Positions 1-64,000 of a stretch of 64,000 nt of DNA are shown in pieces (the first letter of the stretch is position 1; every line of letters begins with the position of its first letter). The DNA is taken from the NCBI RefSeq assembly GCF_028737255.1, contig NZ_JAQZAN010000001.1, forward strand, positions 434,001 to 498,000. The letters are read 5' to 3'. Source of the stretch: Actinomycetospora straminea. Its GTDB lineage: Bacteria; Actinomycetota; Actinomycetes; Mycobacteriales; Pseudonocardiaceae. The position numbers and the translations under genes were made by a program. The notes under the pieces are model-generated. The model saw only the letters and a list, made by a program, of their open reading frames with translations. It was not told the DNA's origin and did not search any database.

Positions 1-404
1 TGGCCATCCGGACCTCCGACCCCGTCCCGGCGTGGACGCCGAGCACGGTGACGATGGTCGGCGACGCGATCCACACCATGACACCGGGCCGCGGGGCCGG
101 CGCGAACACCGCGCTGCGCGACGCCCGCGAGCTGCGCGACCGGCTCGTGCGCGTGCGTGACGGCGAGCTCTCGCTGCTCGAGGGCGTCGGCGAGTACGAG
201 GAGCTCATGCGCCGCTACGCGGCCCTCGCCGTGCGCGAGTCGCTGGAGTTCATGAACGACGACGGCACCGCGCGGCGCCCGGTGATCGGGCCGCTGTCGG
301 TGCTGGCGCAGCGCACGGGCATGCGGATCGTCGACCGCATCCCGCCGGCCAAGCGGCGCATGGCGCGCGGCTTCCAGAAGGTGCGGGACTCCGAGCTGGT
401 GTGA
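1..404 (+). CDS. FAD-dependent monooxygenase, C-terminal part (partial)
   Basis: The reading frame enters from the left edge (first full codon at base 3) and ends at TGA 402-404, so about 133 C-terminal residues are visible. The segment VGDAIHTMTPGRGAGANTAL is the second FAD-contacting GD motif of class A flavoprotein monooxygenases (PHBH-like fold), where Asp binds the ribityl chain and the following GxGxN loop closes over the flavin. The remaining 80 residues are the usual helical tail (RYAALAVRESLEFM). The Rossmann GxGxxG half lies outside the window, so substrate cannot be guessed. It converges on the P450 at 457-1635, with a palindrome between them. Confidence 0.85.
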   Translation, partial: AIRTSDPVPAWTPSTVTMVGDAIHTMTPGRGAGANTALRDARELRDRLVRVRDGELSLLEGVGEYEELMRRYAALAVRESLEFMNDDGTARRPVIGPLSVLAQRTGMRIVDRIPPAKRRMARGFQKVRDSELV

Positions 405-420
405 CGTGAGCTGCGCTCAT

Positions 421-460
421 GTGAGCACTTCGAAGTGCCACAGCACTCCAGAGTGCTCAC
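421..460. terminator. 40-nt palindrome between convergent genes
   Basis: GTGAGCAC (421-428) pairs with GTGCTCAC (453-460). Inside lie a perfect 14-bp palindrome GCACTTCGAAGTGC (425-438) and a hairpin AGCACTC/GAGTGCT (442-457). A smaller hairpin TGAGC-TGC-GCTCA sits at 406-418. The position between convergent stop codons suggests a bidirectional terminator. The minus-strand TGA stop of the P450 is supplied by the palindrome edge. There is no U-tract, as is common in actinobacteria. The same GTGAGC...GCTCAC frame recurs at 20908-20947 and 38172-38210. Confidence 0.6.
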
Positions 461-1635
461 GAGCGCGGAGCGCACACCACCGGCAGCGCCAGCGGCCCGG
501 AGTCGACCTCGCCGCGGTGCCACGGCACCTCGGCGAGCGGCACCGCCAGGCGCAGGCCCGGGGCCCGGCGGGACAGGGCGGTCAGGGCCGCGGTGAGCTC
601 GAGGCGGGCCAGGGCGGCGCCGAGGCAGTGGTGCGGGCCGCGCCCGAAGCCGAGGTGCGGGCCCGCCCGCCCCGGGCGCAGCGCCTCGGGCTCGGCGAAG
701 CGCGCCGGGTCGTGGTTGGCGGCCTCGAGGCGCAGCAGCACCCGGTCCCCCGCGGCGATCGCGACGCCGCCGAGCTCGAGGTTCTCCTGCGCCCAGCGCG
801 GGAACACCTCGACGCCCGTCCGCCGCACCAGCTCGTCGACGAGCCCCGGGACGTCCGGGTGGTCCGCCAGCCCGGCGAGCAGGTCGTCCGCCAGCAACCG
901 CACCACCGCGACCGCGAGGCCGCCCCGCACCGTGATGACGCCCGCCGCGAGCAGGGCCGTGACCAGCGCGACGAGCTCGCCGTCGTCGAGGCGGCCGTCG
1001 TCGGCGTCGCGCACCGCCACGAGCGTGCCGAGCAGGTCGTCGCCCGGCGTCTCGCGGGCGGCGGCGACGAGCTCGGCGGTGAACGCCATCAGCGCGCCCC
1101 ACGCCCGCTCGGCCTCGGCCAGCAGCGCGGGGTCCTCCGCGGCGGCCATCGGGTCCGCGCGCAGGGCGTCGTCGACGAGGCCGCGGAAGTGCGGGTGGTC
1201 GGCGAGCGGGACGCCCAGGAGCAGGCCGAGCGACCCGACGGCGAGCGGCGCGCCGACGAGGTCGACGAGGTCCGCCGGCCCGTGGTCCGCGGCGGCGACC
1301 AGCGCGGCGACGTGCTCCTCGGCGAGCGCCTCGACCCGCGGTGCGAGCTCGGCGACCCGGCGCGGCGTGAACGCGCGGGCCACGAGGCGGCGCAGGCGGG
1401 TGTGCGCCGGGCCGTCCCGGAACAGCGAGGCACGCTCGTCGACCGCGACCCCGGGCGGCGTGAGCCCCAGGCGCGGGTCGGCGAGGCCGGTCGCGACCAG
1501 GTCGTGGGAGGTGACGAGCCACGCCGGCGCCCCGTCGTGGCCGACGACCCGGGCCACCGGCTCGTGCTCCCGCAGCCGCCGGTAGTCCGCCGGCGGGGCG
1601 GTCGGGTCGGGACGGTCGAGCGGCAGCGTCGTCAC
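457..1635 (-). CDS. Cytochrome P450 with atypical I-helix
   Basis: Bacterial class I P450 of 392 residues, a normal length. The heme loop FGRGPHHCLG carries the thiolate cysteine, and a K-helix ExxR (DELVRRTG) is present. The I-helix reads LLAAGVITV where most P450s have AGxE/DTT, so the acid of the acid-alcohol proton-relay pair is missing; such P450s often rely on substrate-assisted activation or do unusual chemistry (family knowledge). Start GTG at 1635 is chosen because GAGGAG lies 5-10 bases upstream and the protein then begins with the usual short proline-rich lead. The gene is divergent from a TetR regulator with an operator-like repeat between them. No ferredoxin or reductase is adjacent. 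Substrate unknown. Confidence 0.9.
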   Translation of the reverse strand: MTTLPLDRPDPTAPPADYRRLREHEPVARVVGHDGAPAWLVTSHDLVATGLADPRLGLTPPGVAVDERASLFRDGPAHTRLRRLVARAFTPRRVAELAPRVEALAEEHVAALVAAADHGPADLVDLVGAPLAVGSLGLLLGVPLADHPHFRGLVDDALRADPMAAAEDPALLAEAERAWGALMAFTAELVAAARETPGDDLLGTLVAVRDADDGRLDDGELVALVTALLAAGVITVRGGLAVAVVRLLADDLLAGLADHPDVPGLVDELVRRTGVEVFPRWAQENLELGGVAIAAGDRVLLRLEAANHDPARFAEPEALRPGRAGPHLGFGRGPHHCLGAALARLELTAALTALSRRAPGLRLAVPLAEVPWHRGEVDSGPLALPVVCAPRS

Positions 1636-1646
1636 GGGGTCCTCCT

Positions 1647-1667
1647 CGTTGCATTGCAGGTGCAACG
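1647..1667. promoter_or_regulatory. Candidate TetR operator
   Basis: Perfect inverted repeat CGTTGCA-N7-TGCAACG lies in the 59-bp gap between the divergent P450 (start 1635) and TetR gene (start 1695). Size, symmetry and position match a TetR-family autoregulatory operator controlling both genes. This is inference from position; no binding data. Confidence 0.6.
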
Positions 1668-1694
1668 TAACCGAGGAGGCCATACGGTCGCAAC

Positions 1695-2294
1695 GTGCCG
1701 AAGCAGGTCGACCACCACGAACGCCGGACGCTCCTCGCCGACGCGCTGCTGCGCGTGGCCGCCGAGCGGGGGCTGATGGACGTGAGCCTGCGCCACGTCG
1801 CCGCCGAGGCCGGCGTGACCGCGGGGATGGTGCAGCACTACTTCCGCACCAAGGACGAGATGATGATCTTCGCGCTGGACGTCGTCGCCGCGCGCGTGCA
1901 GGCCCGGCTCGCCGACGACCCCGACGTTCAGGGCGACCCGCGCCGTCTCGTCCGGGCCCTGCTCGTGCAGCTGCTCCCGCTCGACGCCGACCGCGAGCTC
2001 GAGGGCCGGGTCGCCGTGGCCTTCCACGCCTACGCCGCGAGCCGCCCCGACGTCGCGGCCCGGCTGCGGGAGGACACGCGGGGCATGCGCGCGGCGGTGG
2101 CCGCGCAGGTCCGCTCGGCACCCGGCGCGCTCGACCCGGAGATCGCCGCCACCGGCCTGCTGTCGCTGGTCGAGGGCCTGGCGGTGCACGTCCTGGGTGG
2201 GCACCTCGACCCCGCCGACGCCCTCGCCACCCTCGACGCGCACCTCGCCCTGGCGTTCACGCCGGCTGGTACGCCGCCTCGAGCAGCGCGGTGA
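1695..2294 (+). CDS. TetR/AcrR family transcriptional regulator (BetI-like)
   Basis: Protein of 199 residues with an N-terminal helix-turn-helix (VSLRHVAAEAGVTAGMVQHYF, about residues 30-50) followed by the RTKDEM turn seen in BetI-like TetR regulators. The C-terminal ligand/dimer domain is all helical. GTG at 1695 is the first usable start in frame; GAGGAGG at 1673-1679 is rather far (15 nt), so the start is less certain than the gene. It probably represses itself and the divergent P450 through the repeat at 1647-1667. Its 3' end overlaps the convergent maleylacetate reductase gene by 38 bp. Confidence 0.88.
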   Translation: MPKQVDHHERRTLLADALLRVAAERGLMDVSLRHVAAEAGVTAGMVQHYFRTKDEMMIFALDVVAARVQARLADDPDVQGDPRRLVRALLVQLLPLDADRELEGRVAVAFHAYAASRPDVAARLREDTRGMRAAVAAQVRSAPGALDPEIAATGLLSLVEGLAVHVLGGHLDPADALATLDAHLALAFTPAGTPPRAAR

Positions 2295-3345
2295 GGCTCG
2301 CGCGCGTCACCGGCGCGGGGTTCGCGTAGGGCGCGGCGAGCACCGCGTCGACGACCTGCGCCAGCCCATCGCAGGGCATCCCGATCGCCGCGAGCGAGGT
2401 CGGCGCCCCGAGCTCGCGGGCCCGGTCGGCGAGCGCCGTCGCCACCGTGTCCGCCACCTTGTCCGCCTCCGTGTTCGGCCCGGCCGCCACGCCGAGCGCC
2501 CGGCCCAGCGCCGCCACCGCCGCGGGTGCCGAGGGCCCGTTGTGGGCGACGACGTGGGGCAGCACCACCGCGTGGGTCTCGGCGTGCGGCAGGTCGAACG
2601 AGCCGCCGAGCACGTGGCAGAGCTTGTGGTGCAGCGACATCGTGGTCGCCCCGAGCACCGCCCCGCACAGCCACGCGCCCTGCAGCGCCCCGGAGCGGGC
2701 GTCGAGGTCGTCGGGCCGCTCGACGATCGCGGGCAGCGCGGCGAGCAGCGCGCGGACGCCCTCCTCGGCCATCAGCGCGGTGATCGGCGTGCCGTCCGGC
2801 GCCCACAGCCCCTCGACGGCGTGCGCGACGGCGTTGAGCCCGCTGGTCACCGACAGCCCGACGGGCAGCGAGCGCGTCAGCTCGGGGTCGTAGACGACGG
2901 TGCGCGGCAGCACCGCACGGTCGCGGCCGGTGCGCTTCTCGCCGTCCTCGGTCAGGCCCCAGATCGGGGTCATCTCCGAGCCGGCGTAGGTCGTCGGGAC
3001 GGCGACCACCGGCAGACCGTGGCGCAGGGCGACGGCCTTGCCCAGCCCGACCGACGACCCGCCGCCGACCGCGACGCACCCGTCGGCGCCCAGCTCGCGG
3101 GCCCGGTCCGCCGCCGCGGCCGCGACCGCCACCGGCACGTGCTGGCGCGCCTCCGCGAAGACGCCGGCGGCGCGCCCGCCGAGCCCGTCGGCGGTCGCCC
3201 GCAGCGCCGCCTCCTGCTCGGCGGTGCCGAGCACCAGCACCCGGCGCAGGCCGAGACGGTCCACCTCCCCGCCCAGGTCGGCGAGGCGGCCGGGACCGAA
3301 GACCACCCGCATCGGGAGCGCGTCGTGGACGAACGAGAGGCTCAC
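2257..3345 (-). CDS. Maleylacetate reductase
   Basis: Iron-containing alcohol dehydrogenase superfamily, 362 residues. The nucleotide-binding signature GGGSSVGLGKA and PTTYAGSE are present. The metal-binding Asp of true Fe-ADHs is replaced by Asn in SGLNAVAHAVEG, as in metal-independent maleylacetate reductases. It would reduce maleylacetate to 3-oxoadipate with NAD(P)H, the last dedicated step of hydroxyquinol breakdown. Start GTG 3345 overlaps the stop of the upstream dioxygenase (GTGA), so the two are translationally coupled. Last gene of a three-gene minus-strand operon. Homologues in gamma-resorcylate clusters are called TsdD/GraC (from memory). Confidence 0.9.
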   Translation of the reverse strand: MSLSFVHDALPMRVVFGPGRLADLGGEVDRLGLRRVLVLGTAEQEAALRATADGLGGRAAGVFAEARQHVPVAVAAAAADRARELGADGCVAVGGGSSVGLGKAVALRHGLPVVAVPTTYAGSEMTPIWGLTEDGEKRTGRDRAVLPRTVVYDPELTRSLPVGLSVTSGLNAVAHAVEGLWAPDGTPITALMAEEGVRALLAALPAIVERPDDLDARSGALQGAWLCGAVLGATTMSLHHKLCHVLGGSFDLPHAETHAVVLPHVVAHNGPSAPAAVAALGRALGVAAGPNTEADKVADTVATALADRARELGAPTSLAAIGMPCDGLAQVVDAVLAAPYANPAPVTRASLTALLEAAYQPA

Positions 3346-4238
3346 GGAGCCGACGCTAGCCCGGCAGGGACGAGGACGACCTCGACGTCGGCGTGCCGGT
3401 ACGGGCGGTCCAGGCCGTCGTCGACGGTCGGGCTCCACGGCGCCCCGTCTCCCGCGGTGTCGACGTCCACCTCGGCGAAGTCGACCACCAGCCCCTCCTT
3501 CACCGCGAACACCGCGTCGGCGTCGAGGTAGGGGCTGCCCCGCACGAACAGGTGCGTCGTCAGCGTCGCGAAGCCGGGGGCGCCGACGAGGAGGTGGACG
3601 TGGGCGGGCCGGTAGGGATGCCGGCGGGTCGCCGCCAGCAGCGCGCCGACCGGCCCGTCGGTCGGGATCGGGTAGTGGCCCGGCACGACGGTCCGGAAGC
3701 GGAACCGGCCGTCGGCGTCGGCGCGGAAGAGCCCCCGACCGTTGCCGGCGGGCTGCCGCTCGGGCTGCTGGACGTCGTAGAACCCGTCCTCGGTGCACTG
3801 CCACACGTCGATCTCCGCACCCGGCACGGCGTTCCCCGCGGGGTCGACGACGCGGCCGGTCACGAGGGCCCGCCGACCGCCGCCGAGGTCGTCGATGCTG
3901 TCGCCGAGCTCCCGCGGTGGGGACGCGGTCACGTGGAACGGGCCGAGGACCGTGCTCTCGGTGCCCCCGGACTCGACGGGGGCACCGTTGAGCGCCTCCA
4001 CCAACGACGACACGCCGAGCACGTCGGAGAGCAGGATGAACTCCTGGCGGGTCTCGTCGCAGGCGGCCCCGATCGCGGTGAGGAACCCGATCGCGGCCTC
4101 CCACTCCGCGACCGTCGGCTCCACCTCGCGCACCAGCTCGTGCAGGTGCACGACGACCCGCTCGAGGACCGCGCGGAGCCGCGCGTCGGGGGTCCGCGCG
4201 AAGCTCGCGAGCACCTCGTCGGTGAGGGTGGCGCTCAC
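3342..4238 (-). CDS. Intradiol dioxygenase, probably hydroxyquinol 1,2-dioxygenase
   Basis: 298-residue intradiol ring-cleavage dioxygenase with the helical N-terminal dimerisation domain (residues 1 to about 100) and the beta-sandwich catalytic domain. The Fe(III) ligands are visible: Tyr in GFYDVQQ, Tyr in PGHYPIP and two His in RPAHVHLL. Hydroxyquinol rather than catechol specificity is inferred because the product, maleylacetate, is the substrate of the next gene. GTG start 4238 overlaps the decarboxylase stop (GTGA). A catechol or chlorocatechol dioxygenase is the alternative. Confidence 0.88.
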   Translation of the reverse strand: MSATLTDEVLASFARTPDARLRAVLERVVVHLHELVREVEPTVAEWEAAIGFLTAIGAACDETRQEFILLSDVLGVSSLVEALNGAPVESGGTESTVLGPFHVTASPPRELGDSIDDLGGGRRALVTGRVVDPAGNAVPGAEIDVWQCTEDGFYDVQQPERQPAGNGRGLFRADADGRFRFRTVVPGHYPIPTDGPVGALLAATRRHPYRPAHVHLLVGAPGFATLTTHLFVRGSPYLDADAVFAVKEGLVVDFAEVDVDTAGDGAPWSPTVDDGLDRPYRHADVEVVLVPAGLASAP

Positions 4239-5194
4239 AGCCGCAGCAGTCGCTCGGCGTTCCCGTGCGCGATCTTCTCCCGGTCGGCCTCGCTGACCGG
4301 GGCGGTGCGCAGGAACTCGGTGGCGACGTCCATCTCCTCGAAGGGGTAGTCGGTGCCGAAGAGGATGTGGTCCGACCCCAGCGCGAGCAGGGAGCACAGG
4401 AGCGGCGCGGCGGAGCAGACCCCGCTGGTCGTGATGTAGAGGTTGTGCCGCAGGTACTCCGACGGCCGGCCGCGGGCGAGCTCGATGCCGTGGTGGGCGT
4501 GGAAGTCCCAGCGCGAGTCCAGGCGCCACAGCGTGAACGGCAGCGCCTCGCCCATGTGCCCGAGCAGCAGCTTCGCCTCGGGGAAGTCGTCGAACACGCC
4601 ACCGAAGATGAGCCGCAGCGCGTGCGAGGCCGTGTCGGTGCCCCAGCTCCACATCGGCCCGATCAGCTCGGGGTGGCCCGAGAGAACGTGGGCGGCATCG
4701 ACGCCGTTCGCCGGGTGCAGGTAGAGCGGCACGTCCAGGCCCTGCGCGTACTCCCACACGACCCGCAGCTCGGGGTCGTCGAGGTAGCGGCCGTGGGTGT
4801 GGGCGTTGACCAGCGCGCCGCGCAGCCCGAGCTGGGTCACCGAGCGCTCGAGCTCCTTGGCCGCGGCCTGCGGGTCCTGCAGCGGCAGCGCGGCGAACCC
4901 GGCGAAGCGGCTGGGGTGCGCCTCGATCGTCCCGGCGAGCAGGTCGTTGACGGCGGCGGCGCGCGAGACCGCGAGCGCGGCGTCCGGCTCGGCCTGCAGC
5001 CCCGGCGAGTTCAGCGAGAGCACCTGGACGTCGAGCCCGGCGGCGTCCATGCGCTCGAGCCGGGCGCCCGTGAGGTCGAGGAGCCGGCGCGACATCTCCT
5101 CCCACACGTGGGGCTCCGCGATCGTCGCCGTCCCCTTGCCGTACGGCGCGAGCTCCGGGGTCACGAAGTGTTCTTCCAGGCCGATCGTGCGCAT
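4235..5194 (-). CDS. Amidohydrolase-family decarboxylase, probably gamma-resorcylate decarboxylase
   Basis: Member of the ACMSD/gamma-resorcylate decarboxylase group of TIM-barrel amidohydrolases, about 319 residues. Metal ligands expected for the family are present: Glu7 and His9 in GLEEHF, His in LYLHPAN, and Asp in FGTDYPF; HMGE supplies another conserved His. It should decarboxylate 2,6-dihydroxybenzoate to resorcinol, cofactor-free and Zn/Mn-dependent. The internal ATG at 5194 is preferred: GAGG stands 5 nt upstream and the protein then begins MRTIGLEEHF like its relatives. An ATG at 5218 would add eight residues. First gene of the operon decarboxylase-dioxygenase-reductase. A salicylate or other hydroxybenzoate decarboxylase is possible. 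Confidence 0.85.
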   Translation of the reverse strand: MRTIGLEEHFVTPELAPYGKGTATIAEPHVWEEMSRRLLDLTGARLERMDAAGLDVQVLSLNSPGLQAEPDAALAVSRAAAVNDLLAGTIEAHPSRFAGFAALPLQDPQAAAKELERSVTQLGLRGALVNAHTHGRYLDDPELRVVWEYAQGLDVPLYLHPANGVDAAHVLSGHPELIGPMWSWGTDTASHALRLIFGGVFDDFPEAKLLLGHMGEALPFTLWRLDSRWDFHAHHGIELARGRPSEYLRHNLYITTSGVCSAAPLLCSLLALGSDHILFGTDYPFEEMDVATEFLRTAPVSEADREKIAHGNAERLLRL

Positions 5195-5222
5195 CCTGCC
5201 CTCGATCCGTTTCACCATCGTG

Positions 5223-5239
5223 CATTGACTTGCTCAATG
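5223..5239. promoter_or_regulatory. Inverted repeat in divergent catabolic promoter
   Basis: CATTGA-N5-TCAATG lies in the gap between the divergent decarboxylase and hydroxylase genes. Its left arm contains TTGACT (5226-5231), a good -35 for the rightward gene; a weak -10 TACGGT follows after 16 nt. TTGAGC on the other strand could serve the leftward operon. A regulator bound here would control both halves of the pathway; the IclR gene at 8208 is the obvious candidate. Confidence 0.5.
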
Positions 5240-5286
5240 ATGAATCCTACGGTTCGGCGGTGTCAAACCTCACAGGAGGACAGCGC

Positions 5287-6885
5287 ATGATCGAGACCGA
5301 CGACGTCGACGGGACGGTCGACGTGGCCGTCGTGGGCTACGGGCCGGTCGGGATGGTGACCGCGGCGCTGCTCGGTGCCGCCGGGCACCGCGTCGTCGTG
5401 CTGGAGCGCTACGCCGGGCTCTACAACCTCCCCCGCGCGGCGATCTTCGACGACGAGACGATGCGGACCTTCGCGCGCGTCGGGATCGCCGAGGAGCTGC
5501 TGCCGAGGATCCACGTGCAGCGCAACTACGAGTGGCGCAACGCCGCCGGCGAGCTGCTCATCGAGCACCACTTCGCCGAGCGCGGCCGCAGCGGGTGGGC
5601 GGAGTGGTACATGATGTACCAGCCCGACCTCGAGTCGGCGCTGGACCGGCGGGTGCGTGCCGCCGGTGCGGAGGTCCGGCTCGACACCCCCGTCACCGGG
5701 CTCACCGACCACGGCGACCACGTCGAGCTCGCGACCGGCGGCCCCCGGCCCGGCCGGGTGCGTGCCCGCTGGGTCGTGGCCTGCGACGGGGGCAACAGCT
5801 TCGTGCGCGCCGCGCTCGGGCGGACGATGGACGACTACGGGTTCTCCGAGCCGTGGATGGTCTGCGACTTCCGGTTCCGCGACCCCGCCGCGCCCCCGGC
5901 GGTGCCGACCGCGCGCCAGGTCGGCGACCCGGCCGGCCCGACCTCGATCATCTCGCTCGGGCCGGCGCACCACCGGTTCAGCTACATGCTCGACTCGGTC
6001 GACGACTTCGCGACCGAGCGTGACCCCGACAAGGTCTGGGCCCGCACCCGGCGCTGGCTCTCCCCCGACGACGCCGAGCTCATCCGCGTCGCCACCTACA
6101 CGTTCCGCTCGCTGGTCACCGACCGCTGGCGGGTCGGGCGCACGCTGCTCGCCGGCGACGCCGCCCACCAGATGCCGCCGTTCCTGGGGCAGGGCATGTG
6201 CTCGGGCGTCCGGGACGCCCAGAACATCGCCTTCAAGCTCGACGCCGTCCTGCGCGGACGCCTCGGCGACGAGGTGCTCGACACCTACCAGCAGGAGCGC
6301 GAGCCCCACGTCCGCGCGGTGATCGAGAAGGGCATCGAGCTGGGTCGCCAGCAGACGGTGCGCGACCCCGCACGCGCCGCGGAGCGCGACCGTGTCCTGC
6401 TCGCGCGCCGTGCGGCCGACCAGCACCCGGAGGAGATCCGTTTCCCGGGCCTGGTCGACGGCCTGCTCGCCGACGAGCCGTGTGCCGGGCGCGGCGCGCT
6501 GATGGTGCAGGGCTGGGTCGACGGGTGGGTCGACGACGGCACCCGGCGCGACCGCCTCGACCAGGTCGTCGGGCCCGGCGCGCACCTGCTGGTCGACGCC
6601 GGGCGGGTGACCCTCGCCCCCGACGTCGTCGCCGCGCTCGCCGACGCCGGGGTCCGCGTGGTGCCGCTGCACGCGTCCGGCGCACCGCCGGTCGGCCTCG
6701 CCCCCGGCCACGTGGTGGACGTCGAGGGCACGCACCTCGGCTGGCTCGCGGCCCACGACGCGACGGCCGTCGCGGTCCGCCCCGACTTCTACGTCCACGG
6801 CACCGCCGCCGACCCGGCCGCCGTCGACGCCCTCGCCCGCGCGTTCGCGGCCGCCCTGGGCGCGCCCGCGCTCGTGACCCACTGA
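5287..6885 (+). CDS. FAD-dependent aromatic hydroxylase, MhpA-like (probable resorcinol hydroxylase)
   Basis: 532-residue class A flavoprotein hydroxylase. The FAD Rossmann motif GYGPVG is at residues 17-22, a DG-type motif is in VVACDGGNSFVRAALG, and the GD motif is near residue 290 (LLAGDAAHQMPPFLGQG). Overall layout resembles MhpA 3-(3-hydroxyphenyl)propionate hydroxylase, with a C-terminal thioredoxin-like domain. Beside a gamma-resorcylate-type decarboxylase and hydroxyquinol dioxygenase, the missing step is resorcinol to hydroxyquinol, so that role is inferred. Start ATG 5287 has CAGGAGGA 5-6 nt upstream; a longer frame back to 5230 would run into the operator. Confidence 0.88.
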   Translation: MIETDDVDGTVDVAVVGYGPVGMVTAALLGAAGHRVVVLERYAGLYNLPRAAIFDDETMRTFARVGIAEELLPRIHVQRNYEWRNAAGELLIEHHFAERGRSGWAEWYMMYQPDLESALDRRVRAAGAEVRLDTPVTGLTDHGDHVELATGGPRPGRVRARWVVACDGGNSFVRAALGRTMDDYGFSEPWMVCDFRFRDPAAPPAVPTARQVGDPAGPTSIISLGPAHHRFSYMLDSVDDFATERDPDKVWARTRRWLSPDDAELIRVATYTFRSLVTDRWRVGRTLLAGDAAHQMPPFLGQGMCSGVRDAQNIAFKLDAVLRGRLGDEVLDTYQQEREPHVRAVIEKGIELGRQQTVRDPARAAERDRVLLARRAADQHPEEIRFPGLVDGLLADEPCAGRGALMVQGWVDGWVDDGTRRDRLDQVVGPGAHLLVDAGRVTLAPDVVAALADAGVRVVPLHASGAPPVGLAPGHVVDVEGTHLGWLAAHDATAVAVRPDFYVHGTAADPAAVDALARAFAAALGAPALVTH

Positions 6886-6918
6886 CCCCCTTCTCCACCG
6901 ACGCCGCCTGGAGCCACC

Positions 6919-8169
6919 GTGCCGACCGCACCACCCACCCGCGCCACCGAGCGCCTCGTCCTGGTCCTGTCCGCGGGCTTCGCCGCCCTCGAGGGCTACG
7001 ACCTCGCCTGCTACGGCGTCACCGTCCCCTCGCTGCTCGCCGACCCCGCCGTCGACGCGGACAAGGCGTCCGCGGGCACCGTGGGCTCGCTGGTGGCCAT
7101 CGGCATGCTGGTCGGTGCCGCGATCTGCGCGGCGACGATCCGGCGCGCCGGCAGCCGGCGCCTGCTGATCGGCGGCGCGGCCCTGTTCTCCCTGGGCATG
7201 TTCGTGTGCGCGATCGCCCCGGGCTTCGCCCTGTTCGGCGCCGCACGGTTCGGCGTCGGTGTCGGGCTGGGCATCGTGCTCCCGACGGTGACCGCCTACG
7301 TCGCCGACCTCTCGGCACCGGGACGCCGGGCCCGCAACGTCGGGATCATGATGTCCGGCTACGCCGCGGGCGCCCTGCTCGCGCCGCTGCTGGGCGCCGC
7401 CCTGCTCACGGGCGGCAGCTGGCGCTGGATCTACGTGATCGGCGCGGCTCCCGCCCTCGTCCTGCTGCCGCTGGCGATCCGGCTGCTCCCCGAGAGCCCG
7501 GTGCACGCCGCCGACGGCCCCGCGCCGGGCCCCGGCCGCGGCGAGCTGTTCGGCCTGCGTCCCCTGCTCGCGCCCGGTGTGCGCGGCGCGACGCTGCTGT
7601 TCTGGGCGATGTCGTTCTGCGGTCTCCTGCTCGTGTTCGGCATCAGCACCTGGCTCCCGACGATCATGCAGACCGCGGGCTACTCGCTCGGCTCGTCGCT
7701 GCTGCAGACCGCGGCCATGTGGGTCGGCGCGGGCGTGGGCATGGTGCTCGGCGGCAAGATCGCCGACCGTGTCGGCATCAAGCCCGTCGTCGCCGTCGCG
7801 TTCCTCGCCGGCGCCGCGAGCCTGCTCGTCATGAGCGCTCGCCCGGCCCTGGGCCTGCTGTTCCTGCTGATGTTCGTCAGCGGCCTCGGCCTCATCGGCT
7901 CGCAGGTGCTCACCAACGCCTACATCGTCGGCCACCACCCGCCCGAGCTGCGCGGACGCGCGATCGGCTGGGCGCTGTCGATCGGGCGCCTGGGCGCGAT
8001 CGCCGGACCACTGCTGGGCGCGGCGATCCTGTCCTCCGGGCTCGGTGTGGCGTGGAACTTCTACCTGTTCGCGGTCCCCGGCGTGCTCGGTGCGCTCCTG
8101 GCCGCGGCCGTCCCCGCGATCCGCTCCCGCAGCACCGCCGACCCGGACACCCCGCGGGTCACCGCGTGA
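6919..8169 (+). CDS. MFS transporter, aromatic acid:H+ symporter type
   Basis: 416-residue major facilitator with 12 predicted membrane helices. The N-terminal GYDLACYGVTVPSLL matches the DxxD/G-type helix-1 signature of the aromatic acid/H+ symporter (AAHS) family (PcaK, BenK, MhpT), and a loop GAARFGVGVGLG follows. It probably imports the aromatic acid degraded by the flanking enzymes. GTG start 6919 lies 33 nt after the hydroxylase stop, in the same operon. It ends one base before the TGAG of an alternative IclR start. Confidence 0.9.
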   Translation: MPTAPPTRATERLVLVLSAGFAALEGYDLACYGVTVPSLLADPAVDADKASAGTVGSLVAIGMLVGAAICAATIRRAGSRRLLIGGAALFSLGMFVCAIAPGFALFGAARFGVGVGLGIVLPTVTAYVADLSAPGRRARNVGIMMSGYAAGALLAPLLGAALLTGGSWRWIYVIGAAPALVLLPLAIRLLPESPVHAADGPAPGPGRGELFGLRPLLAPGVRGATLLFWAMSFCGLLLVFGISTWLPTIMQTAGYSLGSSLLQTAAMWVGAGVGMVLGGKIADRVGIKPVVAVAFLAGAASLLVMSARPALGLLFLLMFVSGLGLIGSQVLTNAYIVGHHPPELRGRAIGWALSIGRLGAIAGPLLGAAILSSGLGVAWNFYLFAVPGVLGALLAAAVPAIRSRSTADPDTPRVTA

Positions 8170-8194
8170 GCACGGGGGGCCACGGCGTCACGAC

Positions 8195-8200
8195 TAGGGT
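8195..8200 (+). promoter_or_regulatory. -10 element of a possible leaderless iclR transcript
   Basis: TAGGGT (TANNNT) ends 7 nt before GTG 8208. In actinobacteria this spacing marks leaderless mRNAs that begin at the start codon. No good -35 is visible. The element supports GTG 8208 over the coupled GTG 8166. Confidence 0.4.
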
Positions 8201-8207
8201 CGACGTC

Positions 8208-8999
8208 GTGGCCCCCGCCGGCACGGACGACGACACCGACCCACCCGGATCGTCGGGCTCCGCGCGCCAGGGCATCCAGTCGGTCGAGATCGCGATGACC
8301 GTGCTCGACGCCCTCGAGCGCGGTGGCGGACCGATGAGCCTCACGCAGATCGCGCACGCCAGCGGCATGGGCGCGAGCAAGGCCCACCGCTACCTGGTGA
8401 GCCTCGGCCGGGCCGGGATGGTGGCGCAGTCGCGCAGCTCGGGGCTCTACGACATGGGGCCGGCGCTGCGCCGCCTCGGCGCCGAGTCGCTGCGGCGCAT
8501 GGACGAGGTCGGCCTGGTCTCGCAGTACATCCCCGGACTGCGCGACCGGACCGGGCACGCGGTCAACCTCGCGGTCTGGGGCGACCACGGCCCCGTCATC
8601 GTCCGCTGGGACTACGGCGCCTACGCGCTCCCCATCACCGTGCGGGTCGGCGCGACGATGCCGCTGCTGACGTCGTCGGTCGGCCGCGTGTACCTCGCGC
8701 ACCTCCCCCGCACCCTGACCGAACCCGTCCTGCGGGCGCAGGGTGCGGAACCGGCGCCCGCGGAGATCGACCGGATCACCGAGGAGGTGCGCCACCGGGG
8801 CTGTGCGCTGACGTCCGGCGGCGTCATCCCCGGCATCGCGTCGGTGGCCGCGCCGGTGCTCACCACCGGCGACTCGCTGCCGCTCGTCGTGGCCCTGGCC
8901 CTGCCGGAACGGGCGGCGTCGCCCGAGGTCCTCGAGGACGTCACGGCGGCGCTGCTCGAGTCGACGGCGGCGATGTCCGCCGAGCTCGGGGTCGCGTAA
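8208..8999 (+). CDS. IclR family transcriptional regulator
   Basis: 263 residues: winged helix at about 20-75 (MSLTQIAHASGMGASKAHRYL) and a C-terminal IclR effector domain (GHAVNLAVWGDHGPVIVRWDYG). Conserved position next to an aromatic transporter and ring-cleavage genes suggests it senses gamma-resorcylate, resorcinol or a downstream intermediate and controls both divergent operons. Two starts are possible: GTG 8166 overlaps the transporter stop (GTGA), while GTG 8208 has a TANNNT box 7 nt upstream and gives the usual short N-terminus. The latter is chosen. Confidence 0.88.
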   Translation: MAPAGTDDDTDPPGSSGSARQGIQSVEIAMTVLDALERGGGPMSLTQIAHASGMGASKAHRYLVSLGRAGMVAQSRSSGLYDMGPALRRLGAESLRRMDEVGLVSQYIPGLRDRTGHAVNLAVWGDHGPVIVRWDYGAYALPITVRVGATMPLLTSSVGRVYLAHLPRTLTEPVLRAQGAEPAPAEIDRITEEVRHRGCALTSGGVIPGIASVAAPVLTTGDSLPLVVALALPERAASPEVLEDVTAALLESTAAMSAELGVA

Positions 9000-9078
9000 A
9001 CCGGAGGTGCACGACCGGTCCGCCTGGTTACCGTCCTCCCGTCCGCCGGCACCCCGAGCCGCGGAGAGGAGACGGACC

Positions 9079-10245
9079 ATGGAGAAGATCAACGAGCGCC
9101 TGCTCAACTGGGCGTCGATCCTCGACGACGGCACGCTGGCCCAGGCCGAGCGCACGGCGGCCATGCCCTTCATCCACCCGCACGTCGCGCTGATGCCCGA
9201 CGCCCACCTGGGCCGGGGCGCCACGGTGGGCTCGGTGATCCCGACGCTGCGAGCGATCATGCCGGCGGCGGTGGGCGTCGACATCGGCTGCGGCATGGCC
9301 GCGGTGCGGACGCGGTTCGACGTGTCGGAGCTGCGGGCCCAGGGGTCGCTCGCGCAGCGGCGCGAGGCGATCGAGCGGGCGATCCCGCTCTCGGCCGGGC
9401 ACCACAACCGCAAGGTCGTGGCCACCGCCGAGCCGCGGATCGAGGAGCTCACGAAGCTCGCCGAGGAGGCCGGGTTCGACCCGGCGGGCGACAAGAAGGG
9501 CTGGGAGCTGCAGCTCGGCACGCTCGGCAGCGGCAACCACTTCATCGAGGTCACCGTCGACGAGGCCGACCGGGTGTGGCTGTTCCTGCACTCCGGCTCC
9601 CGGGGCGTCGGCAACAAGATCGCGCAGCGGCACACCGCCGTGGCCCGCGCGGCGTGCGCCGGCGTCGACCTGCCCGACCAGGACCTCGCCTACCTCACCG
9701 AGGACACCGACGAGTTCTGGACCTACATCCGCGAGCTGCGGTGGGCGCAGCACTACGCGCTGCTCAACCGCGAGGAGATGATGGACCGGGTGGTCCGGCA
9801 GACCGCGGAGTTCGTCGGCACCGAGGTGGTGGAGGAGGAGCGGATCTCCTGCCACCACAACTACACGGTGCAGGAGACCCACGCGGGCGAGGAGGTCTGG
9901 GTCTCGCGCAAGGGCGCCATCGACGCCGCGGCGGGCCGGGCCGGCCTCATCCCGGGGTCGATGGGCACGGCGTCGTACGTGGTCACCGGCAAGGGCGAGC
10001 CGCAGTCGCTGCACAGCTCGCCCCACGGGGCGGGCCGGGCGTACTCGCGGACGAAGGCCCGCAAGACCTTCACGCACGAGCAGCTGCGGGCGGCCATGGC
10101 GGGCATCGAGTTCCGGGACACCGAGGCGTTCCTGGACGAGATCCCGGCGGCCTACAAGGACGTCGACGTGGTCATGGCCGACGCCGCCGACCTCGTCGAG
10201 GTCCGGCACACGCTGCGCCAGATCGTCAACGTGAAGGGCACGTAG
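9079..10245 (+). CDS. rtcB: RtcB family RNA ligase
   Basis: 388-residue RtcB 3'-phosphate/5'-OH RNA ligase of the short bacterial group. Metal-binding residues are present in GVDIGCGM (Asp, Cys), GSGNHF, LHSGSRGVGN and SCHHNY; the guanylated His is expected in SSPHGAGRAYSR. The enzyme joins RNA 2',3'-cyclic phosphate or 3'-phosphate ends to 5'-OH ends using GTP and Mn. ATG 9079 follows GGAGAGGAGA; the frame is open back to 9007 but without Shine-Dalgarno support. No RtcA, RtcR or archease neighbour is seen. Its stop is 4 nt from the convergent ptsI stop. Confidence 0.9.
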   Translation: MEKINERLLNWASILDDGTLAQAERTAAMPFIHPHVALMPDAHLGRGATVGSVIPTLRAIMPAAVGVDIGCGMAAVRTRFDVSELRAQGSLAQRREAIERAIPLSAGHHNRKVVATAEPRIEELTKLAEEAGFDPAGDKKGWELQLGTLGSGNHFIEVTVDEADRVWLFLHSGSRGVGNKIAQRHTAVARAACAGVDLPDQDLAYLTEDTDEFWTYIRELRWAQHYALLNREEMMDRVVRQTAEFVGTEVVEEERISCHHNYTVQETHAGEEVWVSRKGAIDAAAGRAGLIPGSMGTASYVVTGKGEPQSLHSSPHGAGRAYSRTKARKTFTHEQLRAAMAGIEFRDTEAFLDEIPAAYKDVDVVMADAADLVEVRHTLRQIVNVKGT

Positions 10246-10249
10246 GCGG

Positions 10250-11947
10250 TCAGCCGGCTGCGGCGACCTCCCGCGCCGTCGCCCGGGCGCCCTCGGCGTC
10301 CGGCGCGGCGAGCGCGGCGCTCGCGGCCCGGCGGCAGGTGTCGAGGTCCAGCGCGGCGATCCGCGCGGCCACCGCCGGCAGCGCCGCCGGCGACGCCGAC
10401 AGCGAGGTCACCCCCAGCCCGACGAGGACGACGGCGAGGTCCGGGTCGGCCGCTGCCTCGCCGCACACGCCGACCGGCGTCGCGGTCACCGCGGCCTCCC
10501 GCCCGAGCTGGTCGAGCAGGCGCAGCAGGGCCGGCTGCCACGGGTCGTTGAGCCCGGCGAGCGCGCCGGACTGGCGGTCGGCGGCGAAGAGGTACTGCGT
10601 GAGGTCGTTGGTGCCGACCGAGACGAAGTCGACCTCGGCGAGCAGCTCGCGCGCCCCGAGCACCGCGGCCGGGACCTCGATCATCACGCCGACCTCGTCC
10701 GCCCCCGCGGCGCGCGCCCGCGTCACGAACCGGCGCGCCTCGGCGGCCGTCGCGATCATCGGGGCCATCACCTTGAGCCGCACCCCGGCCTCCGCGGCGC
10801 CCGCGACGAGGGCGGCGAGCTGGCGGTCGAGCACGCCGTCGCGATCGGCGACGCCCTGGTCGAACACCCGCTGGCCGCGCACCCCGAGCGCCGGGTTGGG
10901 CTCGGGCGCCATGGCGAGGAAGGGCACCGGCTTGTCGGCGCCGGCGTCGAGGGTCCGTGCGGTGACCGGCCGGCCGTGCAGCGGGGCCATGGTCGCGGCG
11001 TAGCCGGCGCGCTGGTCGTCGGGCGAGGGCTCGGTGGCCGCGGAGAGGAAGGTCAGCTCGGTGCGCAGCAGGCCGACGCCCTCGGCGCCGACCTCCGCGG
11101 CCCGCGCGGCGTCCTTGGCGTCGGCGATGTTGGCGACGACGGCGACGCGGTGGCCGTCGGCGGTGGTGACGGGACCGGTCACGACGGTGGGCCCGGCGGC
11201 GGCGAGGTCGACGCCCACCGCGGTGCCCGCCGCGACCGTCTCGACGGTCCCCGCGGCCCCGTCGACGCGGACGAGGGCGCCCTCGGCGAGCGACGCCGCG
11301 CCGCGGCAGCCGACGACCGCGGGCACCCCGAGCGAGCGGGCGAGGATCGCGGTGTGGCTGGTCGGCCCGCCCTCCTCGGTGACGAGGGCGAGGGCGGTGG
11401 CGGGCTCGAGGGTCGCCGTGTCGGCCGGCGCGAGGTCGCGGGCGACGAGCACCGACGGGCCGGACAGCGGCGGCACGCCCGGCGCCGGCACGCCGAGGAG
11501 CTCGGCCACGATCCGGTCGCGGACGTCGACGACGTCGCCGGCGCGCTCGGCCATGTAGCCGCCCGCGGCCTGCAGCGCCGCGACGAACCCGGCCGCCGCC
11601 TCGTAGACGGCGCGGGCGGGCGGCGTGCCGTGGTCGCGGACGTGGGCGCCGGCGGCGTCGAGCAGCGCCGGGTCCTCGGCCATCATCGACGTCGCGAACA
11701 GCACGTTCGCCACGTCGGGGTCCAGCCCCGGCTTGCTGCCCAGCGCCATGAGCCGGGCGCCGACCTCCGCCGCCGCCGGCGCGATCCGCGCGGCCTCCGC
11801 CTCGCGGCGCTCGGCCGGGATCGCCGGGCCCGCCGCCGGCTCCCCCAGCGGCTCGGGCACCCGGACGACCGGCCCCACCGCCGCCCCGCGGCTCGCGGGG
11901 GTCCCGCGCAGGACCGCCTCCTCCTGCTGCGTCTCGGTCGTGCTCAT
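10250..11947 (-). CDS. ptsI: Phosphoenolpyruvate-protein phosphotransferase (PTS enzyme I)
   Basis: 565 residues, typical for EI. The phospho-accepting histidine is His198 in EEGGPTSHTAILAR. The PEP-binding barrel shows TLDAGADKP, GVRG, GVMIEVP and a catalytic Cys in VGVCGEAA. It transfers phosphate from PEP to HPr in the cytosol. ATG 11947 has GAGGGGAG 6 nt upstream. It is transcribed away from the deoR-fru operon, from overlapping divergent promoters, so EI and the fructose permease are probably co-regulated. Confidence 0.95.
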   Translation of the reverse strand: MSTTETQQEEAVLRGTPASRGAAVGPVVRVPEPLGEPAAGPAIPAERREAEAARIAPAAAEVGARLMALGSKPGLDPDVANVLFATSMMAEDPALLDAAGAHVRDHGTPPARAVYEAAAGFVAALQAAGGYMAERAGDVVDVRDRIVAELLGVPAPGVPPLSGPSVLVARDLAPADTATLEPATALALVTEEGGPTSHTAILARSLGVPAVVGCRGAASLAEGALVRVDGAAGTVETVAAGTAVGVDLAAAGPTVVTGPVTTADGHRVAVVANIADAKDAARAAEVGAEGVGLLRTELTFLSAATEPSPDDQRAGYAATMAPLHGRPVTARTLDAGADKPVPFLAMAPEPNPALGVRGQRVFDQGVADRDGVLDRQLAALVAGAAEAGVRLKVMAPMIATAAEARRFVTRARAAGADEVGVMIEVPAAVLGARELLAEVDFVSVGTNDLTQYLFAADRQSGALAGLNDPWQPALLRLLDQLGREAAVTATPVGVCGEAAADPDLAVVLVGLGVTSLSASPAALPAVAARIAALDLDTCRRAASAALAAPDAEGARATAREVAAAG

Positions 11948-12000
11948 CGTGGGCTCCCCTCGTCGGGCTCGCGGGTGACGTCGGTGTGTCGCCGACGAGA

Positions 12001-12047
12001 ACGCTACGAGAGGAACCCTTGACAGTCCACAGGCAAAACCACAAACT
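12001..12047. promoter_or_regulatory. Back-to-back promoters of ptsI and the deoR-fru operon
   Basis: Minus strand: TGGACT (12024-12029), 17 nt, TAGCGT (12001-12006) fits a sigma-A promoter for ptsI. Plus strand: perfect -35 TTGACA (12019-12024) with a poor -10 CAAACT (12042-12047). The two -35 elements abut, so a repressor bound here would affect both directions. CCACA occurs at 12028-12032 and 12039-12043, 11 bp apart (one helical turn), a candidate site for the DeoR protein. Confidence 0.5.
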
Positions 12048-12084
12048 TCCAACCAGACCAACACAGAACCGGAGGTGATCGGGC

Positions 12085-12855
12085 ATGTACGCCGCCGAGC
12101 GTCACCAGATCCTGGTCCGCCGGGCCCAGGAGCTCGGTCGCCTCGAGGTGACCGCGATCGCCGCGGAGCTCGGGGTCACCACCGAGACGATCCGCCGCGA
12201 CCTGACCGCGCTCGAGCGCCAGGGGCTGCTGCACCGGGTGCACGGCGGGGCCATCGCCGCGGGCCGTCTCGAGGTCGAGCCCGGCGTCGCCCAGCGCGAC
12301 ACCACCGCGAGCGAGGAGAAGGACCGCATCGCCAAGGCCGCGGTCGCCGAGCTCGGCCCGGCGTCGACGATCCTGCTCGACGCGGGCACCACGACCGCGC
12401 GCATGGCCGCGCTGCTGCCCGACGACGTCGAGCTCACGGTCGTCACCAACGCGCTGCCGATCGCCACGCTCCTCGCGGGGCGGCACCGCATCACCGTCCA
12501 CATGATCGGCGGGCGGGTACGCGGCACCACGCTCTCCGCGGTCGACCGCTGGGCCCTGCAGACGCTGGAGAGCGTCAACGTCGACGTCGCGGTGCTCGGC
12601 ACCAACGGCTTCTCGGTGGACCGGGGGCTCACCACGCCCGACGTCGCCGAGGCCGCGGTCAAGGGCGCGATGGCCCGCGCCGGCGCCCGCACGATGGTCG
12701 TCGCGGACGCCGGCAAGTACGGCGCCGACTCGTTCTCGCGCTTCGCGACGCTCGACATGGTCGACACGCTCGTCACCGACGCCGGCCTGACCACCGCCCA
12801 CCCCGGGGCGGCCGACGCGCTGCGCGCCGCCGGGCCCGAGCTGGTGATCGCGTGA
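12085..12855 (+). CDS. DeoR/GlpR family regulator of fructose PTS (FruR-like)
   Basis: 256 residues with N-terminal DeoR helix-turn-helix (VTAIAAELGVTTETIRRDL) and the RxVHGGA signature, then a sugar-phosphate sensing domain with LDAGTTT and IGGRVR motifs. First gene of an operon with fruK and fructose PTS genes, so the effector is probably fructose 1-phosphate or fructose 1,6-bisphosphate. Strong GGAGGTGAT stands 5 nt before ATG 12085. The stop overlaps the fruK GTG (GTGA). Confidence 0.93.
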   Translation: MYAAERHQILVRRAQELGRLEVTAIAAELGVTTETIRRDLTALERQGLLHRVHGGAIAAGRLEVEPGVAQRDTTASEEKDRIAKAAVAELGPASTILLDAGTTTARMAALLPDDVELTVVTNALPIATLLAGRHRITVHMIGGRVRGTTLSAVDRWALQTLESVNVDVAVLGTNGFSVDRGLTTPDVAEAAVKGAMARAGARTMVVADAGKYGADSFSRFATLDMVDTLVTDAGLTTAHPGAADALRAAGPELVIA

Positions 12856-13829
12856 GCACCCGGGGGAGCGCGGGGCCGATGGTCGTCACGGTCACCCCCA
12901 ACCCGAGCCTCGACCGCACCGTCGAGGTCGCCGCCCTCGTCCGCGGCGCCGTCCTGCGCGCCGACGCCTCCCGGGTCGACCCCGGTGGCAAGGGCGTCAA
13001 CGTCTCGCGGGTCCTCGCCGCCTTCGGCCACCCGACGCTCGCGGTGATGCCCGGCGGCACCGGCGAGCTCGCGACGCTGCTGCGCGCGGCCGGCATCCAG
13101 CCGGTGAGCACGCCGGCGCGCGGCACCACCCGCGTCAACACCGCGCTCGTCGAGGCCGACGGGACGACCACCAAGATCAACGAGCCGGGTGTCGAGCTCC
13201 ACGCCCACGAGGTGGCTGCGCTCGTCGACACCGTCGCCGCCCACGCCGCGCCCGCGGCCTGGGTGGTCACCGCGGGCAGCGTGCCCCGCGGCGCCCCGGA
13301 CGACCTGCACGCCCGCATCGTCACCGCGGCCCGGCGCGGTGACGCCCGGGTCGCGGTCGACACCAGCGGCCCGGCGCTGGCCGCCGCCGTCGCCGCCGGC
13401 CCCGACCTCGTCAAGCCGAACGTCGCCGAGCTCGCGGAGCTCGTCGGCCACCCGCTGCCCCGCCTCGCCGACGTCCTCGCCGCCGCGGCGGACCTGCGCG
13501 GCGGCGGGATCGACACGGTGCTCGTCAGCCTCGGCGCGGCCGGTGCCGTCGTCGTGGCGCCCGAGGGCACCTGGCACACCGCGAGCGTGCCGGTGACCGC
13601 GGTGCGCAGCACCGTCGGCGCCGGCGACTCGACGCTGGCCGGCTACCTGCTCGCCCGCACATCCGGCGCGTCCCCGGCCGACGCGCTCGTGCACGCGGTG
13701 GCCTGCGGGGCCGCCGCCGTCGGACTGCCCGGGACCGCCGTCCCCGGCCCCGCCGACATCGACATCTCGTCCGTCAAGCCGGCGTCCGCGCCGGAGGAGT
13801 CCCTCGACCTCACCGGAGAGGCAGCATGA
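12852..13829 (+). CDS. fruK: 1-phosphofructokinase
   Basis: PfkB-family sugar kinase, 325 residues. The substrate signature DPGGKGVNVSRVL is at about 38-50 and the C-terminal anion hole/catalytic base motif is STVGAGDSTLAGYL. It phosphorylates fructose 1-phosphate made by the downstream PTS to fructose 1,6-bisphosphate. GTG 12852 overlaps the regulator stop; an internal ATG at 12879 (MVVTVTPNP) would match the usual family N-terminus and is an alternative. The 3' end overlaps the IIA gene by ATGA. Confidence 0.93.
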   Translation: MSTRGSAGPMVVTVTPNPSLDRTVEVAALVRGAVLRADASRVDPGGKGVNVSRVLAAFGHPTLAVMPGGTGELATLLRAAGIQPVSTPARGTTRVNTALVEADGTTTKINEPGVELHAHEVAALVDTVAAHAAPAAWVVTAGSVPRGAPDDLHARIVTAARRGDARVAVDTSGPALAAAVAAGPDLVKPNVAELAELVGHPLPRLADVLAAAADLRGGGIDTVLVSLGAAGAVVVAPEGTWHTASVPVTAVRSTVGAGDSTLAGYLLARTSGASPADALVHAVACGAAAVGLPGTAVPGPADIDISSVKPASAPEESLDLTGEAA

Positions 13830-14284
13830 CCACCAGCACCGCCCTCATCACCGCCGACCTCGTCGACCTCGACCTGCCCGCCGGCGACCGCGCCGCGGCC
13901 GTGCGCTCGCTGGCCGAGCGCCTCGTCGCCGCCGGCCGCGTCAGCGACCTCGAGCAGTTCCTCGCCGACGTCGAGGCGCGCGAGGCCCAGATGCCGACCG
14001 GGCTCGAGGGCGGGATCGGCATCCCGCACTGCCGCTCCGCCGCGGTCACCGTCCCGACCCTCGGCTTCGGCCGCAGCGCCGCCGGCGTCGACTTCGGCGC
14101 CGAGGACGGCCCGGCCGACCTCGTCTTCCTCATCGCCGCCCCCGCCGGCGGCGGTGACGAGCACATGACCGTGCTGGCCGCGCTGGCCCGCCGGCTCATG
14201 CGCAGCAGCTTCAAGGACACCCTGCGCCAGGCCACCGACGCCGCGCAGGCCGCCGACTTCATCGCGAAGGAGGTGTCGGCGTGA
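13826..14284 (+). CDS. PTS fructose-specific IIA component
   Basis: 152-residue stand-alone EIIA of the fructose/mannitol family. Phosphorylatable His68 lies in GGIGIPHCRS. It accepts phosphate from HPr and passes it to IIB. ATG 13826 is preceded by GGAGAGG and overlaps the fruK stop; its own stop overlaps the IIBC start (GTGA), giving tight coupling and fixed stoichiometry. Cytoplasmic. Confidence 0.93.
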   Translation: MTTSTALITADLVDLDLPAGDRAAAVRSLAERLVAAGRVSDLEQFLADVEAREAQMPTGLEGGIGIPHCRSAAVTVPTLGFGRSAAGVDFGAEDGPADLVFLIAAPAGGGDEHMTVLAALARRLMRSSFKDTLRQATDAAQAADFIAKEVSA

Positions 14285-15885
14285 AGATCGTCGCCGTCAC
14301 CGCGTGCCCGACGGGCATCGCCCACACGTACATGGCCGCCGAGGCCCTCGAGATCGCCGCGGAGGAGGCGGGACACACCCTCACCGTCGAGACCCAGGGC
14401 TCGGCCGGCTCGACCCCGCTGACGGCGGAACAGCTCGCCGAGGCCGACGCCGCGATCTTCGCCGCCGACGTCGAGGTCCGCGACAAGGAGCGTTTCGCGC
14501 ACCTGCCGCTGGTCCAGGTCGGGGTGAAGAAGGCCATCTCCGGCGCTCCCGGCCTGATCGCCCAGGCCGAGCAGGCCGCGGCCGAGGCCCCGGCCCGCAC
14601 CGCGGCACCGGCCACCGCCGGCGGCGGCAGCCCGGCCACGCCCGCCGGTGCCAAGGCCCCGGCCGGCCCCGGCGCCGCGTCGCGGGTCCGCGCCTGGCTG
14701 ATGACCGGCGTCAGCTTCGTCATCCCCTTCGTCGCGGCCGGCGGCCTGCTCATCGCCCTCGGCTTCGCGCTCGGCGGCTACCAGATCAACCTCCCCGAGG
14801 ACGAGCCGCTCTACGAGACGATCCTGTCCGGCGGCTTCGACGCCGGCTCCCTCACCGCCTGGGGCGCGCTCGCCTTCGGCATCGGGTCGGCGGCGTTCAA
14901 CTTCCTCGTCCCGGTGCTGTCCGGCTACATCGCCTACGCGATGGCCGACCGCCCGGCGCTCGTCCCCGGCTTCGTCGGCGGCGCGATCGCCGTGACGACG
15001 GGCGCGGGCTTCCTCGGGGGCCTGGTGTCCGGGTTCGTCGCGGGCGGGCTCGTCATGTGGATCAAGACCTGGCGGGTGCCACGGGCGCTCGCGGGCATCA
15101 TGCCCGTGGTCGTCATCCCGCTGATCTCGACCGCGGTGGTCGGCCTGCTGATGTACGTCGTGGTCGGGCGCCCGATCGCCGCGGCCACCGACGGCCTCAC
15201 GAACTGGCTCAACGGCCTCTCCGGCACCAACGCGGTGCTGCTGGGCCTGCTGCTCGGGCTGATGATGTGCTTCGACATGGGCGGCCCGGTCAACAAGGCG
15301 GCCTACACCTTCGCCGTCGCCGGCCTCACCACCGCGTCGCCGACCGCCCTGACGATCATGGCCGCGGTGATGGCCGCCGGGATGGTCCCGCCGCTCGCGA
15401 TGGCCCTGGCCACGGTCGTGCGCCGGTCGCTGTTCACCGACGTCGAGCGGGAGAACGGGCGGGCCGCGTGGCTGCTCGGTGCCTCGTTCATCTCCGAGGG
15501 CGCCATCCCGTTCGCCGCCGCCGACCCGTTCCGCGTCATCCCGGCGATCATGGCCGGCGGCGCGGTGACCGGCGCCCTGTCGATGGCCTTCGGCGCGACC
15601 CTGCGCGCCCCGCACGGCGGCGTCTTCGTGGTGCCGCTGATGGGCAACCCGCTCGGCTTCCTCGCCGCGGTCGTCATCGGGACCGTTGTGGCGACCGCGC
15701 TGGTCGTCGCCCTCAAGTCCTTCGCGCGGCGCCGTCCCGCCGGGTCCGGTGCCGAGCCGGCCGGCGACACGGCCGGCGGGACGGACGGCGGGACGGACGG
15801 CGGGACGGACGGCGAGACGGACGGCGGAGCCCCCGCGGAGCCCTCGCGCGCCGGTGCCGCCACCACGGCGGGAGCGTCCGCGTGA
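14281..15885 (+). CDS. fruA: PTS fructose-specific IIBC component
   Basis: 534 residues. IIB domain (1-100) with the phospho-Cys at position 9 in VTACPTGIAHT; an Ala/Pro/Gly linker (about 105-135); then a IIC membrane domain with about 9-10 helices and FDMGGPVNKAAY and FISEGAIPFAAADP motifs. It transports and phosphorylates fructose to fructose 1-phosphate. The C-terminal cytoplasmic tail contains GGTD repeats encoded by a 12-bp tandem repeat. In operon with fruK, IIA and HPr. Confidence 0.94.
   Translation: MKIVAVTACPTGIAHTYMAAEALEIAAEEAGHTLTVETQGSAGSTPLTAEQLAEADAAIFAADVEVRDKERFAHLPLVQVGVKKAISGAPGLIAQAEQAAAEAPARTAAPATAGGGSPATPAGAKAPAGPGAASRVRAWLMTGVSFVIPFVAAGGLLIALGFALGGYQINLPEDEPLYETILSGGFDAGSLTAWGALAFGIGSAAFNFLVPVLSGYIAYAMADRPALVPGFVGGAIAVTTGAGFLGGLVSGFVAGGLVMWIKTWRVPRALAGIMPVVVIPLISTAVVGLLMYVVVGRPIAAATDGLTNWLNGLSGTNAVLLGLLLGLMMCFDMGGPVNKAAYTFAVAGLTTASPTALTIMAAVMAAGMVPPLAMALATVVRRSLFTDVERENGRAAWLLGASFISEGAIPFAAADPFRVIPAIMAGGAVTGALSMAFGATLRAPHGGVFVVPLMGNPLGFLAAVVIGTVVATALVVALKSFARRRPAGSGAEPAGDTAGGTDGGTDGGTDGETDGGAPAEPSRAGAATTAGASA
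15775..15822 (+). repeat. 12-bp tandem repeat in the fruA 3' end
   Basis: Four head-to-tail copies of GGCGGGACGGAC, the fourth with one mismatch, encode Gly-Gly-Thr-Asp repeats in the cytoplasmic tail of IIBC. In-frame unit length allows copy-number change without frameshift. Confidence 0.85.
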
Positions 15886-15950
15886 CCGCCCCGCACCCCC
15901 AGCCCCAGCCCGTCGCCCAGCCCGTCCCGGTGCCCACCCAGGAGCCCAGC

Positions 15951-16223
15951 ATGATCTCCCGACAGGTCGTCGTCGCCACCCCGATCGGACTGCACGCCCG
16001 CCCCGCCGCCGTGTTCTGCCGGGCCGCGGCGGCCCAACCCGCCACCGTCACCGTCGCGACCGCCGAGGGCAGCACCGCCGACGCGCGCAGCATGCTCTCG
16101 GTGCTCGGCCTCGGCGTCCGCGGCGGGCAGGAGGTCACGCTGAGCGCCGACCCCGGCCAGGACGGCGCGCAGAGCAGCGTCGACACCCTCGCCGACCTGC
16201 TCGCGACGGACCTCGACGCCTGA
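15951..16223 (+). CDS. ptsH: Phosphocarrier protein HPr
   Basis: 90 residues, standard HPr. His15 in TPIGLHARPA is the phosphorylation site, followed by Arg17; Ser47 in DARSML is the position of the regulatory serine of firmicute HPr. It carries phosphate from EI to IIA. ATG 15951 has AGGAG 6-7 nt upstream. The frame is also open to a GTG at 15882 overlapping the fruA stop, which would add a 23-residue Pro/Gln leader; that start is less likely. Confidence 0.93.
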   Translation: MISRQVVVATPIGLHARPAAVFCRAAAAQPATVTVATAEGSTADARSMLSVLGLGVRGGQEVTLSADPGQDGAQSSVDTLADLLATDLDA

Positions 16224-16242
16224 CCCCGCCCGGCCCGTACCG

Positions 16243-16291
16243 AGCGAAGGGCCCCTCCGGTCGATCTCGTCGACCGGAGGGGCCCTTCGCT
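16243..16291. terminator. 22-bp perfect hairpin after ptsH
   Basis: Perfect inverted repeat with 22-nt arms (16243-16264 and 16270-16291) and a 5-nt loop, 19 nt after the HPr stop. It is the end of the fructose PTS operon and separates it from the HPr-like gene. No T-run follows. Confidence 0.85.
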
Positions 16292-16348
16292 GGTTCCCGG
16301 TGCCGCCGACCTCGTCGAGCTCCGGGAGATCGTGGCCGGCACGGGACG

Positions 16349-16354
16349 TAGGTT
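16349..16354 (+). promoter_or_regulatory. -10 element of HPr-like gene (possible leaderless start)
   Basis: TAGGTT stands 6 nt before GTG 16361, with no Shine-Dalgarno between. This fits a leaderless transcript and means the HPr-like gene can be expressed independently of the fru operon, from which it is cut off by the hairpin at 16243-16291. Confidence 0.45.
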
Positions 16355-16360
16355 GGGGAC

Positions 16361-16663
16361 GTGATCGCGCGCCAGGTCGTCGTCGCCACGCCCCGCGGGC
16401 TCGGGGAGGAGGCCGCGGGGCGCTTCTGCACCACCGCCCGCGCGCAGCCGGCCCGGGTGCACGTCGTGGTCGACGACGGGCGCTCGGCCGACGCGCGCAG
16501 CGTGCTCGGGGTGGTCGAGCTGGGCATCGCGGCCGGGCAGGAGGTCACGCTGACCGCCGACGAGCACGAGGCCGGGGCGCAGGCCAGCGTCGACCTCCTC
16601 GCCGGCGAGCTGGCCCGCGACCTCGAGCCCGACGACGAGCCCGCCGGCGGCCAGGAGGCCTGA
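16361..16663 (+). CDS. HPr-like protein lacking the active-site histidine
   Basis: 100 residues, aligning without gaps to the HPr just upstream over the first 47 residues (MIxRQVVVATPxGL start, FC at 22-23, ARAQP, SADARS). The phospho-histidine is gone: positions 14-18 read LGEEA instead of LHARP, so His15 is Gly and Arg17 is Glu. Ser47 is kept in DARSVLGVVELG. It cannot act as a phosphocarrier. The pattern (no His15, serine kept) recalls Bacillus Crh, a regulatory HPr paralogue, but no HPr kinase is visible here. The acidic tail DLEPDDEPAGGQEA is extra. Transcribed separately. Function unknown; a regulatory or decoy role is inference. Confidence 0.85.
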   Translation: MIARQVVVATPRGLGEEAAGRFCTTARAQPARVHVVVDDGRSADARSVLGVVELGIAAGQEVTLTADEHEAGAQASVDLLAGELARDLEPDDEPAGGQEA

Positions 16664-16676
16664 GCGCCGGCACCGG

Positions 16677-19600
16677 TCACACCACCGCGGTCTCGCCCCA
16701 GATGTCCTCGAGGTAGCGCTCCGAGGACCGCAGGCCCGCGAGCCACGCCGCGCCGTCGGCCTCGCCCGCGCCGGTCTTCGCGCGGAACACCGCCACGAGG
16801 GCCGCACGCACCCCGGGCGCCATGGTCGAGGCGTTGCCGCAGACGTAGACCACGGCGTCGGCCTGCATGGCCGCCCACACCTCGTCGGCGGCGCCCTCGA
16901 GCGCGTGCTGGACGTAGCGGTAGGGGTAGCCGGGCACCCGCGAGTACGCCGGGAACAGCGTCGCCACGCCCGCCTTCTCGAACGCGGCGAGCTCGTCGGC
17001 GTAGAGCAGGTCGTCCTCGGGGTCGCGGCAGCCGAGGAACAGCAGCGAGCGCGCGATCGGCACGCCCTTCGCCCGCAGCGCCTCGCGCTCCTGGAGGAAC
17101 CCGCGGAACGGCGCCATGCCCGTCCCCGCCCCCACCATGATCATGGGCACGTGCGGGTTCGCCGGCGGGCGGAAGGCGATGCTGGGCGAGCGGACGAACG
17201 TGAACACCGTGCCGCCCTCGGGCACGTCGTCGAGGTGCCCGGAGCACACGCCGCGGTAGGTGCCGTCGCCCGAGCGCGCCGGGGCCTCGAGCACCCCGAC
17301 CGTCAGCGCCACGTCCGCCGACACCTGCGGTGACGACGAGATCGAGTAGAAGCGCGGGCGCAGCGGCGGCATCAGGTCGAGGAACGCGGCGAACCCGAGG
17401 TCGCACTCCGGGTGCTGCTCGAGCAGCTCGAGCAGCGTGCGCCGCGGCTTGGCGATCGTCTCCCGGTACCGCTCCTTGGCGGCGTCGTCGTCGCCGACCG
17501 TCGCCGCGAGCTCGTCGCGCGCCGGCCCCTCCGGCATCGCCGCCACCATCGCCGCCAGCCCCGCGCGGCTGGCCACGTCCTGCAGCTCGACGCAGCCGGC
17601 GAGGATCGCGAGCAGCGGGTAGGGCTCGCCGACGGGCAGGTGGGTGGGCGCGCTGCCGTTGGCCGTCAGCGTCGCGAACTGGCCGCCGTCGAGCCCGAAG
17701 CGCCGGATGACGCGGTTGACCAGCCCCATCGGGTTGCGGGGCAGGACGCCCAGGTGGTCGCCGGTGCCGTAGGAGATGCCGGCGGGCATCGCGATCTCGA
17801 GGTGGCGCACCGACCGCCCGCCACCGCCACCGCCGCGGGCGGTGAGCTCGCGGTTGACGCGCACCGTCGCCGCCTGGCCGCGGTACGACTGCAGCACCGG
17901 GCTCGCGGTGCGGCGCTGCTCGAGCGACACCGCCAGCCGCGGTCCGCTCGCGGCGGTCGCCGTGGTCGTCGCGTCGAGCCCGAGCGCGGCGCCCAGGTCG
18001 TCCCACAGCCCGCGGTACCAGTCGTCGAACTGCCCGTCGAAGTCGCCGCGCGCGTCGCCCTCGCCGCGCGGGTGCACGCGGGTGCCGCCCTTGGCCTCCA
18101 GTCCGGCGTCGACGCGGGTCGGCACGGCCTGGTACGTCGCGGCCCAGTCGCGGTTGCCGCAGCCGAAGACGGTGAAGCGCACGCCCGCCGCCGACGCCGC
18201 GTCGGAGTCGAGCCAGGTGCAGAACCGGGCGGCGTTGTCCGGCGGCTCCCCGTTGTAGGACGAGGTCACGACGACGACGGCGCCCTCGGTCGGCAGCTCG
18301 CCGACGGCCTCGTCGAGCGCGGCGGTGCGGGCGGTGTACCCGCGATCTCCGGCGTCGCGGGCGATGCGGGTGGCGAGGTCCTCGGCCGCCCCGAGGTTGG
18401 AGCCGAACAGCACGAGCAGCGGGGTGCCGTGCCGGTCGGCCGGGGTGACGGGCAGGCTCGCGGGCCGGGGCTCCGCGGCGGCCACGGCCGCCGGCCGCGC
18501 CGCCGACCCCCACGTGCGGCCCTCGCGGGGCCGCACGGTGATCGTGAGCCCCTCGGGCTTGATCGTCAGCGACTCCTTGATCCGCAGCTGGTAGTCCGCG
18601 TGGTCGACGAGCTCGAAGCGCTGCAGCACCATCCCGAGCACCAGGACGGCCTCCTGCAGCGCGAACTGCCGCCCGATGCAGGCCCGCTGCCCGGAGCCGA
18701 ACGGCCGGTAGGCGTTCGGGGGCAGCGCGTCGAGGCGCTCCGGGGCGACGTGGTCGGGGTTGAACTCGCGGGCGTCGGGACCCCACACCTCGGTCAGGCG
18801 GTGCAGCATCGGGGTCAGCGCGACGATCCCCGTTCCCGGGTCGAACGGACCGTACCCACCGACCGTCTCCCCCGGGCTGCGGGCCTGGCGGGTGAACGCG
18901 GGCGCGGTGGGCCAGAGCCGCAGCGTCTCGTCGAGGATCTGCCGGACGTAGCCGAGCTGCCCGATCTGCGCCACGGTCGGCGCGACGCCCGGGTCGGTGC
19001 CGAGCACGCGGTCGACCTCCTCCTGGGCGCGCGCGACCACCTCGGGGTGCTTGAGCAGGTAGTACACGGCGAACGACAGGAGCCCGCTCGTCGTCTCGTG
19101 TCCGGCGATGAGGAAGGTGCCGCACTGCGCGACGATGTTGTGGTCGGGCAGCGTGTTCCCCTGCTTGTCGGTGCCGACGAGCATGTGCCCGAGCAGGTCG
19201 GTGCCCGGGTCGCCCGACGCGCGCCGCTCCTTGACGATCTTGTCGATCGTGTCGTCCATGAACTTCGCGTTCGCGAGGAAGCGCTGCTGCGCGCCCCGGC
19301 GGAGCTTGATCTGGACCGGCAGCATCTGCTGGCGCTTGAGGCTCTCCGAGAGCGACTCCATCATCGCCTCGACGAAGGGGTGCTGGGTGTCGCGGTAGAA
19401 GGAGTTGAAGCGGTACCCGAAGCCGCACAGCGCGATGGTGTCGAGCGTCAGCCGGGTCATGTCCCCCGCGACGTCGATCGGCTCGTCGGGGTTGAGCCGC
19501 TCCCACTTGAGCATCAGCTGCTGGGCGATGTCGACCATCGGGTCGACGTAGCCCTTCATCGCCCACGTGGAGAAGCTCGGCAGCAGGATGTCGTGCGCGG

Positions 19601-19925
19601 ACTTCCACAGCGGGTCGGCGGTGTCGGCGGTGAACAGCCCGGCGCTCGTGTGGGTCTTGCGGATCTCACGCTGACCGGTGCCGACGAGCTTGTCGAAGCG
19701 GCTGTCGTCGCAGAGGTCCTGGACCATCTCCAGCCCGGAGACGACGTAGGTCGTCCCGGCCGGGGTGTGCAGCTGGAGGATCGGGCCGTACTCGTCGGCC
19801 AGCTCCATGATGCTCTGGACCAGCCGGTGGGTGTCGATGTCGCGGGCGTTGCCGATGATCGGCAGCGGCTTCGGTCCCGGGATGTCGGCGAGCGACCGAC
19901 CGGGGGCCTCAGGGGTGGTGGTCAT
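16677..19925 (-). CDS. Self-sufficient cytochrome P450-reductase fusion (CYP102 / P450 BM3 type)
   Basis: 1082 residues in three parts. Heme domain (1 to about 460): I-helix FLIAGHETTSGLLSFA, K-helix ETLR, heme loop FGSGQRACIGRQFAL, all very like P450 BM3, including the Phe of GLFT that lies over the heme. FMN flavodoxin domain (about 480-640): FGSNLGAAEDLA, TSSYNGEPPDNA. FAD/NADPH domain (about 670-1082): RFYSISSS, GAGTGMAPFRGFLQER, YVCGNASTMAPGV. BM3-type enzymes hydroxylate fatty acids with NADPH, without separate redox partners. ATG 19925 has GAGGAG 7 nt upstream and overlaps the stop of the upstream membrane protein (ATGA). Cytosolic. Confidence 0.95.
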   Translation of the reverse strand: MTTTPEAPGRSLADIPGPKPLPIIGNARDIDTHRLVQSIMELADEYGPILQLHTPAGTTYVVSGLEMVQDLCDDSRFDKLVGTGQREIRKTHTSAGLFTADTADPLWKSAHDILLPSFSTWAMKGYVDPMVDIAQQLMLKWERLNPDEPIDVAGDMTRLTLDTIALCGFGYRFNSFYRDTQHPFVEAMMESLSESLKRQQMLPVQIKLRRGAQQRFLANAKFMDDTIDKIVKERRASGDPGTDLLGHMLVGTDKQGNTLPDHNIVAQCGTFLIAGHETTSGLLSFAVYYLLKHPEVVARAQEEVDRVLGTDPGVAPTVAQIGQLGYVRQILDETLRLWPTAPAFTRQARSPGETVGGYGPFDPGTGIVALTPMLHRLTEVWGPDAREFNPDHVAPERLDALPPNAYRPFGSGQRACIGRQFALQEAVLVLGMVLQRFELVDHADYQLRIKESLTIKPEGLTITVRPREGRTWGSAARPAAVAAAEPRPASLPVTPADRHGTPLLVLFGSNLGAAEDLATRIARDAGDRGYTARTAALDEAVGELPTEGAVVVVTSSYNGEPPDNAARFCTWLDSDAASAAGVRFTVFGCGNRDWAATYQAVPTRVDAGLEAKGGTRVHPRGEGDARGDFDGQFDDWYRGLWDDLGAALGLDATTTATAASGPRLAVSLEQRRTASPVLQSYRGQAATVRVNRELTARGGGGGGRSVRHLEIAMPAGISYGTGDHLGVLPRNPMGLVNRVIRRFGLDGGQFATLTANGSAPTHLPVGEPYPLLAILAGCVELQDVASRAGLAAMVAAMPEGPARDELAATVGDDDAAKERYRETIAKPRRTLLELLEQHPECDLGFAAFLDLMPPLRPRFYSISSSPQVSADVALTVGVLEAPARSGDGTYRGVCSGHLDDVPEGGTVFTFVRSPSIAFRPPANPHVPMIMVGAGTGMAPFRGFLQEREALRAKGVPIARSLLFLGCRDPEDDLLYADELAAFEKAGVATLFPAYSRVPGYPYRYVQHALEGAADEVWAAMQADAVVYVCGNASTMAPGVRAALVAVFRAKTGAGEADGAAWLAGLRSSERYLEDIWGETAVV

Positions 19926-20632
19926 GGCTCGCTCCTCGGGGTCAGGACGGCGGATGCCGGGGTGGGGCTCGGGTCGGGGTGCTCGCGGCGGACCCGACGG
20001 TCGTGGCGCAGCAGGGCGACCGCGACGAGCACCACCCAGGCCGGCAGGACGAGCAGGCTCGCGGGGTGGTCGGTCGCGGTCAGCAGGAGCCAGGTCGCGA
20101 GGAGGTAGCCGACGACCGCGACGCCGCGGGGCATCACGCCCGCGGCGCGCAGGAGCGTGGTCGTGGTCAGCGCGAACATGCCCGCGCCGCGCACGGAGAA
20201 CAGGAAGACCAGGCCGTAGCCCAGCGCCGAGAGCCCCCGGGCGATCTCCGGGTCGAGCGGCGCGCCGCCGCCGATCGTCGTCAGCAGCACCGGCGTCGCG
20301 AGCGCGGCCGTGCCGGCGAACAGCAGCCCGACGAACAGCACGCCCGAGAGCAGGTTGAGGCCGTCGGCCATCGCCGAGGGCGTCCTCGCCAACCCGTCGA
20401 GCACCGAGCGCAGCGCGACGGCGAACCACAGGAACGCGATCCCGGCCAGCGGCACGAGGTAGATCGCGACGGCCGTGACGACCGTGTCGCCCGCGCCGTC
20501 GTAGAACGCGCCGTAGGCCGACACCGGCGCGTCGAGGTGCGGGACCGCGTTGACCGTGACCAGCGCGGCGACGAACAGGGCGGCGAAGACGAGCCCCAGG
20601 ACCGCCGCCGAGCGCGGCGTCGCCGGCTTCAC
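19922..20632 (-). CDS. Unknown multi-pass membrane protein coupled to CYP102
   Basis: 236 residues with about six hydrophobic segments (roughly 10-30, 50-72, 92-117, 135-157, 168-188, 193-210) and a basic C-terminal tail (RHDRRVRRE). No family is recognised. It starts at GTG 20632, overlapping the stop of the 57-residue gene (GTGA), and ends in an ATGA overlap with the P450 fusion, so the three genes form one coupled operon. A role in delivering or handling a membrane-derived fatty substrate, or in sensing, is conjecture only. Confidence 0.78.
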   Translation of the reverse strand: MKPATPRSAAVLGLVFAALFVAALVTVNAVPHLDAPVSAYGAFYDGAGDTVVTAVAIYLVPLAGIAFLWFAVALRSVLDGLARTPSAMADGLNLLSGVLFVGLLFAGTAALATPVLLTTIGGGAPLDPEIARGLSALGYGLVFLFSVRGAGMFALTTTTLLRAAGVMPRGVAVVGYLLATWLLLTATDHPASLLVLPAWVVLVAVALLRHDRRVRREHPDPSPTPASAVLTPRSEP

Positions 20633-20802
20633 CGCGGCCACCGCTCGTCCGGGCCGTGGGCGGGCGGCGCGGGCTGCAGGTCCTCCAGGATGCGCAGCAG
20701 GTCGAGCGTGCCGGAGAACGGCTGCTCCCGACCGGTCTCGGTGATCACGGTGCCCTCCAGACGCCCGTCGGCCGTGCGGAGGAGATCGACCGTCAGGTGC
20801 AT
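20629..20802 (-). CDS. Small conserved-looking protein, 57 residues
   Basis: Short gene with a strong AGGAGG 5-6 nt before ATG 20802, ending in a GTGA overlap with the membrane protein. Sequence features: strand-like MHLTVDLLRT, turn ADGRLEG, strand TVITETG, then PFSGTLDLLRILEDL amphipathic helix and a Pro-rich tail ending RWPR. It could fold as a small beta-beta-alpha unit. No named family recognised. Being first in a coupled operon with a membrane protein and CYP102 suggests a partner or regulator. Confidence 0.75.
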   Translation of the reverse strand: MHLTVDLLRTADGRLEGTVITETGREQPFSGTLDLLRILEDLQPAPPAHGPDERWPR

Positions 20803-20860
20803 GGCGTCCTCCTCCGCGACGCCGTCGAGCGTGCGCCGCGCGAGGGGTCTCCCACCCCGT

Positions 20861-20888
20861 CCGGACCTTCCAGTCCGGCTTCCAGTCC
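20861..20888 (-). promoter_or_regulatory. Candidate operator upstream of the CYP102 operon
   Basis: Perfect inverted repeat CCGGAC-N6-GTCCGG (20861-20878) overlaps a direct repeat of CTTCCAGTCC (20867-20876 and 20879-20888, 12-bp period). It lies 59-86 bp upstream of the 57-residue gene. Its position in the only promoter space of the operon suggests a regulator site. The flanking LuxR-type protein or an unlinked repressor could bind. Confidence 0.45.
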
Positions 20889-20907
20889 CGGTGCGCCTTC
20901 GGCGCTC

Positions 20908-20947
20908 GTGAGCAGAAAGAAGTGCTGGAGCACTTCTTTCTGCTCAC
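20908..20947. terminator. 40-nt perfect palindrome at the 3' end of the LuxR gene
   Basis: 18-nt arms (20908-20925 and 20930-20947) are perfectly complementary around a TGGA loop. The ends are GTGAGC/GCTCAC as at 421-460 and 38172-38210. The TGA stop of the LuxR gene (20944-20946) is part of the right arm. Likely the terminator of that gene, keeping it separate from the CYP102 operon downstream. Confidence 0.75.
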
Positions 20948-23736
20948 GTGCGGCGGAGCCGCACCAGCTCCCGGCGGGAGGTGACGCCGAGCTTCGCGTA
21001 GACGTTGGACAGGTGGTAGGCGACCGTGCGCGGGGTGATGTAGAGGTCGCGCCCGATCTCGCGGTTGGTCAGGCCCCGGGCGACGAGCGCGACGACGGCC
21101 TCCTCGTGCGGCGTGAGGCCCAGCGAGTCGTCGCCGCCCGACGGCGTGAGCCCGGCGGCGTGCAGGAGCTCCTCGCACCGCGCCCGCCACGGCGCCGCGC
21201 CGAGCCGGGCGAGGGTGTCGCGGGCGCCGCGCAGGACGTCGACGCCGGCCCGGCGCTCGCCGGCGGCCAGCAGGCGGCGACCGATCTCGGTCTCCAGCCG
21301 GGCGAGCGCGTGCGGGGCGACGATCCCGTCGAGGCCGGCCTCGGCCACCGAGCGCGGGACCGGCTCGCCGGGTACGAGGACCAGCCGCAGGCGGGCGACG
21401 TCGACGCGGTAGCGCCCGGCGGTGTCCCCGGCCCGCTCCTCCAGCGCCGCCAGCGCCGCGGCCGCCTCGTCGGCGCGGCCCAGCGCGTGCAGCGCCTCGG
21501 TCTCGAGGACCCGCGGCGCGAGCAGGCCCAGACCGTCGGCGAGCGCCCGGACCGCGGGGTCGCGGGCGGGCGCCAGCGCCTCGAGGACCGCGGCGGGGTC
21601 GTCGGCGACCTCGGCGAGCCGGGCGGCGGCGATCGCGCCGTACAGGTCGCGGCCCCACCACCGCGGGCCCGACGCCGCCGCGGCCGCCAGGTGCGCGCGG
21701 GCCTCGTCGGCGCGGCCCCGCAGCGCCAGGGCCTCGGCGGCGAAGGCGTGGGCGAGCGCGCCGGGCAGCGCGGTGCCGCCGTCGCGGGCCAGGGTGACGG
21801 CCAGCTCGAACCCCTCGACGACGCCGTCCGGCACCCCGACGCGGTCCAGCACGGCGGGCCGGAACGCCAGCGCGATCGCGAGCCCCCGCACGGGTTCGCC
21901 GGCCCGGGCCCGGCGGACCGCCTCGTCGAGGTCGGCGGCCGCCGCGGCGTCGTCGCCGGCGAGCGTCGCGAGCACGCCGCGGACCAGCAGCGCGTCCACC
22001 CGGGGCGGGCCGCCGTCGGGGTCCGAGGCGCGGTCGAGCACGGCGCGCGCGTCGGCCCCGCGGCCCGCGACGGCGAGCCCGACGACCAGCGCGAAGCCGG
22101 CGGGCAGGCGCACGTCGTCGCCGCGGGCGTGGTGGGCGAGCGCGCCGGCCGCGGTCGCCACCGCGCGCTCGGGGTCGCCCTGCAGCAGCTGGAGCACCGC
22201 GAGGTGGGCGGCCGCGCCCGCCCGCGCCCGGTCGCCGGGGCGCTCCTCCCCCGGGTCGCCCGGCTCGGTCGCGGCCGCCGCGGCGAACCACTCCCGCGCG
22301 ACCCCGAACCGGCCGGTGAACAGCGCCAGCTGCCCCAGCACCGCCGCGCGCCACGGTCCGGGCCCGCAGCCGGTCACCGCCTCCTCGAGCGCCACCGCCC
22401 GCGCGATCTCGCCGTCGGCGACGAGCCGGGAGGTCGCCGCCAGCAGGCGGCGCTCGCGGTCGACGGGCTCGGTGCTCAGGTCGGCGGCGGCGCGCAGGAG
22501 GTCCGCGGCGTCGGCGCCGGCGAGGGCCGCGCCGGGCGTGGCGACCAGCTCCTCGATCTCCGCGGCCAGCGCCGGGTCCGGGCCGGCGGCCGCCGCGACG
22601 CGGTGCGCGAGCGCGGCGCGTCCCGTCAGCCGGCGCGCCGCCGCGGCGTGCACGGCCCGGCGCCGCGCCGGCGGCAGGTCACCGCGCACGGCCGCGCGCA
22701 CGAGGGGGTGCACGAAGCCGATCCGCGCCGGCGGCCCGCCGGGCAGCTCCTCGAGCAGCCCCAGCCCGACGGCCTCGTCGAGCGCGTCCGACGGGTCGTC
22801 GAGGTCCGCGACGGCGGCGGCGAGGGCGAGCGGGGCGCTCTCGCCGAGCACGGCCGTCGCGACCACCAGGGACGCGGTCGCCGGCGCGGCGCGGGCGAGG
22901 CGCACGAGCAGCACCGAGGGCAGGCTGCGCGGAGCCGGGAGCACGTCGGCGGTGCCCGCGAGCACCTCGGGCGGCAGCTCCTCGATCAGCGTGCGCGCGT
23001 GCAGGGGGTGGCCGCGCGTGTGCCGCCACAGCCGGTCGGCGGCGCCGATCGAGCCCAGCGGCCGGTCCAGCGCGGCGGCCAGCTCCGAGAGCTCGCCGGG
23101 GTCGAGGCCCTCGAGCCGCACCCGGTGCACCGACTCCCCCGTCGCGGGCAGCCGCTCCCACCACGCGTCGGTCGGCGCGGGGTCGTCGACGTCCCCGGGC
23201 CCGCCCGCGGGGTGGCGCAGGCCCGCGAGCACCAGGACCCGGTCGTGGCGCAGCCGCCGCAGCGCGAACACCAGCGCCCGCACCGAGGCCGGGTCGGCCC
23301 ACTGCAGGTCGTCGAGCACGACGAGCACCGGGTCCTCGCCCGGGACCGCGCCCAGCGCCCCGAGGAGGTCCGCGCCGACGGCCAGCGGGTCGGCCCGCGG
23401 CGCGCGGTCGCCGCGCAGCAGCGGGAAGCGGTCGACGAGCTCCGGGGGCAGGCCCGCGACCACCTGGTCGAGCAGCCCGTGCGCGAGCCCGCTCTCCCCC
23501 GCGTCGCCCGTGGCGGTGAGGACGGCGGCCGCCCGACGCCCCGCCGTCGCGCGCGCGAGGAACGCCGTCTTGCCCGCGCCCGCCTCGCCCTCGACCCAGA
23601 CGATGCCCGGGCGCCCCGCCCGCGCGGCCTCGTACGCCGCGTCGACGACGGCGAGCGCGTCCCGGCGACCGACGAAGACCGGGCCGACGGCGACGCGCCG
23701 TGGCCACGCGGGCCACGGACGCGTCGTCATGGTCAT
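20944..23736 (-). CDS. Large LuxR-family ATPase transcriptional regulator (LAL type)
   Basis: 930 residues. N-terminal AAA/STAND ATPase with Walker A EGEAGAGKTAF (about residue 42) and Walker B VLVVLDDLQWADP; a long Ala-rich helical, TPR-like middle; and a C-terminal LuxR helix-turn-helix LTPHEEAVVALVARGLTNRE...VSNVYAKLGV. Such LAL/MalT-like proteins are ATP- and inducer-dependent activators, often of nearby genes. It is upstream of and co-directional with the CYP102 operon but separated by a perfect terminator. ATG 23736 or 23730 (MTMTT) is possible; neither has a strong ribosome-binding site. Confidence 0.9.
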   Translation of the reverse strand: MTMTTRPWPAWPRRVAVGPVFVGRRDALAVVDAAYEAARAGRPGIVWVEGEAGAGKTAFLARATAGRRAAAVLTATGDAGESGLAHGLLDQVVAGLPPELVDRFPLLRGDRAPRADPLAVGADLLGALGAVPGEDPVLVVLDDLQWADPASVRALVFALRRLRHDRVLVLAGLRHPAGGPGDVDDPAPTDAWWERLPATGESVHRVRLEGLDPGELSELAAALDRPLGSIGAADRLWRHTRGHPLHARTLIEELPPEVLAGTADVLPAPRSLPSVLLVRLARAAPATASLVVATAVLGESAPLALAAAVADLDDPSDALDEAVGLGLLEELPGGPPARIGFVHPLVRAAVRGDLPPARRRAVHAAAARRLTGRAALAHRVAAAAGPDPALAAEIEELVATPGAALAGADAADLLRAAADLSTEPVDRERRLLAATSRLVADGEIARAVALEEAVTGCGPGPWRAAVLGQLALFTGRFGVAREWFAAAAATEPGDPGEERPGDRARAGAAAHLAVLQLLQGDPERAVATAAGALAHHARGDDVRLPAGFALVVGLAVAGRGADARAVLDRASDPDGGPPRVDALLVRGVLATLAGDDAAAAADLDEAVRRARAGEPVRGLAIALAFRPAVLDRVGVPDGVVEGFELAVTLARDGGTALPGALAHAFAAEALALRGRADEARAHLAAAAASGPRWWGRDLYGAIAAARLAEVADDPAAVLEALAPARDPAVRALADGLGLLAPRVLETEALHALGRADEAAAALAALEERAGDTAGRYRVDVARLRLVLVPGEPVPRSVAEAGLDGIVAPHALARLETEIGRRLLAAGERRAGVDVLRGARDTLARLGAAPWRARCEELLHAAGLTPSGGDDSLGLTPHEEAVVALVARGLTNREIGRDLYITPRTVAYHLSNVYAKLGVTSRRELVRLRRT

Positions 23737-23787
23737 GACGACAGCGCAGGTCAGGCCCCCTGTCCAGGGCCACTTCCGAGGGAGATC

Positions 23788-23814
23788 GGCTGATCGCAGC
23801 CGGTCAGCACCGGC
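23788..23814 (-). terminator. Weak overlapping hairpins after guaB3
   Basis: GGCTG-ATCG-CAGCC (23788-23801) overlaps GCCGG-N6-CCGGC (23799-23814) just beyond the guaB3 stop. Two mutually exclusive short stems; a modest terminator candidate. Confidence 0.35.
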
Positions 23815-23815
23815 G

Positions 23816-24949
23816 CTAGCGGCGGACCGAGAGACCCACGCGCTGGAACTCCTTGAGGTCCGAGTAGCCCGTCTTGGCCATCGCGCGCCGCAGGGCACCG
23901 AAGAGGTTCATCGTGCCGGCCCCCGAGCGGGCGGGTCCGGTGAGCACGGTCGCGAGGTCGGGCGCCACCGTCGGCACGCGGCTGATGCCGCTGCGGGGCA
24001 GCGACGGGTGGGCCGCCGCCGGCGTCCAGTACCAGCCGCCCCCCGGGGCCTCCTCGGCCGCGGCGAGCTGCTCACCGAGCATCACCGCGTCGGCGCCGCA
24101 GGCGATGGCCTTGGCGATGTCGCCCGAGGTGCTCATGGCGCCGTCGGCGATGACGTGGACGTAGCGCCCGCCGGTCTCGTCGAGGTGGTCGCGGCGCGCG
24201 GCCGCGGCGTCGACGAGCGCGGTGGCCATCGGCACCCCGATACCCAGCACGGCGTCGGTGGACGTCGCCGTCGACTGCCCGTAGCCGACGATGACGCCGG
24301 CCGCGCCGGTGCGCATGAGGTGCATCGCCGTGCGGTAGTCGCCCACCCCGCCGGCCACGACGGGGATGTCGAGCGACTCGATGAAGTCCTCGAGGTCCAG
24401 CGGGCCCTCGACGGCCTCCTCGCCGCCGACGTGCTCCGCCGAGATGATCGTCCCCTGCACCACCAGCACCTCCACGCCGGCGGCCAGCAGGGTCGGCGTC
24501 AGCTCCCGCGCGTGCTGGGGGCTCACGCGGGCGGCCACGGTGGCGCCGGTCGCGCGGACGCGCTCGAGCGCCTCGGTGAGCAGCGACGTCCGGACCGGCG
24601 CGGCGTGCAGGCGCTGGAGCTCGGCGACGGCCTCCGCCGGGTCGACGGCGGCGCGCGCCACGACCTCCGCCAGCGCCTTCTCGGCCTCGGCGTGCCGCGC
24701 CCACAGGCCCTCGGCGTTGAGCACCCCGAGCCCGCCGAGCTCGCCGACCCGCGCCGCGGTGGCGGGGCTGACGACGGCGTCGGTCGGGTGGGTCAGCAGC
24801 GGCAGCTCGAAGCGGTAGGCGTCGAGCTGCCAGGCCGTCGACACCGCCGACGAGGAGCGGGTGCGCCGGGACGGGACGATGTCGAGGTCGTCGAAGACGT
24901 AGCTGCGCTGGGCGCTGCGGCCCCGCCCGATCTCGACCTGCTCGCGCAC
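23816..24949 (-). CDS. guaB3: IMP dehydrogenase family protein GuaB3
   Basis: 377 residues, the actinobacterial GuaB3 paralogue. It has the TIM-barrel core of the IMPDH/GMP reductase family (GVIVGYGQST, ADGAMSTSGDIAKAIACGADAVMLG) but no CBS pair and no GSICTTR catalytic cysteine loop, unlike the neighbouring GuaB2. Conserved gene pair with guaB2 in mycobacteria (Rv3410c-Rv3411c). GTG 24949 has AGGAG 9 nt upstream, 15 nt after the guaB2 stop. Catalytic role is not clear from sequence; a GMP reductase-like or regulatory function has been considered for the family. Confidence 0.92.
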   Translation of the reverse strand: MREQVEIGRGRSAQRSYVFDDLDIVPSRRTRSSSAVSTAWQLDAYRFELPLLTHPTDAVVSPATAARVGELGGLGVLNAEGLWARHAEAEKALAEVVARAAVDPAEAVAELQRLHAAPVRTSLLTEALERVRATGATVAARVSPQHARELTPTLLAAGVEVLVVQGTIISAEHVGGEEAVEGPLDLEDFIESLDIPVVAGGVGDYRTAMHLMRTGAAGVIVGYGQSTATSTDAVLGIGVPMATALVDAAAARRDHLDETGGRYVHVIADGAMSTSGDIAKAIACGADAVMLGEQLAAAEEAPGGGWYWTPAAAHPSLPRSGISRVPTVAPDLATVLTGPARSGAGTMNLFGALRRAMAKTGYSDLKEFQRVGLSVRR

Positions 24950-24964
24950 GGCGGGCTCTCCTGA

Positions 24965-27019
<2,055 letters not shown>

Positions 27020-27895
27020 TCAGTTCGGCGTGGAGGACGTGGCGCCCGGGCTCGTGGAATCGGTCACGGCCGGGTCCTCGGAGTCGCGGGTGTCCGGCGT
27101 CGCCGGGTCCTCCGCCGCCGGCGCGGACGGGTCCTCGGGCTGGGGAGCCGCCGGCTCCTCCTGGCTCGGCGAGACCGTGTCCTCCGGCGTCTGGCCCGCG
27201 CCCGCCGCCGGGGCCTCCGGCGAGGGCTCCGTCGAGCCCGAGGCGGGCTCGCGGGCCGACGGCGACGGGTCGGCCTCGATGGAGCTCTGCACCCGGTCAC
27301 GCTCGACCACCAGCGGGGCGCGCTGCTCGGGCGCGACCTGCGGGATGACGATGTTGACCTGGGCGAGCTCGTTGCGCGCCGCCTGCGTGTCGCCGCGGGC
27401 GAGGGCGCCGTTGGCGGCCTCGATCCGCGTGCGGACCTCCTCGACGCGCTCGACGCTCTGCGCGCGCTCCGAGAAGAAGACCTTGGAGACGCCCCACAGC
27501 GTGTCGCCGGGCATGGCGCCGTGCACCGCGACGGTCAGGCCCGCGCAGGCCACGGCCGCGGCGACCGCCGCGATCGCGAACGGCATGCGGCGCCGTCCGC
27601 GGGACCGCAGCCGGTCGCGACTGTCATGGCCGGCCGCGACGGCCTCGGCCGCCTCGTCCAGCGTGACGAGCTCCGGCATCGGGTCGGCCTCGATGTCGGC
27701 CCGCCACGCGGCCAGGATCGCCGCGAGACGGTCGTCATCGGTGCCGCCGAAGCCGTACGCCGCGATGTCACCCGCTCCGCCGGCGCCGCCGGCGAGCGCG
27801 TCGATCAGGGCGTCGTCGGCCCGGACCGCCGCGAGGTCGACGGGGCCGTCGACGAGGTCACCCTCGGACCCGCCCGACGCCCGGTGGCCGCCCAC
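27020..27895 (-). CDS. rsdA: Anti-sigma-D factor RsdA-like
   Basis: 291 residues. N-terminal cytoplasmic part with the short sigma-binding region (DDRLAAILAAWRADIEADPMPEL, around 54-75), a single membrane helix at about 104-126, and a Pro/Glu/Ser-rich extracytoplasmic tail. Architecture and position match mycobacterial RsdA (Rv3413c), which sequesters SigD until proteolysed. GTG 27895 immediately follows the sigD stop (TGAGTG), so the pair is coupled. Confidence 0.88.
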   Translation of the reverse strand: MGGHRASGGSEGDLVDGPVDLAAVRADDALIDALAGGAGGAGDIAAYGFGGTDDDRLAAILAAWRADIEADPMPELVTLDEAAEAVAAGHDSRDRLRSRGRRRMPFAIAAVAAAVACAGLTVAVHGAMPGDTLWGVSKVFFSERAQSVERVEEVRTRIEAANGALARGDTQAARNELAQVNIVIPQVAPEQRAPLVVERDRVQSSIEADPSPSAREPASGSTEPSPEAPAAGAGQTPEDTVSPSQEEPAAPQPEDPSAPAAEDPATPDTRDSEDPAVTDSTSPGATSSTPN

Positions 27896-28474
27896 TCAAC
27901 TCACCTCTTCCGAGATCGCGGACACCGCGGTCCGCAGTTTCGACAACGCCCGGTGCTGGGCCACCCGCACCGCCCCGGGGGTGGACTCGACCGCTTCCGC
28001 GGTTTCCTCCGCCGACAGTCCAACGACGACACGCAGCACGAGGATTTCCCTCTGTTTGGGCGGCAGTGTGTCGAGGAGTTGACCCATCTGGACGGACAAC
28101 GCTCCGTTCAGTGCACGCTGCTCGGGGCCGTCCCGGGGATCGAGCTCCTCGGGGAACTCCTCCACGGGCTCGGAGCGGCTGCGCGCGACCGACCGGTGGG
28201 CGTCGACGACCTTGTGGGCCGCGATGCCGTAGACGAAGGCGAGGAACGGGCGGCCCTGGTCGCGGTAGCCCGGCAGCGCGGTCAGCACGGCGAGACACAC
28301 CTCCTGGGCCACGTCGTCGGCGGAGACCGCCGACCGTTCCTGCCGGCCGATGCGCGCACGGCAGTACCGCACGACCAACGGTCGGATGATCGCGAGAACG
28401 CGGTTGAGGGCCGAGCGGTCGCCGTCGTTGGCGGCGGCCACCAGTCCCTCGAGATCGTTCCCTGCGTCAGTCAT
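27896..28474 (-). CDS. sigD: ECF sigma factor SigD
   Basis: 192 residues. Region 2 contains VSADDVAQEVCLAVLTAL and the YGIAAHKVVDAHR helix; region 4 contains LPPKQREILVLRVVVGLSAEETA and the recognition helix TPGAVRVAQHRAL. Downstream partner RsdA identifies it as SigD (Rv3414c). ATG 28474 has GGAG 4-5 nt upstream and gives normal ECF length; the frame is open to an ATG near 28600, which would add 42 residues of low-complexity sequence. Confidence 0.92.
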   Translation of the reverse strand: MTDAGNDLEGLVAAANDGDRSALNRVLAIIRPLVVRYCRARIGRQERSAVSADDVAQEVCLAVLTALPGYRDQGRPFLAFVYGIAAHKVVDAHRSVARSRSEPVEEFPEELDPRDGPEQRALNGALSVQMGQLLDTLPPKQREILVLRVVVGLSAEETAEAVESTPGAVRVAQHRALSKLRTAVSAISEEVS

Positions 28475-28809
28475 CGCTCCACGTGGCCCCGGTGTTACGC
28501 GGGGCGGTGACTCCGGACGCAACGGCACCGCCGTCGACGCACCGGCCACCGCCGGACGTTCCGACGTCCCGGCCGAGGTGAGCGGGCCGGGCGCCGACAT
28601 GGTCGGCTCAGGGTAGCGGGCCGTTCGCGGCCCCTGCGCGGGCCAGGACGGCGGAGGCGCGGCGTTCCCCCGATCCGGGGCACGCCACCGGTCCGCGGCG
28701 CGGTGGACCGCCCGCGGGATGCCGATGACCGGCGTCGGGACGTCGTCGACGTGCACCCCGCGTGCCACGTCGGCCGGACCCCCCGAACGACCGTCGTTCC
28801 GGGACGCGG
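28475..28809. other. 335-bp gap between sigD and bldM
   Basis: No convincing gene. It holds the sigD leader/promoter and, at its far end, a hairpin that probably terminates bldM. The sigD frame stays open across it but codon content there is not protein-like. Confidence 0.6.
28781..28803 (-). terminator. Hairpin after bldM
   Basis: CCCCGAACGA-CCG-TCGTTCCGGG forms a stem of about 9 bp with one bulged base, 7 nt beyond the bldM stop. Candidate terminator. Confidence 0.55.
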
Positions 28810-29406
28810 TCAGGAGACCAGGCCCCGTCGGAAGCCGTGCGCCACGGCCTGCGCACGGTCGCGCACGCCGAGCTTGCGGAAGAGGCGCCGCGCGTGGGTC
28901 TTGACCGTGTCCTCGGAGAGGTAGAGCTCGCGCCCGATCTGGCCGTTGCTCTTGCCCTGGGCCATGCCGCGCAGGACCTGCAGCTCGCGCTCGGTGAGCT
29001 GGACGCCGGTGTCGGCCGGGGTGCGGGGAGCGGGCACCGACGTGCTGGCGAGCGTGTGGGCGAGGGCGGCGACGAGCTCGGGCCGCGAGGCGTCCCAGCG
29101 CAGGTAGCCCCGGGCGCCGCCGGCGATGGCCGCGGCGATGCTGCCGGAGTCGTCGGGCGCGCCGAAGACGATGACGTTGGCCTGCGGGTGGGCCGCCACG
29201 AGCCGGCGGGTGGCCTCCACGCCGGTGGGCACCGCGCGCTGCGTCCCGACCAGCACCACGTCGACCGTCTGGCGGGAGAAGCGGGTGAGCAGCTCGTCGC
29301 CGTGGGCGACGCAGTCGATGCGGTGGACACCCGGGACCGCGGACATCACCCTGGTGAGGCCTTCACGGACGCTGCGACGGTCGTCGCAGATCAGCACCGT
29401 GGTCAC
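28810..29406 (-). CDS. bldM: BldM-like orphan response regulator
   Basis: 198 residues. The C-terminal NarL/LuxR helix-turn-helix GKSNGQIGRELYLSEDTVKTHARRLF followed by AQAVAHGFRRGLVS is nearly that of Streptomyces BldM. The N-terminal receiver keeps the acidic pair (ICDDRRS) but the phospho-acceptor position reads VVLVGTQRA, with Gly instead of Asp, so phosphorylation is not expected. BldM controls development in Streptomyces; here it is divergent from whiB3. GTG 29406 has AAGGAG 6 nt upstream. Confidence 0.88.
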   Translation of the reverse strand: MTTVLICDDRRSVREGLTRVMSAVPGVHRIDCVAHGDELLTRFSRQTVDVVLVGTQRAVPTGVEATRRLVAAHPQANVIVFGAPDDSGSIAAAIAGGARGYLRWDASRPELVAALAHTLASTSVPAPRTPADTGVQLTERELQVLRGMAQGKSNGQIGRELYLSEDTVKTHARRLFRKLGVRDRAQAVAHGFRRGLVS

Positions 29407-30040
29407 GGGAGCTCCTTTCTGCAGCGACCCTGCAGCCGATGAGCGAGCACTCTCCCCCATCGGCGTACGGGGCGCCGAGCTTGACCCGCCGATCGGAGCG
29501 AATTCGGTCCGCCGTCCGGCCGGTTCGCGTGCGCGGTCGGGTCCCCGCTCGGCCTGCCGGTCCATGCGCTCTCCTCGTTCGACGGGCGCAGGACGGTCCA
29601 CGCCTCGATGGGGCCGAGGGCCTCCACGACTGATCGGCGGCGGCCGCGACGTCGACCGGCCGGTGTGGTGACCCTCCCCCTGTTCAACGTGCGGGCGACC
29701 CTACGGTGACGACCGGAGATCCATCGGATACGACCGTCGGGCGACACCGTCGTGTACTCCGCGTGCGGGGAATGATCACGGATCGGAGCCGGTTCGGCAA
29801 GAACCCCGACATGTAGGCGACCGCTCACCGATGCATGGATCGGGGAATGGCGCACGTCGCATGCCCTGGACGGCTCGTGCACAACCGCCATAGGGTCCAT
29901 CGCGGTGGTCGCGGTGGGCGCCCAGATGCGCACACAGCGTGATCACCGGCACGGCACGGTGTGGAGCCCCGGCACCGCGACGGCCGTGTCGCAGTCGGAC
30001 CCAGCCGGACCCGCGGGTCTTTCAGACGTGGAGGTGGCCC
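29407..30040. other. 634-bp divergent regulatory region between bldM and whiB3
   Basis: No gene is supported. Sequence is less GC-rich than its flanks in 29690-29900. It contains a CTGCAG-N5-CTGCAG repeat just upstream of the bldM ribosome site (29417-29433) and a SigR/SigH-type promoter at 29769-29794 facing whiB3. The length suggests several promoters or regulators for these two genes. Confidence 0.6.
29769..29794 (+). promoter_or_regulatory. SigR/SigH-type (disulfide stress) promoter upstream of whiB3
   Basis: GGAAT (29769-29773), 18 nt, GTT (29792-29794), with GG before TT as in the mycobacterial SigH -10. This matches the GGAAT-N18/19-GTT consensus exactly. It points to whiB3, about 240 nt away, implying a long leader. 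WhiB3 is a redox-linked Fe-S regulator, so control by a thiol-stress sigma factor is plausible. Confidence 0.5.
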
Positions 30041-30331
30041 ATGGCCGACGTCCGCCGGCTTCCCGGACCCAACGCCGACATCTGGGACTGGCAGCGCCTG
30101 GGGGCCTGCCGGGGCATGGACAGCGCGTTCTTCTTCCACCCCGACGGCGAGCGCGGGCCGGCCCGTGCCCACCGCGAGCGCCGCGCCAAGGCCGTGTGCC
30201 GCGACTGCCCCGTCCTCGAGCCCTGCCGCCGTCACGCCATCGCCGCGGGCGAGCCCTACGGCATCTGGGGCGGCATGTCGGAGTCCGAGCGCGTCGCGGC
30301 CGCCACCGGCTGCCCCCGCCGCCTGAGCTGA
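30041..30331 (+). CDS. whiB3: WhiB-family transcriptional regulator (WhiB3/WhiD type)
   Basis: 96 residues. Opening LPGPNADIWDWQ and PDGERG are typical of WhiB3/WhiD rather than other Wbl proteins. Four Fe-S cysteines: ACRG, CRDCP and PCRR. The G[I/V]WGG turn (EPYGIWGGMSESER) and a short basic tail follow. The 4Fe-4S cluster senses redox/NO and the protein partners sigma-A region 4 (family knowledge). GGAGGTGG stands directly before ATG 30041. Confidence 0.94.
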   Translation: MADVRRLPGPNADIWDWQRLGACRGMDSAFFFHPDGERGPARAHRERRAKAVCRDCPVLEPCRRHAIAAGEPYGIWGGMSESERVAAATGCPRRLS

Positions 30332-30360
30332 AGCCGCGGCTCCCACGAGCCCCCGGACAC

Positions 30361-30402
30361 ACGACGGGCCCCCACCGCCTCGCGGCGATGGGGGCCCGTC
30401 GT
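30361..30402. terminator. Bidirectional terminator between whiB3 and groEL
   Basis: 14-bp perfect stem (30361-30374 with 30389-30402, ACGACGGGCCCCCA) and an inner CCGC/GCGG mini-stem. It lies 30 nt after whiB3 and about 100 nt after the groEL stop, between convergent genes. Confidence 0.85.
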
Positions 30403-30504
30403 CGTCGTCGCTCGGGCGACCACCGGAGCGCGCCGGAGGTCGGTGGTCAGCGCGACGGAGCGCCGGCTGCCGTACCTCCTTGCGTACCTCCTCGGCGCGA
30501 CCGA

Positions 30505-32130
30505 CTAGTGGCCGTGCCCGTGGCCGTGGCCACCGGCGGCGGCCGCCGGCTCCGCCTCCTCGGGCTTGTCCACGACGGCGCTCTCCGTGGTGAGCACCAT
30601 GCGGGCGATCGAGGTGGCGTTCTCCAGGGCGGAGCGGGTGACCTTCACCGGGTCGATGATCCCGGCGGCCATGAGGTCGCCGTAGGTCTCGCTCGCGGCG
30701 TCGTAGCCGGTCTCCCAGCTCCCGTCCGCGACCTTGGCCGCGACGACCGAGCCCTCGAGGCCCGCGTTGCGGGCGATCGCCTTGAGCGGCGCCGAGAGCG
30801 CCCGGCGCACGAGCGCCACACCGGTGGCCTCGTCGCCGGTGCGGCCGAGGCCACCGTCGAGCTCGGCCGCGGCGTGCAGCAGCGCGCTGCCGCCACCGGG
30901 GACGATGCCCTCCTCCACCGCGGCGCGGGTGGCGGCGATGGCGTCCTCGATGCGGTGCTTGCGCTCCTTCATCTCGGTCTCGGTGGCCGCGCCGACCTTG
31001 ATGACCGCGACGCCCCCGGCGAGCTTCGCCAACCGCTCCTGGAGCTTCTCGCGGTCCCAGTCGGAGTCGGTCTCGTCGATCTCGCGACGGATCTGGGCGA
31101 CGCGGGCGTCGACCGTCTCGCGGTGTCCCCCGCCCTCGACGAGGGTGGTCGTGTCCTTGGTGATGACCGCGCGGCGCGCGGTGCCGAGCACCTCGGGGCC
31201 GACCTCGGCCAGCTTGATGCCGACCTCGGGGTTGACGACGGTCGCGCCCAGGGCGGCCGCGAGGTCGTCGAGGAACGCCTTGCGGCGGTCACCGAAGAAC
31301 GGCGCCTTGACCGCGGCGACGCGGACGGTCTTGCGGATGGAGTTCACGACGAGCGTCGAGAGCGCCTCGGCCTCGACGTCCTCGGCGATGATCAGCAGCG
31401 GCTTGCCGCCCTCGACGACCTTCTCCAGCAGCGGCAGGAGGTCCGAGATGGCGCTGATCTTCTCGCGGTGCAGCAGGACCTGGACGTCCTCGAGCACCGC
31501 CTCCATCGAGTCGTTGTCGGTGACGAAGTAGGGCGAGATGTAGCCCTTGTCGAACTGGAGACCCTCGGTGATCTCCAGCTCGGTCGCCAGCGTCGAGGCC
31601 TCCTCGACGGTGATGACGCCGTCCTCGCCGACCTTCTCCATCGCCTCGCCGATGAGGTCGCCGATCGTCTGGTCGCGGCTCGCGACCGCACCGACGGCGG
31701 CGATGCCCTGGCGCCCGTCGACCGGGGTGGCCCGGGAGCGCAGCACCTCGGTGACCTTCTCGGTGGCGGCGACCATGCCGGCGCCGAGCGCCGAGGGGTT
31801 GGCGCCGGCGGCGAGGTTGCGCAGGCCCTCGTGCACGAGCGCCTGGGCGAGCACCGTCGCCGTCGTCGTGCCGTCGCCCGCGACGTCGTTGGTCTTGGTG
31901 GCGACGTTCTTGGCCAGCTGCGCGCCGAGGTTCTCGAACGGGTCGTCGAGCTCGATCTCGCGGGCGATGGTGACGCCGTCGTTGGTGATCGTCGGACCAC
32001 CGAACTTCTTCTCCAGGACGACGTGGCGACCCCGGGGTCCGAGGGTCACCGTCACCGCCCCGGCGAGCTGGTCGACGCCGCGCTCGAGCGCGCGACGGGC
32101 CGTCTCGTCGAACGTGATCTGCTTGGGCAC
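30505..32130 (-). CDS. groEL1: Chaperonin GroEL (GroEL1 type, histidine-rich tail)
   Basis: 541 residues. ATP-binding motifs [16 protein letters not shown] and [15 protein letters not shown] are present, and GGGSALLHA is in the equatorial domain. The C-terminal tail ends GGHGHGHGH, the His-rich tail of actinobacterial GroEL1, instead of the GGM repeat; this variant has been linked to metal binding and to specialised clients in mycobacteria. GTG 32130 has AGGAAGGG upstream. Second gene of the groES-groEL operon controlled by a CIRCE element. Confidence 0.95.
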
Positions 32131-32158
32131 TGAATCCCTTCCTGTCCCGCGGAACGAC

Positions 32159-32193
32159 GCCGCCCCGGTGCCCCGTGGGGCCACCGGGGCGGC
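32159..32193 (-). other. Large hairpin in the groES-groEL gap
   Basis: 12-bp stem (32159-32170 with 32182-32193) whose loop contains a further CCCC-GT-GGGG. It sits in the 87-nt intercistronic region. It may cause partial termination, act as a processing site or stabilise one cistron. Confidence 0.6.
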
Positions 32194-32217
32194 GATCGAC
32201 GTGTGCGCGCGGGGGTC

Positions 32218-32514
32218 CTAGTTGACGACCGCCAGCACGTCACGCGAGGAGAGGATCAGGTAGTCCTCGCCATTGTACTTGACCTCGGTGCCGCCGTACT
32301 TCGAGAAGATGACGACGTCGCCGACGGCGACGTCGAGCGGGATGCGGTTCCCGTTGTCGTCGACGCGGCCCGGGCCGACGGCCAGGACCTTGCCCTCCTG
32401 GGGCTTCTCCTTGGCCGTGTCGGGGATGACGATGCCGGAGGCGGTCGTGGTCTCGGCCTCGCTGGCCTGCACCACGAGCTTGTCCTCGAGCGGCTTGATG
32501 TTCACGCTGGCCAC
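32218..32514 (-). CDS. groES: Co-chaperonin GroES
   Basis: 98 residues. Begins [13 protein letters not shown]; mobile loop [14 protein letters not shown]; the C-terminus [19 protein letters not shown] is the standard GroES end. GTG 32514 is chosen because GGAGG lies 8 nt upstream and the protein then matches the family N-terminus; a GTG at 32529 would overlap that ribosome site. Confidence 0.96.
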
Positions 32515-32624
32515 AGCGGTGACCTCCACCTGTCCTGGGGTCGGGATGGCGTTCCTCTGCCATCACGGCGCCGGCTGGCCGTCCCGCCGTCGCGGGTGCC
32601 GGAACGGCTCCGACGCCGTGCTGA

Positions 32625-32651
32625 TTGGCACTCTAGCGCCGAGAGTGCCAA
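32625..32651 (-). promoter_or_regulatory. CIRCE element (HrcA operator)
   Basis: TTGGCACTC-N9-GAGTGCCAA is a perfect inverted repeat differing from the consensus TTAGCACTC-N9-GAGTGCTAA only by a symmetric A-to-G change. It lies 111 bp upstream of groES and just inside the rimI 3' flank. HrcA should repress groES-groEL from here. Confidence 0.9.
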
Positions 32652-32655
32652 GCCA

Positions 32656-33132
32656 TCAACGAGGGGCGTCGGGCGGGTCGCGCCGCATGGTGAACGCGTC
32701 CGCGCCCGAGGCGTAGTACCGGCGCCGCGTGCCGAGGACGGTGAAGCCGGTGCTGCGGTAGAGGCCCAGCGCGGCCTCGTTGTCGACGCGGACCTCGAGG
32801 AACGTGGTCGCGTCGATCGCGTCGGCGGCGGCGAGCAGGCCTGCGAGCAGCGCCCGCCCGATGCCCCGGCCCTGGTGGGCGGGGTCGACGCCGATCGTGT
32901 GGATCTCCGCCTCCGCCTGCTGGCCCAGGCGCGCGGGCATGAGGGCGACGCCGCCGTAGCCGACGAGCTCGCCGTCCTCCCGCGCGGCGAGGTAATGGTG
33001 GCCGGCGCGCAGCTCGGTGCGGAACGCCCGGGCGCTCCAGGGGTCGTCGCCCGGGAAGAGGATCGCCTCGAGCTCGGCGCAGCGGTCGGCGTCGTCGGGG
33101 GTCAGCGCGTCGAGGACGACGGCACCCGTCAC
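32656..33132 (-). CDS. rimI: Ribosomal protein S18-alanine N-acetyltransferase RimI
   Basis: 158-residue GNAT acetyltransferase with acetyl-CoA loop QGRGIGRALL and the DNEAALGLYRSTGF motif typical of RimI. In mycobacteria it is encoded with tsaB and tsaD. GTG 33132 lies 7 nt after the tsaB stop. Here the gene between groES and rimI that is tsaD in mycobacteria is absent. Confidence 0.9.
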   Translation of the reverse strand: MTGAVVLDALTPDDADRCAELEAILFPGDDPWSARAFRTELRAGHHYLAAREDGELVGYGGVALMPARLGQQAEAEIHTIGVDPAHQGRGIGRALLAGLLAAADAIDATTFLEVRVDNEAALGLYRSTGFTVLGTRRRYYASGADAFTMRRDPPDAPR

Positions 33133-33139
33133 GGCCGGC

Positions 33140-33808
33140 TCACGGGCGCGTCACGGCCTTCGGCGCGCCCGGCGGGACGGCGTCGGGGCGGCGCAGGTAG
33201 AGCGGCACCAGCGGGCCGGGGTCGGCGCCCGCGCGCAGGGCCGGCGCGGCGACGGCGACGAGGCCGTCGGGGGTGGGGCCGGGCGACACGGTCGCGGCGC
33301 CCACCTGGGCGGCGGCGTCGCCGAGGACCCGGTCGACCGGGCCCAGGTCGCCGTCGGGGCCGAGGCGCGCGGCGAGCTCGGCGGGCGCGACGACCTCGGG
33401 ACCGTGGACGCGGACGCCGTCGACCAGCAGGCTCCAGTAGACCTCGCGGCGGCGGGCGTCGGTGACGACCAGGACGCGCCCGCGCGTGCCGGCGGCCAGC
33501 GCGTCGTGGGTCGGCACGCCGTGCACGGGGATGCCGAGCCCGTCGCCCATCGCCGCGGCGGTGACCAGCCCGACCCGCAGGCCGGTGAACGGCCCGGGCC
33601 CGAGGCCCGCGACCACCGCGTCGAGGTCGGCGCGCGTGCGCCCGGCCGCGGCGAGGGCGTCGGCGACGGCGGGCGCCAGCAGCTCGGCGTGCGCCCGGGC
33701 GCCCTCGGCGTCGCGGGCGGCGAGGGTCGTGGGCGGTCCGTCGGCGTCGAGCTCGACCACCCCGGCGGTGATGCGGGCGGTGGCGGTGTCGAGGGCCAGG
33801 ACGAGCAC
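33140..33808 (-). CDS. tsaB: tRNA t6A biosynthesis protein TsaB
   Basis: 222 residues, ASKHA fold: LALDTATARITAGV at the N-terminus, GPGPFTGLRVG, and DARRREVYW. TsaB is the non-catalytic dimer partner of TsaD in making threonylcarbamoyl-adenosine 37 of tRNA. GTG 33808 is preceded by TAGGGT 8 nt upstream, a possible -10 that overlaps the tsaE stop codon. In line with tsaE and rimI. Confidence 0.92.
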   Translation of the reverse strand: MLVLALDTATARITAGVVELDADGPPTTLAARDAEGARAHAELLAPAVADALAAAGRTRADLDAVVAGLGPGPFTGLRVGLVTAAAMGDGLGIPVHGVPTHDALAAGTRGRVLVVTDARRREVYWSLLVDGVRVHGPEVVAPAELAARLGPDGDLGPVDRVLGDAAAQVGAATVSPGPTPDGLVAVAAPALRAGADPGPLVPLYLRRPDAVPPGAPKAVTRP

Positions 33809-33816
33809 GGCAGGAG

Positions 33817-33822
33817 ACCCTA
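33817..33822 (-). promoter_or_regulatory. -10 element before tsaB
   Basis: TAGGGT contains the tsaE TAG stop and ends 8 nt before the tsaB GTG, which has no good Shine-Dalgarno. Possible internal, leaderless promoter. Confidence 0.3.
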
Positions 33823-34329
33823 CGGAGCGACCAGCCGCGCCGGTCCCTGCAGGTGGGCCTCGCGGGTCTCGTCGGCGCCGGACCGGTCCAGCCGGACGAG
33901 CAGGTGCTCGCTCGCCAGGTGCTCGGCCACGCCCTCGCCCCACTCGACGACCACGGCGGCGCGGGTGAGGTCGGTGTCGAGGTCGAGGTCGTCGAGCTGG
34001 GCGGCGACATCGCGCGGGTCGGGGTCGCCGGTGCCGACGCCCAGGCGGTAGGCGTCGACGTGCACGAGCACGACCCCGCGCCCGCCGAGGGGCTCGGGCA
34101 GCGGCGGGTGCTCGCGGGCGATGACGAAGGTCGGCGAGGTGATCGGCCCCTCCACCCCGAGGCCCTCGCCGATGCCGGCCGCGAGGCAGGTCTTGCCGGC
34201 GCCGAGCGGGCCGGCGAGCACGACGAGGTCGCCGGGACCGAGCCGCGTGCCGATGTCCCGCCCGAGCTCGGTGGTGTCGGCGGCGCTGGGCAGCACCACG
34301 CGCCGCTCGCTGACGACGTCGGCGGCCAT
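33820..34329 (-). CDS. tsaE: tRNA t6A biosynthesis ATPase TsaE
   Basis: 169-residue P-loop protein: Walker A GPLGAGKTCLAAGI, switch SPTFVIAREH, HVDAYRLG, and VVEWGEG. TsaE hydrolyses ATP on the TsaBD complex. Start ATG 34329 overlaps the hydrolase stop by one base (TGATG). Confidence 0.93.
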   Translation of the reverse strand: MAADVVSERRVVLPSAADTTELGRDIGTRLGPGDLVVLAGPLGAGKTCLAAGIGEGLGVEGPITSPTFVIAREHPPLPEPLGGRGVVLVHVDAYRLGVGTGDPDPRDVAAQLDDLDLDTDLTRAAVVVEWGEGVAEHLASEHLLVRLDRSGADETREAHLQGPARLVAP

Positions 34330-35525
34330 CAGGCCCGTCGCCGGGGACGGCGCAGCCCGCGGCGCGGGCGGTCGGTGGCCGCGGTCCGGCCGGGCCGCAG
34401 CCGGCGCAGGACCTGGCTGCGGTGGGTGCAGCGGCGCAGCAGCTCGAGCAGCGCGGCGTCGTACTCCCCGGGCTGCTCGAGCATCGCCATGTGCCCGGCG
34501 CCCTCGAGGGGCAGCAGCTCGGCGTGCGGCATCTCCGCGGCGATCAGCTCGGAGTGCTCGTAGGGGATCATGCGGTCGCGCGTGCCGCCCGCGACCAGCA
34601 CCTCGCACTGCGACAGCCCCGCCAGCGCGGCACGGCGGTCGTGCGTGGACAGGGTGTTGGCGAACGAGGTCAGCGCGTCCAGCGGCGTCGCGGCGATGGT
34701 GCGGTCGACGAGGTCGACCAGCGCCGGGTCGGTGGTGCGGTCGCCGAACGAGAGCGCCTGCACGAACGCCCAGACGACGTTGCCGGCCGCGCGGCGCACG
34801 CGGTCGGCGAAGACCGGCTGGGCGTGGGCGATGCGGCCCAGGACGCTGACCGTCGGGTTGCGGTGCGAGAGCACGGCCTGCTTGAGACCGCCCGCCATGA
34901 CGTCGCCGGCCGAGGTGCACAGCAGCGAGACGCCGACGATGCGCTCGCGGAAGAGCTTCGGGTTGCGCTCGGCCAGCGCCATGATCGTCATGCCGCCCAT
35001 GGAGTGCCCGACGAGCACGACCGGGCCCTCGGGGACGACGGCGCGCAGGATCGCGTCGAGGTCGGCGCCGAGCTGGGCGATGGTGCAGGACCGCGCGCTC
35101 GCCTGCCCCGAGCGCCCGTGGCGGCGCTGGTCGTAGAGGACGGTGCGCACCGCCGGCTCGGTGAGCTCGGAGAGCATGCGGCGCTGGAAGTGCCAGCACT
35201 TGCGGTCGAGGGCGAAGCCGTGGACGAGCACGACGGTCAGCTCGGCCTTCGCGCCCGGCGTGACCGGGTCGACCTCCTCGACCGACAGCCGCACGCCGTC
35301 GTCCGCGGCCACCGACGACTCCCGCCCGGGCGGGAGCAGGCCGAGCTGCGACGGATGGGCCTTCTCCTCCTCGGAGAGCCGCTCGCGCTGGCGCAGGATG
35401 CGCGAGCGGACCCGGCCCGCGCCGACGGCACCGGCCGCGGCCGCGCCGCCGAGCACGGTGCCCGCCACGGCGCCGGCGACGGCCCCGGGCGAGAGGTGGT
35501 GGTGGTGGCGATCGTGGTCGCTCAC
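34329..35525 (-). CDS. Alpha/beta hydrolase
   Basis: 398 residues. His-rich start (DHDRHHHH), a Gly/Ala membrane-like segment at about 12-35, then an alpha/beta-hydrolase domain: oxyanion VLVHGFALD, nucleophile elbow VGHSMGGM (Ser), acid in AGGTRDRMIPYEHS, His in EGAGHMAMLEQP. Catalytic triad complete. Conserved between alr and tsaE in many actinobacteria; substrate unknown. GTG 35525 overlaps the alr stop (GTGA). Confidence 0.9.
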   Translation of the reverse strand: MSDHDRHHHHLSPGAVAGAVAGTVLGGAAAAGAVGAGRVRSRILRQRERLSEEEKAHPSQLGLLPPGRESSVAADDGVRLSVEEVDPVTPGAKAELTVVLVHGFALDRKCWHFQRRMLSELTEPAVRTVLYDQRRHGRSGQASARSCTIAQLGADLDAILRAVVPEGPVVLVGHSMGGMTIMALAERNPKLFRERIVGVSLLCTSAGDVMAGGLKQAVLSHRNPTVSVLGRIAHAQPVFADRVRRAAGNVVWAFVQALSFGDRTTDPALVDLVDRTIAATPLDALTSFANTLSTHDRRAALAGLSQCEVLVAGGTRDRMIPYEHSELIAAEMPHAELLPLEGAGHMAMLEQPGEYDAALLELLRRCTHRSQVLRRLRPGRTAATDRPRRGLRRPRRRA

Positions 35526-36691
35526 GAGGGCGTCCCGTGCGTGCGCGTCACCCGTGGACGGCAGCCGACGCCCGTGACGACCTCGTAGTGGATGGTGTCG
35601 AGCCAGCGCGCCCACTCGAGCGCCGTGGGCTCGCCGGCGTCGCCGGCCCCGAAGAGCACGACCTCGTCGCCGGGCGCGACGGCGGGCGGGTCGCCGTCGG
35701 CCGGGCCCAGGTCGACCACGACCTGGTCCATGCACACGCGGCCCACGACCGGTCGGCGCCGACCGGCGAGCTGCACCGTCATCGTCCCTCCGAGCCGTCG
35801 CGGCACGCCGTCCGCATACCCCGTCGGCACCAGTGCCAGCACCCGGTCGTCGGGGGCGATCCACTCGTGGCCGTAGGACACACCCTCCCCGGCCGCGACC
35901 CGTTTGACCAGTGCCACCCGGGTGCGGAACGTCATGACCGGGCGCAGACCGTGATGGTCCGGGGCCTCGAGCGGGTCGAGCCCGTACACGGCGATCCCGG
36001 GCCGGACGAGGTCGAGGTGCAGGTCGGGGCGGGTCAGGGTGCCGGCGGAGTTCGCGAGGTGCCGCCACGGCCGCGGGCCGCCGAGCCGCTCGCCCGCGGC
36101 GCGCCAGGCCTCGTCGAGGCGCCGGGCCTGCACGTCGATCGTCGGGTGGTCGGGGGCGTCCGCGTGCGCGAGGTGCGACCACACCGCGGCCACCTCGACG
36201 TCGCCCGCGGCGCGCGCCGCCTCGGTCGCGGCCAGCAGGTCGCCCCACGCCCCGGGCGGGCAGCCGTTGCGGCTCAGCCCCGTGTCGATCTTGAGGTGGA
36301 TGCGGGCGGGCCGCCCGGCCCGGGCCGCGCCGGCGACGACGCCCGCGAGCTCCGCGCGCGAGGAGACCCCGACGTCGACGGCGTCGGCGACGGCGGGGGC
36401 GAAGTCCTCGTCGGGCAGGTGCAGCCACGACAGCACGGGCGCGCGGATGCCGGCCGCGCGCAGCTCGGCGGCCTCCTCGAGCGTGCAGACGCCGAGCCAC
36501 GTGGCGCCGCTGTCCAGCGCGGTGCGGGCGACCTCGGGGGCGCCGTGGCCGTAGCCGTCGGCCTTGACGACGGCCATCGTCGCGGCGCCCGAGTCCCGCG
36601 CCAGGCCCGCGAGGAGCCGGACGTTGTGCGCCACGGCGTCGTGGTCGATGCGGGCCTCGACGCGGGGGTGCGTCCGTGTGCTCGTGGTCAT
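35522..36691 (-). CDS. alr: Alanine racemase
   Basis: 389 residues, fold type III. PLP lysine in VVKADGYGHG (about residue 44); second catalytic Tyr in SYGHEW; substrate-binding MDQ in GRVCMDQVVV. Makes D-alanine for peptidoglycan. ATG 36691 has GGAGG 4-6 nt upstream and overlaps the nnr stop (ATGA). Confidence 0.95.
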   Translation of the reverse strand: MTTSTRTHPRVEARIDHDAVAHNVRLLAGLARDSGAATMAVVKADGYGHGAPEVARTALDSGATWLGVCTLEEAAELRAAGIRAPVLSWLHLPDEDFAPAVADAVDVGVSSRAELAGVVAGAARAGRPARIHLKIDTGLSRNGCPPGAWGDLLAATEAARAAGDVEVAAVWSHLAHADAPDHPTIDVQARRLDEAWRAAGERLGGPRPWRHLANSAGTLTRPDLHLDLVRPGIAVYGLDPLEAPDHHGLRPVMTFRTRVALVKRVAAGEGVSYGHEWIAPDDRVLALVPTGYADGVPRRLGGTMTVQLAGRRRPVVGRVCMDQVVVDLGPADGDPPAVAPGDEVVLFGAGDAGEPTALEWARWLDTIHYEVVTGVGCRPRVTRTHGTPS

Positions 36692-38148
36692 CGGGCCTCC
36701 CGGACCTGGCGGATCGCGGCCGGCAGGGCCCGCTGGACGTGCGAGGCGGGCACGGGCGAGCCGGGCCCCTCCTGCGCGCCGGCGCCGATCTCCGCGGCGC
36801 GCGCGTGGACGAGCGCCGCGCAGCCGCCCGCCCACCACGGGTCGAGACCGGCGGCGAGCAGCGCGCCGGCGACGCCGGAGAGCACGTCGCCCGACCCGGC
36901 GGTGGCGAGCCAGGCGCTCCCGGCGGGGTGCACGAGCACGCGGCCGTCGGGGGCGGCGACGATCGTGGCGTTGCCCTTGAGCAGGACGGTGAGGCCGAGG
37001 TCGGCGGCGGCCCGTCGGGCGGAGTCGACGCGGTCGTCGGTGAGCTCCGCGATGCGACCGAACTCGCCGGCGTGCGGGGTGACGAGCACCGGGGTCTCCC
37101 GCGCGCGCTCCCGCAGCTCCGCGTGCTGCCCGAGGAGCGTCACCGCGTCGGCGTCGGCGAGCACGGGCAGGCCCGCGTCGAGGACGTCGGCGAGGGTCTG
37201 CGCGCCGGCGTCGTCGGTGCCGAGGCCCGGGCCGACGACCCACGCCTGCACGCGGCCGGCCTCGCCGACGGTGTCGGTGGCGACGATCTCGGGCCACGCG
37301 GCGCGCACCTCGTCGGCGGCGCTCCCGGCGTAGCGGACCATGCCGCTGGTGGCCAGGGCGGCGGCGCCGGACGCGAGGACCGCGGCGCCGGGGTAGGTCC
37401 GCGAGCCGGCCGCGATGCCGACCACGCCCTGGGTGTACTTGTCGTCGAAGGGCCCGGGCACCGGCCAGCGCGCGGCGACGTCGGCGTCCTCGAGCACGGT
37501 GATCGGCGCGGGCGGCAGCTCGGGGCCCAGGCCGATGTCGACCAGCGTCACCGGGCCGCAGCGGGGTGCCGCGAGCACGTGGACGGGCTTGCGGGCGCCG
37601 AAGGTGACGGTGCGCGCCGCCCGCACGGCCTCGTCGGCGGCGACGCCGGTGAGCGGGTCGACGCCGCTGGGGGTGTCGACGGCGAGGACGGGCACGCGCG
37701 CGGTGGCCGCCGCCGCCGCGAGCGTCGCCGCCCCGGGCCGCAGCCCGCCCCGCGCGCCGGTGCCCACGATCGCGTCGAGGACGAGGTCGGCGCGGTCGAC
37801 GGCGGAGACGCCGTGCTCGACCGCGGTGACGACGCGGCCCTTCTGCCGCCCGAGAGCCGCGAGCCCGGCGGGGTGTGCCTTGTCGGGGCTGAGCAGGACC
37901 GCGGTGACCGCGACCCCGCGCCGGCGCAGCTCGTAGCCGGCCCAGAGCCCGTCGCCGCCGTTGTTGCCCGCGCCGGCGAGGACGACGACCCGGCGCCCGG
38001 CGATCCCACCGGTGCGGCGCTCGAGCTCGGCCAGCGCCACCTGCGCGACGCCCCGGGCCGCCCGGCGCATCAGCGCGCCCTCCGGCGTGCGCGCCAGCAC
38101 CGGTTCCTCGGCCGCGCGCACCTGCTCGGGCGTCCAGACGCCGTACAC
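36688..38148 (-). CDS. nnr: Bifunctional NAD(P)H-hydrate epimerase/dehydratase
   Basis: 486 residues. N-terminal YjeF_N epimerase domain (GAGNNGGDGLWAG; VDTPSGVDPLTG), C-terminal ribokinase-like ADP-dependent dehydratase domain (TPHAGEFGRI; VLLKGNATIVA; TAGSGDVLSGV). Repairs hydrated NAD(P)H. GTG 38148 with GAGG about 9 nt upstream. Follows glmS, separated by a palindromic terminator; first of a coupled run nnr-alr-hydrolase-tsaE. Confidence 0.95.
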   Translation of the reverse strand: MYGVWTPEQVRAAEEPVLARTPEGALMRRAARGVAQVALAELERRTGGIAGRRVVVLAGAGNNGGDGLWAGYELRRRGVAVTAVLLSPDKAHPAGLAALGRQKGRVVTAVEHGVSAVDRADLVLDAIVGTGARGGLRPGAATLAAAAATARVPVLAVDTPSGVDPLTGVAADEAVRAARTVTFGARKPVHVLAAPRCGPVTLVDIGLGPELPPAPITVLEDADVAARWPVPGPFDDKYTQGVVGIAAGSRTYPGAAVLASGAAALATSGMVRYAGSAADEVRAAWPEIVATDTVGEAGRVQAWVVGPGLGTDDAGAQTLADVLDAGLPVLADADAVTLLGQHAELRERARETPVLVTPHAGEFGRIAELTDDRVDSARRAAADLGLTVLLKGNATIVAAPDGRVLVHPAGSAWLATAGSGDVLSGVAGALLAAGLDPWWAGGCAALVHARAAEIGAGAQEGPGSPVPASHVQRALPAAIRQVREAR

Positions 38149-38168
38149 CCCGGCTGCCTCCTCCGGCC

Positions 38169-38213
38169 TATGTGAGCGAAATTCCCGGCTATAGCCGGAA
38201 TTTCGCTCACATA
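38169..38213. terminator. 45-nt AT-rich palindrome after glmS
   Basis: 17-nt perfect arms (38169-38185 and 38197-38213) enclose GGCTATAGCC (38187-38196), itself palindromic, so nearly the whole element pairs. Ends are TATGTGAGC/GCTCACATA. It is strikingly AT-rich for this genome and lies 5 nt after the glmS stop, just upstream of nnr. Same GTGAGC...GCTCAC frame as 421-460 and 20908-20947. Confidence 0.75.
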
Positions 38214-38218
38214 CCCCG

Positions 38219-40072
38219 CTACTCGACCGTGACCGACTTCGCGAGGTTGCGGGGCTTGTCGACGTCGTAGCCGCGGGCGCGGGCCACCTCGGCGGCGAAG
38301 ACCTGCAGCGGGATGCTCGCGACCAGCGGCTGGAGCAGCGTGGACACGGCCGGCACCTCGATGAGGTGCTCCGCGAACGGGCGCACGGTCTCGTCGCCCT
38401 CCTCGGCCACCACGATCGTCCGGGCGCCGCGGGCCTGGATCTCGCGGATGTTCGAGAGCAGCTTCTGGTGGAGGATCGCGCGGCCCTTGGGCGAGGGCAT
38501 GACGACCACCACCGGCAGGTCCTGCTCGATCAGCGCGATCGGCCCGTGCTTGAGCTCGCCGGCCGCGAAGCCCTCGGCGTGCATGTACGCGAGCTCCTTG
38601 AGCTTGAGCGCGCCCTCCAGCGCCACCGGGAACCCGACGTGGCGGCCGAGGAACAGCACCGCCTTCGACGGCGCGAGGTCCCGGGCCAGCGCCCGGGTCG
38701 GCTCGACGACCGCCTCGAGCACCCGGGCGACGGCGTCGGCGCTCGACTCCAGCTCCGCGTACTCGCGGGCGACCTCGTCGGCGTACTTCGTGCCGAACGT
38801 CTGCGCCAGCGCGAGCCCCACGAGGTAGCAGGCGATGACCTGCGCGGTGAACGTCTTCGTCGCCGCGACCCCGACCTCGGGGCCGGCGTGGGTGTAGAGC
38901 ACCGCGTCGGACTCGCGCGGGATCTGCGCGCCGTTGGTGTTGCAGATCGCCAGCACCCGCGCCTTCTGCTCGCGGGCGTGGCGCACGGCCTCGAGGGTGT
39001 CCGCGGTCTCGCCGGACTGGGAGATCGCGACGACGAGGGTGGAGCGGTCGAGCACCGGGTCGCGATAGCGGAACTCGCTCGCGACCTCCACCTCGACCGG
39101 GATGCGGCACCAGTGCTCGATCGCGTACTTCGCGAGCAGGCCCGCGTGGTACGCGGTGCCGCAGGCGACGACGAACACCTTGTCGATGTCGCGCAGCTCC
39201 TGGTCGGACAGGCGCTGCTCGTCGAGCACGACCCGCCCGTCGACGAGGTGCCCGCGCAGCGTGTCCGCCAGCGACGCCGGCTGCTCCTCGATCTCCTTGA
39301 GCATGAAGAAGTCGTGGCCGCCCTTCTCGGCGGCGGCGATGTCCCAGTCGACATGGAAGGGACGCGTCCTGGCGGTCTCGCCGTGGAAGTCGGTGACGAC
39401 CGCCCCGTCGGCGGTGAGGGTGACGACCTGGTCCTGGCCGAGCTCGACCGCGTCGCGCGTGTGGTCGATGAACGCCGCGACGTCCGACGCCACGAACATC
39501 TCGCCCTGGCCCACGCCCACCACCAGGGGCGACGACCGGCGCGCGGCGACGATCTCGTCGGGGCGGTCGGCGTGGGTGAAGACCAGCGTGAACGCGCCCT
39601 CGAGCCGCGCCACCACCGCGCGCACCGCGGCGGTCAGGCCGGCGTCCGGATCGGCGCCGAACGCCCGTGCCACGAGGTGGGCGGCGACCTCCGAGTCGGT
39701 GTCGCTCGCGAGCTCCACGCCCTCGGCCTCGAGCTCGGCGCGCAGCGCGGCGAAGTTCTCGATGATGCCGTTGTGGACGACGGCGACCTTGCCCGTCACG
39801 TCCCGGTGCGGGTGGGCGTTGCGGTCGGTCGGCGGGCCGTGCGTGGCCCAGCGCGTGTGCCCCATCCCGGTGGTGCCGGACACGTCCTCCTCGGGCAGCA
39901 CCGCCACGAGGTTGTCCAGCGGCCCGGCCGCCCGGTGCACCTCGAGCCCACCCGTGCCGTCGACCACGGCGACGCCCGCGGAGTCGTACCCGCGGTACTC
40001 CAGGCGCCGCAATCCGTTGACGAGGACCTCCTGGGCACCGCGCCAGCCGACGTATCCCACGATCCCGCACAC
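38219..40072 (-). CDS. glmS: Glutamine-fructose-6-phosphate aminotransferase (isomerizing)
   Basis: 617 residues. Cys2 nucleophile directly after the initiator (M-CGIVGYVG), glutaminase motifs HTRWATHG and HNGIIEN, then two SIS domains (ISQSGETADT; SPSKAVLFLGR) and the C-terminal KSVTVE end. Start GTG 40072 is fixed by Cys2. Supplies glucosamine 6-phosphate for peptidoglycan. No glmS ribozyme-like leader is visible. Confidence 0.97.
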   Translation of the reverse strand: MCGIVGYVGWRGAQEVLVNGLRRLEYRGYDSAGVAVVDGTGGLEVHRAAGPLDNLVAVLPEEDVSGTTGMGHTRWATHGPPTDRNAHPHRDVTGKVAVVHNGIIENFAALRAELEAEGVELASDTDSEVAAHLVARAFGADPDAGLTAAVRAVVARLEGAFTLVFTHADRPDEIVAARRSSPLVVGVGQGEMFVASDVAAFIDHTRDAVELGQDQVVTLTADGAVVTDFHGETARTRPFHVDWDIAAAEKGGHDFFMLKEIEEQPASLADTLRGHLVDGRVVLDEQRLSDQELRDIDKVFVVACGTAYHAGLLAKYAIEHWCRIPVEVEVASEFRYRDPVLDRSTLVVAISQSGETADTLEAVRHAREQKARVLAICNTNGAQIPRESDAVLYTHAGPEVGVAATKTFTAQVIACYLVGLALAQTFGTKYADEVAREYAELESSADAVARVLEAVVEPTRALARDLAPSKAVLFLGRHVGFPVALEGALKLKELAYMHAEGFAAGELKHGPIALIEQDLPVVVVMPSPKGRAILHQKLLSNIREIQARGARTIVVAEEGDETVRPFAEHLIEVPAVSTLLQPLVASIPLQVFAAEVARARGYDVDKPRNLAKSVTVE

Positions 40073-40182
40073 GCGCCTCAGGGTAACGACGGCGTTCCGC
40101 GGCCCTCCCCGCCCGTGGGGCCGGGGGCCGAGCCGGGGCTGCGCCGGGCGGGTCACGACGGGCCGTCACCGGCCCGCTCCGC

Positions 40183-40188
40183 TAGGTT
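40183..40188 (+). promoter_or_regulatory. -10 element of the 40197 gene
   Basis: TAGGTT stands 8 nt before ATG 40197, again without a ribosome-binding site; candidate leaderless promoter, identical to the box before the HPr-like gene. Confidence 0.4.
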
Positions 40189-40196
40189 CCCGGGCC

Positions 40197-41093
40197 ATGG
40201 CGAGCGTGATCGGAGGCGGCGTGATCGGAGGCAAGGCCCTCGCGCCCAAGGCGCTGGTCGCCGAGCTCTCCCGGCCCGGCCCGTACCCGGTGCTGCGCGG
40301 GGAGCTGGCGCTCGTCGGCCTGCCGGGCGTGGTGTTCACGCCGGCCTCGGGGACGGCTCTGCCCGCCGTGGCGTTCGGCCACGACTGGCTGCAGCCCGCC
40401 GCCCGCTACCTCGGCCTGCTGCGCCACCTCGCCTCCTGGGGCATCGTCGCCGCGGCACCCGACACCCAGCGCGGCCCCGTCGGCTCCCACCGCGGCCTCG
40501 CCCACGACCTGCGCACCGCGCTCGGCGTCTGCGCCGGCGTGCGGCTCGGCGGCTCCGCCCGCGGCGCCGCGGTCAGTGTCGACCCCCACAAGCTCGGCGT
40601 CGCCGGCCACGGGATGGGCGCGGGCTCGGCGGTGCTCGCCGCCGCGGTGCCCGCCGCGGACACCCGCGTGCAGGCCGTCGGCGAGCCGTACTGGGAGGTC
40701 GGGCACGGCGTCGCGATCCAGGCCGTGGCGACGATCGCGATCACCGACACCCGCCCCTCGGCGGTCGAGGCCGCCCGCGCCGTGCACCTGCCCGGCATGC
40801 ACCTCGCCTACGGCCGCGACCTCGTCTCGCCGCCCGCCGCCGGCGCCGAGCTCCTCGCCGACGCCTGGGCCGGCGAGTCGTCGCTGCGCACGCTGAAGAA
40901 GGCCACCCACCTGGGGCTGCTCGAGGGCCGGCACTGGAGCGACGTCCTGCTCGACGGCAAGGGCGAGGCCGCCACGCGCACCCTCACCCGCGCGTTGCTG
41001 ACCGGGTTCCTGCTCCACCGCCTCGGCGGCGACGACCGCTACGCCGCGGCGTTCGACGGCGCGGTCAAGGGGACGGAGCTCCGCTCGGCCTGA
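40197..41093 (+). CDS. Alpha/beta-hydrolase fold protein lacking the nucleophile serine
   Basis: 298 residues, dienelactone-hydrolase-like; positional counterpart of mycobacterial Rv3438. Core strands AVAFGHDWLQP and LGVAGHGMGAGSAVLAAA are recognisable, but the nucleophile elbow is GHGMGAG with Gly where Ser/Cys is required. A possible acid lies in AITDTRPSAVE and a His in KKATHLGLLEG. Probably not a normal hydrolase; a binding or scaffold role is possible. The 3' end overlaps the convergent 41065 gene by 29 bp. Confidence 0.85.
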   Translation: MASVIGGGVIGGKALAPKALVAELSRPGPYPVLRGELALVGLPGVVFTPASGTALPAVAFGHDWLQPAARYLGLLRHLASWGIVAAAPDTQRGPVGSHRGLAHDLRTALGVCAGVRLGGSARGAAVSVDPHKLGVAGHGMGAGSAVLAAAVPAADTRVQAVGEPYWEVGHGVAIQAVATIAITDTRPSAVEAARAVHLPGMHLAYGRDLVSPPAAGAELLADAWAGESSLRTLKKATHLGLLEGRHWSDVLLDGKGEAATRTLTRALLTGFLLHRLGGDDRYAAAFDGAVKGTELRSA

Positions 41094-41820
41094 GCGGATC
41101 GCCCCCGCCCGCGGCCAGGCGCTCGCGGACCCGGGCCCCGGCCTCGCGGCCGACGGCGCGGCTGCGCGCCGCGGCGGCGAGGAAGGCGCCCGCCCGTTCC
41201 TCGAGGTCCGCGGCCCACGCGCGCAGCGGGGCCTCGACCGCCGGATCGGTGCGCACCCGCGCGAGCAGGGCATCGACCTGCGCGGGCAGCAGGCCGCCCA
41301 CCGGGTCGGCGGGACGGACCGCGGCCGCGCCGGCCGCGAGGTCGCGCACCCCGGCCGCCACGCGCGCCGCGGCGACCTCGAGGACGTCGGCGGTGTCGCC
41401 GAGCTCGGTGACCAGGCCGTGCGCGGAGCGCGCCAGCGCCGACACCCGCCGCTGGACCGCGTCCGCCGACGGGCCCGCCCACGTGTCCCACAGCGGCCCG
41501 AGGTCCTCGGCGGTGTCGACGTGCTGGCGGCGGACCAGGGTCACGGCCTCGCGCAGGGCGTCGGCCTGGGCCGCGAGCGCGACCGGATCGGGCAGCTCGC
41601 GGGCCTCGGCGCCGGCGCGGCGGATCGTCGCCGGGTCGGTGTCGGGGCCGGCGGGCACACCCCGCCAGCGCGGGGGCAGCGCCGACCAGCGCGCGAGGTG
41701 GGTGGCGAGCACGCCGACCGCGGCGTCGACGGCGCTCAGGAGGGCAGGGCGATCCGGCCCCGCGAGGTCGACCGGGCCGGCGGCGGGGGCGAGCCGCAGC
41801 GGGCGGTCGGGACGGTTCAC
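41065..41820 (-). CDS. WXG100-like hypothetical protein
   Basis: 251 residues, Ala-rich and helical. The stretch LWDTWAGPSADAVQRRVSALARSAHGLV resembles a WXG100/LXG helical hairpin (W-x-G turn followed by an amphipathic helix). No signal peptide or membrane helix. Position corresponds to Rv3439c in M. tuberculosis. GTG 41820 overlaps the stop of the upstream 144-residue gene. Given an ESX-4 locus 4 kb away, a type VII substrate or chaperone is conceivable but unproven. Confidence 0.7.
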   Translation of the reverse strand: MNRPDRPLRLAPAAGPVDLAGPDRPALLSAVDAAVGVLATHLARWSALPPRWRGVPAGPDTDPATIRRAGAEARELPDPVALAAQADALREAVTLVRRQHVDTAEDLGPLWDTWAGPSADAVQRRVSALARSAHGLVTELGDTADVLEVAAARVAAGVRDLAAGAAAVRPADPVGGLLPAQVDALLARVRTDPAVEAPLRAWAADLEERAGAFLAAAARSRAVGREAGARVRERLAAGGGDPLRPSGAPSP

Positions 41821-42251
41821 CCGACGCTGCGCGGCACGCCGCGCGCCGCCGCGGGACGCGGGCCCGGACCGGCGTCCTCGGGACCGTCGGCGTCCGCCGC
41901 CGCGGTGCCGGGCGTGCCGTCCGCGTGCCCGCCGCCGGCGGCGAGGAGGTGCTCGGCGAGGTCGCCCACCGCGCCCGCGTGCGCGCGGAGCAGGGCCACC
42001 GCGGAGAGCCCGCCCGTGGTGGCGTCGTCACCGCCCAGCCGGTCGGCGAGACGGTGGAGGTCGCGGGCGCGCCCGCTCACCGCCTCGACGACCTCGGGCA
42101 GGTCCGGGGGCGGGCCGTCGTCGGTGTCGGTGTGGTCGGTGTGGTCGGTGTGGTCGGCGTCGTCGGGGACGTCGTCGGGGCCGCCGCCCAGCTCGGCCAG
42201 CACGTCGTCGAGACCGCGTGCCGGGCCGTGAACGGGCGGGACCGAGTCCAT
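41817..42251 (-). CDS. Acidic hypothetical protein with DHT repeats
   Basis: 144 residues. N-terminal acidic region with ADHTDHTDHTDTDDG encoded by a 9-bp tandem repeat, then a helical ESX-like segment (VVEAVSGRARDLHRLADRLGGDD...LLRAHAGAVGDLAEHLLAA). ATG 42251 has GGAGG 6 nt upstream. Coupled to the 251-residue gene. By position like Rv3440c. The repeat puts His between Asp residues and could bind metal. Upstream 42252-42501 holds only promoter-like sequence. Confidence 0.7.
   Translation of the reverse strand: MDSVPPVHGPARGLDDVLAELGGGPDDVPDDADHTDHTDHTDTDDGPPPDLPEVVEAVSGRARDLHRLADRLGGDDATTGGLSAVALLRAHAGAVGDLAEHLLAAGGGHADGTPGTAAADADGPEDAGPGPRPAAARGVPRSVG
42129..42155 (-). repeat. 9-bp tandem repeat (DHT codons)
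   Basis: Three perfect copies of GGTGTGGTC encode Asp-His-Thr on the minus strand; degenerate units flank them. Confidence 0.85.
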
Positions 42252-42501
42252 CCGCGTCCTCCGCGTCCGGCCCGCGCTGCCGCGGGGGTGTGCCGACGTC
42301 CGCGTCCCGTGCGCCCGGCGTCGGGTCCGCGGAACCACCGCCAGGTTAACGCGTGGCGGTACACCGGTGGGCGGGAACCCGGGACCGGCGGGACCACGTG
42401 GGTGACGTCGGGGACCGGAGCCGGGCCCGGATCGGCACCGTGCGTGCCCGGTCGACCGCGGGCGCGCGGCCGTGCTGCGTCGGAGCCGGCTCTGCGTCGT
42501 C

Positions 42502-43893
42502 TCAGCGCACCGCCGAGACGAGGCCCGCCAGGCGGTCGGCGACCTCGCCGGCCACGACCTGGGTCGGCGCCTCGACCATGACGCGCACGAGCTGCTCGGT
42601 GCCCGACGGCCGCAGCAGTACCCGGCCCCGGCCACCCAGCTCGGCCTCGGCGGCCGCGACCGCGTCGGCGACCTCGGGCGACGAGCCGACCGCGGCCTTG
42701 TCGGCGACCGGCACGTTGACCAGCACCTGCGGCAGCCGGGTCATCACCGACGCCAGGTCGCCGAGCGTGCGTCCGCTCCGCGCCATGCGCGCCATGAGCC
42801 GCAGCGCCGTGAGCAGGCCGTCGCCGGTGGTGGCGTGCGCGGGGAGCACGACGTGCCCCGACTGCTCGCCGCCGAGCGCGAACCCGCCGGCCCGCAGCTC
42901 CTCGAGCACGTAGCGGTCGCCGACCGCCGTGGTGCGCAGCGCGACCCCGGCGTCGGCCATCGCGAGGTGCAGGCCGAGGTTGCTCATCACCGTGACGACG
43001 AGCGTGGCGTCGGTGAGCTCGCCGCGCTCGAGCATGTCGAGGGCGAGCACCGCGAGGATCTGGTCGCCGTCGACGACGCTGCCGTCGGCGGCCACCGCGA
43101 GGCACCGGTCGGCGTCGCCGTCGTGCGCGATCCCGAGGTCCGCGCCCTGCTCCACCACGGCGCGGGCGAGCGCGTCGATGTGCGTGGAGCCGACGCCCTC
43201 GTTGATGTTCCAGCCGTCCGGGTCGGCGTGCAGCGCCGTGACCCGGGCACCCGCGGCGGCGTACGCGCGCGGGGCCGCCGCCGACGCCGCGCCGTGGGCG
43301 CAGTCGACGACGACGTGCAGGCCGTCCAGCCGGGTCGGCGTCGCGCCCGCCAGGTGCTCGACGTAGCGCTCGAGGGCGTTCGGCACGTCCCGGACGCGGC
43401 CGATGTCGCGCCCGGTCGGCCGCGGCCCGGCACCGCCGGACGGGGTCGCGGCGGCCTCGCGGACGTGCGCCTCGATCTCGTCCTCGACGGCGTCGGGCAG
43501 CTTGTGCCCGCCGGCGGCGAAGAGCTTGATGCCGTTGTCGGGCATCGGGTTGTGCGACGCCGAGATCATGACGCCGAGGTCGGCGTCGAGCACGCCGGTC
43601 AGGTACGCGACCGCCGGCGTCGGCAGCACGCCGACGCGCAGCACGTCGGCACCCGCCGCGCTCAGGCCCGCGGTGACCGCGGCCTCGAGCATCTCGCCGC
43701 TGGCGCGGGGGTCGCGACCCACGACCGCCACCGGCCGCGAGGCCGCGCCACGGCGACCGTCGGCGCGGGCGTGCTCCGCGAGCACGCCCGCCGCCGCCGC
43801 CGAGACGGCGGTCGCCAGCTCGGGCGAGAGGTCGCCGTTCGCCAGGCCCCGGACACCGTCGGTGCCGAACAGACGGGGAGCGTGGCCCCCCAT
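42502..43893 (-). CDS. glmM: Phosphoglucosamine mutase
   Basis: 463 residues. Catalytic Ser in [11 protein letters not shown] (second Ser, about 113), metal loop DGDADRC, sugar-binding GEQSGH, phosphate-binding [11 protein letters not shown]. Interconverts glucosamine 6- and 1-phosphate. ATG 43893 overlaps the rpsI stop (TGATG), tying cell-wall precursor synthesis to the rplM-rpsI operon. Confidence 0.96.
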
Positions 43894-44531
43894 CAGCGCT
43901 TCGAGTACTGGGGCGCCTTCCGGGCCTTCTTCAGGCCGTACTTCTTGCGCTCCGTGGCCCGCGGGTCGCGGGTGAGGAACCCGGCCTTCTTGAGCCCCGG
44001 ACGGTCGTCGGGGTCGACCTCGGTGAGCGCGCGGGCGAGCCCGAGGCGCAGCGCGCCGGCCTGCCCGGAGGTCCCGCCGCCGTGGAGGGTGGCGTAGACG
44101 TCGAACTGCTCGGTGCGCTCGGTGACGACCAGCGGCTCGCGGATGAGCTGCTGGTGCACCTTGTTCGGGAAGTACTCCTCGAAGGCCTTCCCGTTGCACA
44201 CGATGCGCCCGCTGCCGGACACCAGGCGCACGCGGACGATGGCCTTCTTGCGACGGCCCACCGTCTGGACGGGGCGGTCGATCCCGGCGAACACCGGGGC
44301 GGCGGTCTCGCCGAACACGTCGGTCTCGGCGGCGTCGCCGTCGGCCTCGTCGCCGTCGGTCACGACGTCGGCGAGGACCTCGTCGTCGCCCGGCTCGTCG
44401 GTGGCGGAGGTCGGCGTGCCGCCCACGGCGGCCTCGGCGCCCTCGGGGAGGTCGGCGGCCTCGGCGAGCGTCTGCGCCGCGTCGTTGTCGGCGACCTCGG
44501 GCAGGTCGGCTGCGTCGTCGGGGGTGGTCAC
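43893..44531 (-). CDS. rpsI: 30S ribosomal protein S9 with acidic N-terminal extension
   Basis: 212 residues; the S9 core begins near residue 85 ([16 protein letters not shown]) and ends with the expected RKAPQYSKR. The first 80 residues are acidic low-complexity (Ala/Asp/Glu/Thr). GTG 44531 overlaps the rplM stop (GTGA) and there is no good start nearer the core, so the extension is probably translated; mycobacterial S9 also has a shorter extension. Confidence 0.95.
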
Positions 44532-44971
44532 TGGCTCACCTGTCGAATCTCGTACGGCACCGGCTTCTGCGCGGCGTGCGGGTGCTCGGGGCCCGCGTAG
44601 ACCTTGAGCTTGCTGGCCATCGCCCGGCCCAGCCGGTTCTTCGGGAGCATGCCCTTGACGGCCTTCTCGACCAGCCGCGCCGGGAAGCGCTCGAGCTCGT
44701 CACCCACGGTGCGGGCCTTGAGGCCGCCCGGGAACCCACTGTGGTGGTAGACGAAGCGGTCGTCGCGCTTGCTGCCCGTGAGGGCGATCTTCTCCGCGTT
44801 CACGATGATCACGAAGTCACCGGTGTCGACGTGCGGTGCGTACGTGGGCTTGTGCTTGCCCCGCAGCAGCTGGGCGCTCTGGCTGGCCAGGCGCCCGAGG
44901 ACGACGTCGGACGCGTCGATGACGTGCCAGGCGCGATCGATGTCGCCGGGCTTCGGACTGAACGTGCGCAC
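44528..44971 (-). CDS. rplM: 50S ribosomal protein L13
   Basis: 147 residues, full length: [52 protein letters not shown] 44971. First gene of the rplM-rpsI-glmM operon; the 152-bp upstream gap to the WXG100 gene contains its leader. Confidence 0.97.
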
Positions 44972-45123
44972 GGAAGCTACCTCGTCACGGACGGCTGGGC
45001 GGGCTCGGCGCAGAGGCCGATGTGTGGTCGAGCGGGCGCGGGACGTACACCGCGCAACGATCCTCCAGGGTACGCGTCCCTCCTCCGAGCACGCCGACCA
45101 CCCCCCGCAGGACCGATCACGGC

Positions 45124-45420
45124 TCAGCCGCGGAACATCATGCCGACCCGGCGCTCCGCGTCCTCGTAGCCCTCACCGGCCTGCTGGGTGTTCGCCGCGA
45201 TCTTGTTGAGCAGCAGGTTCAGGTCCTGCCACGCGGTGTCGATCTCGTGCTGCTGGGTGCGGTAGAAGTCCGACGACGCGCCGTCCCACACGGCGAGCTG
45301 GCCCACCGCGGTGCGGATGTCCGCCAGCTCCTGCTCGATCTGCGCCTGGGTGGTGCGGATGTCCTGGGCGGCCTGGGCGATGGCGCCGAAGCGCACCTTG
45401 ATGTTGTCGGGGCTGGTCAT
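45124..45420 (-). CDS. WXG100 family protein (EsxT position)
   Basis: 98 residues, two helices around the WDG turn ([12 protein letters not shown]) and a C-terminal YEDAERR, close to the YxxxD/E secretion signal. Second WXG100 gene of the pair, 55 nt after the first; the two should form a heterodimer exported by the ESX-4-like system. ATG 45420 follows GAGGACGAG. Confidence 0.9.
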
Positions 45421-45475
45421 CTCGTCCTCGTCTCCGGTGTCTCGGGAGGGGTCTCGGGCGGGCTGGGCGCCGGGC

Positions 45476-45850
45476 TCAGCGGCCGTCGAGGGCGCTGCTG
45501 ATGGTCCCGGCGGACGGGGCGGTCGGGGCGCCGCCACCGGCGCCGCCACCGTCGCCCAGGACGTTGAGGAGCCGGCTCATGTCGTCCTCCGTCGCCTGGT
45601 ACTGCACGCCACCGGCGCGCACCCGGCCGGCGATGCCCAGCAGCGCGTCGTTGATGCGCTTCGCGTCGGTGGACCAGTTGGCCATCGTCCCCTGGAACGC
45701 GGTGGAACCCCGGCCCTGCCACTCGGCGACGAGCGGCTCGACGCGCCCGCGCAACGCCTGGAGCCGGCCCTGCAGCTCCCCGTTGATGGTCTCCAGCCGG
45801 TTGGCGACCTCCGTCATGACGCCGGTCTGGGTCCCGAATCCTCCAGCCAC
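45476..45850 (-). CDS. WXG100 family protein (EsxU position)
   Basis: 124 residues. WXG100 hairpin with WQGRGSTAF; N-terminal FGTQTGVMTEVANRL helix; C-terminal Gly/Ala tail beyond the fold. GTG 45850 has GAGGAGAGGAGG upstream, one of the strongest ribosome sites in the window, fitting an abundant secreted protein. Preceded by the Hsp70-like accessory gene. Confidence 0.9.
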   Translation of the reverse strand: MAGGFGTQTGVMTEVANRLETINGELQGRLQALRGRVEPLVAEWQGRGSTAFQGTMANWSTDAKRINDALLGIAGRVRAGGVQYQATEDDMSRLLNVLGDGGGAGGGAPTAPSAGTISSALDGR

Positions 45851-45948
45851 GCCGCACCTCCTCTCCTCGCGGGGCGCCCGCCCCGTGTGCTCGCCTGCGG
45901 ATCGAGCATGACGACCGCGCGGGCGGCGTGGTGGCCGTTTCGGAGAAG

Positions 45949-48078
45949 TCAGCCGGCGGGTTCGAGGGTCTCCACGACCTGCTCGCAGGCGGCGAGGACG
46001 CGGCGCGCGTCGGCCTCGTCGGTGCCGTGCCGGCAGCCCACGCTCACCATCGACGGCGACGACAGCACCACGAACCAGTCGACCCGCACGCCCGGCGCCG
46101 GGTCCTGGCGGTAGCGCGCGACGTCGCGCCCGCCGAACTCCGCGCGCGGGTCGTAGTCGGCCACCGGGTCGCCCGCCGCGCGGGCCGCCTCGTACTGGGC
46201 GGCGAGCTGGTCGCGGGCGCGGTCCGGGTCGGTCGCGGCGGCCGGGTCGAGCGGGTTCTCCTGCACCGCGACGAGGTCGGTGCCCCGCGGCGCGTCGGTG
46301 GGGCGCAGTAGCACCCGCCGAGCCGCGGGGTCGCCGCCCGCGAGGACCCAGCCCAGCGGCGCGACGAACGCCTGCCCGCCGACGACCGTCGTCGTGCCTG
46401 TCGGGCCCTGCAGCGCGCGGGCCCCGAGCACCACCCCGGTGACCAGCGCGACCACCGCCAGCAGGGCGACGATCACCGCGCCGACGCCCACCCGTCCCCG
46501 CGCCGGTGGTCGGGGTCGGCGCGCGGGCAGGCGCCGGGACCGGACGGGGCCGTCGGGCTCGAGGGGCGGCACCGGGTCGGCGGGGCCCGTGCGGTCGGTG
46601 GGGTCGGAGTCGTCGCGGCCGACCCGCCGCACCGGCAGCAGCGCGTCGCGACGGCCGGGCGACGTCGGGGTCAGCCAGTCCGGGCTCGCCTCGGGCCCGT
46701 CGACCCGCCCGCCCAGGTCGTCGGTGACCTCGCCCCCGCGCGGCGCGGGCGCCCACACCCGCTCGGCCGGGGGCAGCTCGACCGTCGGCGGATCCAGCAG
46801 GGGCCCCGCCGCCCCGGTCCACGCCCCGGTCCACGCCCCGGCGGCGCCCGTCACGGCCGCCCCCACCGGCGCCGCGACCGCCGGGACGCGCGGCCTCGGC
46901 GGGCCCGGCACCGCTCCCGATCCCACACCCGACCCCGCACCCCCCGGCCGCGCCGCCTCCTCCTCGCGCGCCACCACCAGCGCGCCCCGCGCGACGACCA
47001 GCCGGGGCTCGGGCGCGACGGTCGCGGGCACGCCCAGCTCGCGGTGCACGAGCGCCGCGAGCAGCGGGATCCGCGCGCCGCCGCCGGTGAGCCACACATC
47101 GTCGAGGTGCTCGGGGCCCGTGCCCGCGGCGGCGAGGGTGTCGGCGAGCAGATCGACGACCCCGCGCAGCGCCGGGCGCAGCACCTCGATCAGCTCGCCG
47201 CGTGAGAGCCACGAGGCCGTGACCCGCCCGGGCAGCGGGACCGCGGCCTGCTCGGCGTCGGAGAGCTGCTCCTTCGCGGCGCGCACGTCGTCGAGGAGCA
47301 CCTGGCGGTGCCGGCGGTCGGCGAGCGTGGTGCCGGCGACCACCTCGCGGACCCGGTCGACGTCGGCGTCCGGCTCGTCGCCCAGGGTCGTGAGCAGGTG
47401 GCCGAGCAGCAGGTCGTCGGCGTCGTCGCCCCCGAAGCGGTCGTCGTCGCGGTGGGCGAGCACCGCCGCGCCGCCGCAGCGCCCGGGCTCCGGGGCGAGC
47501 ACGGTCGCCGACGCCCCGCGGGCGCCGAGGTCGAGCACCGCGAGCGGCTGCGGTCGCGCCGTGTCGCGGGGCCGCATCCACGCCGCGTGGGCCGCCGCCG
47601 CGACCGGCTCCGCGACGAGGGTGAGCTCCTCGGCCAGCCCCGACCCGGCCCGGCGCAGCACCTCGCGGCGCCCGCCGTCCCAGCCGGCCGGGTGCGTCAG
47701 CACGAGCCGGCGCGGGCGCCCGCCGCGCAGCAGCGGCCCGGCGCGGTCGAGCACCCCGGCGAGCACCGCGCCCCACGCCTCGGACACCCCCACCACGCGT
47801 GTGCCGAGCAGCAGGTCGGGCTCGTCGACGCGCAGCCGCGGCGTCGGCTCGTAACGCGACGGGTCGGTGACCGCGAGGCGCCGGGCCTCGGCGCCGACCG
47901 CGAGCGCGGTGCCGTCGGCGGGCGCGAACACCGCCGCGAGCTCCACCGGCGCGCCCTCGCGGGCGCGGACGTCGGCGGGGTCGACGGTCTCGACGGGCTC
48001 ACGCGGGGGCGCGGCGTCGACCGCCGCCGCCACCGTCGTGACCCCCAGGTCGATCGCGACCGTGGGGCCGTCGCTCAC
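45949..48078 (-). CDS. Type VII secretion-associated protein with Hsp70-like ATPase domain
   Basis: 709 residues. N-terminal actin/Hsp70-like ATPase (VAIDLGVTTVAAAVD, LTHPAGW, LDLGARGASATV, LTGGGARIPLL; 1 to about 390), a Pro/Ala/Gly-rich linker including WTGAWTGA repeats, a single membrane helix (VGAVIVALLAVVALVTGVVLG, near 530-552) and a C-terminal extracytoplasmic T7SS-associated domain. Counterpart of Rv3446c. GTG 48078 overlaps the eccC stop. May use ATP binding to sense or assist substrates at the secretion complex. Confidence 0.85.
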   Translation of the reverse strand: MSDGPTVAIDLGVTTVAAAVDAAPPREPVETVDPADVRAREGAPVELAAVFAPADGTALAVGAEARRLAVTDPSRYEPTPRLRVDEPDLLLGTRVVGVSEAWGAVLAGVLDRAGPLLRGGRPRRLVLTHPAGWDGGRREVLRRAGSGLAEELTLVAEPVAAAAHAAWMRPRDTARPQPLAVLDLGARGASATVLAPEPGRCGGAAVLAHRDDDRFGGDDADDLLLGHLLTTLGDEPDADVDRVREVVAGTTLADRRHRQVLLDDVRAAKEQLSDAEQAAVPLPGRVTASWLSRGELIEVLRPALRGVVDLLADTLAAAGTGPEHLDDVWLTGGGARIPLLAALVHRELGVPATVAPEPRLVVARGALVVAREEEAARPGGAGSGVGSGAVPGPPRPRVPAVAAPVGAAVTGAAGAWTGAWTGAAGPLLDPPTVELPPAERVWAPAPRGGEVTDDLGGRVDGPEASPDWLTPTSPGRRDALLPVRRVGRDDSDPTDRTGPADPVPPLEPDGPVRSRRLPARRPRPPARGRVGVGAVIVALLAVVALVTGVVLGARALQGPTGTTTVVGGQAFVAPLGWVLAGGDPAARRVLLRPTDAPRGTDLVAVQENPLDPAAATDPDRARDQLAAQYEAARAAGDPVADYDPRAEFGGRDVARYRQDPAPGVRVDWFVVLSSPSMVSVGCRHGTDEADARRVLAACEQVVETLEPAG

Positions 48079-51000
48079 GGGTCGGCGCCGGCCGCGCCGG
48101 CGGGACGGACCGGGCCCGTGATCGGCGGGTCGGGCGCGCGCCACCCCACCTGCACGAGGCGCTCGCCGTGCCGGCGGCCCACGAGCCAGCCCCGCCCGGG
48201 CGGCTGCGGGCCCGGGCGCACGGAGCCGAGCAGGACGCCCTCGTCGCGGCTGCCGCTCATGACGATGCCCGGCGAGGAGAGCTCGCGCAGCCGCGCGAGG
48301 ACCGGCTCGTACATCGCCCGCGACGCCCCGCCGGTCCGGCGCGCGACGACGAGGTGCAGGCCGACGTCACGGGCCTGGGGCAGGAGGTCGAGCAGCGCCG
48401 CGAGGGGGTTGGTGGCGGCGCCGGCGACGAGGTCGTAGTCGTCGACGAGGACGAACACGTCCGGCCCGGTCCACCACGAGCGCGCCCGCAGCTGCTCGGG
48501 GGTGACGTCGGGGCCGGGCAGGCGGCGCTGCAGCGAGCCGACGAGCTCGCCCATCGCGTCGGTCAGGGCCGGTGCCGAGGACGTGTAGGAGATGAGGTGG
48601 TCGCTCGCGACGGCCCCGAGCAGCGAGCGCCGGTAGTCGACGATCACGAGGCGCGCCTGGTCGGGGCGGTACCGGGTGACGATCTGGTGCGCGAGCCCCC
48701 GCAGCAGCGCGGTCTTCCCGGACTCGGCGTCGGCGTAGCAGACGAAGTGCGGATCGGCGGCGACGTCGAGCAGCACCGGGGCCAGGCGGTCCTCGGACAG
48801 GCCCAGCGGCAGCAGGTGCGGCGGGCCCTCGTCGGCCCCCGGCAGCGCCTCGGCCCCGACGAGCTCGGGCAGCAGCCGCACCCGCGGCGCGCCCGGCCCG
48901 GTCCACGCGGCGGCGACCCGGGTGACGAGCTCGGCGGTCGCGCGCCCCAGGTCGGCGGCGTCGGCGACCCCGTCGAGGCGGGGCAGCGCGGTGAGCACGT
49001 GCAGCTTGTCCGGCGACAGGCCGCGACCCGGACGCCCGGCGGGCACGACGGCCGCGGTGCGCCGGTCGACCTCGGACTCCGACGGATCGCCCAGGCGCAG
49101 CTCGAACCGCGTGCCGAGCAGGTCCTTGAGCGCCGGGCGCAGCTCCGCCCACCGGCTCGCGGTGATGACGACGTGCACGCCGTACGACAGCCCGGCCGTC
49201 GCCAGCGAGATCACGGTCTGCTCGAGCTGCTCGTGCTCGCTGCGGAACGCGTGCCAGCCGTCGACGACGAGGAAGACGTCGCCGAGCAGGTCGCTGCCCC
49301 CGGTGCCGGGCGCGAGCTCGCCGCGTCGCCGTCGCGCGCGCAGGTCGGCCATCGACTCCACCCCGGCCTCGCGGAACCACCGCTCCCGGCCTGCGAGCAG
49401 CGCGGCCACCTCGGCGACGGTGCGGCGCACGAGGTCGGGCTCGCCGCGCCCCGCGACCGCGCCGACGTGGGGCAGCCCGGCCAGGCCCGCGAGCGTCCCG
49501 CCGCCGAGGTCGACCGCGTAGAACTGCACCTCGGCCGGGGTGTGCGTCAGGGCGGCGCCGGCGACCAGGGTGCGCAGCAGCGTCGACTTCCCCGACTGCG
49601 GCCCGCCGGCCACGACGACGTGCCCCGCCGACCCGGCGAGCTCGGCCCACAGCACGTCGCGGCGCTGGTCGTAGGGCCGGTCGACGATGCCCACCGGCAC
49701 CGCGAGCGCCCCGTTGGCGGGAAAGCCGGGGGCGGCGAGGCCGCGGTCCGGGGTCTCGGTGAGGGGCGGGAGCAGGGCGTCGAGCGTCGCCGGGTCGGCC
49801 AGCGGCGGCAGCCACACCTCGTGGGCGGGCGGGCCCTGGCCCCGCAGCCGCTCGACGACGACGTCGAGCACCGACGGCGTCCCGCCACCGGCACCGCGCG
49901 GGACCGACGGGCCGTGCGGGCCGATGACCGCGGGCGGGCCGGGGGCGCGGGCCTCCAGCACCGTCGGCGCGGCCGGCTCGACCCACCGCGCCGAGAACGG
50001 GCGCGGCGAGGACTCGCGGGAGACCGGGGAGGGGTCCGGGGCGACCCGCTCGGCGCTGCGGTGCGGCGCGGACACGTAGCCGGCCTTGAACCGGACCATC
50101 GACGACGACTCGACCTTGAGGTAGCCCGACCCCGGCACCGGCGGCAGCTCCGCCGCGTCGGGGACGCCGAGGACCGCGCGGGAGTCCGACGCCGAGAACG
50201 TCTTGAGGCCGATCCGGTACGACAGGTGCGAGTCCAGGCCCCGCAGCCGCCCCTCCTCGAGGCGCTGCGAGGCGAGCAGCAGGTGCATCTGCAGCGACCG
50301 TCCGAGCCGCCCGATGGCGACGAAGAGCTCGGCGAAGTCGGGCTTCTGGCTCAGCAGCTCGGAGAACTCGTCGACGACGACGAACAGCGTCGGCAGCGGC
50401 TCGAGCGGCGCGCCGTTCTCCCGCGCCCGCTCGTACTCGGTGACTCCTGCGAGGTTGCCCGCGGCGCGCAGCAGCTCCTGGCGGCGCTGCATCTCCCCCG
50501 CCAGCGCGTCCTGCATGCGGTCGACGAGGCTCAGGTCGTCGGCGAGGTTGGTGATGACGGCCGCGACGTGGGGGGCCGGCGCGAGCCCGGCGAACGTGGC
50601 GCCGCCCTTGAAGTCGACGAGCACGAGGTTGAGCGCCTCGGACGAGTGCGTGGTGATGAGGCCCAGCACGAGGGTCCGCAGCAGCTCGGACTTGCCCGAC
50701 CCGGTCGCGCCGACGCAGAGCCCGTGCGGACCCATGCCCTCCTGCGCGGCCTCCTTGATGTCGAGCTCGACCGGCTCCCCCTCGGCCGACACCCCGAACG
50801 GCACGCGCAGCCGGTCGCGCAGCGGCCGCGGGCGCCACGCGGCGGCGACGTCGAACGTGTCGGGCTCCCCGTCGACGCCGAGCAGCTCGAGGATGCCGGG
50901 GCTGGTGAGCAGCGGCTCGTCCTCGCCGCCCGCGACCACCGGCGTGCGGCACGGCGCGAGCCGCCGGGCCAGCGCCTCGGCCTCCGCCGCGCCGAGGACG

Positions 51001-52151
51001 TCGGGGCGGCCGAACCACTCGGTGCCCTGGCGCCCGACGGCGCCGATCCGGCCGTCCCCTCCCGCGTCGAGCACCAGCCCGAGGCCGCGGCGCGCGGTCA
51101 GCGTGCCGAGCGAGTCCGACAGGTCGACGACCGTGACCGCGCTGAGGCCCTCCTCGAGCAGGAGCGTCTCGGTGCCGGCGACCTCGGCGTCCTCGAGCAC
51201 GACCACCACGTGGCGGGTGTCCGCGGCGGGCGCGGCGCCACGGGCGAAGCGGGCGCGCCCGGCGAGCTCCGGGGCCAGCCACGACTCGATCGCCGCCAAC
51301 GACGACGTCACCATCCGCACCGGCCCGGCGCCGTCGGTCAGGCGCGGGTGCGCGACGTGGGGCAGCCACTTCACCCACTCCCACTCCGCCCGCGCGGGAC
51401 CGGTGGCCGCGACCGCGACGACGAGGTCGTCCGGGCTGTGGAACGTGACGAGCTGGGCGACCAGCGCGCGCACGAGCCCGCGGCGGGTCGCGGCGTCCGC
51501 GCCGCCCACCGCCACCGACGCGAAGGCGCGCAGCGACACCGCCGTCGGCAGGTCCGGGACGATCGAGTGGGTGCGCACGAACCGGCGCAGCGCGACCGTC
51601 GACACCGGCTCGAGGTCGTCGACGGGGCCGGTCTGCGGGGGCACGAGCGCGGTCGCGAGGCGCTGCGAGCCGCGTCCGACGCGCACGTGCGCGAAGTCGG
51701 CATCCGCGGGCCGGCGCTCCCACATCCGCGGGCCCCGGGCGAGGCCGACGAGGGCCGCGGGGTCGGGGTGGGTCCATTCGAGGGCGCGCCGCTGCTCCAC
51801 CGCGGTCTCGCGGGCCCGGCGGCGCATCTGCGCGAGGTAGCGCAGGTAGTCCTTGCGGTCCTCGTCGGCCTCGGCACGGCGCTGGCCCCCGCCGCGGGTC
51901 ACGCCGCCCGCGACCATCCCCAGCGTCGAGAGCGCGAACATCCCGCCGAAGAGCCACGAGGTGGGGTTGTCGACGCCGATGACGACGATGAAGCCGAGCG
52001 AGCCGACCACCATGAGCAGCGGCAACAGGCGCAGCAGCGGCGAGGTGGGCACCGCGCGGGGGATCTCCGGGGGCGCCTCGAGGTGCACCTCGCCCGACGG
52101 CACCGCGGGGGGCGCCAGGCGCGCGGCGCGCCGGAAGACCCGTGTGCCCAT
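48075..52151 (-). CDS. eccC: Type VII secretion ATPase EccC (EccCa-EccCb fusion)
   Basis: 1358 residues. Two N-terminal membrane helices (about 35-80), then three FtsK/SpoIIIE-type ATPase domains: Walker A GATGSGKSELL (about 480), GGPQSGKSTLL (about 853), DAESGKTALL (about 1145); Walker B VVVDEFSEL in the first, degenerate DG and DD in the others. The first domain has the complete catalytic set, as expected for the motor. ATG 52151. Drives export of the WXG100 pair. Confidence 0.95.
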   Translation of the reverse strand: MGTRVFRRAARLAPPAVPSGEVHLEAPPEIPRAVPTSPLLRLLPLLMVVGSLGFIVVIGVDNPTSWLFGGMFALSTLGMVAGGVTRGGGQRRAEADEDRKDYLRYLAQMRRRARETAVEQRRALEWTHPDPAALVGLARGPRMWERRPADADFAHVRVGRGSQRLATALVPPQTGPVDDLEPVSTVALRRFVRTHSIVPDLPTAVSLRAFASVAVGGADAATRRGLVRALVAQLVTFHSPDDLVVAVAATGPARAEWEWVKWLPHVAHPRLTDGAGPVRMVTSSLAAIESWLAPELAGRARFARGAAPAADTRHVVVVLEDAEVAGTETLLLEEGLSAVTVVDLSDSLGTLTARRGLGLVLDAGGDGRIGAVGRQGTEWFGRPDVLGAAEAEALARRLAPCRTPVVAGGEDEPLLTSPGILELLGVDGEPDTFDVAAAWRPRPLRDRLRVPFGVSAEGEPVELDIKEAAQEGMGPHGLCVGATGSGKSELLRTLVLGLITTHSSEALNLVLVDFKGGATFAGLAPAPHVAAVITNLADDLSLVDRMQDALAGEMQRRQELLRAAGNLAGVTEYERARENGAPLEPLPTLFVVVDEFSELLSQKPDFAELFVAIGRLGRSLQMHLLLASQRLEEGRLRGLDSHLSYRIGLKTFSASDSRAVLGVPDAAELPPVPGSGYLKVESSSMVRFKAGYVSAPHRSAERVAPDPSPVSRESSPRPFSARWVEPAAPTVLEARAPGPPAVIGPHGPSVPRGAGGGTPSVLDVVVERLRGQGPPAHEVWLPPLADPATLDALLPPLTETPDRGLAAPGFPANGALAVPVGIVDRPYDQRRDVLWAELAGSAGHVVVAGGPQSGKSTLLRTLVAGAALTHTPAEVQFYAVDLGGGTLAGLAGLPHVGAVAGRGEPDLVRRTVAEVAALLAGRERWFREAGVESMADLRARRRRGELAPGTGGSDLLGDVFLVVDGWHAFRSEHEQLEQTVISLATAGLSYGVHVVITASRWAELRPALKDLLGTRFELRLGDPSESEVDRRTAAVVPAGRPGRGLSPDKLHVLTALPRLDGVADAADLGRATAELVTRVAAAWTGPGAPRVRLLPELVGAEALPGADEGPPHLLPLGLSEDRLAPVLLDVAADPHFVCYADAESGKTALLRGLAHQIVTRYRPDQARLVIVDYRRSLLGAVASDHLISYTSSAPALTDAMGELVGSLQRRLPGPDVTPEQLRARSWWTGPDVFVLVDDYDLVAGAATNPLAALLDLLPQARDVGLHLVVARRTGGASRAMYEPVLARLRELSSPGIVMSGSRDEGVLLGSVRPGPQPPGRGWLVGRRHGERLVQVGWRAPDPPITGPVRPAGAAGADP

Positions 52152-52202
52152 CGCCCGATCCCCCGTTCCCCCGATCGCACCACCCCGTCCCCTCGGTCCG
52201 GC

Positions 52203-52209
52203 CATACTA
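52203..52209. promoter_or_regulatory. Shared -10 region of divergent eccC and eccD
   Basis: CATACTA reads as TAGTAT (TANNNT) for eccC and CATACT for eccD. It is the only AT-rich hexamer in the 129-bp gap. No strong -35 in either direction. Confidence 0.35.
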
Positions 52210-52280
52210 GGGAGCCGCGGGCCGCGCCGGGTCCGTCTCGAGCAACAGCACACCCGCACCCCGGGGCGGGGAGGGAGCGC

Positions 52281-53843
52281 ATGACAGGCACGGCCCGGAA
52301 CGGTCGCGGTGGCGGTGCCGGCGGCGCCGGTGCCGCCGCACTGCCCGGGACGCCGACGGGCGCGCAGGCGCGGGTGGCGCCGGCGGCCGAGCGGGCGTCG
52401 CTGCCCGCCGGGTCGGGCGCGGTCGCCGCGGCGAGCCGGGTCACGGTGCTCGCGCCCCGCACCCGCGTGGACGTGGCGCTCCCGCCCGACGTCCCGCTCG
52501 CGGACCTCCTGCCCGTCCTCCTGGACATGACCGGCGAGTCCGCGGCCGGCGCGCGCGGCGGGGGCTGGACGCTCGCCCCGCTCGGCCAGGGCCCGGTCGA
52601 CCCGTCGCGCACCCTCGCCGCGCTCGGCGTCCTCGACGGCGACCAGCTGGTCCTGCGTCGCCGCGCCGACGCCGCCCCGCCGCCGCTGTTCGACGACGTC
52701 GTCGACGCGGTGGCCGAGGCGACGCCGGCGAGCTACCGCGCGTGGGGGCCGGGGCTCGCGCGGGTGCTCGGGCTGTGCGGGCTGGCGCTGGGCCTCGCGG
52801 TGGCCGTGCTCGCCCTCGTCGTCGCCGGGCGCGCGCCGGGCACCGCGGGCGGGCTCGGCACCGCCGCGGTCGCCGGGGTCGCGGCGCTGGGGGCGTTCGC
52901 CGCGGCGATCGTCGGCACGCGGGTGCTCGACGACGCCGGCGCGGGGTCGGTGCTCGCGGTCGGCGCGGTGGCGCTCGCCGGGGTCGTGGGCGTCGCCGCC
53001 GTGCCGTGGGCCGCGCCGGGGCCGCTGACCGCGACGTCGGGCGCGCCCCAGCTGCTGCTCGGGGCCGCGCTCGCCGCGGTCACCGCCGCGACCTGCCTGC
53101 TCGCGCTGGGCAGCGCCGGGCGCACCGGGGTCGCCGCGCTGCTCGGCGTCCTCACCGCGGCCGTGCTGCTGGTCCTCGCCGCCGGGGTCGCCACGGTCGT
53201 CGACGCGGGCGACGCCGCGGGCATCGCCGCCGGGGCGGGCGCGCTGGCGCTCGTCGCCTCCGCGCTGCTGCCGCGCACCGGCATCGCGCTCGCCCACCTC
53301 CCGCTGCCGCGGGTCCCCGGGTCGGCCGAGGAGCTCGCCGACGACCCCGGCGTCGCCGAGCACGCCGACATCGAGCGCCGCGCCGACCGCGCGCACGCCG
53401 CCCTGTCGGGCCTGGTCGTGGGGTGCGGCGCGGTGACGGCGGGCGCGGTCGCGGTCGTCGCCCTCGCGCCGGCGAGCGGCTGGCGCGGCGTCGCCGGCTG
53501 GGTCCTCGCCGCGCTGCTCACCGTGCTGCTGGGGCTGCGCTCGCGGACCTACGCCAACGGCGTCCAGGCGGTCGCGCTGCTCGTCTGCGCCCTGCTCGCC
53601 GGCGCGGGGCTGCTGGTCGGCTGGCTGCACGTCGCGCCGCCGCTGGTCGCGGTGCTCGCGGTGCCGGCGACGGCGCTCGCGGCGGGCGCGCTGGCGCTGG
53701 TGCTCGGCGTCGTCGTGCCCCGCCGGCGGTTCTCGCCGGTCGCGCGCCGGGCCGTCGACGTCGCCGAGGCCGTCGGGATCGCCGCGGTGCTGCCGATCGC
53801 GCTGGCGGTGATGGACCTGTACACGGCGATGCGGCTCCTGTGA
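52281..53843 (+). CDS. eccD: Type VII secretion membrane protein EccD
   Basis: 520 residues: an N-terminal ubiquitin-like domain (about 50-125, VTVLAPRTRVDVALPPDVPLADLLP) and 11 hydrophobic segments forming the EccD membrane barrel. ATG 52281 follows GGGAGGGAG. Coupled to mycP downstream by GTGA. Confidence 0.92.
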   Translation: MTGTARNGRGGGAGGAGAAALPGTPTGAQARVAPAAERASLPAGSGAVAAASRVTVLAPRTRVDVALPPDVPLADLLPVLLDMTGESAAGARGGGWTLAPLGQGPVDPSRTLAALGVLDGDQLVLRRRADAAPPPLFDDVVDAVAEATPASYRAWGPGLARVLGLCGLALGLAVAVLALVVAGRAPGTAGGLGTAAVAGVAALGAFAAAIVGTRVLDDAGAGSVLAVGAVALAGVVGVAAVPWAAPGPLTATSGAPQLLLGAALAAVTAATCLLALGSAGRTGVAALLGVLTAAVLLVLAAGVATVVDAGDAAGIAAGAGALALVASALLPRTGIALAHLPLPRVPGSAEELADDPGVAEHADIERRADRAHAALSGLVVGCGAVTAGAVAVVALAPASGWRGVAGWVLAALLTVLLGLRSRTYANGVQAVALLVCALLAGAGLLVGWLHVAPPLVAVLAVPATALAAGALALVLGVVVPRRRFSPVARRAVDVAEAVGIAAVLPIALAVMDLYTAMRLL

Positions 53844-55159
53844 CCCGCGCCCCGCTCGCCCTGACGGTGCTGCTGGTGCTGGCCCTCGCCGCACCCGCGC
53901 ACGCCGCCCCCGGGCCGGGCGCCGCCCCCACCCCACCCCTCGCCGACCCCGCGGCCCTCGCCGCGCTGGACCCGGATCCCGACGCCGTCCCCGGCGCCCG
54001 CCGCCTCGCGCCCTGCCCCGAGCCCCTCGCGCCGGCCACCACCGGGCTCGCCGTCGCCGACCTGCCGCCCGGCCCCGACCCGGCCGCCGCCTGGACCGCG
54101 GGACGCGGCGAGGGCCAGGTCGTCGCCGTGGTCGACACCGGCGTCGCCGCGGTGCCGCGGATCGACGTGCAGGACGGCGGCGACTTCGTCGCGGGCGACT
54201 CCGGTCTCGACGACTGCGACGGGCACGGCACCGCGGTCGCCGGGGTGATCGCCGCCGCCCCGGCCCCCGACGACCTCCTCGTCGGCGTCGCCCCCGGCGC
54301 CCGCGTCCTCGCCGTGCGCCAGACCAGCGCCTTCTGGGGCGGCCCCGACGGCCCCGGCGTCGGCGACGTCACCACGCTCGCCCGCGCCGTGCGCCACGCC
54401 GCGCAGACCCCGGGGGTCGGGGTGCTCGCGCTCGCCCTCACCGCGTGCCGCACCCCCGCCGAGGCCACCGACCCCGCCGCCGCGCCCGCCCTCGGCGCGC
54501 TGCGGGCGGCGCTGCGCCAGGCCGCGGACCGGGGCGTCGTGGTGGTCGCGGCCGCCGGCAACACCGGGCCCGGCTGCGCGCCGAACACCGGCGGCGAGCT
54601 GCGCAGCGTCCCGGTCCCGGCCTGGTTCGGCGACGACGTCCTGGCGGTCGGCGCGGTCGACGACGCGGGCGCGCCCGACCCCTCGTCGCTCGCCGGGCCG
54701 TGGGTCGACATCGCCGCCCCCGGCCGCGCACCGACCTCGCTCGCGGCCCGCGGAGGGCTCACCACCGGCCTCGCGGGCCCCGACGGCGCGACGGCCCCGT
54801 TGGTCGGCACGAGCTTCGCCGCGGCGCGGGTGGCGGGCGCCGCGGCCCTGCTGCGCGCGCAGGAGCCCGAGACCCCCGCCCGCGAGATCGCCGCGGCCCT
54901 CGTCCGCTCGGCCGCCCCGCCGCCCGGCCTGGTCCCCGGCACCCGGGACGACGCCGTCGGCTACGGCGTGCTCGACGCGGCCGCCGCCGTGCGGGGCGAC
55001 CCGCCGCGCACCGGGCCCGAGGTCACCCCGGAGACCCCGCCCGCCCCGCCGGCCCCGAGCGCGCCCCCGTACGGCTGGATCGCCGGCGGCGCCCTGCTCC
55101 TCCTCGGGGCCCTGGCGGTGGCCGCCGCGGTCCGTCGCCGGCGGGGAGGGACCTCGTGA
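53840..55159 (+). CDS. mycP: Mycosin, type VII secretion serine protease
   Basis: 439 residues. Signal peptide (VLLVLALAAPAHA), subtilisin domain with triad Asp in VVDTGV, His in DGHGTAVAG, Ser in GTSFAAARVAG and oxyanion Asn in AAGNTG; Pro-rich linker and a C-terminal membrane anchor (WIAGGALLLLGALAVAAAV). All catalytic residues present. GTG 53840 and the downstream GTG 55156 are 4-bp overlaps. Confidence 0.95.
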   Translation: MTRAPLALTVLLVLALAAPAHAAPGPGAAPTPPLADPAALAALDPDPDAVPGARRLAPCPEPLAPATTGLAVADLPPGPDPAAAWTAGRGEGQVVAVVDTGVAAVPRIDVQDGGDFVAGDSGLDDCDGHGTAVAGVIAAAPAPDDLLVGVAPGARVLAVRQTSAFWGGPDGPGVGDVTTLARAVRHAAQTPGVGVLALALTACRTPAEATDPAAAPALGALRAALRQAADRGVVVVAAAGNTGPGCAPNTGGELRSVPVPAWFGDDVLAVGAVDDAGAPDPSSLAGPWVDIAAPGRAPTSLAARGGLTTGLAGPDGATAPLVGTSFAAARVAGAAALLRAQEPETPAREIAAALVRSAAPPPGLVPGTRDDAVGYGVLDAAAAVRGDPPRTGPEVTPETPPAPPAPSAPPYGWIAGGALLLLGALAVAAAVRRRRGGTS

Positions 55160-56394
55160 GCGTCATCGTCGCCCCCGCCCGCGCTCCTCTCACCGCCCAG
55201 CGCCGGCCCGCCGGGCCCTCGCTCGGCCCGGTGCCCCTGGCCGCGATCGTCGTCGTCGAGGTCGGCCTGGCCCTCGCGGTGGCCCTCGTCGCGGTCGACC
55301 GGCGGTTCCTGCCGCTCGCCGGGGTCGTCCTGTCCGCAGGCCTGCTGGTCGGCCTGCTGCGGGTCCGCCGGCGCTGGCTCGTGCAGTGGGTCGGGCTCGC
55401 GCTGCGCTTCCGGCTGCGGGTCCGGCAGCGCGAGGCGGAGCCCGCCGACGCCGGGGACGACGCCGACCCGCGCCTGCGGGTGCTGCGTCTGCTCACCGGC
55501 GACCTCACCGTCGCCACCACCCGCGACCACGACGGCCGCGAGGTGGGCCTGCTCGGCCACGGCGGGGGCTGGAGCGCCGTCCTCGCCGTCGAGGCCGCGG
55601 GGCCCGACGGCACCGCGCTCGTCCCGGGCGACGCCGACGCCGGCGCCGCGTCGTTCCCGCTCGCGGCCCTCGCCGGCTGCCTCGCCGACCGGGGCGTGGT
55701 GCTCGACGCCGTGAGCGCCGTCTGGCACTGCCGCCCCGTCGCCGGGGACACGCCCGCCGCCGCGGCCTACCGGGAGGTGCTCGGGTCGCTGCCGCCGCTG
55801 GCCCGGCGCGAGGCGTGGCTGGTCGTGCGCCTCGACCCGGCGCGTTGCCCCGACGCGGTCGCCGAGCGGGGCGGCGGCGTCCTCGGCGCCCACCGCGCCG
55901 TCATCGGGGCGCTCGCGCGGATCGGCCGGGTGCTCGCCGACCACGGGACGCCGGTGCGGCCGCTCTCCGCCGAGGACGTCCTCGACGCCGCCACCCTGGC
56001 CGCCGACGCGGACGACGAGCCCGCGCGGCTCACCGAGCACTGGCGGGCGGTGGTCGTCGGCGAGGTCGGCCACGCCGCCTACGCCGTCACCGGCTGGCCC
56101 ACCGGGGCGGTGCCCGAGCGGCTCACCGGCCTGACGGTCACCACCGGCCGCACGTGCACGCTCGCCCTCACCCTCGAGCCCGACCCGCACGCCGGCCGCG
56201 AGGGCCGCCCGGACGACGATGCCGTCGGGCTGCGCGGCACCGTGCGCCTCACGGCCGACACCCCCGACGCCCTCGAGGAGTGCGGCCGCGAGCTGGTCGC
56301 CCGCGGGCACGGGCTCGGGGTGGCCCTCGACGCCCTCGACGGCCAGCAGGCCGCGGCCCTCGCCGCAACGCTCCCGCTCGGGGCCCTGCCGTGA
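55156..56394 (+). CDS. eccE: Type VII secretion protein EccE
   Basis: 412 residues. Two adjacent N-terminal membrane helices (about 28-70) followed by a cytoplasmic domain with LLGHGGGWSAVLAVEAAG and TGWPTGAVPERL, as in EccE. Sits where mycobacterial ESX-4 has eccB4. Coupled on both sides by GTGA overlaps. Confidence 0.85.
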   Translation: MSVIVAPARAPLTAQRRPAGPSLGPVPLAAIVVVEVGLALAVALVAVDRRFLPLAGVVLSAGLLVGLLRVRRRWLVQWVGLALRFRLRVRQREAEPADAGDDADPRLRVLRLLTGDLTVATTRDHDGREVGLLGHGGGWSAVLAVEAAGPDGTALVPGDADAGAASFPLAALAGCLADRGVVLDAVSAVWHCRPVAGDTPAAAAYREVLGSLPPLARREAWLVVRLDPARCPDAVAERGGGVLGAHRAVIGALARIGRVLADHGTPVRPLSAEDVLDAATLAADADDEPARLTEHWRAVVVGEVGHAAYAVTGWPTGAVPERLTGLTVTTGRTCTLALTLEPDPHAGREGRPDDDAVGLRGTVRLTADTPDALEECGRELVARGHGLGVALDALDGQQAAALAATLPLGALP

Positions 56395-57149
56395 CCACGC
56401 CCGGGCCGCCCGGGTCCGTCGGCCGCACCGCGCCCACCCGCGCCGAGCCCGAGCTCGCGCCGACCTTCTCGGTGTCGCCCGCCCTCCTCGACGCCCTCGG
56501 CCCGCCCGTGCGCCCCGCGGGCGTGCTGCTCGGTGCCGACCCCGACGGCGAGCCGGTCGCCGTGTCCCTCGTGCGTCCCGAGCCGACGCGCGTCGTCCTG
56601 CTCGGCGGGCTCTACCTCGCCCGCCAGGTCACGCTGCGCGCCGTCGCCACGGGGACGCGCGCGGTCGTCGTCACCGGGCGCCCCCCGGCGTGGGAGGCGG
56701 TGCGCCGGGCCGGCGCGCACGACGGCGACGACGAGGGCGACGACGAGGGCGACGACGAGGGCGTGCGCGTCGTCGGCGAACCCCCGCCCGACCTGGCCGT
56801 CCCCGACGGCCCGCCGCTGCTCCTCGTCCACGACCGCGGGGCGACCGCGCGCGGCCCCTCCCCCTCGCGGCGCTCGTGGCAGACGACGCTCGTCGTGCTC
56901 CCGTCCCTGGTGCCGGCCGTGTCCGACCTCGCCGACGACGCCGACCTCGTCCTGCTCCAACGCCTGCCCCCGCACGAGGCCGAGCTCGCCGGGCGGCTCT
57001 GGCGGCTCACCCCGGCGATGACCGAGACCCTGCGGACCCTCCCGGATCGAGGCGCCGTCCTCCTCGGCCGCAACCTGTGGCGCCGCGTCGACCTCGTGAC
57101 CGGCCCCCGCGAGTCCGCGATCCTGGGACCGGTGCGCCGCGGCGACTAG
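56391..57149 (+). CDS. Unknown protein of the ESX-4-like operon
   Basis: 252 residues, no membrane helix or signal. Strands such as TRVVLLGGLYLARQVTLRAVATGTRAVVVTG and LLLVHDRGA suggest an alpha/beta, nucleotide-binding-like fold without a P-loop, reminiscent of an inactive ATPase domain. A GDDE repeat loop interrupts it. Coupled to eccE by GTGA, so it is likely a component or accessory of the secretion system. No family recognised. Confidence 0.75.
   Translation: MTTPGPPGSVGRTAPTRAEPELAPTFSVSPALLDALGPPVRPAGVLLGADPDGEPVAVSLVRPEPTRVVLLGGLYLARQVTLRAVATGTRAVVVTGRPPAWEAVRRAGAHDGDDEGDDEGDDEGVRVVGEPPPDLAVPDGPPLLLVHDRGATARGPSPSRRSWQTTLVVLPSLVPAVSDLADDADLVLLQRLPPHEAELAGRLWRLTPAMTETLRTLPDRGAVLLGRNLWRRVDLVTGPRESAILGPVRRGD
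56724..56759 (+). repeat. 12-bp tandem repeat (GDDE codons)
   Basis: Three perfect copies of GGCGACGACGAG encode Gly-Asp-Asp-Glu in the unknown ESX-operon protein; another in-frame expandable acidic loop. Confidence 0.9.
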
Positions 57150-57184
57150 CGTGACCGGCGTCAACCCGCTCGCCGGAGGTCGCG

Positions 57185-57496
57185 ATGCCCGTCGACACGC
57201 CCGTTCTGTCCCTCGCCGAGCTCCGGGACCGCGGGATGACGGCGGTCATGGCGGGCGGCCGGCGGGTGCTCCTCGTCGCCGTGCCCGACGGCGTGCGGGC
57301 CTACGACAACCGCTGCCCGCACCGCGCCTGGCCGCTCGAGCGCGGGACGCTCGCCGACGGTGTCCTGACCTGCGCCAACCACCGCTACGCGTTCGACGTG
57401 GCCACCGGCCGCGGCGTCGACCCGGCCGGCTGCGACCTGGTCCCGATCCCCTGCCGGGTCGACGAGGACGGCACGGTGACCGTCAGCGTGCCCTGA
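57185..57496 (+). CDS. Stand-alone Rieske 2Fe-2S protein
   Basis: 103 residues. Rieske ligands Cys-x-His in RCPHRAWPL and Cys-x2-His in TCANHRYAFD, spaced as in NirD/ferredoxin-type Rieske proteins. Soluble. CGGAGGTCGCG precedes ATG 57185; TAGCGT at 57147-57152 may be its -10. No oxygenase partner nearby; it could be an electron carrier for one of the unlinked oxygenases. Confidence 0.9.
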   Translation: MPVDTPVLSLAELRDRGMTAVMAGGRRVLLVAVPDGVRAYDNRCPHRAWPLERGTLADGVLTCANHRYAFDVATGRGVDPAGCDLVPIPCRVDEDGTVTVSVP

Positions 57497-57500
57497 GCCC

Positions 57501-57531
57501 TTGACCTCGACCTTGCTCGAGGTCGGACCCT
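57501..57531 (+). promoter_or_regulatory. MerR-type promoter/operator of the VOC gene
   Basis: -35 TTGACC (57501-57506) and a poor -10 GACCCT (57526-57531) are separated by an over-long 19-bp spacer filled by a perfect inverted repeat GACCTCGA-N6-TCGAGGTC (57503-57524). This is the hallmark of MerR-family activation by DNA untwisting. The -10 ends 6 nt before ATG 57538, implying a leaderless mRNA. No merR gene is adjacent. Confidence 0.7.
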
Positions 57532-57537
57532 CGGACC

Positions 57538-57915
57538 ATGCCCATCGAGCTGAACCACACCATCGTCGAGTCCCGGGACCCGGACGCCGGCGCGGCGTTC
57601 CTCACCGAGGTCCTCGGGCTGCCCGCCGCCACGCACTACGGGCCGTTCACGGTCGTCGAGGTCGCACACGGGACGAACCTCGACCACATGCACGTCGAGG
57701 ACCCCCATCCCCAGCACTACGCGTTCCTCGTGCCCGACGAGGAGTTCGACGTCATCGCCGGGCGCCTGCGCGACCGCGGCGTGCCGACCTTCGCCGACCC
57801 GGCCCGTCGCCGGCCGGGGCAGAACACCAACGACGGCGGGCGGGGCACCTACTTCGACTCCCCCGACGGCCACGTCCTGGAGATCCTCACCCGCCCCTAC
57901 GGCAGCGGCGGCTGA
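57538..57915 (+). CDS. VOC (glyoxalase/bleomycin resistance) family protein
   Basis: 125 residues, two beta-alpha-beta-beta-beta modules: LNHTIVESRDPDAGAAFLTEVLG and HYAFLVPDEEFDVIAGRL. Candidate metal ligands: His in LNHT, His in the second module (QHYAF) and Glu in HVLEIL. Function in the family ranges from glyoxalase to drug binding; the MerR-type promoter suggests a stress- or drug-inducible role. Converges on truA. Confidence 0.88.
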   Translation: MPIELNHTIVESRDPDAGAAFLTEVLGLPAATHYGPFTVVEVAHGTNLDHMHVEDPHPQHYAFLVPDEEFDVIAGRLRDRGVPTFADPARRRPGQNTNDGGRGTYFDSPDGHVLEILTRPYGSGG

Positions 57916-57925
57916 GCAGGGGGTG

Positions 57926-58738
57926 TCAGGGCTCGTCGCGCCGGCGCCGCGTGGTGACGGCCCGGTCCGCCAGCGAGGCGTCGTCCGGGTAGTCCACGCC
58001 GACCAGCCGCAGGCCGCGCGCGGCCACGACCGTGACCTCGCTCGACCGCTCGCCCGCGCCCAGCAGCGCCGCGGGCCAGGACACCGGCCGGCGACCCTCC
58101 CCGACGGCGAGCAGCGCGCCCACCACCGAGCGGACCATCGAGTGGCAGAACGCGTCGGCGGACAGGCGGGCGGCGAGGACGTCGTGCTCGCCGGGCGCGC
58201 GGGTCCACGCGAGGCGCTGCAGCTCGCGCACCGTCGTCGCCCCGGGCCGCGGGCGGCAGTACGCGGCGAAGTCGTGCTCGCCCAAGAGCCCCCGGCCGGC
58301 CTCGTTCATCGCGTCGACGTCGAGCGGTCGGGGCCAGCGCAGGGTGTCGCGGGCGCGCAGCGGCTCGGGCCCCCAGGGCGCGGTGCTGACCCGGTACTCG
58401 TAGTGGCGGCGCAGTGCGGAGAAACGGGCGTCGAACCCCTCCGGCGCCGGCGTCACCGCCCGGACCCTGACATCCGGCGGCAGCATCCGCGCCAGCCGCC
58501 CGACGACGCCGGGGTGCGGCTCGACCTCGGCCGGCAGGTCGACGTGGCACACCTGCGCGTCGGCGTGGACGCCCGCGTCGGTGCGCCCGGCGACGGTGAG
58601 CGCCACCGGCACCCGCCAGATCGTCGCCAGCGTCTCCTCGAGCACGCCCTGCACCGTGCGCAGCCCGGGCTGGCGCGCCCAGCCCGAGAAGTCGGTGCCG
58701 TCGTAGGCCAGGTCGAGGCGGTGGCGACGTACAGACAC
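57926..58738 (-). CDS. truA: tRNA pseudouridine(38-40) synthase TruA
   Basis: 270 residues. Catalytic Asp in [18 protein letters not shown] and [11 protein letters not shown] conserved. GTG 58738 lies within a hairpin (58737-58776) that also follows rplQ, so entry of ribosomes or polymerase into truA may be restrained. Last gene of the ribosomal protein operon. Confidence 0.95.
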
Positions 58739-58776
58739 CGCGAGCCCGCCCCCGGCGTCGGGAGCGGGCTCGCGGT
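58737..58776 (-). terminator. Hairpin between rplQ and truA
   Basis: 13-bp perfect stem (58737-58749 with 58764-58776) and a 14-nt loop. It starts 15 nt after the rplQ stop and its distal arm covers the first base of the truA GTG. Terminator, attenuator or translational gate. Confidence 0.6.
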
Positions 58777-58791
58777 GTGCGGTGCGGTCGG

Positions 58792-59523
58792 TCAGGACTT
58801 CTCGCCGTCCGTGGTCGCCGACGAGTCGGCGTCCTCGGACACGTCGAGACCGGCGGCGGACGCGGCGTTGTCGGCCATCCCCTCGGGCACGTCGGTGGTC
58901 GCCGACGAGTCGGCGTCCTCCGAGCTCGACTCCGCTGCCGCCTCGGCCTCCGGCACCTCGGGGGCGTCGTCGTCGGTCCCGACGCCCTCGGCCGCCGCGG
59001 CGTCCGTGGGCTCGGCCGGCTCCGGGGAGGCATCCGACTCCGCCGCCGCGATCGTCGCGGCCGTGGCGGCCGCCCCGGTCGCGGTGCCGCCGACCTCGGC
59101 GCCCGGGCCCGAGGAGGTCTGCGGCGCCGCGGTGCGGGTGGCCTGCGAGGCCTCCGCGGACGCGGTCCGCTCGTTGACCAGCTCGATGACGGCCATCGGC
59201 GCGTTGTCGCCCTTGCGGGGCAGGGTCTTGACGATGCGCGTGTAGCCGCCGGGACGGTCGGCGAAGAACGGGCCGATCTCGGCCACGAGGCGGTGCACGA
59301 CGTCCTTGTCGCGGATCTGCTCCGCGATGAGGCGACGGTTGTGCAGGCCGCCCTTCTTGGCCTTGGTGATCAGCCGCTCCGCGTACGGGCGCAGGCGCTC
59401 GGCCTTGGCCCGCGTGGTGTGGATGCGGCCGTGCGTGAAGAGCGACGTGGCCAGGTTGGCCAGCATCAGCTTCTGGTGGTCGGGGGAACCCCCGAGCCGC
59501 GGGCCCTTGGTGGGCTGGGGCAT
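58792..59523 (-). CDS. rplQ: 50S ribosomal protein L17 with long acidic tail
   Basis: 243 residues, about twice the usual L17. The core (1 to about 118, [20 protein letters not shown]...[18 protein letters not shown]) is normal; residues 120-243 are Ala/Ser/Glu/Asp/Thr low-complexity sequence with the block [10 protein letters not shown] repeated. The tail is open-frame and codon-like, so probably real; actinobacterial L17 tails are known to vary. Confidence 0.95.
58811..58920 (-). repeat. 26-bp direct repeat in the rplQ tail
   Basis: 58811-58836 is repeated exactly at 58895-58920 (period 84 bp, in frame). Each copy contains the inverted repeat CGCCGAC-GA-GTCGGCG. Confidence 0.85.
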
Positions 59524-59551
59524 GGCACTGCTCCTGTCTCGTGACGCCTTT

Positions 59552-59579
59552 CCGCCCGGCCCGCGAGCGGGCCGGGCGG
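59552..59579 (-). other. Hairpin between rpoA and rplQ
   Basis: 13-bp perfect stem (59552-59564 with 59567-59579) in the 89-nt gap. No U-run; attenuator or mRNA-processing structure rather than a full terminator, since rplQ must be made. Confidence 0.6.
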
Positions 59580-59612
59580 GGGCAGCACGTCAGAGTCGCT
59601 GAAAGAGGGGTA

Positions 59613-60686
59613 CTACAGCTGCTCGGTCTCGGCGTAGTCCTGGCCGTCGTCGTCCGACACGCCGTAGCCGCCGAAGCCGCCGTCCGAGCCGTAGGACTCG
59701 AAGCCCTCCGACGGGTAGTCGGCCGCCGCGGCGGACGGGTCGAACCCGGGCGGGCTGTCCTTGAGGGCCAGCCCGAGACCCGCGAGCTTCATCTTGACCT
59801 CGTCGATGGACTTCGCACCGAAGTTGCGGATGTCCAGCAGGTCGGCCTCCGAGCGGCCGACGAGCTCGCCGACCGTGTGGATGCCCTCCCGCTTGAGGCA
59901 GTTGTAGGACCGGACCGTGAGGTCGAGGTCCTCGATGGGCATCGCGAACGCGGCGATCGAGTCGGCCTCGGCGGGCGAGGGACCGATCTCGATGCCCTCG
60001 GCGTCGACGTTGAGCTCGCGCGCCAGGCCGAAGAGCTCGACGAGCGTGCGCCCGGCGGACGCGATCGCGTCGCGCGGGGTCATCGACGGCTTGGTCTCGA
60101 CGTCGAGGATCAGCTTGTCGAAGTCGGTGCGCTGCTCGACGCGGGTCGCCTCGACCTTGTAGCTGACCTTGAGCACCGGCGAGTAGATCGAGTCGACCGG
60201 GATGCGGCCGATCTCGGCGCCGGACGCCTTGTTCTGCGCGGCCGGGACGTACCCGCGGCCGCGCTCGACGACGAGCTCGACCTCGAGGCGGCCCTGGTCG
60301 TTCAGGGTCGCGATGTGGAGGTCGGGGTTGTGCACGGTCACGCCGGCCGGCGGGACGATGTCGCCCGCCGTCACGGTGCCGGGGCCCTGCTTGCGCAGGT
60401 ACATCGTGGCCGGCTCGTCCTCCTCCGAGCTGACGACCAGCTCCTTGAGGTTCAGGATGATGTCGGTGACGTCCTCCTTCACCCCCGGGACGGTGGTGAA
60501 CTCGTGGAGGACCCCGTCGACGCGGATGCTGGTCACGGCCGCGCCCGGGATGGACGACAGCAGGGTGCGACGCAGCGAGTTGCCGAGGGTGTAGCCGAAA
60601 CCCGGCTCCAGCGGCTCGATGACGAACCGGGAGCGGGTGTCGTCGATGGCGTCCTCGGAGAGGGCAGGACGCTGGGAGATCAGCAC
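59613..60686 (-). CDS. rpoA: RNA polymerase alpha subunit
   Basis: 357 residues. N-terminal dimerisation domain ([22 protein letters not shown]), linker, and alpha-CTD ([38 protein letters not shown]), plus an acidic C-terminal tail ending [11 protein letters not shown] 60686 gives the family start MLISQRP. Confidence 0.97.
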
Positions 60687-60735
60687 GTGCGATTTTCCTT
60701 CCGATGCGGCGTCCGCTATTTGACGCCGAACCCGA

Positions 60736-60764
60736 CCCGGCCCGAGCAGGCTGCCCGGGCCGGG
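60736..60764 (-). other. Hairpin between rpsD and rpoA
   Basis: CCCGGCCCG (60736-60744) pairs with CGGGCCGGG (60756-60764) in the 85-nt gap; same kind of intercistronic hairpin as elsewhere in this operon. Confidence 0.55.
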
Positions 60765-60771
60765 GTACCGC

Positions 60772-61377
60772 TCACTTCGAGTAGAACTCGACGATCAGCT
60801 GCTCCGACACCGGGGTGTCGATCTGCGCCCGCTCCGGCAGGGAGTGGACGAAGATGCGCAGCGAGTCCGGGACGACCTGCAGCCAGCCCGGGACGGGCCG
60901 GTCGCCGAAGTTCTCCTTCGCCACCACGAAGGGCAGCATGTTCCGGGACTTCTCCCGGACGTCGATGATGTCGTACTGCGTCACCCGGTAGCTGGGGACG
61001 TCGACCTTCTGGCCGTTGACCAGGAAGTGGCCGTGGCCCACGAGCTGGCGGGCCTGGCGGCGGGTCTGCGCGAGCCCGGCGCGGTAGACGACCGAGTCGA
61101 GGCGCGACTCGAGCAGGCGGAGGAACTCGTCGCCGGTCTTGCCCTCGCGACGGTTCGCCTCCTCGTAGTAGGCGCGCATCTGCTTCTCGAGCAGGCCGTA
61201 GGTGAAGCGGGCCTTCTGCTTCTCCTGCAGCTGCAGCAGGTACTCGGACTCCTTGATGCGGATCCGACCGTGCTGCCCCGGCGGGTACGGGCGACGCTCG
61301 AAGGACTTGTCGCCGCCGATCAGGTCGACCTTGAGGCGGCGGGACTTGCGGGTGGCGGGGCCGGTGTAGCGAGCCAT
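60772..61377 (-). CDS. rpsD: 30S ribosomal protein S4
   Basis: 201 residues. [19 protein letters not shown] start and the S4 RNA-binding domain ([32 protein letters not shown]). No zinc-finger cysteines in the N-terminal region, so this is the zinc-independent form. ATG 61377. Confidence 0.97.
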
Positions 61378-61396
61378 CTCGTGTTCTCCTCTCCGC

Positions 61397-61807
61397 CTAG
61401 ACCCGGCGACGCTTCGGCGGACGGCAGCCGTTGTGCGGCTGCGGGGTGACGTCGGAGATCGTCCCGACCTCGAGGCCCGCGGCCTGCAGCGAACGGATCG
61501 CGGTCTCGCGGCCCGAGCCCGGGCCCTTGACGAAGACGTCGACCTTCTTCATCCCGTGCTCGGCGGCCTTGCGGGCACAGTTCTCCGCGGCCATCTGCGC
61601 GGCGAACGGCGTCGACTTGCGCGAGCCCTTGAAGCCCACGTGGCCGGCCGACGCCCAGCTGATGACGTTGCCGGTCGGGTCGGTGATGGAGACGATCGTG
61701 TTGTTGAACGTGCTCTTGATGTGCGCGTGGCCGTGGGAGACGTTCTTCTTCTCCCGGCGCCGGACCTTCTTGGCCCCGGCCGCGCCCTGGCGGGTCCTGG
61801 GTGGCAT
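61397..61807 (-). CDS. rpsK: 30S ribosomal protein S11
   Basis: 136 residues: [39 protein letters not shown] end. ATG 61807. Tightly followed by rpsD (19 nt). Confidence 0.97.
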
Positions 61808-61860
61808 TCAGATACTCCTGGCTGAGGTGTCGATCGGCTTCGCCGTGCGGCGGGGCGCGC

Positions 61861-62241
61861 TTACTTGCGCGTGGCCTTCTTCTTGCCGGCAACCGTCTTC
61901 TTGGGGCCCTTGCGCGACCGGGCGTTGGTCTTCGTCCGCTGCCCGTGCACCGGGAGATTGCGGCGGTGCCGCAGCCCCTGGTAGCTGCCGATCTCGACCT
62001 TGCGCCGGATGTCCGCCTGGACCTCGCGGCGCAGGTCGCCCTCGACCCGGAAGTGGTTCTCGATGTACGCGCGCAGCGTGGCGGCGTCGGCGTCCGACAG
62101 GTCCTTGGACCGCAGGTCGGGGTCGATGCCGGTCTCGGTGAGGATCTCCTTGGACCGGCTGCGGCCGATCCCGAAGATGTAGGTCAGCGCGATCTCCATC
62201 CGCTTCTCGCGGGGGAGGTCGACGCCGGCGAGTCGTGCCAT
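61861..62241 (-). CDS. rpsM: 30S ribosomal protein S13
   Basis: 126 residues starting [41 protein letters not shown] near the end and a Lys-rich tail. ATG 62241. Preceded by a 191-nt gap with two hairpins. Confidence 0.97.
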
Positions 62242-62290
62242 GGGGCGACGTGCTCCTCGTGTCGTCCGGGAGGTCTGGCTCCCCGCCCGT

Positions 62291-62312
62291 CCCGCAGCGC
62301 TGGCGCTGCGGG
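62291..62312 (-). other. Palindrome 1 in the rpmJ-rpsM gap
   Basis: CCCGCAGCGC-TG-GCGCTGCGGG, perfect 10-bp arms, about 50 nt before rpsM. Possible attenuator, terminator or ribosomal-protein binding structure. Confidence 0.5.
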
Positions 62313-62381
62313 CCCCGGCCTCCCGTGCCGGGGGTGCTCCGCCGAGTCGGTGTCGACGTAGGTGCGGGGAGGTTCTCTGGT

Positions 62382-62399
62382 GCGGTCGCGCGCGACCGC
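62382..62399 (-). other. Palindrome 2 in the rpmJ-rpsM gap
   Basis: 18-bp perfect palindrome GCGGTCGCGCGCGACCGC, 34 nt after the rpmJ stop. Could form an RNA hairpin or serve as a protein site. Confidence 0.5.
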
Positions 62400-62432
62400 G
62401 GCGGTGCTCGGTGGTACCGGTGAGCGGCGGCG

Positions 62433-62546
62433 TCAGCCCTGGCGCTGCTTGTGGCGCAGGTTGTCGCAGATCACCATGACCCGCCCGTGACGGCGGACCA
62501 CCTGGCACTTCGCGCAGATGCGCTTGACGCTCGGCTGGACCTTCAC
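62433..62546 (-). CDS. rpmJ: 50S ribosomal protein L36
   Basis: 37 residues, [19 protein letters not shown] then [12 protein letters not shown]. The zinc ribbon CxxC...C...H is intact (zinc-dependent form). GTG 62546 with GAAGAGGAC upstream, 31 nt after infA. Confidence 0.95.
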
Positions 62547-62577
62547 GTCCTCTTCCTCACTCCGAGGCTGTCCCGGT

Positions 62578-62799
62578 TCACTTGTAGCGGTAGACGATCC
62601 GGCCGCGCGAGAGGTCGTAGGGCGACAGCTCGACGACGACCTTGTCCTCGGGAAGGATCCGGATGTAGTGCTGACGCATCTTGCCGCTGATGTGCGCCAG
62701 GACCTTGTGCCCGTTCTCGAGCTCCACCCGGAACATCGCGTTGGGCAGGGGCTCGATGACCCGGCCCTCGACCTCGATGGCGCCGTCCTTCTTCGCCAT
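62578..62799 (-). CDS. infA: Translation initiation factor IF-1
   Basis: 73 residues, S1/OB fold: [49 protein letters not shown] end. ATG 62799 has GGAGGAC directly before. First gene of the infA-rpmJ-rpsM-rpsK-rpsD-rpoA-rplQ-truA run. The 216-bp region upstream (62800-63015) holds its promoter (TTGACG at 62945-62950, minus strand, is a -35 candidate). Confidence 0.97.
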
Positions 62800-63015
62800 G
62801 TCCTCCGCATTCCTATCGACGTACGCTGGCGTCCCCCGGTGTCCGGCGCTGCTCGCGACGGGCGAACGGCGGACGCGGTGTGCGCGACGCGGACGGCGTC
62901 CACGCACGAGCGCGCGCGGCCACCGGCACGACACGCGCACCAGCCGTCAAGTGTACGCGCGGCGTGTCGAGTGCCTCGTCACCGGGGTGCTGCCCGCGAC
63001 CTCGCCTGGCCCTGG

Positions 63016-63531
63016 TCAGCGCCGCAGCGCCCGGGACCCGGCGCAGCCGAACGGCGCCGGCGGCGCGAGCCCCGCCCGGGCGCCGAGGGCCTGCAGCGCG
63101 AGCACCGCACCCCACGGGCCGGCGACCCAGATCCACCACGGCGCGACCGCCCCGCCCGTGCCGACCGACACGGCCACCCAGATCACCAGGTTGATCACCG
63201 ACACCGCCGCCCACACCGCGACCGCCACCCGCAGCGCCGTCACGCGGGGCCGGCGGGCCGGGGCCGTCGCGGGAGTCGCGGCAGGGGTCGCCGCGGGGGC
63301 TGCCGGCAGGTCCGCGGTCAGCGGCGCGAGGTCCGCGGCCACCACGGCGCCGTGCGCGGCCCGCACGCGCTCGTCGTACTCCGCGAGCGTCAGCCGCCCC
63401 TCGGCGTGCGCGCGCTCGAGCACCGAAGCCACGCGCTCGCGGTCGGCGTCCGCCACCCGCAGCCCGCCGGTCCCGACCCCGGTCCCGATCCCGCTGCCCG
63501 GCCCGGCCACTGCCTCGGTCACGCCGACCAC
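63016..63531 (-). CDS. DUF1707 domain membrane protein
   Basis: 171 residues. DUF1707 domain LRVADADRERVASVLERAHAEGRLTLAEYDERV (about 24-60), Ala/Pro linker, then a 2TM region (TALRVAVAVWAAVSVINLVIWVAVSV; WWIWVAGPWGAVLALQAL). Function of DUF1707 is unknown; often in membrane or regulatory proteins of actinobacteria. GTG 63531 or a GTG at 63519 could be the start. It separates infA from map. Confidence 0.85.
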   Translation of the reverse strand: MVGVTEAVAGPGSGIGTGVGTGGLRVADADRERVASVLERAHAEGRLTLAEYDERVRAAHGAVVAADLAPLTADLPAAPAATPAATPATAPARRPRVTALRVAVAVWAAVSVINLVIWVAVSVGTGGAVAPWWIWVAGPWGAVLALQALGARAGLAPPAPFGCAGSRALRR

Positions 63532-63590
63532 CCCGCTCCTCGACTCGCGACCGAGCCTAGCAGCGAGCGGATAGTTCCGCTATCCAGTCG

Positions 63591-64000
63591 TCAGGACGCG
63601 GGCGCGGTGAGGACCCGCGGGCCGTCGTCGGTGACCGCCACCGAGTGCTCCCAGTGCGCGGCGCGGCTGCCGTCGGCGGTGACGACCGTCCAGCCGTCGG
63701 CGAGCTCCTCGGTCTCGTCGGTGCCGCCCGTGAGCATCGGCTCGATGGCGAGCACCATCCCCGTGCGCAGCCGCATCCCCGTCCCGGCGCGGCCGAGGTT
63801 GGGCACGAACGGCTCCATGTGCATCGAGGTGCCGATGCCGTGCCCGCCGTAGTCGGCGACGATCCCGTACTCGCGGCCGTCCGCCGCCCCACGCCGGCGC
63901 GCCTCCTCCTCGACCGCGTGCCCGACGTCGCCGAGCCGCCCGCCCGGCACGAGCTGCGCGATCCCGGCCTCCATCGCCGACCGGCAGGCCGCCGAGAGCG
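63591..64000 (-). CDS. map: Methionine aminopeptidase, C-terminal part (partial)
   Basis: Runs off the right edge; about 136 residues seen. MetAP type I metal ligands: His in [10 protein letters not shown], Glu in LAIEPML and Glu in HWEHSVAV. Upstream residues [22 protein letters not shown] continue the frame beyond the internal Met at 63974. Usually adjacent to secY-adk upstream. Removes initiator methionine. Confidence 0.92.

Follow-up and report, generated by a model that had tools for sequence, protein, structure and literature searches.

The window, that is, the whole stretch of 64,000 nucleotides of Actinomycetospora straminea DNA analysed here, contains a complete fructose (fru) PTS operon ending with a normal HPr gene, and behind it a second gene of the HPr family, designated PAR. 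The features of this locus are as follows.

9007..10245, + strand: rtcB (start approximate)
10250..11950, - strand: stand-alone PTS enzyme I (EI; start approximate)
12085..12855, + strand: DeoR-family regulator of the fru operon (role by position)
12852..13829, + strand: PfkB-type sugar kinase, from its position and sequence presumably 1-phosphofructokinase (start approximate)
13826..14284, + strand: PTS enzyme IIA (Pfam PTS_EIIA_2)
14281..15885, + strand: fructose-type PTS enzyme IIBC (Pfam PTS_IIB and PTS_EIIC)
15951..16223, + strand: normal HPr with GLHARPA active site, last gene of the fru operon (Pfam and alignment)
16243..16291, + strand: 22-bp hairpin with 5-nt loop, 3' hairpin of HPr, probable terminator without T-run
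16305..16351, + strand: likely decayed copy of the rtcB 3' end, up to a TAG stop, then 9 nt to the GTG of PAR (sequence alignment)
16361..16663, + strand: PAR, GTG start, 100 aa, with Gly15 Glu16 Glu17 Ala18
16677..19916, - strand: cytochrome P450-reductase fusion, convergent with PAR, 13 nt between the stop codons

The EI of the window matched all three EI domains. The IIBC gene carries short repeats (GGGACGGACGGC units) near its 3' end (about 15777-15826), which encode a Gly-Thr-Asp-rich tail, and the tblastn matches of IIBC to relatives ended before this tail. The P450 fusion consists of a P450 and flavodoxin/FAD/NAD reductase domains, a layout which we take to be P450-BM3-like, and it adjoins a large LuxR-type ATPase regulator (20944-23760). 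Fusion and regulator are both missing from the HPr-GuaB1 gap of six outgroup relatives and from between PAR and GuaB1 in G015, one of the other genomes with PAR (see below); because of its absence from this place in G015, the P450 fusion is not part of the PAR unit.

An HPr-family protein without the active-site histidine

In the alignment the GTG start of PAR coincides with the start of HPr. The protein matched the Pfam PTS-HPr family (PF00381) with 48.8 bits (cut-off 23, E 7.6e-13), and was 57% identical to the adjacent HPr in an alignment that ran without gaps over 90 residues. In contrast, its score with the NCBIfam HPr family TIGR01003 (41 bits) was under the cut-off of 47.9. Compared with the adjacent HPr, all four residues from position 15 to 18 are replaced (His15 by Gly, Ala16 by Glu, Arg17 by Glu and Pro18 by Ala), and so are Ile12 (by Arg), Ala20 (by Gly) and Val21 (by Arg). 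The serine at residue 47 is retained; we equate it with Ser46 in the numbering of E. coli HPr, the HPr of Actinomycetospora being one residue longer. The sequence-only reading, which had described an HPr paralogue beside a normal HPr, aligned without gaps, with His15 changed to Gly, Arg17 changed to Glu and the Ser46 equivalent kept, was thus correct in all these points.

PAR was present in three of 18 Actinomycetospora genomes: the window's genome (G000) and two metagenome-assembled genomes (MAGs), G012 and G015, which are 84% and 83% complete. The orthologues of G012 and G015 are 73% and 70% identical to the PAR of the window, and all three ORFs are intact. A search of 390 genomes of the family, in which 12 first-look candidates were scored per genome, gave 179.7-186.5 bits for these three and detected no further PAR; the next match, with 107.6 bits, was an ordinary HPr of Actinomycetospora. 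Gly15 and Glu17 occur in all three orthologues, so the phosphorylatable His15 is gone together with Arg17. Residues 4-22 (including PRGLGEEAAGRF) are identical in the three proteins, and Ser47 with its surroundings (SADARS) is likewise invariant.

Each of the 11 fru HPrs of Actinomycetospora retained the active-site histidine. As a wider control for residue 15, 95 family genomes were searched with PF00381, and 35 of these were searched again, yielding 85 matches; the 39 weakest of them comprised 38 with His and one fragment at a contig end. Among the papers listed by literature searches on His-less HPr and on PTS or HPr kinase in actinobacteria, no title or opening of an abstract mentioned a His-less actinobacterial HPr.

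AlphaFold2, run on a six-row alignment, predicted an HPr fold for PAR (mean pLDDT 89.8) in which the elements follow one another much as in HPr. The model matched E. coli HPr (1poh) with an rmsd of 1.3 A and a TM score of 0.90 by target length (Foldseek). Judged from its sequence, PAR is an HPr-fold protein incapable of His15 phosphotransfer, and a relay through this position is excluded. The PARs of G012 and G015 contain no His and no Cys at all, which also excludes phosphorylation at another His or Cys for these two proteins; the PAR of G000 has two His elsewhere and one Cys.

Fourteen positions distinguish the three PARs from the 11 fru HPrs by fixed differences (12, 15, 16, 17, 18, 20, 21, 24, 27, 37, 41, 52, 86 and 89), and seven of these fall within residues 11-22, a region that was chosen after looking at the data. 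It is with this face that HPr contacts EI and the EIIAs. Within PAR, only 1 of 21 positions varied in residues 2-22 versus 25 of 68 in residues 23-90 (p 0.005, regions again chosen after looking); the HPrs of four species differed in the same direction (3 of 21 versus 20 of 68), which was not significant (p 0.25). The net charge of residues 11-28 is +1 in PAR and +1 to +2 in HPr, thus the face is re-arranged rather than inverted. We infer that this surface, which has lost His15, Arg17 and Lys/Arg24 and has gained Arg12, Glu16, Glu17, Arg21 and Arg27, no longer fits EI or EIIA.

The locus in relatives and the missing fru PTS block

The genomes G004, G007 and G008 have the order rtcB, EI, DeoR, PfkB, IIA, IIBC, HPr, P450 fusion, LuxR-type regulator and GuaB-like gene. 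This is the same locus without PAR, which shows that PAR is dispensable. G002, G005, G006, G009, G014 and G017 have the same PTS block immediately ahead of the GuaB-like genes. G012 and G015 lack the EI-DeoR-PfkB-IIA-IIBC-HPr block at this locus, and their PAR follows the rtcB stop codon at a distance of 9 nt; the junction is identical in the two genomes and lies inside contigs in both. The rtcB of G012 is split into two frames (L019 10512-10521), possibly by a MAG assembly error; that of G015 reads through.

IIBC was not found anywhere in these two incomplete MAGs, nor was a stand-alone EI or a normal fru HPr; the absence of IIA, DeoR and PfkB refers to the locus only. Since the fru PTS was not found in two of the carriers, an action of PAR on this system is unlikely, and a working link to the fru operon is doubtful. 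The finding also bears on the idea that PAR is a decoy, which would bind EI, IIA-Fru or FruR without passing on phosphate and would lower the flux through the fru PTS. PAR does adjoin the fru operon in the window's genome. However, it is still under selection (see below) in the two carriers that lack the block at the locus and in which neither fru EI nor IIBC nor fru HPr was detected, and the residues around its active centre are replaced, thus we regard a decoy as very unlikely.

In G012 and G015 EI was matched only by a protein of the dihydroxyacetone-kinase fusion type; its identity to the fusion of the window's genome was 77% and 79%, and that to the fru EI about 42%. In G000 (C20:9653-9895; L031 5427-9618) Dak1 and Dak2 genes lie beside this fused EIIA-Man/HPr/EI phosphotransfer protein. 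The fusion is the only PTS-like chain seen in the carriers lacking the fru PTS, and PAR could be its partner, a reading to which the occurrence of the fusion type in all three carriers lends some support. Yet the fusion, recognized as a long open frame that contains an HPr match, was present in 12 genomes, including G004, G007 and G008, which have no PAR. Moreover, it has an HPr domain of its own with the histidine, which was present in each of the eight fusion-type domains read out of 12. It is hardly probable that PAR serves this chain.

In G011, a genome 59% complete, an HPr with intact GLHARPA stands before the GuaB-like genes with no PTS gene upstream (L030 1564-2378). Upstream of it a glyoxalase-like and a GuaA-like frame were recognized by eye. 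IIBC was not found in this incomplete genome, and its sole EI match was on another contig beside an HPr domain of the fusion type. This arrangement seems to reflect another PTS deletion that left HPr behind, or else an assembly join; HPr-sparing deletions of the PTS thus seem to occur in Actinomycetospora. In G001, G003, G010, G013 and G016 (96-98% complete) neither fru IIBC, fru HPr nor PAR was found, which indicates that loss of the PTS does not require PAR.

Probable origin of PAR and selection within its clade

The 22-bp hairpin has its core in the window only at 16245-16289. Similar hairpins were recognized by eye 3' of HPr in G004, G005, G006, G007, G008 and G017, none of which carries PAR. 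It is thus a hairpin conserved at the 3' end of the HPr (fru) message, and probably a terminator without a T-run; a scan of 16180-16700 for terminators with the required T-run gave no match. The hairpin that had been thought to isolate PAR does exist, but it belongs to HPr. In G017 (L022) and G006 (L027) a second hairpin-like stretch of similar sequence, also seen by eye, follows the HPr hairpin.

Behind the hairpin, positions 16305-16351 (47 nt) look like the end of rtcB from which 12 nt have been deleted at one place, and they terminate with the same TAG followed by the same 9 nt spacing to the GTG as in G012 and G015. In a scoring scheme that tolerates one long gap (the 12-nt deletion), and with rtcB itself left out, this was the best place in the window for the PAR-upstream sequences of G012 and G015 (24.9-25.2); the next unrelated places scored 18.4 and 18.0, and none of 22,316 control 70-mers reached the remnant score. 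With the rtcB tail of G000 itself the score was 21.9 and two of 22,316 controls were as good. In a scheme with dearer long gaps the G015 tail scored 17, and several unrelated places were as good or better. On this alignment evidence 16305-16351 is likely a decayed copy of an rtcB 3' end, the likely source being the 3' end of the window's rtcB, and in the ancestor shared by the three carriers PAR probably already followed rtcB immediately. From the remnant we conclude that PAR probably descends from an HPr that remained next to rtcB when the PTS genes between them were deleted. No sigma-70-like promoter site was found in 16180-16700, and the own promoter claimed earlier for PAR was not supported, the sequence preceding the gene being the rtcB-like remnant. 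The remnant and the lack of promoter matches also weaken the view that PAR arose as a tandem HPr copy with its own promoter.

In the protein tree the PARs form one clade (100/99) on a long stem within the group of the G000, G004, G007 and G008 HPrs (100/99). GuaB1 and GuaB2 point to a species order of (G008,(G000,G007)) and (G004,(G012,G015)); the rtcB, LuxR and concatenated trees, with misaligned rows for G004 and G008, were set aside. G000 and G007 were united with a support of 100/100 by GuaB2 and 82/72 by GuaB1; G004 joined G012/G015 with 88/95 in GuaB1, and its place was left open by GuaB2, a tree that lacks G015. Given this order, vertical descent of PAR needs losses in G004, G007 and G008. 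PAR may go back to a duplication in the common ancestor followed by these three losses, or a PAR allele may have spread by recombination. Its position beside a complete fru operon in G000 may reflect a tandem duplication that lost its inner part, or recombination between a chromosome that has the PTS and one that lacks it. We also considered and rejected that G000 received PAR from a G012-like donor along with the flanking P450 region: identity along the P450 gene shows no mosaic, but a crossover may have taken place in the near-identical stretch at the end of this gene. The four-fold site divergence of PAR between G000 and G012 or G015 was 0.36 (n 50) and 0.31 (n 49); these values lie within the range of the flanking genes (0.22-0.38), thus they do not date an import.

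Selection was assessed with a purpose-written codon model on a fixed tree (10 sequences, 89 codons) under F1x4, F3x4 and equal codon frequencies. Under F1x4 omega was 0.14 for HPr, 0.98 for the PAR stem and 0.24 within PAR. Within PAR, omega = 1 was rejected under all three models (p 1.2e-6 with F1x4, 8e-12 with F3x4 and 4e-4 with equal frequencies). The difference between PAR and HPr omega was weak (p 0.12, 0.03 and 0.22 in the same order), PAR being faster under F3x4. The stem gave omega values of 0.98 (F1x4), 0.10 (F3x4) and 2.3 (equal). Equality of stem and HPr was rejected with F1x4 (p 0.001) and equal frequencies (p 1e-5) and not with F3x4 (p 0.50), where branch lengths were saturated; a stem omega of 1 was rejected under no frequency model (F3x4 p 0.51, equal p 0.14). 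Taken separately and under two frequency models, the deeper PAR branches (those to G000 and to the G012/G015 ancestor) rejected omega = 1 with p 1e-4 and 1e-8, and the G012 and G015 tips with p 0.003 and 1.4e-4. The two tip sequences differ in 7 synonymous and 6 non-synonymous codons (pairwise p 0.0004-0.017). Pairwise NG86 dN/dS, a method that ignores the strong GC bias, was 0.37, 0.55 and 0.24 for PAR and 0.26 to 0.45 for HPr of G000 versus G007, G008 and G004.

These values indicate purifying selection within the PAR clade, which comprises three sequences. The test set beforehand had asked whether homologues are confined to this strain with dN/dS near 1; with two orthologues and omega = 1 rejected, the answer was negative, and a strain-confined pseudogene is ruled out. 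If the shared junction of G012 and G015 reflects a shared loss of the PTS, the tips postdate this loss, and PAR has been kept without the fru PTS.

A related reading is that PAR is a functionless leftover of the PTS deletion which decays slowly and was brought beside the HPr of the window by recombination. It would account for the patchy distribution (PAR in three of the six genomes with the rtcB-linked arrangement), the stem omega near 1 under F1x4, the faster amino acid change than in HPr under F3x4, and the non-synonymous nature of 6 of the 13 codon differences between G012 and G015. But neutral evolution was rejected in the clade under all three frequency models and separately, under two, for the deeper branches and the tips, and three ORFs have stayed intact with residues 4-22 invariant. 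A relic of this kind we consider unlikely.

Comparison with Crh and the possible role of PAR

Few phosphocarriers have been studied as well as HPr, and Crh is the textbook example of an HPr-fold protein with a regulatory role and no part in phosphate transfer. PAR shares with the HPr (PtsH) of the fru operon and of other Actinomycetospora the fold, the start and the Ser46 equivalent in a gap-free alignment, and it differs from them in the lack of His15, Arg17 and Pro18 and in falling below the NCBIfam cut-off. With the Crh of Bacillus and its relatives it has in common the HPr fold, which for PAR is predicted, the replaced His15, the retained Ser46 and the absence of a His-phosphocarrier role. 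According to an excerpt of PMC9631020, Crh has no His15, retains Ser46 and exerts its effect via CcpA and MgsA, with HPr kinase in control; the Crh of P. thermoglucosidasius has Gln at position 15 (same excerpt). In contrast, all three PARs have Gly15, and the flanking residues are replaced as well. Among solved sequences PAR scored 32.7 bits with E. coli HPr and 25 with Crh, and its grouping with the HPrs of its own genus (100/99) comes from a tree without a Crh row; both observations weigh against a shared descent. Crh is apparently only an analogue of separate origin, and PAR is not filed as a Crh member; a further difference is that PAR is kept where its parent PTS and HPr kinase were not found.

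The search for an HPr kinase, proposed by the sequence-only reading, was run. TIGR00679 had no match in any of the 18 Actinomycetospora genomes, with an imperfect control (three of the 14 named genomes gave a match, but B. subtilis did not), and PF07475 had no match in the window's genome and none in the B. subtilis control. The B. subtilis control genome is known to carry an HPr kinase, and the absence by PF07475 and TIGR00679 is thus weaker than it looks. In the portion of a published survey that was available, HPr kinase is reported absent from Actinobacteria (PMC2405797). Control of PAR through HPr kinase is unlikely.

These results divide the comparison with Crh made by the sequence-only reading: the missing His15 relay and the purifying selection agree with it, whereas the kinase was not found by searches whose B. 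subtilis control also lacked a match, and the same serine occurs in every one of the 11 fru HPrs. As a full counterpart of Crh, PAR would keep the HPr face for a transcription factor or enzyme and be controlled by phosphorylation of the Ser46 equivalent. The invariant Ser47 and SADARS, the predicted fold with 1zvv (the CcpA-Crh-DNA complex) among the Foldseek matches of the model (E 1.3e-6), and the analogy with a Crh that lacks His15 (PMC9631020, excerpt) would fit such a regulator. Against it stand the negative kinase searches in the genus (18 genomes, B. subtilis control without match) and in the survey (PMC2405797, in part), the equal conservation of the serine in ordinary fru HPrs of Actinomycetospora, and the nesting of PAR among the HPrs of its genus, which taken together make it quite improbable.

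We favour, with about even confidence, the reading that in PAR an HPr has been rebuilt into a binding protein which keeps the HPr fold, is deaf to phosphate and works outside the fru PTS. As between the readings that remain, a binding protein with a re-made surface is preferred to a relic under weak constraint, and is given about one half. A deletion of the genes from EI to the fru genes between rtcB and HPr would have left HPr behind rtcB. Freed from phosphotransfer, the active-centre loop and the first helix could then have changed quickly, and the changed surface, no longer fitting EI and EIIA, would have become the contact site for a different partner. The gene would later have come beside the complete fru operon of G000 by duplication or recombination. 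On this reading PAR would regulate a partner in the cytoplasm, or serve it as an adaptor, by stoichiometric binding and in isolation from the PTS. The left-behind HPr of G011, which kept its histidine (genome 59% complete), runs counter to this reading.

Other HPrs offer partial parallels. In Bartonella and Ureaplasma, ptsH occurs without ptsI according to the accessible part of PMC2405797, an HPr kept, like PAR, where enzyme I is missing; PAR for its part has lost the histidine and has a re-made active-centre surface. Judging by the entry titles, E. coli HPr is seen on the non-PTS proteins Rsd (PDB 4xwj) and glycogen phosphorylase (PDB 9s8k), where the fold serves as a protein-binding regulator, as proposed for PAR. 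In its general form, the tentative proposal, which we find plausible without leaning to it, is that a phosphocarrier orphaned by loss of its PTS may turn into a PTS-independent regulator through loss of the histidine, rebuilding of the face, purifying selection and arrival beside a working HPr; this would be a second, separate origin of such a protein besides Crh, with neither HPr kinase nor parent PTS. The E. coli HPr that binds Rsd and glycogen phosphorylase also carries phosphate, unlike PAR.

The histidine was lost as in Crh, in a lineage where HPr kinase was not found, and PAR seems to outlast its parent PTS. With ordinary HPr, an HPr that has the histidine and no PTS (G011), and PAR with and without the PTS in one genus, Actinomycetospora offers a natural experiment on the way from a relay domain to a binding domain. 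For genome annotation, an HPr-family match need not mean a working PTS.
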